DNA of 47,525 bases from Planctomycetota bacterium (lineage in GTDB: Bacteria > Planctomycetota > Planctomycetia > JALXBF01). The translations under genes were made by a program, and so were the position numbers. The notes beneath the pieces are model-generated. The model ran no database searches, was not told the DNA's origin, and saw only the letters and a list, made by a program, of their open reading frames with translations. Shown in pieces: positions 1 to 47,525 of the stretch. Every line of letters starts with the position of its first letter. Positions within the stretch are counted from its first letter, which is position 1. The stretch lies in the NCBI GenBank assembly GCA_026991575.1, contig JALXBF010000130.1, positions 1-47,525 on the forward strand, read 5' to 3'.

Positions 1-981
1 CGCTGTTTTCCGGACGGCAAACGGTTTGCCGGGTTCCTGACTCAGAGCCAGTTCGTGGCTGGCAAGTGGCGTGAGCTGCTGCAACGACGGCAAGAGCCGG
101 ATCACAAGGAGGCGTGGGAAGCGGAGAAGTTGGTGCTGACCACCCGGTTGGAGAAGGTGCTGAACTGGCAAAGGCCCGCCGCAGCCAGTGTGCGCGAACT
201 GGTAGGCGCGACCCCGCAGTCAAACGGCGACTGTGCCAGCCAACAGCTCGAAATTGTCCCCGAACCGGGCATCGTCCTGCGGGCGCGGTTTCTGACGAAG
301 CGGCCCGGCCGCGAGCGGCCCGCGATCATCGTGGTCGATCCCGACGCCCGCCGTACGAACGCCCAAGACCCGCTCGTGCGCCGCCTCTTGCACGACGGCG
401 CACACCTGCTGCTACTGGAGCTGCGCGCAACCGGCTCGATGGCGGTACCACGGGACCGGATTCGCGACGCAGTTGACCACAACAGCGTGGAGTGGAGCGT
501 TTGGATCGGCCGGCCCTTGTTGGGGCTGTGGGCAATCGATATGGTGGCCGCCATCGATGTGCTGCTGCGGCGGTCCGATGTTGCCCGCCAGGGTGTGGCG
601 GTCGTCGGAGCCGGGGCCGGCGGCCTGGCTGCCATCGTGGCCGCGGCATTGGACGAGCGGATCTCGGCTGTTGCCACGCTGGGCATGCTGGCTAGCTTCA
701 GCTCAGAAGCCAACCCGAGCAACCATCGCATGGCATACTTCGTGCCGCATCTGTATCGGGTCGGTGACATCCCCACGCTCGCGGCTCTCGTCGCCCCCCG
801 ACCACTCATCCTGGCCGGACCACGCAAACTCGACGGCACGCCGCTGACCAGACGCGAAGCAGCGGACTACTTCCAGTTCACCAGCCGCGTGTACGGCTAC
901 TACGGAGCCGCTCGTGAGATCCGCCTGCTGGACGATCAGGGTGGTGTGGAACCGATCAGCCGCGCGCTTGTTGGCCTGTAA
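1..981 (+). CDS. Alpha/beta-hydrolase (acetyl xylan esterase-like) protein, 5'-truncated by window edge
   Basis: The frame is open from base 1, so the true start lies outside the window; a GTG at 55 is only an internal candidate. The C-terminal part has the layout of a dienelactone-hydrolase/acetyl-xylan-esterase type fold: a strand IIVVDPD, a segment LLGLWAIDMVAAIDVL, the nucleophile-elbow position VVGAGAGGLAAIVAAAL, and APRPLILAGPRKLDG where the catalytic Asp usually sits. The elbow reads GAGAGG instead of GxSxGG, so the nucleophilic Ser is an Ala, and no His is visible near the end (LLDDQGGVEPISRALVGL). I infer a non-catalytic member of the family, or a second hydrolase-like domain of a larger protein. 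Its last 26 bases overlap the convergent holB gene. Family is fairly sure; activity is doubtful. Confidence 0.75.
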   Translation, partial: RCFPDGKRFAGFLTQSQFVAGKWRELLQRRQEPDHKEAWEAEKLVLTTRLEKVLNWQRPAAASVRELVGATPQSNGDCASQQLEIVPEPGIVLRARFLTKRPGRERPAIIVVDPDARRTNAQDPLVRRLLHDGAHLLLLELRATGSMAVPRDRIRDAVDHNSVEWSVWIGRPLLGLWAIDMVAAIDVLLRRSDVARQGVAVVGAGAGGLAAIVAAALDERISAVATLGMLASFSSEANPSNHRMAYFVPHLYRVGDIPTLAALVAPRPLILAGPRKLDGTPLTRREAADYFQFTSRVYGYYGAAREIRLLDDQGGVEPISRALVGL

Positions 982-2035
982 CCGAGGCGCGCCGCGGGAC
1001 GAGCGACGGAGGATTGGCCGCGTCGGCCAGGGCACAGGCCCACGCCTCCAGCAGGATCACTACGTGCGCCCGCCGCTCGTTCTGCTGCTGAGCGGTCACA
1101 GTGCGTTCGATCATGGTCAGCAGCGGTTCCAGCCCGACTTGGCTGGCAAGCATCGCCACGACCCGCTGCTCCCTCTCATCGGCAGCCTCCGCCGGTGCGG
1201 CTCCCACAGCAACCCGCACGGCCGACCGCAGGACGGCCAGGGCCGTGCGGAGCAAGACCGCTGCTGCCTCGCGTCGGGCCGATGCAGCCGAACCGGCCGA
1301 CTGAAGGGCTTCGTCCACGGCGGCAAGCAAGTCGGCTGCCTCCAGCGGCTGCTGCGACAGAGCCTCCAGCAATAACATCCGCAGCTTCTGCACCTGGGGC
1401 GACGCGAGCCGGATCGCGTCACTGACACTGCCTTCCGCCAGCCGGGCACAGCGGCGAGCCTCCGCCACGTCCTCGACCAGTTGCTGCTCCAGCAAGATCC
1501 GCTCGATCACCTCGGCAGAAAGCGGCCGAAACACCAGTTGCTGGCATCGCGACAGGATCGTCGGCAGGATCAGCTCAGGCGAGGTCGCAATGAGGATCAA
1601 CAGGGACCGATCCGGCGGCTCCTCGAGCGTCTTGAGCAGGCAGTTGGCCGCTGCCACGCTGAACGTTTCGGCATCGTCAACGATCACAATCTTGTACCGA
1701 CCAGAGGTGGGCTTCAGCGCCAGGGTGCGGATTACCTGTTCACGAACCAGATCGATCGGGAACTCAAGCCGGTCTTCTGGCTTGGCTACCACGACCACGT
1801 CCGGATGCGTGCCACCGACGACCTGACGGCACTGAGGGCAGCTACCGCAGGGCGCCATCTGCTCGGGGGGCACCTCCGCACATTGCAGGGTCTGCGCCAG
1901 CGCCAGGGCAAAGCGGCGGCGACCGATGCCAGGCGGTCCGACGAACAGGTAAGCATGGGCCAGGCGACCGCTGGCCAGGGTGCGCGCGAAGAAGTCCCGG
2001 ATCTCATCGTGCCCTTCAATACCAAGCCACGCCAT
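956..2035 (-). CDS. holB: DNA polymerase III subunit delta'
   Basis: A 359-residue clamp-loader subunit. It opens with HDEIRDFF and AHAYLFVGPPGIGRRRFALA, a degenerate Walker A in which the Lys is Arg, as expected for a delta' that does not hydrolyse ATP. Four cysteines of the AAA+ zinc module follow (CAEVPPEQMAPCGSCPQC), then IVIVDDAETF (Walker B region), AANCLLKTLEEPP and the sensor-type ILSRCQQLVF. It belongs to the loader that places the sliding clamp on DNA during replication. The ATG overlaps the stop of the preceding exbD as TGATG, so it is probably translated by coupling as the last gene of the exbB-exbD-exbD-holB operon. The 3' end overlaps the convergent hydrolase gene by 26 bases. 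Confidence 0.93.
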   Translation of the reverse strand: MAWLGIEGHDEIRDFFARTLASGRLAHAYLFVGPPGIGRRRFALALAQTLQCAEVPPEQMAPCGSCPQCRQVVGGTHPDVVVVAKPEDRLEFPIDLVREQVIRTLALKPTSGRYKIVIVDDAETFSVAAANCLLKTLEEPPDRSLLILIATSPELILPTILSRCQQLVFRPLSAEVIERILLEQQLVEDVAEARRCARLAEGSVSDAIRLASPQVQKLRMLLLEALSQQPLEAADLLAAVDEALQSAGSAASARREAAAVLLRTALAVLRSAVRVAVGAAPAEAADEREQRVVAMLASQVGLEPLLTMIERTVTAQQQNERRAHVVILLEAWACALADAANPPSLVPRRASVTGQQARG

Positions 2036-2514
2036 CAGTCGCCTTCCCCCCCTTGACCCGGCCGAATCACGGGGCCGAAGTTAACGTTGCGGATGCCGGC
2101 ACGGGTGAGCGCGTTGATGGCCGCCACCAAGTACTCGTAACGCAACCGCTCGTCCGCCCGTAACTCAACCTCCAGCTCTTCCGCCAGCACGCCGCTGGCA
2201 ATAAGCCGCACTTCACGCGTCAATTCAGCCATGCTCTCCAGTGGCGTGTTGCCCAAGGCAATGCCGACCAGCCGGCCCGACTCGTCCGCCGCCAGCTGGA
2301 CCAGCAGGGGCGGTATGGTTAGCTCCTCCTGAGGCACAGCCGAACCGGGGGGATTGATCGTCACTTCAAACTGACCCTCATGGATAATCGGCTTGAAGGT
2401 CATCAGAAAGAAGATGAGCAACTGAAACACGACGTCGATCATCGGCGTCATCGCAATCTCCGGCCGATCGACGCCGCGGGCATGCACACGTCTTGTGCTA
2501 CCGCCGCGACTCAC
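2035..2514 (-). CDS. ExbD/TolR-family biopolymer transport protein (second copy)
   Basis: About 159 residues from a GTG start at 2514. I prefer this start because it overlaps the stop of the upstream exbD as GTGA; a longer frame begins at 2568 inside that gene. The sequence has the ExbD hallmark EIAMTPMIDVVFQLLIFFLM, a single N-terminal membrane helix with the proton-path Asp in PMID, followed by a periplasmic domain. ExbD/TolR proteins pair with ExbB/TolQ as a proton-driven motor that energises outer-membrane transport or envelope tethering. This is the second of two non-identical ExbD genes in tandem, so a heteromeric ExbD pair is likely. No TonB or outer-membrane receptor gene is in the window. 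Confidence 0.9.
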   Translation of the reverse strand: MSRGGSTRRVHARGVDRPEIAMTPMIDVVFQLLIFFLMTFKPIIHEGQFEVTINPPGSAVPQEELTIPPLLVQLAADESGRLVGIALGNTPLESMAELTREVRLIASGVLAEELEVELRADERLRYEYLVAAINALTRAGIRNVNFGPVIRPGQGGEGD

Positions 2515-3014
2515 TGCTCTCGTTCCTTTGCCCGTAACGCAAACCGGTAGTAGCCGATTCTCTGGCACAGATTGATCAACCGCCAGATCGGACCGTAGGG
2601 GGTTGATCGGTCAGCGCGCAAGACGACCACCGCGCTGAGCCTGCCTTCCTTGAGCGCCCGAGCAGCCTCGCTGGTCGGATCATGCCGGGCCGTAGCAGCC
2701 ATTTCCAGCCGCGTGTACGCCGCCTCCCGTTTCAAATACGCCTCGATCTTGGCAAAGTCCCGCTGCACGTGCCAGCGTTCGCCCATTGCCAGCAGAAAGC
2801 CGTCCCGGTCGATGTTCAGGAACAGTGGCTCCTCGGTAAGTGTCTCCACCGGGCGTGCCTGATCGGCAATGGGCAAGCGGATGCGTTCGTCGATGGCGTC
2901 ACGGCTGAAGTTGAGTACGAACAGAAAGAAGGCGATGAGCTGGAAGGTGACGTCGATCATCGGCATCATTTCCAGCCGCACCGACGCAGCCTGTCGTTCA
3001 GAGCGTGCCACCAT
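2511..3014 (-). CDS. ExbD/TolR-family biopolymer transport protein (first copy)
   Basis: A 167-residue inner-membrane protein with VRLEMMPMIDVTFQLIAFFLFVL: one transmembrane helix led by the conserved Asp of the proton path. The rest is periplasmic. It is longer than its partner in the C-terminal part, with a charged stretch around LKREAAYTRLEMAATARHDP. The start is ATG at 3014, 30 bases after the ExbB stop, and the gene ends in a 4-base overlap with the second exbD. The family forms a stator-like complex with ExbB/TolQ that turns proton flow into mechanical work on periplasmic partners. The two copies share the PMIDV core but little else that I can see. Confidence 0.9.
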   Translation of the reverse strand: MVARSERQAASVRLEMMPMIDVTFQLIAFFLFVLNFSRDAIDERIRLPIADQARPVETLTEEPLFLNIDRDGFLLAMGERWHVQRDFAKIEAYLKREAAYTRLEMAATARHDPTSEAARALKEGRLSAVVVLRADRSTPYGPIWRLINLCQRIGYYRFALRAKEREQ

Positions 3015-3044
3015 CAGCTGCCGCCCGCAGATTCGTGCCCGCGA

Positions 3045-4016
3045 TCACTTCCTCTCCTTCTCTTCGGAAGCCTCGGCACCAGCCCGGCCGCGGCCACGAA
3101 CACTGGCAAAGCGTGTCATCAGTCGCTCGCGCTCGTTCTGCACCTCCAGCGCCAGCCGCGTCACCCGGTTCCGCAGAATCGTGTACGCAACCACGGCAGG
3201 AATCGCCTGCAACAAACCCCACACGGTCGTAATCAGCGCCATGGACACGTCGTTGGCCAGTTCGGACGGCTTCGGCGCAACGGCCGCCACCGCAATCTGG
3301 CGAAACGCCGCCACCATCCCCCACACGGTACCGAGCAGCCCGACCATCGTGGCTACGTTGGCCAGCATCGACAGGTAGCTCAACCGGTGCTCGTACGTCA
3401 GGTCCTCCTCTTCAGCCACCCCGTCCATTGCCTCGACCGCCTTCGAATAACCGGCAGACAGCTGTGCTAGTCCGGCGGCCAGCACCCGCTCCAGGTAGGA
3501 ACTGCCCGCTCGCGCCAGATCAAACGCTTCCTGGTACCGCTTCTCCTTCAGCCGCCGCTCGAACTCGCGGATGAAATTCTCCGGCAGGAAGTTGTCACGG
3601 CGTGTCTGCAGCGAGTAGAGCACGATCATGCCCACGACCAGGACTGACAACGCAAGCTGGGGCCAGAAGAAGATACCAGCTGCCCGATAGATCCAGACCA
3701 ATAACGGCGGGGCCTGCACGGGCTGGATCTCCCCCTCGGTGGCCCCCTCTGGCTCCGCCGGCATAGCATCCTCGGCCGGCTCGTCGCCAGTCTCAGGCTG
3801 CTCGTCCTGCGCGCCGGGCTCTTGCTCAGCGTCTGCGGCCGGTGCCTCGTCAGCCTCGGCCCCTGCCATGACCTCCTGCTCGTGAGCCGGCTGCTGGTCC
3901 TGCGCAGCCACCGTCCTGACCACATCGGGCGCGTCCGGCAGGAAGACGAGAACAGCGGCAATCAGTGCGACGCGAAGCGGGCCAGCCTGTTGGGAACCAG
4001 CAAGACCACGACACAT
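3045..4016 (-). CDS. ExbB/TolQ/MotA-family proton channel protein with periplasmic acidic linker
   Basis: From ATG 4016 the product is 323 residues; ATG 4052 is an alternative 12 codons upstream. I chose 4016 because it gives a short basic n-region before the hydrophobic stretch VALIAAVLVFL, a plausible signal peptide ending near residue 38. An acidic Ala/Glu/Pro-rich linker follows (about 39-104). Membrane segments lie at about 113-134, 216-236 and 257-280; the last two carry the MotA/TolQ/ExbB signature NVATMVGLLGTVWGMV and LITTVWGLLQAIPAVVAY. It is the channel subunit of the proton motor with the two ExbD proteins downstream. The cleavable signal plus acidic linker before the usual first helix differs from the short E. 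coli ExbB. Confidence 0.88.
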   Translation of the reverse strand: MCRGLAGSQQAGPLRVALIAAVLVFLPDAPDVVRTVAAQDQQPAHEQEVMAGAEADEAPAADAEQEPGAQDEQPETGDEPAEDAMPAEPEGATEGEIQPVQAPPLLVWIYRAAGIFFWPQLALSVLVVGMIVLYSLQTRRDNFLPENFIREFERRLKEKRYQEAFDLARAGSSYLERVLAAGLAQLSAGYSKAVEAMDGVAEEEDLTYEHRLSYLSMLANVATMVGLLGTVWGMVAAFRQIAVAAVAPKPSELANDVSMALITTVWGLLQAIPAVVAYTILRNRVTRLALEVQNERERLMTRFASVRGRGRAGAEASEEKERK

Positions 4017-4052
4017 TCTGCAACACACTCCGGAGATCGTTGCCGACTGCAT

Positions 4053-4148
4053 CCTGGGAGAGCTGAGCTCATGCCATCGTAGAGTAGTATAGAGTGCCGC
4101 CTCGGGCGGACGCCCGCATCGAGCAGGCACAATGCAGAGCGCGAGCCG
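4053..4148. promoter_or_regulatory. Divergent intergenic region (exbB operon / membrane protein gene)
   Basis: These bases separate two divergent genes and must hold both promoters unless the exbB start lies further in. A weak A/T-rich patch (gtagagtagtatagagtgcc, about 4079-4098) is the only promoter-like element I see. A short inverted repeat, gcctcgggcgg followed by gcccgc, lies next to it. No clear -35/-10 pair can be assigned. Confidence 0.3.
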
Positions 4149-5207
4149 ATGGATGCAAGCGTGCGCGGAGCACACAGAAGACGGCGTCGGCCAGCCGCTG
4201 CGCTGCCCCCGCCCCCCTTGCAAGGCCTCCTCTTTGCGCTGCTGCTGACAGTCGGGCTGCTGCTCGCGACCACCACGCTAATCCGTCAACCGCCACACCA
4301 GGACACTTCTCCATCGGCCACGGCCGTCGACGCCTTGTTACCGGAACAGATCGTCGAAGCTCCCTTGCTCGGCACCGCCGTTGCCACGCCCTCCGGTAGC
4401 TCCGCGGCACCAACTGCGGACCCGCCCAGCCCAGCCGCAGGCGACCGGGGCAAAGCAGAGGCGGCAGGCGAGCGGCCCAAACCGCCAACAGTCGACCATC
4501 GGCTGCTGAGCACCGTGCGCGACAAGACGCGGGCGATCCCAAAAGGAGCGTACTTTCATCTACTTGAGCTCGCGCTTCGGATTCCCGTGCAGCAGCTCGA
4601 AGCTGCTGCGGTGCGGAACCCGCCACTGGCTGAGTTGGTGCGGTACCCGGAGCGGTTCCGGGGCAAGCCGGTGATGCTGCAGGGGTACGTGCGCCGGATC
4701 ACGCTGATCGATCCAGGCCCGAATCGGCTGGGGCTGCGCTCGTTGTACGAGTGCGCCGTGTTCTCGGACGAGTTCGACCGAAATCCGTGGATCTTCGTAG
4801 TCGTTCACGTGCCCGAACAGATGCCAAAGGGCGACAACCTTGCCGAGCGTGTGACTGCTACGGGGTTCTTTCTGAAGCTGTGGGCCTACCGGGCTGGCGA
4901 CGGGCTGCGCTTCGCGCCGCTGCTGATTGGTCCTCGTCTCGTGTGGCATCCTGCCCCTGCCGGCGGCTTGGGCACGCTGAATGTGGTCCTGTTCGTGTTG
5001 CTGGTGAGCCTGGTTGCGGTGTTCGCCGCGGTGCTGTGGTGGTCGGCGCGCAGTCGTCGACGGATAGAAGCGGTGATGACACGCTCAGTAGGCACCGAGA
5101 AGCAGCCGCCGCTCGCAGAGCTTGATCAGGGCGCGCCGGAGGAGTTTCTCAAGGAGCTCGAGCAGCGTGAGCGGCAAGAGCCGCCTGCAGCGAGTCAGTC
5201 GTCATAG
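4149..5207 (+). CDS. Hypothetical membrane protein with two terminal membrane segments
   Basis: A 352-residue protein I cannot assign to a named family. A basic N-terminus (RRRRR around 10-14) precedes one hydrophobic helix at about 25-44. A Pro/Ala-rich low-complexity linker runs to about residue 105. A conserved-looking domain spans about 115-270, with LAELVRYPERFRGKPVMLQG and VTATGFFLKLWAYR, which reads like an OB-type barrel. A second helix, LNVVLFVLLVSLVAVFAAVLW, spans about 274-298, and a charged cytoplasmic tail follows. The topology suggests a periplasmic middle domain anchored at both ends. It is divergent from the exbB operon, and its 3' end overlaps the convergent galE by 13 bases. 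Confidence 0.72.
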   Translation: MDASVRGAHRRRRRPAAALPPPPLQGLLFALLLTVGLLLATTTLIRQPPHQDTSPSATAVDALLPEQIVEAPLLGTAVATPSGSSAAPTADPPSPAAGDRGKAEAAGERPKPPTVDHRLLSTVRDKTRAIPKGAYFHLLELALRIPVQQLEAAAVRNPPLAELVRYPERFRGKPVMLQGYVRRITLIDPGPNRLGLRSLYECAVFSDEFDRNPWIFVVVHVPEQMPKGDNLAERVTATGFFLKLWAYRAGDGLRFAPLLIGPRLVWHPAPAGGLGTLNVVLFVLLVSLVAVFAAVLWWSARSRRRIEAVMTRSVGTEKQPPLAELDQGAPEEFLKELEQRERQEPPAASQSS

Positions 5208-6181
5208 CCGTTGGGATGCTCCCGGTGCCACCGCCACGCCGAGGCGATGATCTGCTGGAGCTCAGGCCAGCGCGGCTCCCAGCCCAGTTCGGCTCGGATC
5301 CGCTCCACGGCTGCCACCAACTCCGGCGGATCACCTGGACGGCGATCCGCCTCCACCGCAGGGATCTCATGCCCCGTAACGGCGCGGGCCGTCTCGATCA
5401 CCTCCCGCACCGTATACCCGCGGCCGGTGCCACAATTCAAAGCCAACGCATGACCGGGGACAATCGCATCAAGTGCCCGCACGTGAGCGTCGGCCAGATC
5501 TTCCACGTGGACGAAGTCGCGCACGCAGGTGCCGTCGCGCGTGGCATAGTCGGTGCCGAAGATCTGCACGTGCGGCCGCTTCCCCAGCGCGACCTGGAGC
5601 ACGAGCGGGATCAGGTGCGTCTCGTGCCGATGATGCTCGCCCAGGCGACCGTCCAGCGACGCGCCGGCAGCATTGAAATACCGCAACATCACGGCGCCAA
5701 GACCGTGCGCGCGAGCGTAGTCCCGGATCGCCTGTTCGACAGCGTACTTCGTGAAGCCATACGGGTTGATCGGCCGTTGCGGATGGTCCTCCGGAATGGG
5801 CACAACCTCTGGCACGCCGTAGGTGGCAGCAGAGCTCGAGAACACAAGCCTGCGAACGCCGCTATCAAGCATCGCAGCCAGAAGCGACAGGCTGGCGCCG
5901 ACATTGTTCTCGTAATACTTCCGCGGATTGGCCACAGACTCTGCCACCAGCGCCGACGCGGCGAAGTGGATCACGGCATCGCACCCGAAGTGTTTCAGCG
6001 TCTCGGCCACGCCCGCGTAGTCCCTCAGGTCCCGCTGCACCAGCGGCACTCCCTCCGGCACCGCCGCGCGATGACCTTCAGAGAGGTTGTCCAAGACCAC
6101 GACCTCGTGCCCGCAGCGGCATAGCGCCGCTACGGTCACACTGCCGATATAGCCGGCCCCACCGGTCACGAGTACGCGCAT
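5195..6181 (-). CDS. galE: UDP-glucose 4-epimerase
   Basis: From ATG 6181 the product is 328 residues, the usual GalE length; the frame continues upstream but without homology. The extended short-chain dehydrogenase fold is clear: the NAD motif TGGAGYIG at 7-14, DNLSEGH at 31-37, the catalytic Ser in FSSSAATYG (about 115-117) and the YxxxK pair Y141/K145 in NPYGFTKYAVE. The C-terminal substrate part includes LRYFNAAGA and DGTCVRDFVHVEDLA. It interconverts UDP-glucose and UDP-galactose in the cytoplasm for polysaccharide synthesis or galactose use. It stands alone between two membrane-protein genes, so no pathway neighbour narrows its role. Confidence 0.95.
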   Translation of the reverse strand: MRVLVTGGAGYIGSVTVAALCRCGHEVVVLDNLSEGHRAAVPEGVPLVQRDLRDYAGVAETLKHFGCDAVIHFAASALVAESVANPRKYYENNVGASLSLLAAMLDSGVRRLVFSSSAATYGVPEVVPIPEDHPQRPINPYGFTKYAVEQAIRDYARAHGLGAVMLRYFNAAGASLDGRLGEHHRHETHLIPLVLQVALGKRPHVQIFGTDYATRDGTCVRDFVHVEDLADAHVRALDAIVPGHALALNCGTGRGYTVREVIETARAVTGHEIPAVEADRRPGDPPELVAAVERIRAELGWEPRWPELQQIIASAWRWHREHPNGYDD

Positions 6182-6397
6182 CCGTCCTGCTCCCAGAGTC
6201 GGTCCGCTCGGCTGTCGCCAGGTCACTGAAGTGTAGCTTGCTGGCCCGGCGCTATCGGCCACGGCACAGAACAGATCGGCCGCCACCCGCGTGAACGATG
6301 CTGCCCGGTCGCGAATAACATAAACGTGCGGTGAGGCTTCCGTCTGAGTTGGCTTCGGTGGACGATGTACGGCCGATGCGGCCGGGGGGGTGCGGCA

Positions 6398-8242
6398 ATG
6401 GCCAGGAACGGGCGAGGACCCAGGCACGTGTTCGGCTGGAGCGACTACCGGTGGCTTCGAGAGCACGAGCGCGGTGAACTGCGTGCGGCGTTGGAAGACC
6501 GAGTCCCGCACCGCTCGCCCATCACCGCTTGGCTCGCCTTCGCCCTGATTGCTCTGGTGCTCTACATCCTGTCGGCTCTCGTTCTGGCAGCACCACCACC
6601 GCCCTACGGAGCCACTGCGGCGACCACCGCCGCTGCCAGTTCAGTCTCAAGAGGGAACGCCTTGTTGCAGAACGGCTGGAACCTGCTGCGGCCGACCGTG
6701 ACGTTAGCCGTCGCCCAGGTTCCTGGATCGCGGTCTTCTTCGGCCAGCAGCTCCGGCACCCGGCCAGCTGGTCGGCCAGGTTTTGGCCAGCCTGACGTGC
6801 GCAGCGGTCAGGCTATCGATTTCGACACGTTGATCGAACTGATCAAGTCGACTGTCGCACCGGACACCTGGGAAGACGCTGGAGGCGCGGGCACGATTGC
6901 CGACTTTCCCGGTGGCGTGTACGTGGACGCTAAGGGGATACTTCGTTTTCGCCAGGCCGCGGAACCGGCCGCCGAGGAGCTTGCCAAACGTCGCCGCGCG
7001 GCAGCCAGATCGGAGGCAACGGCTGGGGACGCCGGCTCACGAGCACCGTTCCGTAAAGTGTCCCTCACCCGGCTTGAACGAGCCATCGCCCGGCGGCTGG
7101 CACAGGGCAAGCCACCGACCGAGGAGATGAAATACCTGGCCGGCTTGACCGAGGCCCGTCACCTCTTCGTGTACCCCGACACGGGCGATCTGGTCATTGC
7201 CGGGCCGGCCGAGCCGTGGATGACGGCCGAAGGCGGGGCGGTTGCCGTTGGTCAATTTTCAGGCAAACCAGTGTTGCACCTCGATGATTTCGTGACGCTG
7301 CTTCGTGTGGTCAGCCCCAGTGGCCCGGGCGTCTTTGCCTGCGGGATCTACCCTACCCGGGAAGGCTTGGTCAAGGTCCAGCAATACCTCAAGAGCCACC
7401 AGCTCCGGAGCTTTTCGCCATCGGCCCGCGCCCGTTTCATGAACGGCCTCAAGCAGGCGCTCGGGCCGCAAGAGGTGCGCATCTGGGGGGTGCCTGCCAC
7501 GTCACGCGTCGGGTTCATTCTGGTGGCCGCCGACTACCACATGAAGCTCGTGGGTATCGACCTCGTTGACACCAGCCCCGAACTGCCAAGTTACCTGGAT
7601 CTTCTGCGTGTGCCGCCCAGCGGCCGGCTGCCGGCACTGGAGACCCTGCGGTGGTGGTTTGTGCCGGAGTACGAAGCGATTACAGCGACACCAGGCAACG
7701 ACGCCTTCCGTCTGGAAGGCTGCGGCGTTCGGCTGCTGGCTGAGAATGAGTTTCTGCTGGAGACGGGACATCGGGTCCGAACTGGTACTGCGTCGCTGTT
7801 GAACAAAGCGTTCGCCCGCCGGTTCACCGAGCAGTTCGAAGAGCTAGCCGATCGGTTCCAGATCTACGCTGAGCTTCGCAATATTTTCGACCTGACCACC
7901 ATCGCGTCGCTTGTGGTGAACTATGAGCTGGACCGCCGCGTGAACTGGGACCATGGCGTCTTTGCCACCGACGGACCGTACCGGCCGGCCAGGTGGGCCA
8001 CCCCCCGGTGGGTTGACAGCGTGGTGAACCAGCGCGTGTTAACGAGCCACTCGATTCGAGCCGGGCGGCGGGTTCGGACCAGGCACCTGATCACGGTCGT
8101 CAGCGGTGGCGTGGTCGTGAATCCGTGGCCCACCGTCCATCGAACCCGGAAAGCCTCCACTCGTTCCGCCCAGTCACCCGCCACGCCGCTGCCACCTGCG
8201 CCGCCACTACCAGACGATCCACACCAATGGTGGTGGGACTAG
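6398..8242 (+). CDS. DUF1598-type planctomycete membrane protein
   Basis: About 614 residues from ATG 6398, preceded by a G7 run that can serve as ribosome binding site; an in-frame ATG at 6365 gives 11 more residues. A charged N-terminus is followed by one membrane helix at about 43-65 (WLAFALIALVLYILSALVLAA), then Ser/Ala-rich linker. The main soluble domain, roughly residues 240-540, holds DDFVTLLRVV, FACGIYPTREGLVKVQQYL, YHMKLVGIDLVD and LRWWFVPEYEAITATPG. This matches my memory of DUF1598, a planctomycete-restricted family of unknown function; that label is from memory and unchecked. The C-terminus is Pro-rich and ends in DPHQWWWD. The reaction, if any, is unknown. Confidence 0.75.
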   Translation: MARNGRGPRHVFGWSDYRWLREHERGELRAALEDRVPHRSPITAWLAFALIALVLYILSALVLAAPPPPYGATAATTAAASSVSRGNALLQNGWNLLRPTVTLAVAQVPGSRSSSASSSGTRPAGRPGFGQPDVRSGQAIDFDTLIELIKSTVAPDTWEDAGGAGTIADFPGGVYVDAKGILRFRQAAEPAAEELAKRRRAAARSEATAGDAGSRAPFRKVSLTRLERAIARRLAQGKPPTEEMKYLAGLTEARHLFVYPDTGDLVIAGPAEPWMTAEGGAVAVGQFSGKPVLHLDDFVTLLRVVSPSGPGVFACGIYPTREGLVKVQQYLKSHQLRSFSPSARARFMNGLKQALGPQEVRIWGVPATSRVGFILVAADYHMKLVGIDLVDTSPELPSYLDLLRVPPSGRLPALETLRWWFVPEYEAITATPGNDAFRLEGCGVRLLAENEFLLETGHRVRTGTASLLNKAFARRFTEQFEELADRFQIYAELRNIFDLTTIASLVVNYELDRRVNWDHGVFATDGPYRPARWATPRWVDSVVNQRVLTSHSIRAGRRVRTRHLITVVSGGVVVNPWPTVHRTRKASTRSAQSPATPLPPAPPLPDDPHQWWWD

Positions 8243-8565
8243 TTGCTAGAAGCGTCTGATGCACTTAGCGGCCGCCCGGTACGATCGCGTCGCCGCCCCA
8301 CGGAGCGGGGTGGTGCGAAGCCCGGACGACGGGAAGGTTCTGTCGGACTGCCGGTTGGTCGTTGTATCGTCGCTATCTCCCGGGCTAGCGGACACTTTCT
8401 CCACCGCCTCGAGCAGGCACGGCTCCGTGGAGCTGATCGTGTCGGTTACGCGAAATCGGCCGCTCAAGGACGATGGGCGGGGGACTGCCTCTAGTTGGAC
8501 CAGGCCTCCGAGCCTACCGACGGTGTACCGGGCGGATCGGTTGTCGGGCGAGGTCCAGGAGGTCG
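8243..8565. other. 323-base intergenic region with one strong hairpin
   Basis: Lies between two convergent genes. I see no convincing coding frame. A hairpin has arms 8291-8299 and 8307-8315 (9 pairs, two of them G-T) and a 7-base loop. It has no T-run on either side, so it may be a factor-dependent terminator or a transcript-end stabiliser for the upstream plus-strand gene. Confidence 0.4.
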
Positions 8566-10026
8566 TCAGCGGGCGCGTAGGCGGCCGCGCAGGGCGGCCT
8601 TCCGCTCGGCAAGTAACCGGGCTTCGGGTAGCTTCCTGTAGAGCGGGTCTAGCGGGTAGCAGCCAGAACGCAAGCCGTTTCGAGGAGCAGTGGTACAGTC
8701 GCTGAACGTGCGGCAGATCTTGCGCCGCTGGAGCGGACGGCCTTCCAGCACGTCGCGGGCAAGTTCTGGGTATGGAAGCATCGAGCGGCCTAGTCCGACA
8801 AAATCTGCCCATCGCTCCCGAATCACCCCCTGACTGACCTGTGGGATCCACTCCTGCAGGTACGACAATCCCGACGCCACGATGATCAACTCCGGAAAAG
8901 CCTGCTTGGCGACGCGTGCTGCCTCCAACAGACGAGCCACACCGACAAGCGGGTCCTCGGGAGGCAGGTAGCCGTCGGAGGGGGGATAAGCTGCCGGTCG
9001 TTGGATGTGCGGGTTGTAGTACGGACTGCCCGCCGAAATACACACGAGCCGGATGCCAAGATCGCGGCAGATGCGTAGGAACTCGAGCGGTTCGCGCCAA
9101 TCGACGCCCTGCCCGGAGCCGTCACCCCCAAATGCGTATCGGTAAGGTGGTCTCAGCGCGGGCTGGCCGATGCCATCCGGGCCTGGCCGGAATGGCACAA
9201 AGTCGAAGAAACTCACCCTGACGGCCACTTCAAGCCCGGGCACCTCGGCGTGGATGCCTTCAACAACCGTGCGCAGAAAGCGTGTTCGGTTCTCCAAGGG
9301 TCCACCGTATCGGCCTGAGCGATCAAACGCCGACAACAGTTCGTGCCCCAGATAGCCATGGCAGTGTTTGATATCCACGAACTCGAAACCCGCACGGTGG
9401 GCGCGCTTCGCGGCAGCGACGAAGTCATCGACCAGTCGATCCAGCTCCTCGTCCGAAAGCGGTTCGTCCGCTGGTGTGATGCCCACTCGGTGATCCAGCC
9501 ATGGGTGGTGATAGATGAAGCGGGGCTCGTGCTTGCCATGCTCATGAGGGCAGGAGAAGCGGCCGGAATGGGTAAGCTGCAAGCCGACCAGCAGGTCATC
9601 GTCCCGGCCGAACGCCTCGCGGTGCGCATCGACCAGCTCTTCGCGCAACCGCCCCAGCGCCGCCACGTTGGCCTCGACCAGACAGAGCTGGTTCGGATTG
9701 GCGCGACCGTCAGGCCGAACAGCAACAGCTTCTCCCCCCCAGATCAGCGCAGCACCACTCTGGCCAAACCGGCGCCACCGTCGCACGGTTAGCTCACCTG
9801 GTCGGCCATCGCGCGTACCATCCCAGCCCTCCATGGGCAGCACGCAGAACCGGTTCGCCAGCCGCTTGCCGCAGAGCTCGATCGGTCGGCTCAGCGCTGC
9901 ATCGGGCCCGGTGTGCACCTGCTCGTCCACCGGCAACTCCACCCCCAGGCCGCGCAGGTGCTCCCTCAGCGCGTCAGCATCGGCAAACGAGCCCGGCCGC
10001 GGGTAGCGTCTCTTGGCTGCGGTCAT
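8566..10026 (-). CDS. Old Yellow Enzyme family NADH:flavin oxidoreductase
   Basis: A 486-residue FMN-binding TIM barrel from ATG 10026; 28 upstream in-frame residues lack family similarity. Hallmarks are [15 protein letters not shown] near residue 57, [27 protein letters not shown] with the flavin/substrate-site His, [17 protein letters not shown], and the phosphate-binding [15 protein letters not shown] cysteine pattern near the end, [14 protein letters not shown] and SGC, recalls the iron-sulfur segment of 2,4-dienoyl-CoA reductase relatives, but the spacing differs from the canonical four-Cys set, so a cluster is not assured. The family reduces activated C=C bonds or related electrophiles; the substrate is unknown. 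It is divergent from the sulfatase gene. Confidence 0.88.
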
Positions 10027-10157
10027 TGCTTTCCCGCCGCGTGTCGTGCAGTACACTGGTCCGGTGAGCATGCCTTCCATCGTATGCTGGCGCAGGCGGC
10101 GCTGACCCACACGCGTCGATGGCGACGTGAACGGCTCTCTGCATCGGGACGACTGCC
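10027..10157. promoter_or_regulatory. Divergent promoter region (oxidoreductase / sulfatase)
   Basis: 131 bases between two divergent start codons. An inverted repeat gtgt..acac around 10037-10055 and an imperfect palindrome gcatgc...gtatgc (about 10068-10087) could bind a regulator. The only -10-like element is tacact on the plus strand near 10051. None of these is strong. Confidence 0.3.
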
Positions 10158-11624
10158 ATGAGGCCCAGCCTGCTGTTCACCGCACTTGCCACTGCCGTGC
10201 TCACCCCTGCGATGGCCGTCGGCGAGCGGCCGAACTTCGTGTTCTTCCTGGTCGACGACCTCGGGTACATGGATATCGGTGCCAACAACCCAAACACGTT
10301 CTACGATACACCGAACATCGACCGGCTCGCCCGCGAAGGCATGCGATTCACGAACGGCTACGCGGCTGCACCGGTTTGCAGCCCCACACGCTACAGCATT
10401 CTGACTGGTCGTTACCCGGCCCGCGCCAAGGTAACGAACTACTTCGTCGGGCGGCGCGCGGAACGGTTCCGGGGGGCGCGGTTTTGCGATCGAATGCCAT
10501 TGGAGGAAGTCACCATAGCTGAGGCGCTCCGGGAAGCGGGGTACCGCACAGCCTTCCTAGGCAAATGGCATCTGGGACCAACTCCGGAATACTGGCCGGA
10601 AAACCAGGGGTTCGAAAAGAACATCGGTGGCTTCGCCGGCGGGATGCCTAACCCAGGGTACTTCTCCCCGTTCCGTAACCCCCGACTCACCGACGGCCCC
10701 CCCGGAGAGTACCTTCCCCGGAGGCTCACGGCCGAAGCGCTGCGGATCATCGAGCAGTGGCGGGACCAGCCGTTTTTCATCTACTTTTCGTTCTACAACG
10801 TGCATACCCCCCTTCAGGCCCCGGAAGAGCTGGTCGCCAGGTACCGCCGCAAGGCGAAGGATTGGGCCCAAGGCCAACAGGAGTTCGGCACCGAACAGCA
10901 GAATTACCTGACCGACAGCCCCCGTCGTGTCCGCTTGGTGCAGAAGCACCCCGTGTACGCGGCCATGGTGGAAGCGGTGGATCAGGCGGTTGGCCAGGTG
11001 CTGGCTAAACTCGACGAACTAGGGCTTACCGACCGCACGGTCGTGCTGTTTACCTCGGACAACGGCGGCCTCAGCACGTCCGAAGGACATCCGACGGCCA
11101 ACTTCCCCTTGCGCGCCGGGAAAGGCTGGCTTTACGAGGGAGGCATTCGCGTGCCGCTACTGATCAAATGGCCCGGGGTCGTCCGACCCGGCAGCACGTG
11201 CGACACGCCGGTGATCAGTACGGACTTTTATGCCACCATCCTGGAGATGGCCGGGCTGCCGTTGCGGCCAGAGCAGCATCGGGACGGCGTGAGCCTCGTG
11301 CCGCTGCTGCGCGGGTCCGTCGACCCGGCACCAGACCGGCCGCTCTTCTGGCACTACCCCCACTACGGCAACCAGGGTGGCTTTCCAGGAGCCGCCGTCC
11401 GGCTGGGACGCTACAAGCTACTGCTCCGCTACGAGGACGGCCGCATCCACCTGTATGATCTGGCGACAGACATCGGGGAACGGCATGATCTGGCACAGGA
11501 ACTGTCGGAGCAGGCCGAGCAGTTGCGCGGGCTGCTGTACCGCTGGCTAGAAGCCATGGACGCGGAGTTCCTGCGACCCAAGCCGGGCGGTCCCGAACCC
11601 TGGCTGCCCCCCTTCCGGCACTGA
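10158..11624 (+). CDS. Secreted sulfatase (arylsulfatase A type)
   Basis: A 488-residue alkaline-phosphatase-superfamily sulfatase with a signal peptide (hydrophobic 4-20, then AVGERPNF). The metal-site LVDDLGYMD is at about 31-39. The formylglycine motif CSPTR has C74, the residue oxidised by sulfatase-maturing enzyme; no such enzyme is in the window. [15 protein letters not shown] and TSDNGG complete the active-site set. It should remove sulfate esters from extracellular or periplasmic glycans. The GH99-like glycosidase follows 58 bases downstream on the same strand, so the two may act on one sulfated polysaccharide; that is inference. Numerous sulfatases are typical of planctomycetes. Confidence 0.94.
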
Positions 11625-11682
11625 CCGCACCTACCGCAACGACCGTGTGTGTCCCCACGCACCGTCAACCGGAGCTTTGACC

Positions 11683-12708
11683 ATGCTTGTTCTACGAGTG
11701 GCCATCTTTCTGGTGCTATCCGTCCTTGCCAGGCCAGTCCTGGCCCAGGTGACCGACATCCGCACCGCTGCCTCCGGGCCGTATGCGAAGCACGTGCTGG
11801 CGTTCTACTACGGCTGGTACGGAACTCCGGCCGTCTCGGGCCGGTGGGTACACTGGCACGGCGTTGATCTCGTGCGGCGCACGATCGCCAATTCCACGCA
11901 CTACCCGGTACTGGGACCGTACGACAGCCACGATCCCAACGTGGTCCAACAGCACTGCCTGTGGGCACAGCAGGCAGGCCTGACCGGTTTCATTGTCTCC
12001 TGGTGGCACCCTGGCGACTTCCATGACCGCGGCGTCCCGCTGCTGTTGAACACCGCTGCGCAACACGGCCTGTCCGTGACCGTCTACTACGAGACGGCTC
12101 GATCGGTGGCCGCTGCGATTGACAACATCCGCTATCTGCATCGGCGGTACATGGGGCACCGGGCGTGGCTGAGACACGGCAAATCCCCCGTGCTGTTCGT
12201 CTACGGCCGTGCCATCCAACAGCTTGGCCTGGATGGCTGGCGGCAGGTTATGGACGCAACCCGCGAGCAGATCGGCCCTGTCGTCTTCATCGGAGACCGG
12301 CTGACGCGCGAGGCCGAAACGCTATTCGATGGCGTGCATGCCTACAACATCACGGGACAAACTGCCGGCAAGTCCCTGGACCAGATTCGCGCCTGGGCGC
12401 GTGATCGATTTGCCAGGCGGGTACGGAACGCCCGCGCCCTAGGTCGTCCCGCCATCCTGACCATCATTCCTGGCTACGACGACAGCAAGCTGGGTCGTCC
12501 GAGGCCACGGCCGATCACGCCCCGCTACGCTGGTGCAACCTATCGGGTGCTATGGCAAGAGGCTGTCCGCGCCCGTCCCGACTGGATCCTGGTGACCAGC
12601 TTCAACGAGTGGCACGAAGGCAGCGAGATTGAACCGTCACTGGAACACGGGGACCGTGAGCTGAAGACGACTGCCGAGTTCGCCAAACCCTTCGTACGCG
12701 GGCAGTGA
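11683..12708 (+). CDS. GH99/WbsX-like glycoside hydrolase, secreted
   Basis: 341 residues from ATG 11683, chosen for GGAG nine bases upstream and because it gives a clean signal peptide (hydrophobic 2-20, ending ...PVLA-QV); a GTG at 11647 in the same frame lacks these. Family marks are HVLAFYYGWYGTP near 38-50, AGLTGFIVSWWHPGD near 98-112 and SFNEWHEGSEIEPS near the C-terminus, with the likely acid/base Glu in NEWHEG. These fit endo-alpha-mannosidase-like GH99 proteins or the related WbsX family. The substrate is probably a mannose-type or other branched glycan, but that is not shown. It follows the sulfatase and ends just before a strong hairpin. Confidence 0.8.
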   Translation: MLVLRVAIFLVLSVLARPVLAQVTDIRTAASGPYAKHVLAFYYGWYGTPAVSGRWVHWHGVDLVRRTIANSTHYPVLGPYDSHDPNVVQQHCLWAQQAGLTGFIVSWWHPGDFHDRGVPLLLNTAAQHGLSVTVYYETARSVAAAIDNIRYLHRRYMGHRAWLRHGKSPVLFVYGRAIQQLGLDGWRQVMDATREQIGPVVFIGDRLTREAETLFDGVHAYNITGQTAGKSLDQIRAWARDRFARRVRNARALGRPAILTIIPGYDDSKLGRPRPRPITPRYAGATYRVLWQEAVRARPDWILVTSFNEWHEGSEIEPSLEHGDRELKTTAEFAKPFVRGQ

Positions 12709-12716
12709 CGGAAAGT

Positions 12717-12750
12717 GGCAGGGCCCGCGCTCCACCGGCCGGGCCCTGCC
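12717..12750. terminator. Hairpin terminator between convergent genes
   Basis: An 11-pair perfect stem (arms 12717-12727 and 12740-12750, 12-base loop) starts 9 bases after the glycosidase stop. There is no T-run after it on the plus strand; on the minus strand actttcc follows. It may act in both directions for the glycosidase and sppA transcripts. Confidence 0.65.
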
Positions 12751-12819
12751 CCACATCGGCCGGATAGCCTTTGGCGAAGGAGGCCTGTCCGCGGCAACCG
12801 CTTCAAGACCAGCCCGGCG

Positions 12820-14625
12820 TTAGTAGCGGATCAAATGGGGCATCACCAGCCAGACGCCAGGATTGCGGCTCTCGAACACCCGCCGCAACGTCTGGATGTC
12901 CGTCAGCAGCGGCCGTAACGACTCGGGCAGCTCTGCCGCTACCAAACCGCTCAACCTTGGCGTCGCCCCGCCCGCTTCGGTCAGCTCCATGAGCATTTCG
13001 AAGAAATTCTTCGGTTCGGGCAACACAACCAGGTCGTACGGTTCATCGGGCTTGATGCCACCTTTCTGGCGAGCCAGCTCCAGGGCTTCGTGGAGCGTTC
13101 CGATCCGATCGACCAGCCCGTTTTCGACCGCCTGGCTGCCAGTCCAAATCCGCCCCTCGGCGAGCTTCTCGAGCCGCTCGCGGTCGATTCCCCGCGACTT
13201 GCTGACCCGATCCAGGAACTGGTCATATGTGCTGGTGATCAGCGTGCGGAGGATTTTCTCGCCGTCTTCGTCGAGCGGCTCGATCACGGAGAGGAAGTCG
13301 GCGTTCCGGCCACGCTGTACCACGTCAGGTCTAATGCCGATCTTCGCAAGCGCCGGTCTGACGGCCAACTTGCCGCCGACGACGCCGATCGATCCGGTCA
13401 GTGTTGCCGGCTCGGCCAGGATGACATCACCGCCGAGGCTGATGTAGTACCCGCCGCTAGCTGCGACGCTGCCCATGCTGACGATGACCGGTTTCTTGCA
13501 TTGGCGGAGCGTCTGATAGATGTGTTCGCTTGCCGTGGCCGAACCGCCGGGGCTGTCGACACGAAGCACAATGGCGCGGACCTGATCGTCCGCCTCCGCT
13601 TTACGGATCGCCTGCACGATGGTCTCGTCGCCCATGAGCTTGCCGAGCAAGATGCTCTGCGTCGACTTGCCCTCGACGATCGCGCCAGTGGCGTAGATCA
13701 GAGCGATGCGTGGCCGGTCTGACGGCAGACTGCGCTTGGGCGCACCGCCAAACAGCGATTGCATCATCTGCATGACCCCTGCAAAGCCACTCGGCATGCG
13801 CCGTTTCTGGACACCGTAGTCTTTGACCAGCGACACCTTCGGTAGCCCAAGCGCACGCGCGGCAGTTTGTCCAAGCCGGTCGGCATAGCCCAGCTCATCA
13901 ACCAGCCCCAGTTCCAGCGCCTCTTTAGCCAGAAAGCCACCCTTGTCCACGAGTTTCGCGGCCTGGTCCAGCGAGCAGTTCAGGCGCCCGGCAACGGCAG
14001 TGCAGATTTGCCGGAAGAGGTCGTCAGCAACCCGCTCGAGCTGTGCTCGGTACTCTGGGCTCATGGCAGAGCGCATATACGGCTCGGCCGCTCCTTTGTA
14101 CGCACCGGCTTGGAGGAACCGGGCCTTGATGCCGAGCCAGTCGAGCAGGTCCCGGTAGAACCAGACCTCGAAGCGAACTCCCGTTAGCAGCAGCCAGCCG
14201 TCGGGTGGCATGACGATCCGGTCGCAGCCGGCGACCGCCACGTACGTGTTGGTCGTCGCCATGGCAGGTAGCACGGCCACGACCGGCTTGCCAACCCGCT
14301 GGAGCCGGGTGATGGCTGCCCGCAGCTCCTGTGCGTGAGTCAGCGGCAGCAGGGACACGTCCAGCTCAAGAACCACCCCTTTGATCCGATCGTCCTTGGA
14401 AGCCTTGTTGAACCGGTCGAGGAAGGTGCGAAGTGTCGTGGTCCGGGCGCCGAAGAGTCCGGCGGCTGCCGACTCCTCCGGCAGGATACGGGCCAGGCGG
14501 ATGTGGGCAACCTGCGGAACCGGCTCCTTCTCGCTCTCGTCTGCGCGTCCTGGTAGGACCGATCCTGCCAGCATGCTGAGCAGGGCAAGCAAACAGGACA
14601 AGGACCATTTCGCCTTCTGGTGCAT
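12820..14625 (-). CDS. sppA: Signal peptide peptidase SppA, long (67K) type
   Basis: 601 residues from ATG 14625, preceded by ggaggtg at ideal spacing. An N-terminal hydrophobic segment (about 8-22) anchors or exports it. Two tandem ClpP-like domains are present. The catalytic Lys is K177 in GAYKGAAEPY of the first domain and the nucleophile is S390 in MGSVAASGGYYIS of the second, which is the E. coli SppA arrangement. The second domain also holds LRVDSPGGSATASE and TGSIGV. It degrades cleaved signal peptides in the membrane. The product ends at ...MPHLIRY, close to full length. It stands alone, convergent with the glycosidase gene. Confidence 0.94.
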   Translation of the reverse strand: MHQKAKWSLSCLLALLSMLAGSVLPGRADESEKEPVPQVAHIRLARILPEESAAAGLFGARTTTLRTFLDRFNKASKDDRIKGVVLELDVSLLPLTHAQELRAAITRLQRVGKPVVAVLPAMATTNTYVAVAGCDRIVMPPDGWLLLTGVRFEVWFYRDLLDWLGIKARFLQAGAYKGAAEPYMRSAMSPEYRAQLERVADDLFRQICTAVAGRLNCSLDQAAKLVDKGGFLAKEALELGLVDELGYADRLGQTAARALGLPKVSLVKDYGVQKRRMPSGFAGVMQMMQSLFGGAPKRSLPSDRPRIALIYATGAIVEGKSTQSILLGKLMGDETIVQAIRKAEADDQVRAIVLRVDSPGGSATASEHIYQTLRQCKKPVIVSMGSVAASGGYYISLGGDVILAEPATLTGSIGVVGGKLAVRPALAKIGIRPDVVQRGRNADFLSVIEPLDEDGEKILRTLITSTYDQFLDRVSKSRGIDRERLEKLAEGRIWTGSQAVENGLVDRIGTLHEALELARQKGGIKPDEPYDLVVLPEPKNFFEMLMELTEAGGATPRLSGLVAAELPESLRPLLTDIQTLRRVFESRNPGVWLVMPHLIRY

Positions 14626-14707
14626 CGTCGTTCACCTCCACCTCTTCAGCTGACCGTCTCTGGCTGCACCGCTGGTACCCAGTCTATTCGGGCTGGCGGA
14701 GACGAGC

Positions 14708-14737
14708 TTGAGTCCACTACGGCTGCTTAGGTATAGT
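14708..14737 (+). promoter_or_regulatory. Sigma70-like promoter for STAS/anti-sigma pair
   Basis: TTGAGT at 14708-14713 and TATAGT at 14732-14737, 18 bases apart, about 47 bases before the STAS start codon. This is one of the best promoter matches in the window. Confidence 0.6.
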
Positions 14738-14783
14738 TCTGTGTCGTGTCAGCTCCTGGCGCAAGCTAACGAAGGAGATGCAC

Positions 14784-15146
14784 ATGAGCGACTGGTCGCC
14801 TGGGAAACCGGTGCTGCTGATCGAAGAGGACTCCTCCGGCGTCATCATTGCGTCGTTCCAGGTGAATCGCGTGGTGGACGAGGAGATCGTGCGCAAGCTG
14901 TCCGACGAGCTGGCCGCGATTGCGCAGACGGGACGCAAGGTGGTGCTGAACTTCAGTCGGGTGGAGTACCTGTCAAGCAGTGTGTTGGGCAAGTTGATTA
15001 CGTTCCAGAAACGGTTGCGGAGCAACGGAGGCGAGCTGCGGCTGTGTGGCATCCGACCCCAGATTTACGAGATTTTTGAAATCACGCGTCTGAACACGTT
15101 GTTCGACATCTACCCGACCGAAGAAGAAGCGCTCGAAATGTTCTGA
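14784..15146 (+). CDS. STAS-domain anti-sigma factor antagonist
   Basis: 120 residues. I chose ATG 14784 rather than 14778 because aaggag then sits six bases upstream, the right spacing. The fold is a single STAS domain like SpoIIAA/RsbV. The phosphorylatable serine region is VEYLSSSVLGKL (S64-S66), where family members carry DSSGL; the usual Asp before the serine is replaced by Leu. Such proteins bind and release anti-sigma kinases in partner switching. The next gene is an HATPase of the anti-sigma kinase type overlapping by one base, so the two are a likely switch pair. No sigma factor or PP2C phosphatase is adjacent, so the target is unknown. Confidence 0.9.
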   Translation: MSDWSPGKPVLLIEEDSSGVIIASFQVNRVVDEEIVRKLSDELAAIAQTGRKVVLNFSRVEYLSSSVLGKLITFQKRLRSNGGELRLCGIRPQIYEIFEITRLNTLFDIYPTEEEALEMF

Positions 15147-15658
15147 TGACCGCCGGTGCCCTGCCGTGGCACGCACGCACCGGCCCCGATTGGGGAATCA
15201 TGCCGCAACAACCCCGAGCAGTCTGGAAATGCGTCCGGGTCAAGACCGACCCGAAGCAGTTGCGGGCCGTGGGAGAGGAGATCGTTTCCTGCTGCCGGAC
15301 GTTCGGCTTTCCCGAGGAAGACCTGTTTGCCGTCCGGCTCGGCTACGAAGAAGCGACCGCAAACGCCGCCCGTCACGGGAACCGAAACGACCCGGAGAAG
15401 GTGATCACGATCCAGTACGAGGTATCGGAAGAGCAAGTCTGGATTCGGATCAGTGACGAGGGCCCGGGCTTTGATCCGGACCAGGTGCCGGACCCAACGC
15501 TGCCACAGAACCTCGATCGCCCGAGCGGCCGCGGCCTCATGTTGATGAAGCACTATATGGAAACGCGGTTCGTGCCGCCGGGAAACACTGTCGAACTCGT
15601 GCGCCGTCGCAGCGGCCCAGCCACCGGCAGCAATCAGGGCGCAGCTTCGGACCGTTAG
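15146..15658 (+). CDS. Anti-sigma regulatory factor, RsbW-like Ser/Thr kinase (HATPase_c)
   Basis: 170 residues if translation starts at the ATG overlapping the STAS stop (TGATG at 15144-15148). ATG 15200, with ggggа-type purines upstream (gggga), is an alternative giving 152 residues. The GHKL ATPase motifs are plain: N box YEEATANAARHGN (E69, N73, N79), G1 box SDEGPGFD (from D104) and G2 box GRGLMLM (from G128). The protein should phosphorylate the STAS partner and, when free, hold a sigma factor or other target. The overlap implies coupled, stoichiometric synthesis. Its last four bases overlap the convergent mutS stop. Confidence 0.9.
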   Translation: MTAGALPWHARTGPDWGIMPQQPRAVWKCVRVKTDPKQLRAVGEEIVSCCRTFGFPEEDLFAVRLGYEEATANAARHGNRNDPEKVITIQYEVSEEQVWIRISDEGPGFDPDQVPDPTLPQNLDRPSGRGLMLMKHYMETRFVPPGNTVELVRRRSGPATGSNQGAASDR

Positions 15659-18267
15659 TCCCGTCCATGCAGCAGTCGGTCGCGGATCTCACGCAGCAGC
15701 CGCACCGCCTCCTCGTGCGATAGCCGGTCCGGATCCACTCGCTCAACCAACTCCGTAACCCCGTCGTAGACGGTCTCGAACAGCGAGCGCTGGATGAAAC
15801 TGGAGCGCCGTCGCGGCCGGGCAGCCAGGCGGGCCTGACGGTCCGAGTTCAGATGAGCCTCTTCCAGCTCGGCCAGCAGTGTCTTGGCCCGCTCGATTAC
15901 CGGTCGTGGCACGCCGGCCAGCCGCGCCACCTGAATGCCGTAGCTGCGGTCGGCTGCCCCCTCCAGAATACGGTACAAGAACAGGATTTCGTCGTTCCAT
16001 TCACGCACCGCCACGTTCAGGTTCCGGGCCGCTTCCAACGCCCGCTCCAGGTACGCCAGCTCGTGATAGTGGGTCGCAAACAGCGTACGGCAGCGGTTGA
16101 CATTGTGCAGGTGTTCGGCCACGGCCCACGCAAGGGCCACGCCGTCGTACGTGCTCGTGCCCCGGCCGATCTCGTCCAGAATCACCAGACTGCGATGCGT
16201 TGCGCCGTGGAGGATCGCCGCCGTCTCCACCATCTCAACCATAAACGTACTCCGTCCCCGGGCCAGGTCGTCGCTGGCACCGACCCGGGCAAAGACCCGG
16301 TCGGCAACTCCGACGACGGCCCGAGCAGCCGGGACAAACGCCCCGATCTGGGCCATGATCAGGCAGAGAGCCGCCTGGCGAATGTAGGTGCTTTTGCCAG
16401 CCATATTGGGCCCAGTAACCAGCAGCAGCCGCCGCGACTCAGGCGACATCACCACGTCATTAGGCACGAACCGACCCCCTTCCAGCATTGCCTCCACCAC
16501 CGGATGACGGCTCTCCTTGAGCTCGAGCACGGGATCGGGCACCAGGAGGGGACGGCAGTAATTGCGTTTGACCGCGACCGTCGCCAGCGACTGCAGCACA
16601 TCGACGGTGGCCACGGCCCGCGCGGTGCTCATCAGCTGGCCGACATGCTGTAGCGCAGCAGCCCGCAACTCTTCGAACAGCACCTTCTCCAACTCGATCG
16701 CCCGCTGCTCGGCCTCCAAGACCTTCCGTTCGTACTCCTTCAGCTCCGGGGTCACGTACCGCTCGGCGTTCTTCAGCGTCTGCTTTCGCTCATAATCAGG
16801 CGGCACCTTCGCTGCGTGCGTCTTGGTGACTTCGATGTAGTAGCCGAAGACCCGGTGGTAGCCAACCTTCAGGGTTGGGATGCCCGTGCGCTCGGCCTGT
16901 TGCCGCTCATACTCTGCCAGCCACTGCTTCCCCCCGCGTGCCAGCTCGCGCCAGCGATCAAGCTCCTCGGAGTAGCCTGGCGCGATGATCCCGCCTTCGG
17001 AGGTGACGGCGGGTGGATCGTCAACCAGTGCACAGTTCAGCCGCTCGGCCAATTGCTCGCAACAATCGATCTCATCATGCAAGCGACGCAGTAGCGCCGC
17101 CTCACATGCGTCCAGCAGCTGCTTCAGCCGCGGCAGCCGACTGAGCGTGTCTGCCAGCGCGCGTAACGTCTTGGGAGTGGCCCGCCCTACGGCCAACCGC
17201 GACGAGAGCCGCTCCAGGTCGTGAAGCGACCGGAGTGCATCGGTCACATCCTGGCGTAGGAAATGGTCCAGCGTCAGCTCCTCCACAGCGTCCAACCGCT
17301 CGTTGATCTGGTCCAGATCCAGCAGCGGCGCTGCCAGCCAGTCGGCCAGGAGGCGAGCCCCCATGGCAGTGGCCGTCTCATCAAGCACCCACAGCAGCGT
17401 GCCCCGCTTGCCACGGCCGACCAGGGACCGGACCAGCTCCAGGTTGCGCCGCGTCATCGCATCGATCTGCATCCGCTGCGAGCGGGCGTACCAGACGACG
17501 CGCTGCAGGTGGTCAAGCGATGACTTCTGCGTTTCCTTCAAGTACTCCAACAGGGCACCGGCTGCACCGGTGGCGGGCGTTTCATCGGGAACGCCAAAGC
17601 CTTCCAGCGTGGCGGTGCGTAGCTGCGCGCGCAGTAGCTCTGCCCCCCGCTCCACGTCGAACATCCACCCGGGTCGGCGCGTGACGGCACGCAGAGGTGT
17701 GTCGCAGGCCAGCCTACGCAGCTCGTCGTCTGGAAGCTCATCCGGTACCAGGCACTCGGCCGGCTCAATCCGAGCCAGTTCGCCGCTGACCTCCTCGACC
17801 GACAACTCCGCAAGCACGAAGTCGCCGGTGGACAGATCGGCCCAGGCCATGCCAACACGATCACCAACCGGGGCGAGAGCCGCCAGGTAGTTGTGGCGGC
17901 CCGGTTCGAGCAAACTGTCTTCGGTGATTGTGCCGGGCGTGACAATGCGTACCACCTCGCGCCGGACCAGTCCCTTGGCCTGGCGGGGATCCTCGACCTG
18001 CTCGCAGATCGCGACCCGAAAGCCAGCCTCGACAAGCCGCCGCAGCTGGGACTCCAGTGCGTGGTACGGGAAGCCCGCCATCGGGACGGCATTCGGTCCC
18101 TTCTCCCGGCTGGTGAGCGCGATCCCAAGCACGCGTGCTGCGATCTCAGCGTCCTCGAAGAACAGCTCGTAGAAGTCACCCATGCGGAACAGCAGCAGGG
18201 CGTCGGGATGCTGCCGCTTCAGCGACAGGTACTGGCGCATCATCGGAGTGGTAGCGCTGTCGGACAT
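15655..18267 (-). CDS. mutS: DNA mismatch repair protein MutS
   Basis: 870 residues from ATG 18267 with gagggggcc just upstream; the longer frame overlaps the preceding gene and lacks similarity. Domain I starts with MRQYLSLKRQHPDALLLFRMGDFYELFFEDA, which holds the Phe-x-Glu mismatch wedge (FYELF). The connector, lever and clamp follow, and the ATPase has Walker A GPNMAGKSTYIRQ, Walker B ILDEIGRGTSTYDG and FATHYHEL. The C-terminal helix-turn-helix region is present. It recognises mismatches with MutL during replication repair. It is the last gene of a tight operon behind an aldehyde oxidoreductase and a BFD-like protein, an unusual neighbourhood for a repair gene. Confidence 0.97.
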   Translation of the reverse strand: MSDSATTPMMRQYLSLKRQHPDALLLFRMGDFYELFFEDAEIAARVLGIALTSREKGPNAVPMAGFPYHALESQLRRLVEAGFRVAICEQVEDPRQAKGLVRREVVRIVTPGTITEDSLLEPGRHNYLAALAPVGDRVGMAWADLSTGDFVLAELSVEEVSGELARIEPAECLVPDELPDDELRRLACDTPLRAVTRRPGWMFDVERGAELLRAQLRTATLEGFGVPDETPATGAAGALLEYLKETQKSSLDHLQRVVWYARSQRMQIDAMTRRNLELVRSLVGRGKRGTLLWVLDETATAMGARLLADWLAAPLLDLDQINERLDAVEELTLDHFLRQDVTDALRSLHDLERLSSRLAVGRATPKTLRALADTLSRLPRLKQLLDACEAALLRRLHDEIDCCEQLAERLNCALVDDPPAVTSEGGIIAPGYSEELDRWRELARGGKQWLAEYERQQAERTGIPTLKVGYHRVFGYYIEVTKTHAAKVPPDYERKQTLKNAERYVTPELKEYERKVLEAEQRAIELEKVLFEELRAAALQHVGQLMSTARAVATVDVLQSLATVAVKRNYCRPLLVPDPVLELKESRHPVVEAMLEGGRFVPNDVVMSPESRRLLLVTGPNMAGKSTYIRQAALCLIMAQIGAFVPAARAVVGVADRVFARVGASDDLARGRSTFMVEMVETAAILHGATHRSLVILDEIGRGTSTYDGVALAWAVAEHLHNVNRCRTLFATHYHELAYLERALEAARNLNVAVREWNDEILFLYRILEGAADRSYGIQVARLAGVPRPVIERAKTLLAELEEAHLNSDRQARLAARPRRRSSFIQRSLFETVYDGVTELVERVDPDRLSHEEAVRLLREIRDRLLHGRD

Positions 18268-18274
18268 GGCCCCC

Positions 18275-18619
18275 TCAACTGCTTGTGCCCGCATCAGGAC
18301 CGTGCTCCTCGTCGGTCGACATGCCGCGCTGCTGGAGCTCGTCGCGGACGACGGCATGCCGCTTGCCACCGGACAGGTAGCGCTGCCGCAGGCGGGCATA
18401 CTCCTCGGGCGTCAGCTCCTCATCAGGCCATTCCACCCCCTGGAGCATCATCTGCTGAAAGTAATGCACCAGGAACGGACGACACCAGCCGCAGCCGGTC
18501 CCGGCGCCAGCGCACTCGCTGATCTGCGAAGCGCGCCGCGGACGGGTGATCCGAATGAAGTTCACGATCTTGCGCTTCGTCACGTGGAAGCAGTAGCAGA
18601 CAGTGTCATCCGGTTCCAT
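18275..18619 (-). CDS. BFD-like [2Fe-2S]-binding protein
   Basis: 114 residues. The N-terminal half matches the bacterioferritin-associated-ferredoxin (BFD)/NirB-type [2Fe-2S] module: C8-Y-C10 and C43-G-W-C46 within GAGTGCGWC, a spacing of 33 between the inner cysteines. The C-terminal half (VEWPDEELTPEEYARLRQRY) is helical and unassigned. It lies 13 bases after the aldehyde oxidoreductase stop and 7 before mutS. Inference: it is the electron acceptor or assembly partner of the oxidoreductase, taking the role of ferredoxin. It has no signal peptide, so it acts in the cytoplasm. Confidence 0.85.
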   Translation of the reverse strand: MEPDDTVCYCFHVTKRKIVNFIRITRPRRASQISECAGAGTGCGWCRPFLVHYFQQMMLQGVEWPDEELTPEEYARLRQRYLSGGKRHAVVRDELQQRGMSTDEEHGPDAGTSS

Positions 18620-18632
18620 GGCGTCCCCAGCA

Positions 18633-20459
18633 TCACAGCATGCGGTTGGCCCAATCGTCGAACCGTTCGTTCACCCGCTGCCGCAATTGCGCCAGGAACT
18701 CCGGCGTCACGAAATGCGGCAGCTTTACCCAATCGTTCGGCCGGTAGGTCTCCTCCGGCAACGTGTACTCGTCGTCTGAACACCCCGCAAGCCGTTCCGC
18801 CTTGTAGGCCCGCAGGTACGTGCGAAGAACGGCGTCTTTGAGCTGCTGGCCGTCGATCCGCACACCGAACACCGCCTGGATGGCTTCGATAACCCGCTCG
18901 TCCCCGATGCCGGCGAACTTGCAGATGCCCACCATGTCATCCCGCACGGTGTAGAGGCCGCGCTGCGTGATGGCATCCACCCAGTAGTCGAGGTCTGTCT
19001 TGCCTTCGAACAGCAGCAGTAGGAACGTGCGCATCGACATATGGCCGCCGGCGATGGCCCACGGGTAACCTGGGTTGGTCGCCGGCAAGTAAGCAGGCAG
19101 CTCCAGCCCCTTACAGTGGTACGCGTACGCCTCCTCGCCCAGCTGCCGGCTCAGCTGGGCAACACCACGACCAATGTCCGGTTCTTCGCCACGCGCGATG
19201 CGTTCCATCAGCCGCAAGGCACCGTCAGCGTCGCCGAAGCGAACCCCCCCGCCGATCGGCCGGTCCGGATGACGCTCGTTGTAGTCCATCACGTAGGAGA
19301 TCACCGCTCCCAGTGAGATGGCGTCGAAGCCCAGGTCATCGCATCGCTCAATTAGCGGCCAGATCGCCGCCGGTTCGTGGATGCCACAGTTCGTGCCAAG
19401 CATATTCAGCGGCTCATAGTCCACTTTGCACAGCGAGCGCTCGGGACGCTCATCGCCTTCGCGCCGCTCATAGACGATCTTCCAACAGCGGATGCCGCAT
19501 CGGTAGCACCCTTCGTCGACGACCCGGTACGTCCGCTCCACCTCGTCGCGGAACACCCGTCGGGGGAGTTCGTCGCGCGGCTTGAAGTTGTATTCAGGTA
19601 CCGCATGCACCTCCTGCAGCGGCACGTAATTGGACCAGGTACCGCCGGCACCGTCCCAGCGGTGCGGGTCGCGGAACTTGCGGCTGCCTGGACCGGTCGC
19701 GATCTCATGGTTGACCGCCTTCAACACCGGGTCGGAGCTCTGAGCGGGAGTGGCACGGGAGGAGACCACGATACCGAGGAGGTTCTTCGAGCCGAGCACA
19801 CTGCCAAAGCCCCCGCGGCCACACCAGCGGGTGCGCGGCAGCCGCAGACTCAACATCTTCTCCGTCGACAGTGCCACCCCTGCATACCAGCACCCTTCGT
19901 AGTGCTCGCCGGCCGGTCCGATGACTGCAAAGTGCGCGGAGGGGAACCGATCGGCCAGGCGGAAGATCTTCTCGTTGACGCCCAGGCCACGAAGCTCAGC
20001 TGCCGGCTCAACCCGGAGCGTCACCGCAGAGCCGTCGCCTTCGATGACCAGGATGCTGGGTTCAGCGGCTCGGCCCGTAAGAATCAGCTCGTCGATTCCT
20101 ACTGCACGGAGCAGCACGGCAAACTTTCCCGAGCCGGCCGACCACATCGGCATCGGAACTCCGGCGCGCGTGCGCTTCAGCGGGCTGTAGCCGTGGAAGA
20201 ACGTGCGCAGACCGGTCATCACCGGCGTGCCACTTAGCAGACCGGTGTTCAACATCAGGTGCGTCTCGGGAGCAAACGGATCGGAGAAGCGATGCTCCAG
20301 GAAGTACTTGAAGCCGCGGCCAATGCCGCCAAGGAAATCTTCCAGATCCGCGCACGGTAACCATTCACTCCGGTACTTCCCCGTGCTCAGATCCAGCTGC
20401 ACCCGATGGAACTCGTAGTCCGTAGGCGAGCGCCCTTCCCGGCCAGCAATTCGCCGCAT
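18633..20459 (-). CDS. Tungsten-type aldehyde:ferredoxin oxidoreductase
   Basis: 608 residues from ATG 20459 with cggaggaaacc at ideal distance. The family is shown by the pterin-binding region TRWCGRGGFGSVLGSKNLLGIV (about 210-231; key residues R-G-G, G-S-K-N) and the [4Fe-4S] ligands C318-x2-C321-x3-C325 in CYRCGIRC plus C513 in DDMVGICKFAG. This is the AOR arrangement of three close cysteines and one distant. AOR enzymes use a tungsten (or molybdenum) bis-pterin to oxidise aldehydes to acids with ferredoxin; the substrate here is unknown. The adjacent BFD-like protein may be the redox partner. No pterin-cofactor or tungstate-transport gene is nearby. Confidence 0.92.
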   Translation of the reverse strand: MRRIAGREGRSPTDYEFHRVQLDLSTGKYRSEWLPCADLEDFLGGIGRGFKYFLEHRFSDPFAPETHLMLNTGLLSGTPVMTGLRTFFHGYSPLKRTRAGVPMPMWSAGSGKFAVLLRAVGIDELILTGRAAEPSILVIEGDGSAVTLRVEPAAELRGLGVNEKIFRLADRFPSAHFAVIGPAGEHYEGCWYAGVALSTEKMLSLRLPRTRWCGRGGFGSVLGSKNLLGIVVSSRATPAQSSDPVLKAVNHEIATGPGSRKFRDPHRWDGAGGTWSNYVPLQEVHAVPEYNFKPRDELPRRVFRDEVERTYRVVDEGCYRCGIRCWKIVYERREGDERPERSLCKVDYEPLNMLGTNCGIHEPAAIWPLIERCDDLGFDAISLGAVISYVMDYNERHPDRPIGGGVRFGDADGALRLMERIARGEEPDIGRGVAQLSRQLGEEAYAYHCKGLELPAYLPATNPGYPWAIAGGHMSMRTFLLLLFEGKTDLDYWVDAITQRGLYTVRDDMVGICKFAGIGDERVIEAIQAVFGVRIDGQQLKDAVLRTYLRAYKAERLAGCSDDEYTLPEETYRPNDWVKLPHFVTPEFLAQLRQRVNERFDDWANRML

Positions 20460-20536
20460 GGTTTCCTCCGATCGCTGTCCAGCTCGCTCTGCTCCCGGTC
20501 CAGATCACCCGAACCACACAGCCTCACTAATAACAA

Positions 20537-20567
20537 GGCTCCACCGCGAAGTCTGTGCGGTGGAGCC
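20537..20567 (-). terminator. Intrinsic terminator of the Gly-rich lipoprotein transcript or AOR leader
   Basis: A perfect 11-pair stem (20537-20547 and 20557-20567, 9-base loop). On the minus strand it is followed by ttgttattag, a weak T-rich tail. It lies upstream of the AOR gene and downstream of the lipoprotein gene, so it most likely ends the lipoprotein mRNA and insulates the AOR operon. Confidence 0.7.
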
Positions 20568-20593
20568 AGGAGTAAGGGGTAGCGACGTTAACG

Positions 20594-21928
20594 TTAGCGT
20601 TTCTTCCGTTGGCGCACTTCGTAGACCCGCCACTTGCCTTTCTCGCGACGCAGCACGAGTTGCATCGGGGTACCGGACTGGCTGCCTTCCCGGACAACCA
20701 CTACCGCGGTTGTGCCGCGTGGCGGCAAGGCCCGGTCGACGTAGAGGTTGCCATACTTCCTGACCAGTTCGTTAACCTTCTTCTCGTCGGGCTTATCCTT
20801 GGTCAGTTCGGCCAGGTCGCCTTTGGCCTTGCTGGAGGTCAGGTCTTTGAGCGTCTTGAGGTCCTTCTTCTTCAAGGCAGCCACCCAGCGTTGGACGACC
20901 CCCAGGGGGCTGTTCGGGCTGATCTTCTTGGGCCGCGCGGCACGGCGACCAAAGCCTGGGCCGCCCATTCCGGGCCCGTAGCCGCCTTCCATACCGGGTC
21001 CCATCCCCGGGCCGTAACCGCCTTCCATGCCAGGGCCCATTCCTGGACCATAGCCACCTTCCATGCCGGGGCCATAGCCGCCTGGGCCTCCCATACCTGG
21101 ACCACCGGCCCCCGGATAGCCGCCTTCGCCACCGGGCCCCATGCCCGGGCCCATCGCACCCGGATAGCCGCCTTCACCTTCCGGTCCCATACCGGGTCCC
21201 ATCGCTCCGGGATAGCCACCCGGACCACCTTCGCCGCCGGCACCCGGATAGCCCCCCTCACCGCCCGGGCCCATGCCAGGCCCCATCGCACCCGGGTAGC
21301 CACCCGGACCACCCTCACCACCAGCGCCAGGATAGCCACCCTCACCGCCGGGCCCCATACCTGGGCCCATGGCGCCAGGGTAACCCCCTTCACCACCGGC
21401 TCCCGGGTAGCCACCTTCGCCACCCGGCCCCATGCCGGGTCCCATTGCTCCGGGATAGCCGCCCGGACCACCCTCACCGCCAGCCCCAGGATAGCCACCT
21501 TCCGCACCCGGGCCCATACCTGGCCCCCCGGCACCAGGGTAGCCATCGGGACCGCCTGCGCCCGGATAGCCCCCCATGCCCGGTCCCATGCCGGGCCCGC
21601 CCGGACCGGGCATTCCTCCAGGCCCCATCATGCCAGCGCCGCCGGGACCAGGCATACCGCCCGGGCCCATCATGCCGGCAGCGCCCTGAGGCCCAGCCTG
21701 CTGACCCCCCTGAGCCGCTTGTCCCTGTGGCGTGGCCTGCTGCTGTTGCTGCTGTGGTTGTTGACCGGGCTGAGCCTGCTGAGGCGGTGGTTGGCTCTGA
21801 GCCGATGGTGTGTTGCGAGCGATGGGCTGGTTTTCGAGCGACTCCAGGTCGACACCCTGATAGCAGCCCACGAGCCCGATAGTCGCGACAACACTACCGG
21901 CAAGCAGCCACATCCGGGGCGATCTCAT
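20594..21928 (-). CDS. Gly/Pro/Met-rich repeat lipoprotein
   Basis: 444 residues from ATG 21928 with cggag upstream; the frame extends further but without a signal sequence. The N-terminus is a lipoprotein signal with lipobox LVGC (C22). A Gln/Pro-rich stretch (about 43-75) leads into a low-complexity region of GPGMGPGGEGGYPGA-type units (about 78-327), rich in Gly, Pro, Met and Tyr. The C-terminal 117 residues form a basic compact domain (NSPLGVVQRWVAALKKKDLK, then a strand-rich end), which looks like an NTF2/DUF4878-type fold. Planctomycetes often have such lipoproteins; the role is unknown. The repeat tract is prone to length change by recombination. Confidence 0.8.
   Translation of the reverse strand: MRSPRMWLLAGSVVATIGLVGCYQGVDLESLENQPIARNTPSAQSQPPPQQAQPGQQPQQQQQQATPQGQAAQGGQQAGPQGAAGMMGPGGMPGPGGAGMMGPGGMPGPGGPGMGPGMGGYPGAGGPDGYPGAGGPGMGPGAEGGYPGAGGEGGPGGYPGAMGPGMGPGGEGGYPGAGGEGGYPGAMGPGMGPGGEGGYPGAGGEGGPGGYPGAMGPGMGPGGEGGYPGAGGEGGPGGYPGAMGPGMGPEGEGGYPGAMGPGMGPGGEGGYPGAGGPGMGGPGGYGPGMEGGYGPGMGPGMEGGYGPGMGPGMEGGYGPGMGGPGFGRRAARPKKISPNSPLGVVQRWVAALKKKDLKTLKDLTSSKAKGDLAELTKDKPDEKKVNELVRKYGNLYVDRALPPRGTTAVVVVREGSQSGTPMQLVLRREKGKWRVYEVRQRKKR
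20948..21697 (-). repeat. Imperfect tandem repeats coding for Gly-Pro-Gly-Met units
   Basis: About 750 bases of degenerate repeats inside the lipoprotein gene. Recurrent coding units are roughly 30-60 bases and translate as GPGMGPGGEGGYPGA or GGEGGPGGYPGAM. Synonymous differences among units suggest old repeats kept by protein-level selection, though recent copies may be mixed in. Confidence 0.85.
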
Positions 21929-22190
21929 AGCGTGGTCTCCGCTGGACAGCTCGCGTGGTCGGACCGACTCGGCCGCATCCCATTGTACCGCAGCCATATG
22001 TTCTCGAGGGACCACCGCTCCATCCCGCCTTGATCCCCGTTCCGCGTCGCCGCCACCGGCGGCCACGCCGTCAGCACCGCAGCCGACCGATTCGAAAAAC
22101 TCGCCGCACCGTTTTGCCGACAACTATTGTGAGACTGTCGCAGGCAAAAGCCTAGGCCAATCCAGCACGCGAACCGGGGAATCCTCAAGC
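21929..22190. promoter_or_regulatory. Divergent region (lipoprotein / thioredoxin-fold protein)
   Basis: 262 bases between divergent start codons. An A/T-rich island, gacaactattgtgag (about 22121-22135), is the likeliest promoter core; tattgt on the plus strand and acaata on the minus are possible -10 elements. A small AGGC-aaaa-GCCT hairpin sits at about 22141-22152. No clear -35 is visible. Confidence 0.35.
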
Positions 22191-24047
22191 ATGAAGCTCA
22201 TTTGGGTCAAGCGGTCACTCTCTCTGCTGCCGTTGCTGTACGCGTCGGCTACGGCGCTTGCGGCCACGCCAACACCCGCGCAACTGCTGGCCGTGCGGCC
22301 GGCACACGCAGATGTCGCCATCGACACCCCCAGCCCTGCCAGCTACGGCCGGCTGAGCGTCGCACCGTTTCGGTCCGGCCGAATGAGCGGCTGGCTGCTG
22401 CGCGACGCGCATGGAAACCTGCTGCGGTTTTTCCTGGACACCAATGGCGACAAGCTCATCGATCAGTGGCGGTTCTACCGGGCTGGCCGAGAAGTGTATC
22501 GAGACATCGACACGAACGGTAACGGCCGCGCAGACCAGCACCGCTGGTTCAACGAAGGGGGGACGCGCTGGGCGGTTGATATCAACGAGGACGGCATCAT
22601 TGACGGTTACCGGGTGATTTCGCTGGAGGAGGTCCTGACTCAGTTGGCTCGCGCTCTGGGCCGTCAAGAGTTCCGGCTGGTCAAGCCGCTGCTGGCCACA
22701 CCCGCCGACCTGGCCGGACGCGCTGCTCCGAACGAACTAAACGAATCGCTCCGGCAGGCAACGATCGCCAATTTCACGAAGCTCACCGCTCAGCTGCGCA
22801 AGCTAGGCAACCACATCGAAGTCGAGCGGCTTGACCTCGCCCAGCCCGCAACCCTGCCCGGCCCGGCCGTCGATGGCTCGATGGACCTGACGGTCTACCG
22901 AGACCTCATGATCGTCTTGCACGGCTCAGGGGACACCATGGAGGTCATGACCATCCCGTGGCTGGTCCGCATCGGGGCCGCGTGGAAGCTGGCCAGCCTG
23001 CCGCAACCCGCCGCGGACCCATCCGCGGCGCAGACCGCGGGACGACCGCAGCAACAGCAGCCCGACGGCGACCGGCTCCAGAAGTTGATCGAGCGGTTGC
23101 AGGGTCTGGACAGCCAGCTTGCTGCCGCCGGCAGCCCGGCAACCCAGGCCAGGCTTCACCTGGAACGCGCCAGGCTCTTGCAGCAGATCGCGCGGGCAGC
23201 CACCGGCGAGCAGGCGGAACTCTGGTGGCGGCAGGCGATCGACGGGGCACTGCTGGCTGTGGAAGGCAACGTACCAGGAGCGAGCGAGCTGCTCACCGAA
23301 ATTGAGCGCGAACTGAAAACAACAGCGAACAAGCGCGAGCTACTCAGCTACCTGCGCTACCACCGATTGAGCTCCGAGTACTCGCGGCGTTTCCAACAGC
23401 GCAATGCGGATTTCCTAAGCGTGCAGAAACAGTACCTGCGCGACCTGGAGGCATTCGTGCAGTCTGCTGAAGGAACGACGGCCGCGGCCGAGGCGCTGCT
23501 GCAGCTGGGTATCGGCTACGAGCTCATCGGTGAGATCGACAAGGCACGGGCGGCTTACGACCGGATCCGCGTCGGCTATGCGTCCAGTGACTATGTGCGC
23601 AAAGCGCGCGGGGCCTTGCGGCGGCTTGAGCTGGAAGGAAAGCCGTTCCAGTGGGAATGGCTGGGGCTGAGCCGCTTCCAGAGCTACGCTCTGCGTGGCA
23701 AGCACGTGTTGGTCTACTTCTGGGCAACATGGTGTGAGCCGTGCAAGGAGGAGCTGAAAGAGGTAGCCCAGCTGCAGCGTCGCTTCGGGAGCTCGAAGCT
23801 GGCTGTCGTCACCGTGCTCTTGGACAAGGACGTGGCCGCGGCGCGGACGTTCCTGCAGAGTATCGGCGGAGGGTCCTGGATGATGATCGAAGGCAAGCAG
23901 GGGATGGACAGCGAACCAGCCGTGCAACTAGGCGTCTTCTCGCTGCCAACTGCCCTGCTGGTCGGTCCGGACGGCAAGGTCTTGAGCCGTAACGTTCACG
24001 CGGACCAGATCCGGACCACACTGGAACGGGTCTCGGCACGCCGCTAG
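22191..24047 (+). CDS. Thioredoxin-fold (TlpA-like) protein with EF-hand-like loops
   Basis: 618 residues with a signal peptide (KRSLSLLPLLYASATALA, cleavage near 24). Residues 83-138 hold three Asp-rich loops of EF-hand/dockerin type: DTNGDKLID, DTNGNGRAD and DINEDGIID. The middle is helical, with tetratricopeptide-like AAEALLQLGIGYELIGEIDKA (broken: the key run is LQLGIGYELIGE). The C-terminal domain is TlpA/ResA-like with redox motif W514-C-E-P-C518 and the cis-Pro in FSLPTALLVG. It should act outside the cytoplasm as a thiol-disulfide reductant or oxidant, perhaps with bound calcium. Domain order is clear; partners are not. It ends before a strong terminator hairpin. Confidence 0.85.
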   Translation: MKLIWVKRSLSLLPLLYASATALAATPTPAQLLAVRPAHADVAIDTPSPASYGRLSVAPFRSGRMSGWLLRDAHGNLLRFFLDTNGDKLIDQWRFYRAGREVYRDIDTNGNGRADQHRWFNEGGTRWAVDINEDGIIDGYRVISLEEVLTQLARALGRQEFRLVKPLLATPADLAGRAAPNELNESLRQATIANFTKLTAQLRKLGNHIEVERLDLAQPATLPGPAVDGSMDLTVYRDLMIVLHGSGDTMEVMTIPWLVRIGAAWKLASLPQPAADPSAAQTAGRPQQQQPDGDRLQKLIERLQGLDSQLAAAGSPATQARLHLERARLLQQIARAATGEQAELWWRQAIDGALLAVEGNVPGASELLTEIERELKTTANKRELLSYLRYHRLSSEYSRRFQQRNADFLSVQKQYLRDLEAFVQSAEGTTAAAEALLQLGIGYELIGEIDKARAAYDRIRVGYASSDYVRKARGALRRLELEGKPFQWEWLGLSRFQSYALRGKHVLVYFWATWCEPCKEELKEVAQLQRRFGSSKLAVVTVLLDKDVAAARTFLQSIGGGSWMMIEGKQGMDSEPAVQLGVFSLPTALLVGPDGKVLSRNVHADQIRTTLERVSARR

Positions 24048-24077
24048 CGAAGCAGCTTGGACAGTGTGAGGCAAGAA

Positions 24078-24107
24078 GGGCACGGCCGCACACAGGTGGC
24101 CGTGCCC
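24078..24107. terminator. Bidirectional hairpin terminator
   Basis: A 10-pair perfect stem (24078-24087 and 24098-24107) with a 10-base loop, extended by agaa/ttct flanks, lies between two convergent genes. A T-rich stretch (tcttctgtt) follows on the plus strand, and cttgcctc follows on the minus. Confidence 0.75.
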
Positions 24108-24158
24108 TCTTCTGTTCGCCGTCAAGTTCTCCGGACCGGCAATCAATCCGTTGCCCGA

Positions 24159-25418
24159 TTAGTCCCAGCTGCTCTCGAAGTAGGACAGGAACAGCTCACC
24201 GCTGGCGCTGCCCACGCTGAGCGTCGCGCCGGGGCGGAACAGCCGCAGGTGGGCCGGGCTAATGTTGCCGGACATCCAGCCGGACTCGTGGTCGTCATCG
24301 TCTTCAGCCGCATCCATCGGATCCTCATAGTCGTCGTCCATCTCGTAGTCGTCATCGTCATCCCAAGAGGACTCGTCGTGGTCCTCCTGTTCGACACCCA
24401 GCTCGAAGTAGAACTCTGCCCAGGCGTAGCCGGACGCGTCAGTGCTCACGTAGCCGATGAGCTGACCGTCGATGTAGACCGGATAGACCTGATAAGGATC
24501 ACCCATGAACTCGATTTCCAGGTACGCCTCCAGCTCGAATTCGCCTTCCTCCATGGAGATTTCCAACGAGAAGTCGGCTCGGCCCCACGCACCACTGACC
24601 GGATCGTTCAACAGTGCGGTCAGAACCGTCTCGAACTCAATTTCATGCTCTGCAGCGCGGGCCCGGTCGCCCACATCGGCATCGGTCCAATCCTGGCCTG
24701 CGCCACCGTGCAGAAGATCGCGGCCCTGCTGACCGAGCAGCATGTCGATGCCCCCGGCACCAAAGAGGCGATCGTTGCCCAGGTAGCCGAGCAGCAGGTC
24801 GCTACCTGCCATGCCCCAGAGGAAGTCGGCACCGGCATTGCCGTGCAACTCGTCGTCACCGGCACCGCCTTTCAGCCGGTCACGGCCGGGGCCACCAACG
24901 AGTTTGTCGTCCCCGTTGGCACCGTGCAGGACATCGTTGCCGCGTCCACCATCGACGTAGTCGTCACCCTGGCCGGCCCGGACCCGATCGTTGCCGCTGC
25001 CGGCGTCGATCCAGGCATCCAGGTCTAAGCGACCGCCAAGAACCACGCGGTCATTGCCGCTGCCCGTCTCAATGTCCAACACCACGCCGGTGTTGCCGGC
25101 AGCAGCCAGCCATTCATCCACGTTGGAGGGGATGACGACACGATCGTTACCCCCCATCGTGTTGATCTGGATCCGATCGATCACCGCACTTGGATCGATC
25201 ACGTGCTCTTCGGTTCCCTGAGAGTTGGCGATCTTGACGACAAGGTTACCGTCGTCGACTTGCAGCTTCACGAAGTCTGCGCTGTCGGACCCCGTGATCT
25301 GAAGCGTTCCCCCCGCAAGACTGACCGACAACAGCTGCCTCTCTTCGAGCAGTTCGAGAGAGGGCCGATACGGCAGATGCGCATGGCGCGTGTTAGTAGC
25401 AGCGTAGTCACGTCCCAT
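24159..25418 (-). CDS. RTX-like calcium-binding repeat protein with acidic tail
   Basis: 419 residues from ATG 25418 (an adjacent ATG at 25421 adds one Met), with ggggg upstream. Residues 21-31 read LELLEERQLLS, the short motif planctomycetes carry near the start of large surface proteins. Residues about 137-245 hold hemolysin-type GGxGxD nonapeptides (GGRGNDVLHG, GGAGDDELHG, GGAGQD), which bind calcium in a beta-roll. Residues 344-379 are very acidic (WDDDDDYEMDDDYED). The protein is probably secreted or on the surface. It is preceded by a promoter, a GEMM-I-like riboswitch and an intrinsic terminator on the same strand, so c-di-GMP likely sets its transcription. Function beyond calcium binding is unknown. 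Confidence 0.85.
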   Translation of the reverse strand: MGRDYAATNTRHAHLPYRPSLELLEERQLLSVSLAGGTLQITGSDSADFVKLQVDDGNLVVKIANSQGTEEHVIDPSAVIDRIQINTMGGNDRVVIPSNVDEWLAAAGNTGVVLDIETGSGNDRVVLGGRLDLDAWIDAGSGNDRVRAGQGDDYVDGGRGNDVLHGANGDDKLVGGPGRDRLKGGAGDDELHGNAGADFLWGMAGSDLLLGYLGNDRLFGAGGIDMLLGQQGRDLLHGGAGQDWTDADVGDRARAAEHEIEFETVLTALLNDPVSGAWGRADFSLEISMEEGEFELEAYLEIEFMGDPYQVYPVYIDGQLIGYVSTDASGYAWAEFYFELGVEQEDHDESSWDDDDDYEMDDDYEDPMDAAEDDDDHESGWMSGNISPAHLRLFRPGATLSVGSASGELFLSYFESSWD

Positions 25419-25462
25419 CATCTGATCCCCCGCTGTTAGGTTGTGACCAACAAGGTTGACAT

Positions 25463-25488
25463 GAGAAAAAGACACGGTCCGGACCGTG
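25463..25488 (-). terminator. Intrinsic terminator of the riboswitch expression platform
   Basis: The minus strand reads CACGGTCCGGACCGTG (25488 to 25473), a perfect palindrome that folds as a 6-pair stem with a CCGG loop, followed by TCTTTTTCTC. It sits between the GEMM-I aptamer and the RTX start codon, the position of a transcription-attenuation terminator. Confidence 0.85.
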
Positions 25489-25504
25489 CGTGATCGCCAT
25501 GAGA

Positions 25505-25591
25505 ACCCGTCGGCAGCCTGGCGATCTCCGAAGGCGGAGACCCATGGCTTTGCGTCCCGGCCTCGCGACCGGTTTGCCCTTTTCGACGGTT
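25505..25591 (-). promoter_or_regulatory. Cyclic-di-GMP-I (GEMM-I) riboswitch aptamer
   Basis: Read on the minus strand, the leader holds AAGGGCAAACC, then a stem CCGGTC-GCGA-GGCCGG closed by a GNRA tetraloop, then GGGACGCAAAGCC, ATGGGTC, a second hairpin TCTCCG-cctt-CGGAGA, and GCCAGGCTGCCG. This is the conserved core of the GEMM-I class in the right order. The outer helix P1 pairs CCGTCG (25589-25584) with CGACGG (25512-25507), six perfect pairs. Family knowledge: GEMM-I RNAs bind c-di-GMP, and a P2 tetraloop docking on P3 is characteristic. An intrinsic terminator follows 17 bases downstream and the RTX-like gene starts 84 bases after the aptamer. Whether ligand turns the gene on or off cannot be read with certainty. 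Confidence 0.92.
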
Positions 25592-25643
25592 CCCACAGGG
25601 GAGGGCAACAGAGACGGGCTCTCGCCAGCAATCGCTCTACTGA

Positions 25644-25671
25644 CATCTACCTCACGGTTCGGGCCTGTCAA
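25644..25671 (-). promoter_or_regulatory. Sigma70-like promoter of the riboswitch-RTX transcript
   Basis: The minus strand has TTGACA (25671-25666) and TAGATG (25649-25644) with a 16-base spacer. Transcription would begin near 25637, about 45 bases before the aptamer. Confidence 0.7.
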
Positions 25672-26078
25672 GTAAAAGCACGCCCCAGAGCCAACCATGC
25701 CCGCGGTGCGTCCGGCGAACACACGCACGCTGGCCGTCAGGCAGCACCGGGCCCAGCCGAATCCACCGCCGGCGAGTCCACCCCGTGCCCACGAGCGGGT
25801 GAAACCGCTGGAGGCTGTTAGCTGACTCGGCGCTTCGCCACTGCCACAAGCCGGTGTACGCGCCGTGGACATCACCCTGGCCGCCCGCACGGCGTACTGC
25901 CCTTCCGCGGTGGATCACAGCGCACTCCCCCATCGAGCCCGCGGCCAAGCCGCCTTGCAAGCGGTCGGTCCGGACCGCGTCCAGACCAGGGGGGTATCGC
26001 CGACGCGCGTCCAGGTGCCTCTTCCGCCCGGGTCGCGCTATGATGAGTGGTTGGTTTCGTGCGCCGGACGGTGTGTCG
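25672..26078. other. Intergenic region upstream of the symporter operon
   Basis: About 400 bases between the riboswitch promoter and the symporter start. I see no convincing gene, although the symporter frame is open back to 25854 with an Arg/Pro-rich, non-homologous stretch. A 12-base palindrome CGGTCCGGACCG lies at 25966-25977; the same 12 bases occur in the riboswitch terminator. No clear promoter for the operon is visible. Confidence 0.4.
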
Positions 26079-27812
26079 ATGAGAGGTCTTGATCGATTTC
26101 CACTCAGTGCTCTCGATTACGCTGCGTTCCTCGGCTACTTCCTGCTGCTGTCGCTGGTCGGCTGGTGGGCAGGTCGGCGTGAACACGAACGGGCTGACGA
26201 CTACTTTCTGGCAGGAAAGACGCTGCCCTGGTACGTCGTCGGAAGCTCGTTTATTGCGTCGAACATCAGCACCGAGCACTTCATCGGCATGATCGGTGCC
26301 GCGTTCGTCTACGGCATTTGTGTGGCCATGGCCGAATGGGCCAACGTGCTCACGTTCTCCGTGCTTATCTGGTTGTTCATCCCCTTTCTGCTAGCTTCGG
26401 GCGTGTTCACCACCCCTGAGTACATGGAACGCCGCTTCAGCCCGGCAGTCCGACTGCTGTACGCCGCGCTGACGGTCATCAGCAACGTAGTTGCTTTCCT
26501 GGCCGCAGTGCTGTACGGCGGCGGCGTTGCGCTGCAGAACCTGTTCGGCTGGAGCCTGCCGGTGGCTGTGGTCACTGTAGCCGTTGTCGCCGGCGTGTGG
26601 GCCATCTACGGTGGCCTGCGATCCGTCGCCTGGACCGACTTCGTCACGGTCATTGTCATGGTCATCGGTGGCCTGTTGGTGACGATCCTTGGGCTCAAGA
26701 TGCTAGCGGGTCCGGACGGGTCCCTGCTAGACGGCTGGCGCGTGATGATCGAACGGAACCAGGCGCACGCGGACCCCTGGCGTGAAGCCGTCGCCCGCAA
26801 CCTGACCCATCTCGGCGCCACCGACCACTACAACCGGCTCTCCGTCATCCAACCGATCACGCATCCTGTGAACCCGTGGCCACACTTGATCTTCGGAATA
26901 TTCACCGTCAGCATCTGGTACAACGTGATCAACCAGTTCATGATCCAGCGGGTCCTGGGGGCGCGCAGCCTGTACGATGCCCGCATGGGCATCGTGCTGG
27001 CAGGCTACCTGAAAGTCCTGACACCGGCCATCGTCGTCCTACCCGGCCTGATTCTCTTCGCCGCTTACCCAGAGGTGATGCTGGGGCCGTGGGCGAAGGT
27101 CCGAGTGGAAGCGGACAAAGGCTACGTGCACATGCTTCAGACCCTCATCCCCGTCGGGCTACGCGGCCTGTTCCTGGCAGCGCTCTTCGGGGCGATCCAG
27201 TCTACGGTCAACTCGGTGCTTAACTCCACCGCCACCGTCTTCACGCTCGATATCTACAAACGCTGGTTGCACCCGACTGCAAGCCAGCGACATCTGGTCC
27301 GGGTTGGCATGGTGTCATCGGCCCTCATCCTGGCTATCTCCATCGCGCTTGCCATGGTGATTGAGCGTCTGGGAAGCGGGCTGTTCGTCTACGTGCAGAC
27401 GCTGTACGCTTTCTTTGCCCCCCCGTTTGCAGCGATCTTCCTGCTCGGATTGCTGTGGCGGCGCATCAACGGGCAGGGCGCCCTGGTCGCCGTGGTAAGC
27501 GGCTTGCTGCTGGGGATAGTCATCAAGGCGTACGTGCAATTCGCCCCGGGACATCCCCGCTGGTTGGAGCCGTATGCCATGCAGGCGCTGGTCAACTGGC
27601 TTTTCTGCCTGGCCATCTGCACCGCCGTCAGCCTGCTAACATCGCCGCCAGCGGCGGAGCAGGTCAGCGACCGGTACACGATCAACTGGTCCAAGCTGAA
27701 CCTGACGAGCGGCTTGGGAGACCGCTGGTACAAGAGCGTCGTTACCTGGTGGCTGCTGTTCGTGGCTATCATCCTGTTTCTGGTGATTTGGTTCTCGGAC
27801 CTGGTCTATTGA
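26079..27812 (+). CDS. Sodium/solute symporter (SSS family)
   Basis: 577 residues from ATG 26079; ATG 26040 or 26043 would add about 13 residues. I prefer 26079 because the first helix follows directly ([20 protein letters not shown]). Around 14 membrane helices are visible. SSS marks include [25 protein letters not shown], with the Ser/Asn of the sodium site, then [10 protein letters not shown] and a later [25 protein letters not shown] (key: [13 protein letters not shown]). It should import a sugar, sugar acid or related solute with sodium. It heads a four-gene operon with an enolase-superfamily dehydratase and a DHDPS-family lyase, which favours a sugar-acid substrate; that is inference. 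Confidence 0.9.
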
Positions 27813-27834
27813 GGCAAACGCGGACGGAAACAGC

Positions 27835-29013
27835 ATGCGGATCGAACGGATTGAAACACTGGTCTGCCACGCCCGAATGCGGAACTGGGTGTTTGTGAAG
27901 GTCCTGACCAGTGAGCCTGGCCTGGTGGGCTGGGGTGAGGCAACACTGGAGTGGCACACACGCTCAGTGCTGGGCGCAATTGACGATCTGGCCACGCTGA
28001 TCGTGGGCGAAGATCCTTGCCGAGTCGAGCACGTCTGGCAGATGATGTGGCGGCAACACTTCTGGCACGGCTCGGGCATCGTGCGCGCGACGGCCATCTC
28101 CGGCATCGATATCGCTCTCTGGGACATCGTTGGCAAGGTGCACGGGGTACCGTGCCATCGGCTCTGGGGGGGACCGGTTCGTGACCGGATCCGGCTGTAC
28201 TGTCACCTGGGCGGCGGCCACATGGAGGACTTCTACGAGACACCGGTTGAGGAAGCGAACCGGTTCGCGGAGCTGGCACGCCAGGCGGTTAGCGAGGGGT
28301 TTACGGCGTTCAAGGCTATGGCCGTCCCGCCCACTCTGCCGCTGGAGGGTCTTGCGCCGGTGCGCGCCGCAGAACGCTGCGTTGCGGCCATGCGCGACGC
28401 GGTGGGCGAAGCCGTCGACATCATGGTCGACTGCCATGCGCGACCGTCGCCGGCGATGGGCATGCAGTTTGCCAAAGCACTGGAACCGTACGGGCTATTC
28501 TTCCTGGAAGAACCATGCTGGCCCGAAGCGCGCGACGGCCTGCGCGCGATTCGGCAAGCCGTGCGCACACCAATTGCCACCGGCGAACGCCTCACCAGCC
28601 TGTACCAGTTTCGCGATCTGTTCGCCGCTGGGGCATGCGATGTATGCCAGTTGGATCTAACCCACTGCGGTGGCTTCACGGGCGCCCGGCGGATCGCGGC
28701 CCTGGCCGAAGCGTACCGCATCGCCCTGGCCCCCCACAACCCCCAGGGGCCAATCAGCACGGCAGCAACGCTGGAATTCGGCTTCGCCGAACCATCGTTT
28801 GTGATCTGCGAGAGCGTGCACCGGGACGTCCCATGGCGCGAGGACGTCGTGCAGGTCGGCTACCACGTTGACCCGAAGAGCCGCACGGTGACCGCCAACA
28901 CGCTCCCCGGCATCGGCGTGACGGTCAACGAAGAAGAGATACGCAAGCATCCGTTCCAGCAGGAACTGTTGCAGCGCGTCTTCTATCGGGACGGCAGCGT
29001 GGGAGATTGGTAA
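27835..29013 (+). CDS. Mandelate racemase/muconate lactonizing family dehydratase, DgoD-like
   Basis: 392 residues, 22 bases after the symporter. It has the enolase-superfamily capping domain ([12 protein letters not shown]) and barrel. Metal ligands are D199 in MVDCHAR, E225 in FFLEEPC and E251 in ATGERLTS. H201 in the Asp-x-His pair and H301 in APHNPQGP match the two catalytic His of galactonate dehydratase. The expected reaction is loss of water from a sugar acid (for example D-galactonate or an epimer) to a 2-keto-3-deoxy acid. The operon partner of the DHDPS family could cleave such a product. The exact sugar cannot be read from sequence. Confidence 0.9.
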
Positions 29014-29015
29014 CC

Positions 29016-30407
29016 GTGAACCAGCCGCGTCCATTGCAATGGACCCACCCTGGCTGTCTTGCTGAGATCGGACTCGCCTCGGCAGACATCACGCCTCCTG
29101 TAGGCATCTACTGCCGTAACTGGGGTGCCGCCCGGCACGACCGCGCCGGAGCGGTCCACCGTCGCCTACAGCTGAACGCGCTCGTCCTCCGCGACAACCG
29201 GGGCCACGAGCTGGCGCTGGTCGAAGGAGACTTGAGCTGGTGGCGCGACCTGGAGAGCTGGTACCGGTTCCGCAACGCTGTGCTGGAGGCCACGGGTCTG
29301 GCTGAGGACCGCTTCCTCTTCGCGCTCAGTCACTCACACGCTTCACCACCGCTGACCTACAGCCCCCCCAAAGCCCCCGGCGCCGACTTGCTTCTGCAAT
29401 GGATGACCTACCTGGAGCAAACCACCGTGGCACTCATCCAGCAGGCGCGTCGCGCGCTGCAGCCTTCACTGCTCGACTGGCACTATGGTCGCTGCCTGCT
29501 GGCGCAGAACCGTGACTTGCGGTTGCCGGGAACAGAGCAGTTCGTGTGCGGGTTTAACCCGCTCGCCAGTCCAGGGGATGAGACGCTGCTGGTCGGCCGG
29601 GTGACCGAACCTGACGGCCGACTGCGCGCGGTGCTGGTCAACTACGCCTGCCACCCGACCACGTTGGCGTTCGAGAACCGTGCCGTCAGTCCGGACTTCG
29701 TCGGTGCCATGCGCGACCGGCTCACCGCCACGCTGCGCGTTCCGGTGCTCTTCTTACAGGGCTGCTCGGGAGAACTCGCCCCGCGATACCAATACACCGC
29801 TGATCCAACCGTAGCGGATCGTCACGGAGATCAGCTTGCGTACGCGGCGCTGGCAACCCTGGCCGACATGGAACCGGCCGGCCAGTCGCTGTGCTACCAG
29901 GGTATGGTCGAATCCGGTGCACCGCTGGCCATCTGGCAGCACCGACAACATGAGCCGCCAAGCCAACTCGACTACCGGCGGCTCCTCGTCGAGCTCCCGC
30001 TCAAAGAGCTGCCCACCGTGGCGGAACTGTCCGCAGCATTACGGCAGGAACGGGACCGGGTACGGAACGAGCGGCTGCGGCGCAAGCTGAAACTGAGGCA
30101 GTCGCTAGGCGATGGCGCAAGCTGGCAGCTGCCGGTTTACCTGTGGCGCACCGGTGAGACGTACTGGGTCAGCACGATGGCCGAAGCGTATAGCTTGCTT
30201 CAGCGGATGCTGCGCGCAGCATTCCCCGCCCGGGCCGTCGTGTGCATAAACCTGGCCAACGGTTCGATCGGCTATCTGCCGCCCGAGGGCCTGTACGACC
30301 GACGGCTATACCAGGTGGAGCAAACCCCGTTCGCGCCCGGCTCGCTAGAGCGCATCATCGAAGCCGCTACGGAAGCGCTGCGACACTGGGAAGAGCAAGA
30401 CCTCTAG
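29016..30407 (+). CDS. Neutral/alkaline non-lysosomal ceramidase-like protein
   Basis: 463 residues from GTG 29016, two bases after the dehydratase stop, with gggag upstream; a TTG at 29007 would overlap that stop. The N-terminal domain fits the neutral-ceramidase family: IGLASADITPPVGIY near 18-32, LALVEGDLSWW near 66-76, FALSHSHASPP with H106 and H108 as probable zinc ligands, and VNYACHPTTLAFENR. The C-terminal immunoglobulin-like domain of true ceramidases is absent, as in many bacterial relatives annotated only by this domain. I see no signal peptide. In a sugar-acid operon it more likely hydrolyses an amide or ester of the imported compound than ceramide; this is inference. Confidence 0.82.
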   Translation: MNQPRPLQWTHPGCLAEIGLASADITPPVGIYCRNWGAARHDRAGAVHRRLQLNALVLRDNRGHELALVEGDLSWWRDLESWYRFRNAVLEATGLAEDRFLFALSHSHASPPLTYSPPKAPGADLLLQWMTYLEQTTVALIQQARRALQPSLLDWHYGRCLLAQNRDLRLPGTEQFVCGFNPLASPGDETLLVGRVTEPDGRLRAVLVNYACHPTTLAFENRAVSPDFVGAMRDRLTATLRVPVLFLQGCSGELAPRYQYTADPTVADRHGDQLAYAALATLADMEPAGQSLCYQGMVESGAPLAIWQHRQHEPPSQLDYRRLLVELPLKELPTVAELSAALRQERDRVRNERLRRKLKLRQSLGDGASWQLPVYLWRTGETYWVSTMAEAYSLLQRMLRAAFPARAVVCINLANGSIGYLPPEGLYDRRLYQVEQTPFAPGSLERIIEAATEALRHWEEQDL

Positions 30408-30456
30408 CAGCAGACACAGCTGCGGACCGAAACGTGCAGTCGTGAGGTGAGCCGCC

Positions 30457-31368
30457 GTGACCGAGTCGCTTGCGGGCGTCCTGGCCGTGGTGCAGACTCC
30501 ATTCCACGACGATGAAACCATCGACTGGGCTACCCTGCGCGAAGAGGTTGAGTGGATCTTCAACCAGGGTGCTGACGGTGTTGTGGCCGCAATGGTTTCC
30601 GAATGGTTGATGCTCACGGACGAAGAACGCTTGCGGTACATGGAGCACCTCGTCGCCGCAGCCGATCGTCGCGGCGCGGTCGTGGTCAGCGTCGGCGCCG
30701 AGTGGACGGGCTCTGCCGTTCGGCTGGCCAAAGCTGCAGAAAAGGTGGGCTGCACGGCAGTTATGGCCATTCCCCCCGTGTCGCGCGGGCTGCCAGTCCA
30801 TGCGGTGCTTGACTACTACCGCGCCATCGCAGACGCCACCACTCTGCCGCTCATCGTCCAGGACGCCTCCTCGTACGTGGGATCGGCCTTACCGATTGAA
30901 GCCATGGCACAACTCGTTGACGACTACGGGCCCGAGAAGATCCTGTTCAAGCCGGAGGCAATGCCGCTAGGCCCAAACTTCTCCGCGCTGCGCGATCGGA
31001 CCGCAGGCCGTGCACGCATCTTCGACGGATCTGGCGGCATCGCCCTGGTGGATACGTTCCGGCGTGGGATCGTGGGCACGATGCCAGGGGCCGACTTGCT
31101 GAGGGGCATCGTGCCGCTGTGGCAAGCCCTGCGCCAAGGGGATGAGGCACGGGTCTATCGGATTGCCGGCCCGCTTTGCCAGCTCGTGGCCCTGCAGATG
31201 CAGGCAGGACTGTACGGTTTCCTGGCAATCGAAAAGTACCTGCTCGTCAAACAGGGCGTCTTCCGCTCGACACGATGCCGCAGCCCTGTGAGCTGGGAAC
31301 TCGACCGGGAAACGGCCCGCGAGGTGGACCGGCTGTTCGAATGGCTGCTGGCAGCGGCCGCGCCGTAG
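30457..31368 (+). CDS. Dihydrodipicolinate synthase-family lyase with altered active site
   Basis: 303 residues from GTG 30457, with gaggtga six bases upstream. The (beta/alpha)8 fold of DapA/NanA/KDG aldolase is visible: GVLAVVQTPFHDDETIDW, then EEVEWIFNQGADGVV, and a Schiff-base Lys at about K165 in ILFKPEA. Two usual features are missing: the GTTGE substrate loop reads AAMVSEW, and the Tyr of the YNxPxR segment reads VQDASSY. It is therefore not lysine-biosynthetic DapA. It probably cleaves or dehydrates a keto-deoxy sugar acid made by the dehydratase upstream. It closes the operon that starts with the symporter. Confidence 0.85.
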   Translation: MTESLAGVLAVVQTPFHDDETIDWATLREEVEWIFNQGADGVVAAMVSEWLMLTDEERLRYMEHLVAAADRRGAVVVSVGAEWTGSAVRLAKAAEKVGCTAVMAIPPVSRGLPVHAVLDYYRAIADATTLPLIVQDASSYVGSALPIEAMAQLVDDYGPEKILFKPEAMPLGPNFSALRDRTAGRARIFDGSGGIALVDTFRRGIVGTMPGADLLRGIVPLWQALRQGDEARVYRIAGPLCQLVALQMQAGLYGFLAIEKYLLVKQGVFRSTRCRSPVSWELDRETAREVDRLFEWLLAAAAP

Positions 31369-31373
31369 CTTGT

Positions 31374-31379
31374 TACAAT
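31374..31379 (+). promoter_or_regulatory. Possible -10 element upstream of the 505-residue hypothetical gene
   Basis: TACAAT at 31374-31379, 45 bases before ATG 31424. No -35 match is present at 16-18 bases, so this is a weak call. Confidence 0.25.
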
Positions 31380-31423
31380 GGCCCAGGCGGCAACGCAGCT
31401 TCAGCGATCTTTGGCTCCACACC

Positions 31424-32941
31424 ATGGGGCGGCAGTTCGTCTGGATAGCGGTCATCCTGTTGTTGGCTGTGTTCCTGCTGGTGTTACAGCCATGGACATG
31501 GCCAGTGGCACTTCCCTCGGTGTCAGAACCACTGCCACCGGCCAGGCTGCTTCTGCAGCCACCCGCTCGGCCGGGAACCCTGCCAGGCGAGATCGCGCGA
31601 CTGTGTCGCGATCACAGGCAGCTGCTTGAGAAAGCAACGTTCGGCCCGGATGAGATCGACGAGAACCTGCCGGACCGCCAGAGTAAGGAGCGCTGGCTGG
31701 CGGAGGCCGACACGGTGGCCGATGAGCTGCAAGCGGCGCTTGAGGCAGAGGACGGCGTCTGGCCTGCGATGTGGACAGACGCAGCCGAAGTGAACGCGGA
31801 AGACCTTATTCGGCACACGAGAAGTCTGACGCGGTGCCTGCTCGTGGCTGCAGCGATACGCACGGAGAGGACCGAGTTCGAGGAAGCCCTACGTTACTAC
31901 CTGCTGTGCATACAGCTTGGCTGTCGCCTCAACCGTGGCGCAACGGCGCTGTGGAGTGCAGTCGGTGGGGCCGTGGAAGCAGTAGCCCAGCGAGGCCTGC
32001 TGCAATGGATGAGTCACCCGGAGCTTGATGAGCGTTTGCTCCGTGGGGCGATCGCGAAGCTGCGCCATGTCGGGACGTGCGGGTCGTGGCGTGAGGTGCT
32101 CCGCTGGGAGTATGCCGCTCAGCGTACCCTGTTGATGAACCCGCCAGGCATCAGCCGGCTCCAGCGGTTCCTGCTTTCCTCGGCAGGCGCCATCGGTCAC
32201 AGGCCATTGTCGATCCTGGCAGCACTCATCCATGATGCCAGCCACTGGGAGGAGTTGTCCTACCGGTCGCTGTGGCTGGAGAAGTGGGGAACAAGCGGGC
32301 CTGGGGTACAGCCACGCGTGCCCGGCTTGACTCTGTCACGCCGGGATCTGGACTACGTGGTCAGCAAGCACAGCCTTATCGCTGCAACGCCCAAGCAGCT
32401 GCGGAAACTACTGAGAGCAATGTTCCGACGGCGCGGATACCGACGAATTACTCTGCTGCGGCTCGCTGCCCATGCGGAGCGGAGGCGGACAGGGAACTGG
32501 CCAGTGCACTTTGGCCCGGCCGTGCTGGAGCGATACGAGTTACCCACTTCGGTCGTCGAGGACCCGTTCGTACCGCAGCGGGTGATGTATTTCGGGAATC
32601 GCACACAGCTGCTTGCCGCCGCAGAACGGGTAGCTCGCCTGCAGCGCTGGCCGCTGATTCCCGCAAGGGCGGTCGATCGGTTGCGCACGTTGCTGGAGAA
32701 TTATCCCGACGGTGAGCCGCTCTGCTGGCTGCCGTTGAGCGCCGACCTTAGCAAAGAACTACCGCCTGACCTGCGGTCGCTGCGCTGGACGCTGTTCGCG
32801 TTCACACCGCGCGGCGCTCAGTCCCTGGACGATGCCGCGACAGAGAAGGCGGCCGAGGCACCGCCTTCTGATGACGTCGCCCCCGGGAACGGCACACAGC
32901 AAACTGCGCCAGAACCGCGGCAACAGCCCGCCCCACGCTAG
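31424..32941 (+). CDS. Hypothetical single-span membrane protein
   Basis: 505 residues from ATG 31424; the frame is open to 31370 but the first helix starts right after this ATG (FVWIAVILLLAVFLLVLQPW, residues about 5-24). The rest is soluble and helical, with HTRSLTRCLLVAAAIRTER and EALRYYLLCIQLGCRLNRG, which resembles the alpha-helical-repeat proteins common in planctomycetes with one N-terminal anchor. The C-terminal 60 residues are Pro/Gln/Glu-rich and likely disordered. No enzyme motif is visible. It is 55 bases after the lyase, so it might be co-transcribed, or have its own weak promoter at 31374. The stop shares CTAG with a possible convergent ORF. Confidence 0.65.
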   Translation: MGRQFVWIAVILLLAVFLLVLQPWTWPVALPSVSEPLPPARLLLQPPARPGTLPGEIARLCRDHRQLLEKATFGPDEIDENLPDRQSKERWLAEADTVADELQAALEAEDGVWPAMWTDAAEVNAEDLIRHTRSLTRCLLVAAAIRTERTEFEEALRYYLLCIQLGCRLNRGATALWSAVGGAVEAVAQRGLLQWMSHPELDERLLRGAIAKLRHVGTCGSWREVLRWEYAAQRTLLMNPPGISRLQRFLLSSAGAIGHRPLSILAALIHDASHWEELSYRSLWLEKWGTSGPGVQPRVPGLTLSRRDLDYVVSKHSLIAATPKQLRKLLRAMFRRRGYRRITLLRLAAHAERRRTGNWPVHFGPAVLERYELPTSVVEDPFVPQRVMYFGNRTQLLAAAERVARLQRWPLIPARAVDRLRTLLENYPDGEPLCWLPLSADLSKELPPDLRSLRWTLFAFTPRGAQSLDDAATEKAAEAPPSDDVAPGNGTQQTAPEPRQQPAPR

Positions 32942-33444
32942 CCGGGCGTTACCTGCAGCTCAGGGAGCTCCGGCCCCGAAGCCCTACGCTCCTGCTCCTG
33001 TCCCACACCATCCGCCCCTCGCCCACCGTGACCTGGCAGTTGGCGCAGAAACCACCGAATGGCACTGTGCCACCCGCACCGGGTCGTTGAACCAAGTCGG
33101 TATGCCTCTAGCGACGGATCAACTCCATCCGCCGGGTGCCGCGCGGACCAGCGGACAAACTGCGGATCGAACAGGCCTCGGCTTCGCCGCGTGACATCGG
33201 CATCGCTCATGCCAAAGTAGCGGTCCGAACACATTGCCGAAGCAAGCGTGGTAGGCAGGTTGCCGGGAGCGTTGACCACGCGGTGGCCGGCTGACTGCTG
33301 TGCGGCTGCACGCAAGAAAGCGTCCTTTCGGTGTGCTCGATCTTGCACCGTCCGCTTAAGCGGCCGGTTTCGCACCATGACCGCAGCCTCGGCTCGTGGC
33401 CGCGCTGCTGCGGCATCTGGTCCGCCTGCAGCATACAGGAACAC
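32938..33444 (-). CDS. Possible small hypothetical protein
   Basis: An open frame of 168 codons whose stop shares the bases CTAG with the stop of the convergent gene, as two other confirmed gene pairs here do at their ends. ATG 33378 (VRNRPLKRTVQDRAHRKDAF) is another start. The translation has a mixed composition (SDRYFGMSDADVTRRSRGLF, then VRWSARHPADGVDPSLEAY) rather than pure Arg/Ala, but I recognise no family and see no good ribosome site. In high-GC DNA such a frame can arise by chance, so it is a weak call. Confidence 0.3.
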   Translation of the reverse strand: MFLYAAGGPDAAAARPRAEAAVMVRNRPLKRTVQDRAHRKDAFLRAAAQQSAGHRVVNAPGNLPTTLASAMCSDRYFGMSDADVTRRSRGLFDPQFVRWSARHPADGVDPSLEAYRLGSTTRCGWHSAIRWFLRQLPGHGGRGADGVGQEQERRASGPELPELQVTPG

Positions 33445-33737
33445 CCTACGGCCGAGTCACGCTATGGGAAACCGCCGTGCACCAACAGGCCCCGTTGCTG
33501 TGCTGAAAAACACCACTTCGGCTGGTGACACCGCGTCGGCCCCAAGAGTCGCCGTTCCGCGGGCTGGATACCGGCCTATCCGACGGCATGGCCGACCGTC
33601 GTTTCCTGTGCACTTGTGTGGTGGTTCTGCCTCATGCGGGCAGCGCGTCAGAGTCGCTACGGCGTCGGCGTTAGATGAGTGTGCATCGTGTGTTCCGCGG
33701 GACCGGTGGCGGGAACGTCGAGAAGGGGGTACGGCCG
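33445..33737. other. Intergenic region upstream of the acidic ORF
   Basis: No family-like coding frame. A small hairpin CACCA-cttcggc-TGGTG lies at about 33508-33524. The G/C level drops somewhat toward 33700. No promoter pair stands out. Confidence 0.3.
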
Positions 33738-34313
33738 ATGGCAAGCGTTTCAGGTGTGATGGCCATGCGAAGTGATCAGGCAGAGCGATTCACGGGATGC
33801 GAAGCTGAGCGTCATGGGGTTGCTTGTATGCCGGGGTGGACTGTGCTCCAACAACCACACCGAGCGGCCGGCTGGGCAGCCGTCTTGCTCGATGGGCAGC
33901 GCTGGATACCGGAGTTTGTCATCAGCCCCTGCAAGCTTCCTCCAGAGCTGTCGCCGACCGGATTGCCCGAGCAGACCGAGCTTTCTACCGAGCGATCTCT
34001 CAGCACGAACGCCCGGGGGCGATGGCAGAACGGTCCTGTCGCGGAAGGTGACCGGGACGATTGGTGGTGGGAGGACGATGAGCCGCTAGAGGAGGAACCG
34101 TTCGAGTGGCCAGAGGAAGAGGATGATACGGAAGAGTGGGGTCATGGTGAGCTGGACCCTTACGAGGAAGACGATACGGACGCTGGCTGGGACGATCTGG
34201 ATGATCCGTGGGAAGCATGGGAGCACGCGGTGGGGGATCGCTTTGATTGGGAGGAGGAGCGGATCGAACGGTACGAAGCGGATCCCCAGCAATGGGAAGA
34301 AGATTGGGCTTAG
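33738..34313 (+). CDS. Hypothetical acidic, Trp-rich protein
   Basis: 191 residues from ATG 33738, with agaagggggt upstream at good spacing. The first 100 residues are mixed and unassigned. From about 107 to the end the protein is dominated by Asp, Glu and Trp (DDWWWEDDEPLEEEPFEWPE), with 11 Trp in the last 83 residues and the end QQWEEDW-A. Such composition is unlikely by chance in GC-rich DNA and argues for a real gene, although no homologue is recognised. It has no membrane helix. The tail recalls, more weakly, the acidic stretch of the RTX-like protein. It stands alone in a gene-poor stretch. Confidence 0.5.
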   Translation: MASVSGVMAMRSDQAERFTGCEAERHGVACMPGWTVLQQPHRAAGWAAVLLDGQRWIPEFVISPCKLPPELSPTGLPEQTELSTERSLSTNARGRWQNGPVAEGDRDDWWWEDDEPLEEEPFEWPEEEDDTEEWGHGELDPYEEDDTDAGWDDLDDPWEAWEHAVGDRFDWEEERIERYEADPQQWEEDWA

Positions 34314-34389
34314 TCCGGATTAGCTGCTTTGGTCGGGTGCTGTTGGTGGGACCGGTACGAAGCCGGGATTGGGACATGTGCTGCTGGAG

Positions 34390-34483
34390 CTGTGCTTGTG
34401 TCGGCACAGAAACGGAGCCCGGCGGTTCGCCGCCGCGTGTCACCTGCCTCTCCCTCAGGCGCACGGGTCGGCCCGCCGGGCTC
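34390..34483 (+). ncRNA. Candidate structured RNA element (unknown class)
   Basis: A short hairpin (CTGTGC 34390-34395 with GCACAG 34404-34409) is followed by an 11-pair perfect helix joining 34415-34425 to 34473-34483. Inside lie a two-part helix CGTG/CACG (34436-34439 with 34462-34465) and GCCT/AGGC (34446-34449 with 34457-34460). A competing local stem GGCGG-TTCG-CCGCC also exists. It matches no riboswitch I know. High G/C makes chance pairing easier, so I give modest confidence. Confidence 0.35.
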
Positions 34484-34887
34484 GCGTCTCCTTCGGCGCA
34501 GGGTGCAACACGCACGCGGTGCTGTGCAAAGGGTATGCCGTTTGGCGCGGTTGGCCGAACGCCCTGCTGCCGGAGCACTTATGGAACGCTCGCCGACGTG
34601 TGCCCGAACGCCGGCGCGCTTAACAGGCAACGACTGCACAGAGAATAGGCACGCGGGCAGAGGACGCCTGAGACAGACCGCGTCAGTGGGCCTGCCTCGG
34701 GATGCAGAAGCGAGTTACTGGAGGGCTCGCGAGATCGGCGGTTCAGCGCACCTCGGACTGCACAAGAAAAAAGCAGACGACCGCGCACGCGTTCAGCACA
34801 CGGCAGCCGAGCTGTCGTGACGGCGCCGCCTTGGTGCCATTAACCACCTTCTTTATTTCGGGTTGCGCCGACAGCTCAGAAATCATA
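34484..34887. other. Rest of the gene-poor stretch before nitrite reductase
   Basis: I see no reliable gene. The nitrite reductase frame is open back to 34702 but that part has no family similarity. An A/T-richer patch (ttaaccaccttctttatttcg, about 34840-34860 in pieces) may hold the promoter of the nitrite genes, but no consensus pair is clear. Confidence 0.3.
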
Positions 34888-34941
34888 GGAGAGTGGAACG
34901 CAGCTTGCACAAGGAACCGACGGCCGGTCGGACTCCTCTCC
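34888..34941 (+). promoter_or_regulatory. Candidate leader structure of the nitrite reductase mRNA
   Basis: GGAGAG (34888-34893) can pair with CTCTCC (34936-34941), enclosing a hairpin CCGAC-ggccg-GTCGG (34917-34921 and 34927-34931). The string cctctccc is repeated just downstream. It lies 58 bases before the start codon and could control the operon, but no known class fits. Confidence 0.3.
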
Positions 34942-34998
34942 CGCAGACCTCTCCCTGGTTCGACCCATCGCACGGACCGGTATCGCGGAGACGCCTCC

Positions 34999-36738
34999 AT
35001 GACCAGAGCCTTGCGCGAACAGTACCCGGACCGCTTCGCGGGCAATCCCACCGAGACGCTGTGCGCCTGCCATGGCGTGCCGCGGTCAAGAGTTATTGCC
35101 GAGATCCGCAAGGGCGCGTGCTCGGTGGACGCTGTTGGTCAACGCTGTGGCGCCGGGACCGGCTGCGGTGGCTGCCGCGACGAGATCGAGGCGCTGCTGC
35201 AGCTGTACTGCCCCGGCGCAGCGGCTGCTGAACAGCCGACCAATAAGGTCGAGGCAATGAAGGCTGAGAAGGACGGGCTGGACGTACTGCCTGTGATCCT
35301 CAAACACGCGGACCATGGCTCGCTGGACGGCGCGGATCCGTCGGATGTCGAGCGGATGAAGTGGTATGGGCTGTTCTTGCGCAAGCCAACGCCCGGCTAC
35401 TTCATGCTCCGCATCCGCGGCATTTGCGGTCGGATGAACAGCGAGCAGTTCCGCGTGCTGGCGGACATTTGCGACGAGTTTGGCAAAGGCTTCTGCGACA
35501 TTACGACGCGTCAGCAGATCCAACTGCGTTGGTTCACGATCGAGCACGTGCCGGAGATCTGGCGGCGTCTCAGCCGAGTCGGCCTGCACTCGATGCAAAC
35601 CGGGCACGACAACGTGCGCGGCATCGTGGGCTGTCCTGTTGGCGGGCTAACGCCCCAGGAGGCATTCGACGCGTACGACGTGGCACGGGAGTTGACCGAT
35701 CGCATCGTCGGCAACAGGGCGTACACGAACCTGCCGCGGAAGTTCAACATCACGATCACCGGCTGTCTGGAGAACTGCTGTCACACCGAGACACAGGACA
35801 TCGCTCTGGTGCCGGCCAAGGCCGCGGTAGCCGGCCGTGAGGTCGTCGGGTTCAACGTGTTGGTCGGCGGCAAGCAAGGCTCAGGCGGCTATACGCCCGC
35901 CCTGCCGCTGAACGTGTTTGTTGCTGCCGATGAGGCGGCCAGTTTGTGTGAGACGATCATCGGGATCTTCCGTGACCACGGCAACCGTAAGGTGCGCAAT
36001 CGCGCGCGGCTGCGGTTCCTGATCGAAGAACGCGGCCTATGGTGGCTGCGTGAGGAGGTGGAACGGCGTCTGGGCCGTGCGCTTGCGGCGGCCGGCCAGG
36101 ACCTGCGTAGCCGCCGCCACAACGATCACATCGGCATCTATCGACAGAAGCAGCCGGGGCTCAACTACGTGGGGCTCTGTGTGCCGGTGGGCCGTCTGAC
36201 GAGCGACCAACTGCGCGGCCTGGCCGACCTGGCAGACCGCTATGGGAACGGACAGATTCGTCTGACTCCGGATCAGAACGTGGTGCTCGTCGGCATTCCC
36301 GACCAACAGCTCGACGCGTTCACGCGCGAACCGCTTCTGAAACAGCTCCCCTACAACCCCTCCCCGGTTATGCGCGGCCTGGTTTCCTGCACCGGCAACG
36401 ACTACTGCGCCCTGGCGCTGATCGATACGAAGGGTTGGGCGATCCGTGTTGCCCGTGAGCTTGAGGAGCTGCTGGGCGATCAGCTATCTCGGCTGAAAAC
36501 GGTCTCGATTCGCTGGTCGGGCTGTGCGGCCGGCTGCGGGCTGCATCAGGTCGCGGACATCGGCTTGCAGGCGTGCCGCAAGCGGCTGGCCGGTGGTCAG
36601 ATTGTGCCAGCGGCCCACGTGTTCGTGCGGGGCAAAGCGGGGCCTCAGGCACAGCCCGGCCTGCCGCTGCTGGCTGAGGTACCGTGCGAACAGCTGGCCG
36701 AAACGCTCTCCCCGTTGACCAAACACCTGCGCCGCTGA
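34999..36738 (+). CDS. nirA: Ferredoxin-type nitrite reductase with N-terminal BFD-like [2Fe-2S] domain
   Basis: 579 residues from ATG 34999. Residues 20-68 form a BFD-like module, C22-A-C24 and C56-G-G-C59, with the same inner spacing (32) as E. coli Bfd. The remainder is a two-repeat sirohaem reductase. The first half has VGCPVGGL, RKFNITITGCLENCCHTETQDIAL and VGFNVLVGG (key: TGCxxxC). The second half has the cluster/sirohaem ligands C464-x5-C470 (SCTGNDYC) and C509-x3-C513 (SGCAAGC). It reduces nitrite (or sulfite) by six electrons to ammonia (or sulfide). The nearby nitrite channel favours nitrite. The built-in [2Fe-2S] domain probably relays electrons. Confidence 0.9.
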   Translation: MTRALREQYPDRFAGNPTETLCACHGVPRSRVIAEIRKGACSVDAVGQRCGAGTGCGGCRDEIEALLQLYCPGAAAAEQPTNKVEAMKAEKDGLDVLPVILKHADHGSLDGADPSDVERMKWYGLFLRKPTPGYFMLRIRGICGRMNSEQFRVLADICDEFGKGFCDITTRQQIQLRWFTIEHVPEIWRRLSRVGLHSMQTGHDNVRGIVGCPVGGLTPQEAFDAYDVARELTDRIVGNRAYTNLPRKFNITITGCLENCCHTETQDIALVPAKAAVAGREVVGFNVLVGGKQGSGGYTPALPLNVFVAADEAASLCETIIGIFRDHGNRKVRNRARLRFLIEERGLWWLREEVERRLGRALAAAGQDLRSRRHNDHIGIYRQKQPGLNYVGLCVPVGRLTSDQLRGLADLADRYGNGQIRLTPDQNVVLVGIPDQQLDAFTREPLLKQLPYNPSPVMRGLVSCTGNDYCALALIDTKGWAIRVARELEELLGDQLSRLKTVSIRWSGCAAGCGLHQVADIGLQACRKRLAGGQIVPAAHVFVRGKAGPQAQPGLPLLAEVPCEQLAETLSPLTKHLRR

Positions 36739-36800
36739 CCGCCGCCTACGGCCCGTGCGTCTTGGGTCTACACCTTGGTGATCATGCCGGAGGTAACCGC

Positions 36801-37595
36801 ATGGAGAACGCTCGTCTGCTGCTAGCCGGTTGTGCCGTTAGTCCCGAGGAAGTCGTGGCCGGTCTGCGTCGAGTCGGCCAGACAAAGGCCGCTCTAAGGA
36901 CGTGGCCGGCGTTGCTCAGGGCGGCCTTGTCGGGCGCGCTGCTCGGCGCTGCGACCACGGTTGCCCTCACCGCGACCGCACAAACGGGGATTCCTCTGGT
37001 GGGGGCGTTGGTATTTCCGGTGGGCTTCGTCATGCTGGTATTGCTCGGTCTGGAGCTGCTGACGGGTAACTTCTTGCTCCTTCCTCTAGCCGTCTTCCGC
37101 GGGGGCGCCTCCCCGCTGCAGCTGGCGCGGAACTGGGCCGTCGTCTTTGTCGGCAACCTGGTCGGCTCGCTGCTCTACGCCACCCTCTACGTCGCCCTGG
37201 ACGCGGGTCAGGAACCGGTCCACGATCTGCTACGGCGCGTGGCCGAAGCCAAGACGGTTGGCTATGCGCAAGCCGGCACCAGCGGACTGACAACCATGTT
37301 CGCCCGAGCGATTCTGTGCAACTGGCTGGTGACGCTCGGTGTCGTCCTGTCGCTGGTCAGCCGTTCGGTGCCCGGCAAGGTCATGGCCATGTGGCTACCG
37401 ATCTTCGCTTTCTTCTCGTTGGGATTTGAGCACTCCGTCGTAAACATGTTCGTGATCCCGGCCGGCATGATGGCCGGCGCGCACGTGACGGTGTTTGACT
37501 GGTGGTTGTGGAACCAGATTCCGGTCACGCTGGGTAACCTGGTGGGCGCGCTGACGCTGACGGCCATCCCGCTCGCGTGCGGGAGACTCAACTGA
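36801..37595 (+). CDS. Formate/nitrite transporter family channel
   Basis: 264 residues from ATG 36801, with ggaggtaaccgc upstream, a strong ribosome site; it is 62 bases after the reductase. Six membrane helices are visible. FNT signs include the half-helix region ELLTGNFLLLPLAVF, the conserved FVGNLVGSLLYATLY, ARAILCNWLVTLGV and SLGFEHSVVNMFVIPAGMM, the last holding the central His. Beside a nitrite reductase it most likely imports or exports nitrite (NirC-like) rather than formate. It ends before a strong hairpin. Confidence 0.9.
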   Translation: MENARLLLAGCAVSPEEVVAGLRRVGQTKAALRTWPALLRAALSGALLGAATTVALTATAQTGIPLVGALVFPVGFVMLVLLGLELLTGNFLLLPLAVFRGGASPLQLARNWAVVFVGNLVGSLLYATLYVALDAGQEPVHDLLRRVAEAKTVGYAQAGTSGLTTMFARAILCNWLVTLGVVLSLVSRSVPGKVMAMWLPIFAFFSLGFEHSVVNMFVIPAGMMAGAHVTVFDWWLWNQIPVTLGNLVGALTLTAIPLACGRLN

Positions 37596-37641
37596 GTGGG
37601 CGGCCACGAACCGCTTCAGGACGGCAGCCCGAGGGAATATT

Positions 37642-37695
37642 GGGGGAGGCCGGTGGGCAAGGCGGGGTCTGGCAGCAGCACCACCGGCCCCCCCC
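37642..37695. terminator. Hairpin terminator between convergent genes
   Basis: Nine perfect pairs (37648-37656 with 37681-37689, 24-base loop) extended by five G-C pairs of the flanking G and C runs. It separates the nitrite channel gene from the convergent nitronate monooxygenase-like gene. It lacks a T-run but is very stable. Confidence 0.6.
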
Positions 37696-37718
37696 TAATT
37701 CCGCCTGTCCGCAAGCCG

Positions 37719-39167
37719 TCATCCTGCCAGGGGTACCGTCACCTCCGCCAGCAGGTAGCGCACGACGTCGGCGGCCCTGTATTCGAAGCCAAGCTCATCG
37801 ATCAACTGCTTAAGCTCGCGGACGGCGACACCGCTGGTCAGAAGTGGCGGCTCAACGCTACCGTCTGCGCGCTGCTGAGCCAGCCCGATGTTGGCCATCA
37901 GCGCGTTGCACAGGCACTTGGCCCGCTCAGCGCGGTCCACTTGCCCCCCCTTGGCCCGGAACGCTTCGATCGGCTCCGCCGGGCACCGCCACCCCAGGCG
38001 ACCGTCGGGCCGAACGTACGCTTGTCGCAGGTACCCCAGATCGCAGATACGGCGGCGTCGGGCATAGACCGCCTCATCGGCCAGTGTGCCGGGAAGCTGC
38101 ACGATCTTGAACGGAAACCCGGTTGGTGACGCGAACGGATCGGTACGGCAGTCGATCTGCCCACGGGCGGCCAGCTCCAGCACAGCGCGGCGCAGTCGTG
38201 GGTCCAAGCCAGACTCGGCACAGTAGGCGAAGACAGTCCCGACCTGCACACCCGCCGCCCCCGCCTTCAGCGCCTCCACAACGCGACGCGGCGTTCCGTA
38301 GGATCCGGCCAGCCAGAACGGCTTGCGCAGCGCCCGCATCGCAGCCAGATCCACCTCGTCCCGCGGCCCATACAGCGGCTCGCCCCGCTCGTTGAGCTTC
38401 AACCGCCCCCGGGGCGGTGCGTTATGCCCGCCGGCCGTGGGCCCTTCAACCACAAACCCGTCAATCGTACCCCGGGCTCGGCGCAGCAACATATTGGCCA
38501 ACACCGCAGAAGAGATGATCGGCACGAACCGCGGCCGGGCAAGCATGCAGGCGAAACCGTTCAGGATCACACGCGGATCGAACCGCGCCCGGTACGAACC
38601 GCTCTCGGCCCCGGCTACATCAACAGGTAGTTCTGCGTCTAGGCCGTCGGCGAATCGATCGATCAGCTCGGGCAGATGCCACGGGATGCCGGCACCCACC
38701 AGGACCCAGTCCACCCCGGCCAACATCGCACCGTAGAGCGAAGGTAACAGTGGTAGCTGGAGCTTCTCCATGAAATTGATGCCGACCGGGCCGTCGTGGC
38801 CGTCCTTCGCGAGGTAGGCCTCGACGAAGTTCGCCACCACGCACAGCTCGCAGAAATCGCGCTGCAGGGGCAGGCGAGGCAGCGGGCGGCCACGATAGGG
38901 CTGGCCTTCAGCTCGGCCGTCTGGCAGGAAGTACCGCTCGACGACGCGCGCCGCAATCTCCGGCACCGGGAATGCAGCCAGCGCGCGGCGGACGTGCCCG
39001 CCAGGGTCGCCGTCCTGCAACCTGCGGATCAGCACCACGTCTAGGCCGGTGCCGGAGACGACACCGAGCTGACCACAGCGTGCAACCGCCTGGGCCAACG
39101 GCCAGCCTGACACACCAACGCCCATGCCTCCTTGAATCAGCACCGGCAATGCCTTCGGTTGAGACAT
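37719..39167 (-). CDS. Nitronate monooxygenase (2-nitropropane dioxygenase)-like flavoprotein
   Basis: 482 residues. The FMN-binding TIM barrel is marked by LIQGGMGVGVSGWPLAQAV at the start, VGINFMEKLQL, LVGAGIP, the active-site region VVEGPTAGGHNAPPRG with the His of the GGH motif, and KAGAAGVQVGTVFAYCAES. The length exceeds the 320-360 of ordinary nitronate monooxygenases; extra residues include a Cys pair FCELC and a C-terminal stretch with KCLCNALMANIG. It resembles the longer NPD group related to PfaD-type enoyl reductases. If it oxidises nitronates it would release nitrite, which the convergent nitrite reductase could use; the link is inference. Confidence 0.85.
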   Translation of the reverse strand: MSQPKALPVLIQGGMGVGVSGWPLAQAVARCGQLGVVSGTGLDVVLIRRLQDGDPGGHVRRALAAFPVPEIAARVVERYFLPDGRAEGQPYRGRPLPRLPLQRDFCELCVVANFVEAYLAKDGHDGPVGINFMEKLQLPLLPSLYGAMLAGVDWVLVGAGIPWHLPELIDRFADGLDAELPVDVAGAESGSYRARFDPRVILNGFACMLARPRFVPIISSAVLANMLLRRARGTIDGFVVEGPTAGGHNAPPRGRLKLNERGEPLYGPRDEVDLAAMRALRKPFWLAGSYGTPRRVVEALKAGAAGVQVGTVFAYCAESGLDPRLRRAVLELAARGQIDCRTDPFASPTGFPFKIVQLPGTLADEAVYARRRRICDLGYLRQAYVRPDGRLGWRCPAEPIEAFRAKGGQVDRAERAKCLCNALMANIGLAQQRADGSVEPPLLTSGVAVRELKQLIDELGFEYRAADVVRYLLAEVTVPLAG

Positions 39168-39503
39168 CGGACACCTCGCTCGGTTGTACCAGCACGACCT
39201 CCGAAGCAGAGCGAGTAAACCAAAGTGTCATTGTAGGCTTTTCCGCCCCACGGAATGTCTTTCTTGTGTAAAAGATGCGTTACCGCCGGACAGCGATCAC
39301 ACGCGACGACCGCTGCCCGCCAACCGGCTTACGCCCCACCCGTTCGGCCCGCCCGGTTCCTGTCCCGCGCCGAATCGGGGCAAGCTATAATGAAGGGCGA
39401 CGCATAAACGCCCACCGATAAGACCCATCTGGGACGGCTCACCGACGAACCAGCAGGGGGACACGACAAGCGGACAACCGAGCCGGCATACCGGAGAGAC
39501 GGC
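39168..39503. promoter_or_regulatory. Divergent intergenic region, -10 element at 39386
   Basis: 336 bases between two divergent genes. A perfect TATAAT at 39386-39391 lies 112 bases before the DUF1549 start, but without a good -35. On the minus strand TACAAT near 39230 could serve the nitronate monooxygenase gene. A small hairpin GGGCG-CGCCC follows the TATAAT. Confidence 0.45.
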
Positions 39504-42461
39504 ATGCGATACCGCCTGCCTGCTGGCAGCAACCTTAGCCGCGCAAACCGCTTCCCTGCTCCACACGTGGCATTGGCCGTCGTCGTGGCGTGTTGCTGGT
39601 TTTCCGGGTCGGCCGTTGCCAGGGCCGATGAGCCGGTCGACTTCAACCGCCAGATCCGTCCCATCTTTGCCCGGCACTGTATCGCGTGCCATGGCGGCGT
39701 GACCCGTTCCGGCGGCATGTCGTTTCTGTATCCGGAGACGGTCTTGCCGCCGGGCGACGCTGTTGTTGTCCCCGGCAAGCCGGAGGAATCGGAGCTGTTT
39801 CGGCGGATCACCTCGACCGATCCGGACTACCGCATGCCACCGCCTGAGAAGGGCGACGGATTACGCGAGGAAGAGATCGAGCTTATCCGTCGATGGATTG
39901 CCCAGGGGGCCAGGTGGGCACCGCACTGGGCATACGTGCCGCCGCAGCGGCCGCCCTACCCGAAGCTTTCGCTGACCGCCTGGCCTCAGCAGCCGCTGGA
40001 TGTCTACGTGCTGGCACAGCTTGAACGCATGGGCCTCTCGCCCGCGTCTGAAGCTTCTCGTCTTCAGTGGTTACGTCGCGTTAGCTTCGATCTGACTGGT
40101 CTTCCTCCGGAGGAGGAACTCGTCCGGGCCTTTCTCTCCGATGAACGGCCCGACGCTCACAGCCGCGTGGTCGACCGGCTGCTGGCGTCGCCTCGGTACG
40201 GCGAACGGTGGGCGTCACCGTGGCTGGATTTGGCGCGCTATGCCGACAGCCAGGGCTACGAGAAGGACAACCTGCGCACCATGTGGCCCTACCGTGACTG
40301 GGTCATTCGAGCGTTCAACGCCGACCTGCCCTTTGACCTGTTCACGATCAAGCAATTGGCTGGGGACCTGTTGCCGGACGCTACGCTGGAGGACATCCTC
40401 GCTACCGCCTTCCACCGCAATACGCCCACCAACGCCGAGGGGGGCACGGATGACGAGGAGTTCCGGCTGGTTGCCGTTATCGATCGTGTGAACACGACCT
40501 GGGAGGTCTGGCAGGGGATTACGTTTAATTGTGTCCAGTGCCACAACCATCCGTACAACCCGATCGAACACCGCGATTACTACCGCTTCTTAGCCCTCTT
40601 CAACACGACTCGGGACTGGGACCTGCGCAACGACAAGCCACTGTTGCAGGTGCCGCGTGATCGGAAGCGGTTTGCTGAGGCCCGCAAGCTGGATCGGGAA
40701 CGGTATCGCCTGGAGCTGGAGCAGGTGACCGAGACCCGCCAGTTGGCCGCAGCGACACCGTGGCATTACCTGCGGCCCGTGCATGCGGTGTCGACGGGGC
40801 TGACCGAGCTGGTCGTGAAGCAGGACAGCCAGGGTGTTCCGGAGATTCACACCGCAGGCACCGTCTCGCACGACTCCCGCTTTGACCTGCATTTCGAGTT
40901 GCCGGACGGCATGCAGCGGATCACGGCGCTGTTGGTCGAGGTGTTGCCGCGTGATCCGCGGAAGGCCGTGCATACGCCGGAGCTTGGCTTTGAGATTTCT
41001 GAGCTGAAGGCAGAATTGCTCGTGCGTGTCACGGAAGGAGGCCAGACCAAGCAGGAGCATCGCTCGGTGAGACTGGCCTGGGCGCTGGGCGATGAGACCG
41101 TGCCTTTTGACGATCCGCAGGCGACACTGAACCCGGACAAATGGGGTTGGGGTGCCAACCCGCGGATGTGCCACGTGCGACGGCTGGTGGTCGTGCCTGC
41201 TGAGCCGATCGAACTGCCCGACGGGCACGTTCGGCTCCGGCTGGTCATTCGCCAGGAGGCGGCCCCCCATGATCTGGCGCCGCTGGTCATGAACCGCAGC
41301 CGATATGCCGTCACGGACGCGCCACTGTGGACCGACTACGTGCGCTCGAGCGCGTTTCGCGAGCGGCAGCGGCGGTTGGCCGACCTGCGCCGTCAGCGTC
41401 GGGCTATCGCCAGTGTCGGGGTACCGGTCATGATGGAGCAGGATCCCTGGTTGCGCAGGGTGACCGCTGTGTTTCGGCGGGGCGACTGGCGGGACAAGAC
41501 CGATGTGGTTGAGCCAGGGCTGCCGGCCATGTTCCGTGTGCCGGATCAGCCGCAGGACCGGTTAGGGCTGGCCCGTTGGCTGGTCAGCGAGGACAATCCG
41601 CTGACGGCACGTGTGACGGTGAACCGCTTCTGGCAGGAACTCTTTGGCGTGGGCATCGTGGAGACCTCCGGAGACTTCACGCTCAGCGGCCAACCCCCCG
41701 TGAATCAGCCACTACTCGACTACCTGGCCGTGCGGTTCGCGCGCGATTACCGCTGGAGCATGAAGCGGCTGCTCCGCGAGATCGTGCTCTCGGCCACCTA
41801 CCGCCAAAGCGCGCGGGTAGAGGACGACAAGCTGGCGGTCGATCCGCAAAACCGCTATCTCAGTCGAGGCCCGCGACTGCGGCTGACGGCCGAGATGGTG
41901 CGGGACAACGCGCTGGCCGTCTCCGGCCTGCTGTCCACGAAGATGTTTGGCAAGCCGGTGATGCCGCCGCAGCCAGAGGGAATCTGGCGGGCAGCGCGCA
42001 GCAGCTTGCGCTGGAAGACCGACACGGGCGCGGACCGCTATCGCCGAGGGGTCTACGTCATTTGGCGGCGATCCAGCCCGTACCCGAGCTTCATGATCTT
42101 CGACGCACCGCAGCGGCTCGTCTGCTCGTCGCGCCGCGTGGCTACGAACACCCCGTTGCAGGCACTGGTCACACTGAACGACCAAGCGTATATCGAGTGC
42201 GCCGTGGCACTGGCTGACTGGATGTTGCAGTTGCCTGTCACGGAACCGCGGGCCCGGATTGCCGCAGCCTATCGCCGGGCAACCGGGCGAGCGGCTGATG
42301 AGCAGGTGCTGCGTACGCTGCTGCACGTGTATCGGGTGGCACGGGCCACCTATGAGAAAGAGCCCGAGTTGGCGCGTCAACTGGCAGGCTCTGCGGAACG
42401 GTCCGCACTGGCGCTGGTGGCCAACACGATTTTGAACCTGGATGAAATCCTGAACCGCTGA
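39504..42461 (+). CDS. DUF1549/DUF1553 protein with planctomycete cytochrome C-like domain (copy 1)
   Basis: 985 residues from ATG 39504, ggag eight bases upstream. A signal peptide (VALAVVVACCWFSGSAVARA, about 22-41) leads to a cytochrome-like module with C59-I-A-C62-H63 and RMPPPEKGDGL. Next comes DUF1549 (DVYVLAQLERMGLSP, LRRVSFDLTGLPP, RYADSQGYEKDN, CVQCHNHPYNPIEHRDYY), then DUF1553 near the C-terminus (LARWLVSEDNPLTARVTVNR, WRAARSSLRW, SSRRVATNTPLQALVTLND). The family is abundant in planctomycetes, is exported, and its role is unknown though often linked to heme-dependent polysaccharide use. It heads a three-gene operon with a DUF1501 gene and a close paralogue. Confidence 0.93.
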   Translation: MRYRLPAGSNLSRANRFPAPHVALAVVVACCWFSGSAVARADEPVDFNRQIRPIFARHCIACHGGVTRSGGMSFLYPETVLPPGDAVVVPGKPEESELFRRITSTDPDYRMPPPEKGDGLREEEIELIRRWIAQGARWAPHWAYVPPQRPPYPKLSLTAWPQQPLDVYVLAQLERMGLSPASEASRLQWLRRVSFDLTGLPPEEELVRAFLSDERPDAHSRVVDRLLASPRYGERWASPWLDLARYADSQGYEKDNLRTMWPYRDWVIRAFNADLPFDLFTIKQLAGDLLPDATLEDILATAFHRNTPTNAEGGTDDEEFRLVAVIDRVNTTWEVWQGITFNCVQCHNHPYNPIEHRDYYRFLALFNTTRDWDLRNDKPLLQVPRDRKRFAEARKLDRERYRLELEQVTETRQLAAATPWHYLRPVHAVSTGLTELVVKQDSQGVPEIHTAGTVSHDSRFDLHFELPDGMQRITALLVEVLPRDPRKAVHTPELGFEISELKAELLVRVTEGGQTKQEHRSVRLAWALGDETVPFDDPQATLNPDKWGWGANPRMCHVRRLVVVPAEPIELPDGHVRLRLVIRQEAAPHDLAPLVMNRSRYAVTDAPLWTDYVRSSAFRERQRRLADLRRQRRAIASVGVPVMMEQDPWLRRVTAVFRRGDWRDKTDVVEPGLPAMFRVPDQPQDRLGLARWLVSEDNPLTARVTVNRFWQELFGVGIVETSGDFTLSGQPPVNQPLLDYLAVRFARDYRWSMKRLLREIVLSATYRQSARVEDDKLAVDPQNRYLSRGPRLRLTAEMVRDNALAVSGLLSTKMFGKPVMPPQPEGIWRAARSSLRWKTDTGADRYRRGVYVIWRRSSPYPSFMIFDAPQRLVCSSRRVATNTPLQALVTLNDQAYIECAVALADWMLQLPVTEPRARIAAAYRRATGRAADEQVLRTLLHVYRVARATYEKEPELARQLAGSAERSALALVANTILNLDEILNR

Positions 42462-42462
42462 G

Positions 42463-42492
42463 GCTCGGAGCCAGGCTGTAGGGGCTCCGAGC
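42463..42492 (+). promoter_or_regulatory. Intercistronic hairpin
   Basis: A perfect 10-pair stem (42463-42472 and 42483-42492, 10-base loop) starts one base after the stop codon and ends about five bases before the DUF1501 ribosome site. It has no T-run, so it may shield the first mRNA segment or tune the ratio of the two proteins rather than end transcription. Confidence 0.5.
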
Positions 42493-42507
42493 GGGGGTGA
42501 GGAAGCG

Positions 42508-43974
42508 ATGCGTTCGGTAGATCGACTGCACGGCGAAGTTCGCGAGTACCTGGCATTGCAGACTCGCCGTCACTTTCTCCGCTCCGGCCTGGCCTGCCTC
42601 GGTGGGCTGTGGCTGCTGGAACAGGGAATCGTTGCCGCGCCCAGGCGCGAGCAGCAGAGCGTGGATCCGCTTGCAGCACGCAGCCCTCACTTCCGGCCCC
42701 GCGCCAAGTACGTCATCCACCTGCACATGACCGGCGCCCCAAGTCACCTGGAGCTCTTCGACTACAAGCCAGCCCTGGTCAAGTACAACGGCAAAGACTG
42801 CCCGAAGGAATACCTCGAAGGCAGACGGTTCGCGTTCATCACCGGCGTGCCCCAACTGCTGGGACCGCTGTACCCGTTCCACCAGGACCCGAAAACCGGT
42901 ATTTGGATTTCGGACCGTTTGCCCGAGTTTGAGAAACAGCTCGACAAGGTTTGCATCATCAAGTCAATGCGCAGCAATCAGTTCAATCATGCTCCCGCCC
43001 AACTACTCATCCTCACCGGCAACACCAACCTCGGCTATCCCAGTATCGGTGCGTGGACGCTCTACGGCCTGGGCAGCGAGAACCGCGATCTGCCCGGGTA
43101 TGTGGTGCTGTTGTCTGGTGGTCAGAACCCGGATGCCGGCAAGGCCGCGTGGGGTTCGGGCTTCCTGCCCAGTATCTACCAGGGGGTCCAGTGCCGCAGC
43201 AAGGGGGATCCGGTGCTGTTCCTGTCCAACCCGCCGGGGATTAACCGCAAGCTGCGGGGCAAGACAATCGAGGCTATTCGCCAGATCAACGAACGCACGT
43301 ACCGCGAGCTTGGCGACCGCGAGATCCTGACCAGGATCGCCCAGTACGAGATGGCTTTTCGGATGCAGATCAGTGCCACGGAAGCAATGGATATCACGCA
43401 AGAGCCGGACTATATCCACAAGATGTACGGCACGAAGCCTGGGCAGGAAAGCTTCGCGAACAACTGCCTGCTTGCCCGCCGCCTCATCGAGCGCGGTGTC
43501 CGCTACGTGCAGTTGTTCGACTGGGGCTGGGACCACCACAGCGGGCTGGATACCGCGTTCCCGAAGAAGTGCCAGCAGATCGACCGCCCGATTGCCGCAC
43601 TGCTTAAGGACCTTGATCAGCGTGGTCTGCTGGACGAGACGCTGGTCATCTGGGGTGGTGAGTTTGGTCGCACGCCGATGCAGGAGAACCGTGGCGGCAT
43701 GAAGGCGAAGAGTCCCGGCCGGGATCACCACATCGACGCGTTCACGATCTGGATGGCGGGCGCGGGCATCAAGGGGGGCATGACGTATGGTGAAACCGAC
43801 GAGATCGGCTTCAGTGTAGTCAAGGACCCGGTCAGCATCCACGACCTGCACGCAACCATCCTGTATCTGCTCGGGCTCGACCACCGCAAGCTGAGCTTCT
43901 TCTTCCAGGGGTTGGATCAGACGCTGACGGGTGTCGCCGAACCGTCGCGCGTGGTGCACGAGATCATCGGGTAG
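42508..43974 (+). CDS. DUF1501 protein with Tat signal
   Basis: 488 residues from ATG 42508, with gaggaagcg upstream. The twin-arginine motif TRRHFLRSGLACLGG (R20-R21) predicts export of a folded protein. The rest is a DUF1501 domain, related to the alkaline phosphatase/sulfatase fold: HMTGAPSHLELFDYKP, SMRSNQFNHAPAQLLILTG, VQLFDWGWDHHSG, IWGGEFGRTPM and SPGRDHHIDAFTIWMAGAG. The His/Asp-rich segments likely bind metal. DUF1501 genes are habitually paired with DUF1549/1553 genes, as on both sides here, so the three products probably act together in the periplasm. Confidence 0.93.
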   Translation: MRSVDRLHGEVREYLALQTRRHFLRSGLACLGGLWLLEQGIVAAPRREQQSVDPLAARSPHFRPRAKYVIHLHMTGAPSHLELFDYKPALVKYNGKDCPKEYLEGRRFAFITGVPQLLGPLYPFHQDPKTGIWISDRLPEFEKQLDKVCIIKSMRSNQFNHAPAQLLILTGNTNLGYPSIGAWTLYGLGSENRDLPGYVVLLSGGQNPDAGKAAWGSGFLPSIYQGVQCRSKGDPVLFLSNPPGINRKLRGKTIEAIRQINERTYRELGDREILTRIAQYEMAFRMQISATEAMDITQEPDYIHKMYGTKPGQESFANNCLLARRLIERGVRYVQLFDWGWDHHSGLDTAFPKKCQQIDRPIAALLKDLDQRGLLDETLVIWGGEFGRTPMQENRGGMKAKSPGRDHHIDAFTIWMAGAGIKGGMTYGETDEIGFSVVKDPVSIHDLHATILYLLGLDHRKLSFFFQGLDQTLTGVAEPSRVVHEIIG

Positions 43975-43980
43975 CAAGCA

Positions 43981-46878
43981 ATGGATCGGGCTTGCCGGAT
44001 ATGCTCCACTGCCGTCGTTGTCGTCTTTCTAGCCGCGCGCCTGCCGGCCGGTTCGTCAGCTGATGAGCACGAGGAATTCTTCGTGCGCCAGGTGTGGCCG
44101 ATCCTGGCGCAGCGGTGCATCACGTGTCACGGCGGCGTGAAACCTAAGGCTGGCGTGTCGTTTGTGTACCCGGAGACGATCCTGCCGCCGGGCAAGGCAG
44201 TGGTTGTGCCGGGCAAGCCGGACGAGTCGGAGCTGATCCAACGCGTTAGCGCGCAAGACCCGGAATACCGGATGCCGCCACCAGACCACGGCGATGGCCT
44301 GTCGGCTACGGAAATCGACGTGCTGCGTCGCTGGATTGCCAGCGGTGCTCGGTGGCCACAGCACTGGGCATTTACCGCCCCTCGGCTGCTCGTGCCCCAC
44401 AAGCCCGAGCATGGCAACTGGTGCCGCACGGGTCTGGATTGCTGGATCATCGAACAGCTCCGCGCTGCCGGAACTTACCCGGCTCCCGCGGAGGAGCCGC
44501 GTCGCTGGCTGCGGCGCGCCAGCTTCGATCTGACAGGCCTACCCCCGGACCCATCCCTCCTCCGTGAACTACTCGCCTCGGATCGGCCCGATGCCGCCGA
44601 GCGCATCGTCGATCGACTGCTCGCTTCGCCCGCGTTCGGAGAACGCTGGGCATCCCACTGGCTCGACCTGGCGCGCTATGCCGACAGTCAGGGCTATGAG
44701 GCGGACAACCTCCGAACCATGTGGCCTTATCGCGACTGGGTCATCCGGGCGTTCAATGCCGACATGCCGTTCGACCGGTTTACGATCGTTCAGCTCGCCG
44801 GGGATCTGCTGCCCGATCGCACACTGGACGACGAAATTGCCACGGCATTTCACCGCAACACGCCGACCAACAGCGAAGGAGGCACCGATGATGAGGAATT
44901 CCGCACGGTGGCCGTCATCGACCGCGTCAACACGACCTGGGAGGTCTGGCAAGGGCTAACGTTCAAGTGCGTCCAGTGCCACAATCATCCATATCTTCCG
45001 ATCGAACATCGCGATTATTACCGATTCCTGGCGCTGTTCAACACGACGCGTGACTGGGACCTCCCGAACGAAAAGCCTCTGCTACGCGTGCCCCATGACC
45101 GTCACCGCTTCGCTCAGGCCCGCGCCCTTGACAGACGCCGCGAAGAGCTCGAACGGAGCCTGGTGACCGAGACGTTGGCACGCACGCGCCATACGGTCTG
45201 GTACTACCTGAAGCCGGTCTATGCCGACTCCACGTACCTGACAGAGCTCGTTGTGCGCGAGTCGGACGGAGTGCCTGAGATCCACACGGCGGGCACCGTG
45301 TCGCACGATTCAATGTTCACGTTGGTGTTCGATCTACCCCCCGGGTTGCGTCACATCTCGGCCCTGCTCGTTGAAGTGCTGCCGCGGAACCTGCGGAAAG
45401 CAGTGCACACGCCCGAGCTCGGCTTCGTAATCTCGGAGATCAAAGGCTGGCTCTTGCCGGCAGACGATACCCCCCCTGGCAAACGGGGTAGGCCGATCAC
45501 ATTTCGCTGGGCACTCGGCGACGAGACACTGCCTTTCGGCGATCCCATGGCCTCGCTGAAGCCGGATAAGGCCGGCTGGGGCGCCAAGCCCCGCCTGACC
45601 CACCCACGTCGCCTGGTGCTCGTGCCGGACAGCCCAATCCGGCCAGCTCCGGGCGAACGCCTCAAGTTGGTCATCCGTCAGGAGGATGCTCCACGCGGCT
45701 ACTCACCACTGGTCATGAACCGCAGTCGTTACGCGGTGACCGACGCCCCTGAGTGGACCACGTGGACCACGTCGGCCGAGTTCACCGCGCTGATGCGGGA
45801 GCTTGCTCAGGTTCGTGCCAAACGGGCACGCATCCCGGGAGTCGACCTCCCCGTGATGCGCGAACAGGATCCGTGGCTTCGTCGGGTCACGGCCGTGTTC
45901 CGCCGCGGTAACTGGCTGGATAAGACCGAACCGGTCGATCCAGGACTACCGCGATTCCTCGCGGCAGGCGTCCACGTCGAGGACCGTCTCGCGCTGGCCC
46001 GCTGGTTGGTCGGCTCCCAGAATCCGCTAACGGCTCGGGTAACCGTGAATCGGTTCTGGCAGGAGCTCTTCGGCGAGGGCCTGGTTCCGACGCCGGATGA
46101 CTTTGGCCCCATGGCCCCTTATCCCACCAGCCGTGGCGCCCTGGACTATCTGGCCGTGCGCTTCGCCGACCATCACCGCTGGAGTATCAAGCGGCTCCTG
46201 CGCGAGATCGTCCTTTCCGCAGCGTATCGCCAGCGCGCCGCGGTCAATCCCGAGGAGCCGTCCTCGCCATCACTCGCACGCGGTCCACGCCAGCGGCTTG
46301 CCGCTGAGATGCTCCGGGACAACGCCCTGGCTGTCTCGGGACTGCTGAGCCGTAAGATGTTCGGTCCCCCCGTCATGCCGCCCCAGCCGGAGGGCATCTG
46401 GCGAGCAGCACGCAGCAGTCTGCGCTGGAAGACATCTGGAGGAGAAGACCGATATCGCCGGGGCGTCTACGTCATTTGGCGGCGGACCAGCCCGTATCCC
46501 AGCTTCATGATCTTCGATGCACCGCAGCGAATCGTGTGCTCCTCACGCCGTGTGGTCACGAACACGCCACTGCAGGCACTGGTCTGTTTGAACGACGAAG
46601 CATATGTGGAGTGCGCGAAAGGACTAGCCGACCGCGTCCTCCACGAGCTGCCTGAAAGCCCCGCCGCCACGCTCATCGCTCGCATGTACGCGCTCGCAAC
46701 CGGGTCCAGTCCCGATCACGCAACGCTCGCGGTGCTTCAGGACGTTTACGAGTATGCGTTGCTGGAGTACCGGGCCAATCCGACGCTGGCTCGTCCGATG
46801 GGATCCGATCCCCATCGAGCTGCGCTCGCTCTGGTGGCCAACACGATCCTGAACCTCGACATCGTCCTCTGCCGGTAA
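43981..46878 (+). CDS. DUF1549/DUF1553 protein with planctomycete cytochrome C-like domain (copy 2)
   Basis: 965 residues from ATG 43981, six bases after the DUF1501 stop. A signal peptide (about 10-27) is followed by C46-I-T-C49-H50, then the same DUF1549 and DUF1553 blocks as copy 1 in the same order (RYADSQGYEADNLRTMWPY, AFHRNTPTNSEGGTDDEE, CVQCHNHPYLPIEHRDYY, WRAARSSLRWKTSGGEDR). The two are alike along the whole length and differ most in the signal, in the middle around 480-500, and at the C-terminus. Tandem duplication followed by divergence is the simplest origin. It probably shares transport and partners with copy 1. Confidence 0.93.
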   Translation: MDRACRICSTAVVVVFLAARLPAGSSADEHEEFFVRQVWPILAQRCITCHGGVKPKAGVSFVYPETILPPGKAVVVPGKPDESELIQRVSAQDPEYRMPPPDHGDGLSATEIDVLRRWIASGARWPQHWAFTAPRLLVPHKPEHGNWCRTGLDCWIIEQLRAAGTYPAPAEEPRRWLRRASFDLTGLPPDPSLLRELLASDRPDAAERIVDRLLASPAFGERWASHWLDLARYADSQGYEADNLRTMWPYRDWVIRAFNADMPFDRFTIVQLAGDLLPDRTLDDEIATAFHRNTPTNSEGGTDDEEFRTVAVIDRVNTTWEVWQGLTFKCVQCHNHPYLPIEHRDYYRFLALFNTTRDWDLPNEKPLLRVPHDRHRFAQARALDRRREELERSLVTETLARTRHTVWYYLKPVYADSTYLTELVVRESDGVPEIHTAGTVSHDSMFTLVFDLPPGLRHISALLVEVLPRNLRKAVHTPELGFVISEIKGWLLPADDTPPGKRGRPITFRWALGDETLPFGDPMASLKPDKAGWGAKPRLTHPRRLVLVPDSPIRPAPGERLKLVIRQEDAPRGYSPLVMNRSRYAVTDAPEWTTWTTSAEFTALMRELAQVRAKRARIPGVDLPVMREQDPWLRRVTAVFRRGNWLDKTEPVDPGLPRFLAAGVHVEDRLALARWLVGSQNPLTARVTVNRFWQELFGEGLVPTPDDFGPMAPYPTSRGALDYLAVRFADHHRWSIKRLLREIVLSAAYRQRAAVNPEEPSSPSLARGPRQRLAAEMLRDNALAVSGLLSRKMFGPPVMPPQPEGIWRAARSSLRWKTSGGEDRYRRGVYVIWRRTSPYPSFMIFDAPQRIVCSSRRVVTNTPLQALVCLNDEAYVECAKGLADRVLHELPESPAATLIARMYALATGSSPDHATLAVLQDVYEYALLEYRANPTLARPMGSDPHRAALALVANTILNLDIVLCR

Positions 46879-47383
46879 CGCCCGGTCAGCGACCAGCCCG
46901 GTCCCATGTGGGACTTCGCAGGCCGACCGAACGAGCCGGGGAGGCGTCCAGCAGCGTGGTGCACGTGTCCCTTGGCCCCCTCCATCGGCACCCACCGCTC
47001 CCCCACTCGGCCCGGCCCTTACCGCTCCCTTCCCGCCTCCGGTGTCATCTGCATACCAACCTGAGCCAGGGGGCGACGGGGACGGCGAGCTACCACGTGA
47101 TGGACCGCGGTCCCCAGCTGCCCTTGTGGTTGGTCCTCCGAGTCTTCAGCAGCAGCCGAGGCAGTCGCTAGCACCCGTAAACTGGCAACGGTTTCGGACC
47201 GCGCGTACCATCGTAGCCGGCTCTTGTGGCAGCGTCGGTAGCGGGACCACGCATCAGTCGGCGGCCCACAGAGAAGCCGACCAGATGCATGGCTCGCGAC
47301 AGCCTGCCACCGGCGGTTACCGCACTCGGATGACAGCGGGATACACGCTAGGCTATGCGGTACCTTAAGAGTTGTTAGGCCCC
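46879..47383. other. Long 3' intergenic region
   Basis: About 500 bases with no family-like frame. A short hairpin GTCCC-atgt-GGGAC (46901-46914) with ttcg after it may help end the operon. Two overlapping open frames on each strand have no recognisable content. Confidence 0.35.
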
Positions 47384-47525
47384 ATGACGAGGAATGCGGT
47401 CGTGACGGGTAAACCCGCAGCAAGCACTGGTTCGTCGACCATGAATTGGACGGCGCGGGAGATCACCCCCTGTGGCTGGCCTCACGGTCGGATACGCGTC
47501 TTCACCGACCACAATGCTCTGGTTC
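47384..47525 (+). CDS. Possible start of a hypothetical gene, cut by window edge
   Basis: A frame opens at ATG 47384 and has no stop to the end of the window (47 codons). A second ATG at 47441 (MNWTAREITPCGWPHGRIRV) is an alternative start. The residues after it look protein-like, but no family can be named from so few and no strong ribosome site is seen at either ATG. Confidence 0.35.
   Translation, partial: MTRNAVVTGKPAASTGSSTMNWTAREITPCGWPHGRIRVFTDHNALV

What the first reader, a model, noticed from the sequence alone, without database searches (positions are those of the whole stretch)
25505..25591. GEMM-I (c-di-GMP-I) riboswitch ahead of an RTX-like calcium-binding protein
The minus-strand leader holds the ordered GEMM-I core (AAGGGCAAACC, GNRA-capped P2, GGGACGCAAAGCC, P3 hairpin, GCCAGGCTGCCG) closed by a six-pair P1. 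It sits downstream of a TTGACA/TAGATG promoter and upstream of an intrinsic terminator and the start codon. It ties c-di-GMP signalling to a secreted or surface calcium-binding protein with the LEERQLLS motif, a link I do not know as described for planctomycetes.
Basis: partly seen in the sequence, partly recalled or inferred. Interest (0 to 1): 0.85.

Follow-up and report, generated by a model that had tools for sequence, protein, structure and literature searches.

The report
c-di-GMP riboswitch before RTX gene
The leader RNA of a planctomycete gene for a probable calcium-binding, secreted protein carries a genuine c-di-GMP-type riboswitch of a known kind; in related bacteria the same kind of switch often sits before a pilus gene, so the new part is which gene it is attached to here.

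Summary
Rfam places one riboswitch at 25587-25508 (minus), 70.5 bits over the whole model. The best family is c-di-GMP-I-GGC (RF03167), a named subtype of GEMM-I; the parent RF01051 also passes. Bases equivalent to the c-di-GMP contacts are intact, and P2/P3 covary. The downstream gene (ATG 25421, 420 aa) has RTX repeats and a LEERQLLS motif. A terminator-like hairpin lies between aptamer and start codon. No second copy was found in the assembly.

The kind is known and common: 132 of 397 class genomes carry RF03167 above cut-off. Of 120 distinct class loci fetched, 52 precede a Flp pilin, 5 a TadG-like gene, 6 (window included) a LEPR-type ORF; 57 matched none of these patterns. Among 218 distinct aptamer loci, only the window has an RTX-like ORF in the DNA held, up to 2.5 kb downstream. 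Its own Flp pilin gene and two paralogues of the target lack the aptamer.

So: a new member of a known kind with an unusual target. Transcription attenuation is the likeliest mechanism. Its sign is unresolved: the terminator folds in both leader lengths computed.

The parts
25666..25671 (-). TTGACA, possible -35 element (proposed -10 TAGATG at 25649-25644 is weak)
   Evidence: Read from sequence; TTGAC[AT] enriched upstream of relatives' aptamers; not reported by the promoter scan
25613..25633 (-). upstream strand that can pair with the P1 3' strand and bases after it (25511-25492) (anti-P1), if transcription starts near 25637
   Evidence: Duplex -32.5 kcal/mol against -22.8 +/- 3.0 for shuffled upstream DNA, 4 of 500 as low; MFE fold of the long leader. 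Not general in relatives: 3 of 113 loci with z < -2
25584..25596 (-). P1 5' strand; 25593-25586 also complementary to the terminator 5' arm (-10.0 kcal/mol)
25508..25587 (-). c-di-GMP-I-GGC riboswitch aptamer (RF03167)
   Evidence: 70.5 bits, cut-off 59, full model; RF01051 72.2 bits; covariation in 31 class sequences
25499..25512 (-). P1 3' strand
25472..25489 (-). intrinsic-terminator-like hairpin followed by CTTTTTC
   Evidence: pairing probability 0.996 to 1.0 in the two leader lengths folded
24159..25421 (-). target gene, 420 aa: LEERQLLS motif, RTX nonapeptide repeats, acidic C-terminal part
   Evidence: PF00353 84.6 bits, cut-off 23; repeat motifs at residues about 158-228, pI 4.05; two paralogues of similar layout in the genome

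Best explanation
A c-di-GMP-I riboswitch of the GGC subtype in the 5' leader of a gene for an acidic RTX-repeat protein with a planctomycete LEPR-type motif. The aptamer binds c-di-GMP (inferred from family and intact contact bases). Binding locks P1 and decides whether RNA polymerase passes the terminator 18 bases downstream and so reaches the gene (inferred). Structurally the OFF sense is slightly favoured: the best-scoring leader partners of the terminator arms are the two P1 strands and J1/P2 segments, which a bound aptamer hides. The ON sense is not excluded.
For: Full-length covariance hit over the cut-off and to the parent model. Contact bases equivalent to Vc2 G20, A47, C92 invariant in the window and 30 class relatives (contacts per passages of PMC4744006; column mapping made by me from the recalled Vc2 sequence). 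P2/P3 covariation: 97.1% of cells paired, 9 pairs changed on both sides, 0 of 500 shuffles as high on these (1 of 500 for further pair types; the shuffles do not keep relatedness). Terminator-like hairpin between aptamer and gene, with only 50 bases from its end to the ATG, so the gene probably needs read-through. The genome has 3 GGDEF matches and 4 HD_5 (HD-GYP type) matches, one of them partial. RTX repeats by Pfam.
Against: No binding or expression data. The terminator is predicted with probability 0.996-1.0 with or without the upstream segment, so thermodynamics alone shows no switching. The anti-P1 helix and the P1-5'/terminator pairing would cross (pseudoknot). No orthologous leader exists to test conservation of platform or target. 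Flp-type relatives show no terminator excess (2 of 51 against 4.4 expected), so the platform is not the norm there. Against the OFF sense in particular: Vc1 activates, and for Bc1 c-di-GMP is reported to unfold the terminators. No EAL domain was found in the genome. The two core P1 pairs show no covariation.
Confidence: 0.7

Rival explanations
1. The aptamer and terminator make a mostly self-contained short RNA (standalone or c-di-GMP-binding decoy), and the RTX gene is transcribed largely from its own promoter or by leak.
For: The terminator is predicted in both leader lengths folded. In 14 loci of genome family f102 (picked by eye from the 23 with a terminator) the aptamer is followed by a strong terminator, and in 9 of the 14 the next ORF of 90 aa or more is on the opposite strand.
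Against: Here the gene follows on the same strand 50 bases after the terminator, with little room for a promoter; the arrangement is that of an ordinary attenuator.
Confidence: 0.12
2. The aptamer acts on translation or Rho-dependent termination rather than through the hairpin at 25489-25472.
For: Most Flp-type loci examined lack an intrinsic terminator after the aptamer (2 of 51 have one), so they probably use another platform. Passages of PMC11218506 describe a c-di-GMP-I riboswitch with terminators plus translational control.
Against: The hairpin with U-tract is well placed here; in the one fold that reaches the gene start, the region near it pairs locally, downstream of the terminator.
Confidence: 0.13
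3. The aptamer senses another ligand, such as 3',3'-cGAMP, as some GEMM-I variants do.
For: GEMM-I variants that sense c-AMP-GMP exist (PMC7266159 passages). The GGC subtype is modelled apart in Rfam, and the library search for its name gave three papers whose passages hold no ligand test.
Against: The base equivalent to G20 is G in the window and all 30 aligned relatives; the cGAMP variants carry A there (recalled).
Confidence: 0.05

Closest known systems
c-di-GMP-I-GGC riboswitch aptamer, Rfam RF03167 (clan CL00126)
   Same: Sequence and structure over the full model, 70.5 bits
   Different: Nothing seen in the aptamer itself; P1 is extended to at least 13 pairs
c-di-GMP-I (GEMM-I), Rfam RF01051
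   Same: Core, GNRA loop on P2, contact bases; 72.2 bits
   Different: GCUGCCG 3' core in place of the GUUACCG form of Vc2 (Vc2 letters recalled)
Vc1 riboswitch ahead of gbpA, Vibrio cholerae (PMC4744006, passages)
   Same: Class I aptamer controlling a secreted surface-colonisation protein
   Different: Other phylum, other protein; Vc1 activates, while the sense here is unknown
c-di-GMP-I-GGC aptamers ahead of Flp pilins in the same class
   Same: Same aptamer subtype, same class of bacteria, surface-related target
   Different: Pilin target, rarely an intrinsic terminator (2 of 51)
c-di-GMP-controlled RTX adhesins (LapA type; PMC6890996, passages)
   Same: RTX-type protein under c-di-GMP control
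   Different: In the passages seen, control runs through LapD/LapG-type proteins and transcription regulators, not a cis riboswitch; those adhesins are far larger (recalled)

Membership tests
c-di-GMP-I-GGC riboswitch (RF03167) | score over the curated cut-off, full model | tested here: met
   70.5 against 59 bits, positions 1-80
c-di-GMP-I riboswitch (RF01051) | score over the curated cut-off | tested here: met
   72.2 against 35 bits
c-di-GMP-I riboswitch | c-di-GMP contact bases G20, A47, C92 (Vc2 numbering) | tested here: met
   Present and invariant in 31 of 31 aligned sequences; mapping by motif, Vc2 letters recalled
c-di-GMP-I riboswitch | P2 and P3 supported by covariation | tested here: met
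   9 pairs changed on both sides, 4 in P2 and 5 in P3
c-di-GMP-I riboswitch | P1 supported by covariation | tested here: inconclusive
   Of two core P1 pairs one varies on one side only, one departs only by 4 unpaired cells
c-di-GMP-I riboswitch | binds c-di-GMP and changes expression | not testable with these tools
   Needs in-line probing and a reporter
RTX-repeat proteins (PF00353) | GGxGxDxUx repeats over the gathering score | tested here: met
   84.6 against 23 bits; repeat region matches solved RTX chains, 36 distinct sequences at E up to 0.01
RTX haemolysin or protease families | curated whole-protein score | tested here: not met
   All 6 NCBIfam matches far below cut-off, e.g. 57.7 against 1000; best stretches lie in the repeat region
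LEPR-XLL type planctomycete protein | match to the NCBIfam model (name recalled) | tested here: not met
   No such model among the 10 matches up to E 10 (HMMER filters drop most weak matches); the motif is recognised by eye only

The most novel reading that the evidence does not exclude
In this lone lineage a riboswitch type that often controls Flp pili elsewhere in the class has become attached to one of three paralogous LEPR-RTX surface proteins, and its leader uses an upstream anti-P1 strand to make a three-way switch (anti-P1, P1, terminator) not general among the relatives.
Probability: 0.3. Interest if true: 0.5.

Novelty: new member of a known kind. Interest (0 to 1): 0.36.

Why it matters
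It extends the likely reach of c-di-GMP riboswitches in planctomycetes to an RTX-repeat protein, and the comparison shows that in this class the switch sits on surface-related genes (Flp pilin, TadG-like, LEPR-motif) in about half of the loci examined (63 of 120). That gives a direct handle on how these bacteria may regulate attachment.

Tried and rejected
Orthologues of the target: none in genome contigs with the whole protein, none but its own among 397 class genomes with the C-terminal 168 aa. A profile of the C-terminal part from the three paralogues found it in 29 of 397 genomes, its own included. The 19 loci of other genomes then fetched hold no Rfam match over cut-off, but their flanks are 1.5 kb, so some leaders may lie outside. 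In those 19, 9 central ORFs have a LEPR-type motif and 4 have three or more RTX motifs.

General anti-P1 mechanism: not supported in relatives (mean z about +0.2; 3 of 113 below -2; loci whose 3' end my pattern missed were left out). Terminator platform in Flp loci: not supported (2 of 51 against 4.4).

Structure prediction of the target from a single sequence (421 residues, one residue before the ATG included): mean pLDDT 54, not used. A second weak RF03167 hit in the genome (16.6 bits, E 0.6) is treated as chance. The script printed nothing and was replaced.

Limits of the counts: searches list only part of the matches, best first, and use strict filters; I fetched most but not all of those listed. 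deduplicates by aptamer sequence; 9 loci missed by my core pattern were placed by their known coordinates in that call. Its TadG pattern is strict: by eye L019, L143, L145, L155 and L157 (counted among the 57) also look TadG-like. L096 was dropped as a duplicate of L095. L060 has an LEDRLVP ORF that the counting pattern does not match. The counts (145 loci; 144) include up to 33 loci from outside the class. Alignment A1 holds 30 of the 44 class loci tried; those with unclear 3' ends or near-duplicates were left out. In one search some loci hold less than 2.5 kb downstream. A longer read of one LEPR relative (L173) shows two RTX-like motifs, below the threshold of four. 'Class of Pirellulales' rests on three record titles whose contig lengths equal those of G handles.

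Full report
WHAT IS THERE. An Rfam scan of the whole window gives one RNA family match over its cut-off (one overlapping match of the same clan was left out by the tool): RF03167, c-di-GMP-I-GGC riboswitch, at 25587-25508 on the minus strand, 70.5 bits, all 80 model positions. The parent family RF01051 also passes (72.2 bits against 35). No other copy over cut-off was found in the 4.96 Mb assembly (97.8% complete, 191 contigs): a second RF03167 match has 16.6 bits and E 0.6.

RNA EVIDENCE. In an alignment of the window aptamer with 30 class relatives chosen for clear ends, the bases equivalent to the ligand contacts of Vc2 (G20, A47, C92; passages of PMC4744006) are invariant. The column mapping rests on the recalled Vc2 sequence. 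Under the Rfam structure 97.1% of cells are paired and 9 pairs are changed on both sides, 4 in P2 and 5 in P3; 0 of 500 shuffles reach these values (1 of 500 for further pair types), and sliding the partners lowers them strongly. The shuffles do not keep relatedness. The two core P1 pairs give no covariation support.

THE GENE. The ORF starting at ATG 25421 (420 aa) has RTX calcium-binding repeats (PF00353, 84.6 bits), an acidic composition (pI 4.05) and a LEERQLLS motif near the N-terminus. RTX toxin and protease families match in the repeat region and far below their cut-offs. Secretion and calcium binding are therefore inferences. Two other genes of the same genome have a similar layout (LEPR-type motif, RTX repeats, related C-terminal part; 120 and 98 bits). 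No c-di-GMP family match was found in the loci of these two genes or of the genome's Flp pilin gene (E up to 1; one search gives one Flp match over cut-off and one below).

COMPARATIVE CONTEXT. RF03167 is over its cut-off in 81 of 392 genomes drawn from the phylum and in 132 of 397 drawn from the class. I fetched most of the listed class hits, with 1.5 to 3 kb downstream where the contig allowed. Of 120 distinct class aptamers, 52 have a Flp pilin motif (GPTAVEYA type) within 700 bases on the same strand, 5 a TadG-like motif within 1.4 kb, 6 an ORF with a LEPR-type motif near its start, and 57 none of these patterns. Apart from the window, the LEPR cases come from three genomes of one genus (G549, G582, G706); in the four of their products read further (two genomes) there is a HEAGHGFGLRHQS-like stretch as in metallopeptidases. 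Among 218 distinct aptamer loci, now including loci from a pattern scan across many phyla, only the window has an ORF with four or more RTX motifs in the DNA held, up to 2.5 kb downstream. In the 80 listed loci of that scan, 7 have a Flp-type and 3 a type II pilin-like motif, and 70 neither, so the pilin link is not a rule outside the class. The window's genome is alone in its order in the collection. Titles of matching records (Aeoliella straminimaris, an uncultured Thermogutta, a Pirellulales bacterium) suggest that the class is that of the Pirellulales; this is inferred from equal contig lengths.

C-DI-GMP IN THIS GENOME. Three GGDEF matches, four HD_5 (HD-GYP type) matches, one partial, and no EAL match: probably enough to make and degrade c-di-GMP.

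MECHANISM. A hairpin with U-tract lies at 25489-25472, 18 bases after the aptamer and 50 before the ATG. This suggests transcription attenuation. The best-scoring leader partners of the terminator arms are the two P1 strands (about -10 kcal/mol each) and J1/P2 segments (-10.2 and -9.2). If bound ligand hides them, the terminator forms and the gene is off; this is my slight preference. Against it, the ensemble has the terminator at probability 0.996-1.0 in both leader lengths, Vc1 is an activator, and for Bc1 c-di-GMP is reported to unfold the terminators. A further feature is an upstream strand, 25633-25613, that pairs with the P1 3' strand and the bases after it at -32.5 kcal/mol, more strongly than P1 (-21.3) and better than 496 of 500 shuffles. 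It matters only if transcription starts near 25637, as the TTGACA at 25671 suggests; the -10 is poor. Relatives show no such strand in general (3 of 113), so it is either lineage-specific or chance. Shown: aptamer, hairpin sequence, gene order. Inferred: ligand, attenuation, sign.

WHAT IS KNOWN. Class I riboswitches ahead of surface proteins are established, for example Vc1 before gbpA (PMC4744006 passages), and a terminator-based platform is described for Bc1 (PMC11218506 passages). RTX adhesins under c-di-GMP control are known through LapD-type proteins (PMC6890996 passages). Library searches: c-di-GMP-I-GGC (three papers, passages of each); planctomycete + riboswitch + c-di-GMP (three papers, passages of one, listings of the others); riboswitch + Flp pil + c-di-GMP (five, listing only); riboswitch + c-di-GMP + RTX adhesin (two, passages of one); planctomycete/cyclic di-GMP/Flp/Tad (62 papers, 20 listed, listing only). 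In what I saw there is no report of this link; most subscription papers are not held, so this is weak evidence of novelty.

VERDICT. A genuine riboswitch, correctly read, of a known and widespread subtype; the RTX target is unusual, and the platform differs from the Flp-type loci. New member of a known kind.

Noticed in passing
L004, L012, L033, L034, L041, L047, L105 and others (52 of 120 distinct class loci): c-di-GMP-I-GGC aptamers sit ahead of Flp pilin genes in many genomes of the class, which points to riboswitch control of Tad pili; the library searches showed no report of it in what I saw.
   Followed up: partly
L056, L057, L070, L072, L074, L081, L084, L097, L100, L101, L103, L104, L109, L120 (all from genome family f102): Aptamer followed by a strong terminator; in 9 of 14 the next ORF of 90 aa or more lies on the opposite strand. 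Could be standalone or antisense-acting riboswitches.
   Followed up: partly
L050, L075, L079, L115, L137, L128, L134 (aptamers): Variant aptamers with GCTAAACC or GCCAAACC and CGGAAAG in place of GGCAAACC and CGCAAAG: a paired swap in the core (G-C to C-G) that looks compensatory.
   Followed up: no
L036, L039, L054, L095, L096, L132 (genomes G549, G582, G706): Three genomes of one genus each have two such riboswitches ahead of long LEPR-motif proteins; the four products read further (G549, G582) hold a HEAGHGFGLRHQS-like stretch.
   Followed up: partly
window 20594-22123 (-): ORF with long glycine-proline-rich repeats (PGGxGMGPG type); no Pfam or NCBIfam match at E up to 0.001.
   Followed up: no
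L064, L067 (G000:C65, about 112.5-113.1 kb): An open frame of 9015 aa with RTX repeats in the window's own genome.
   Followed up: no
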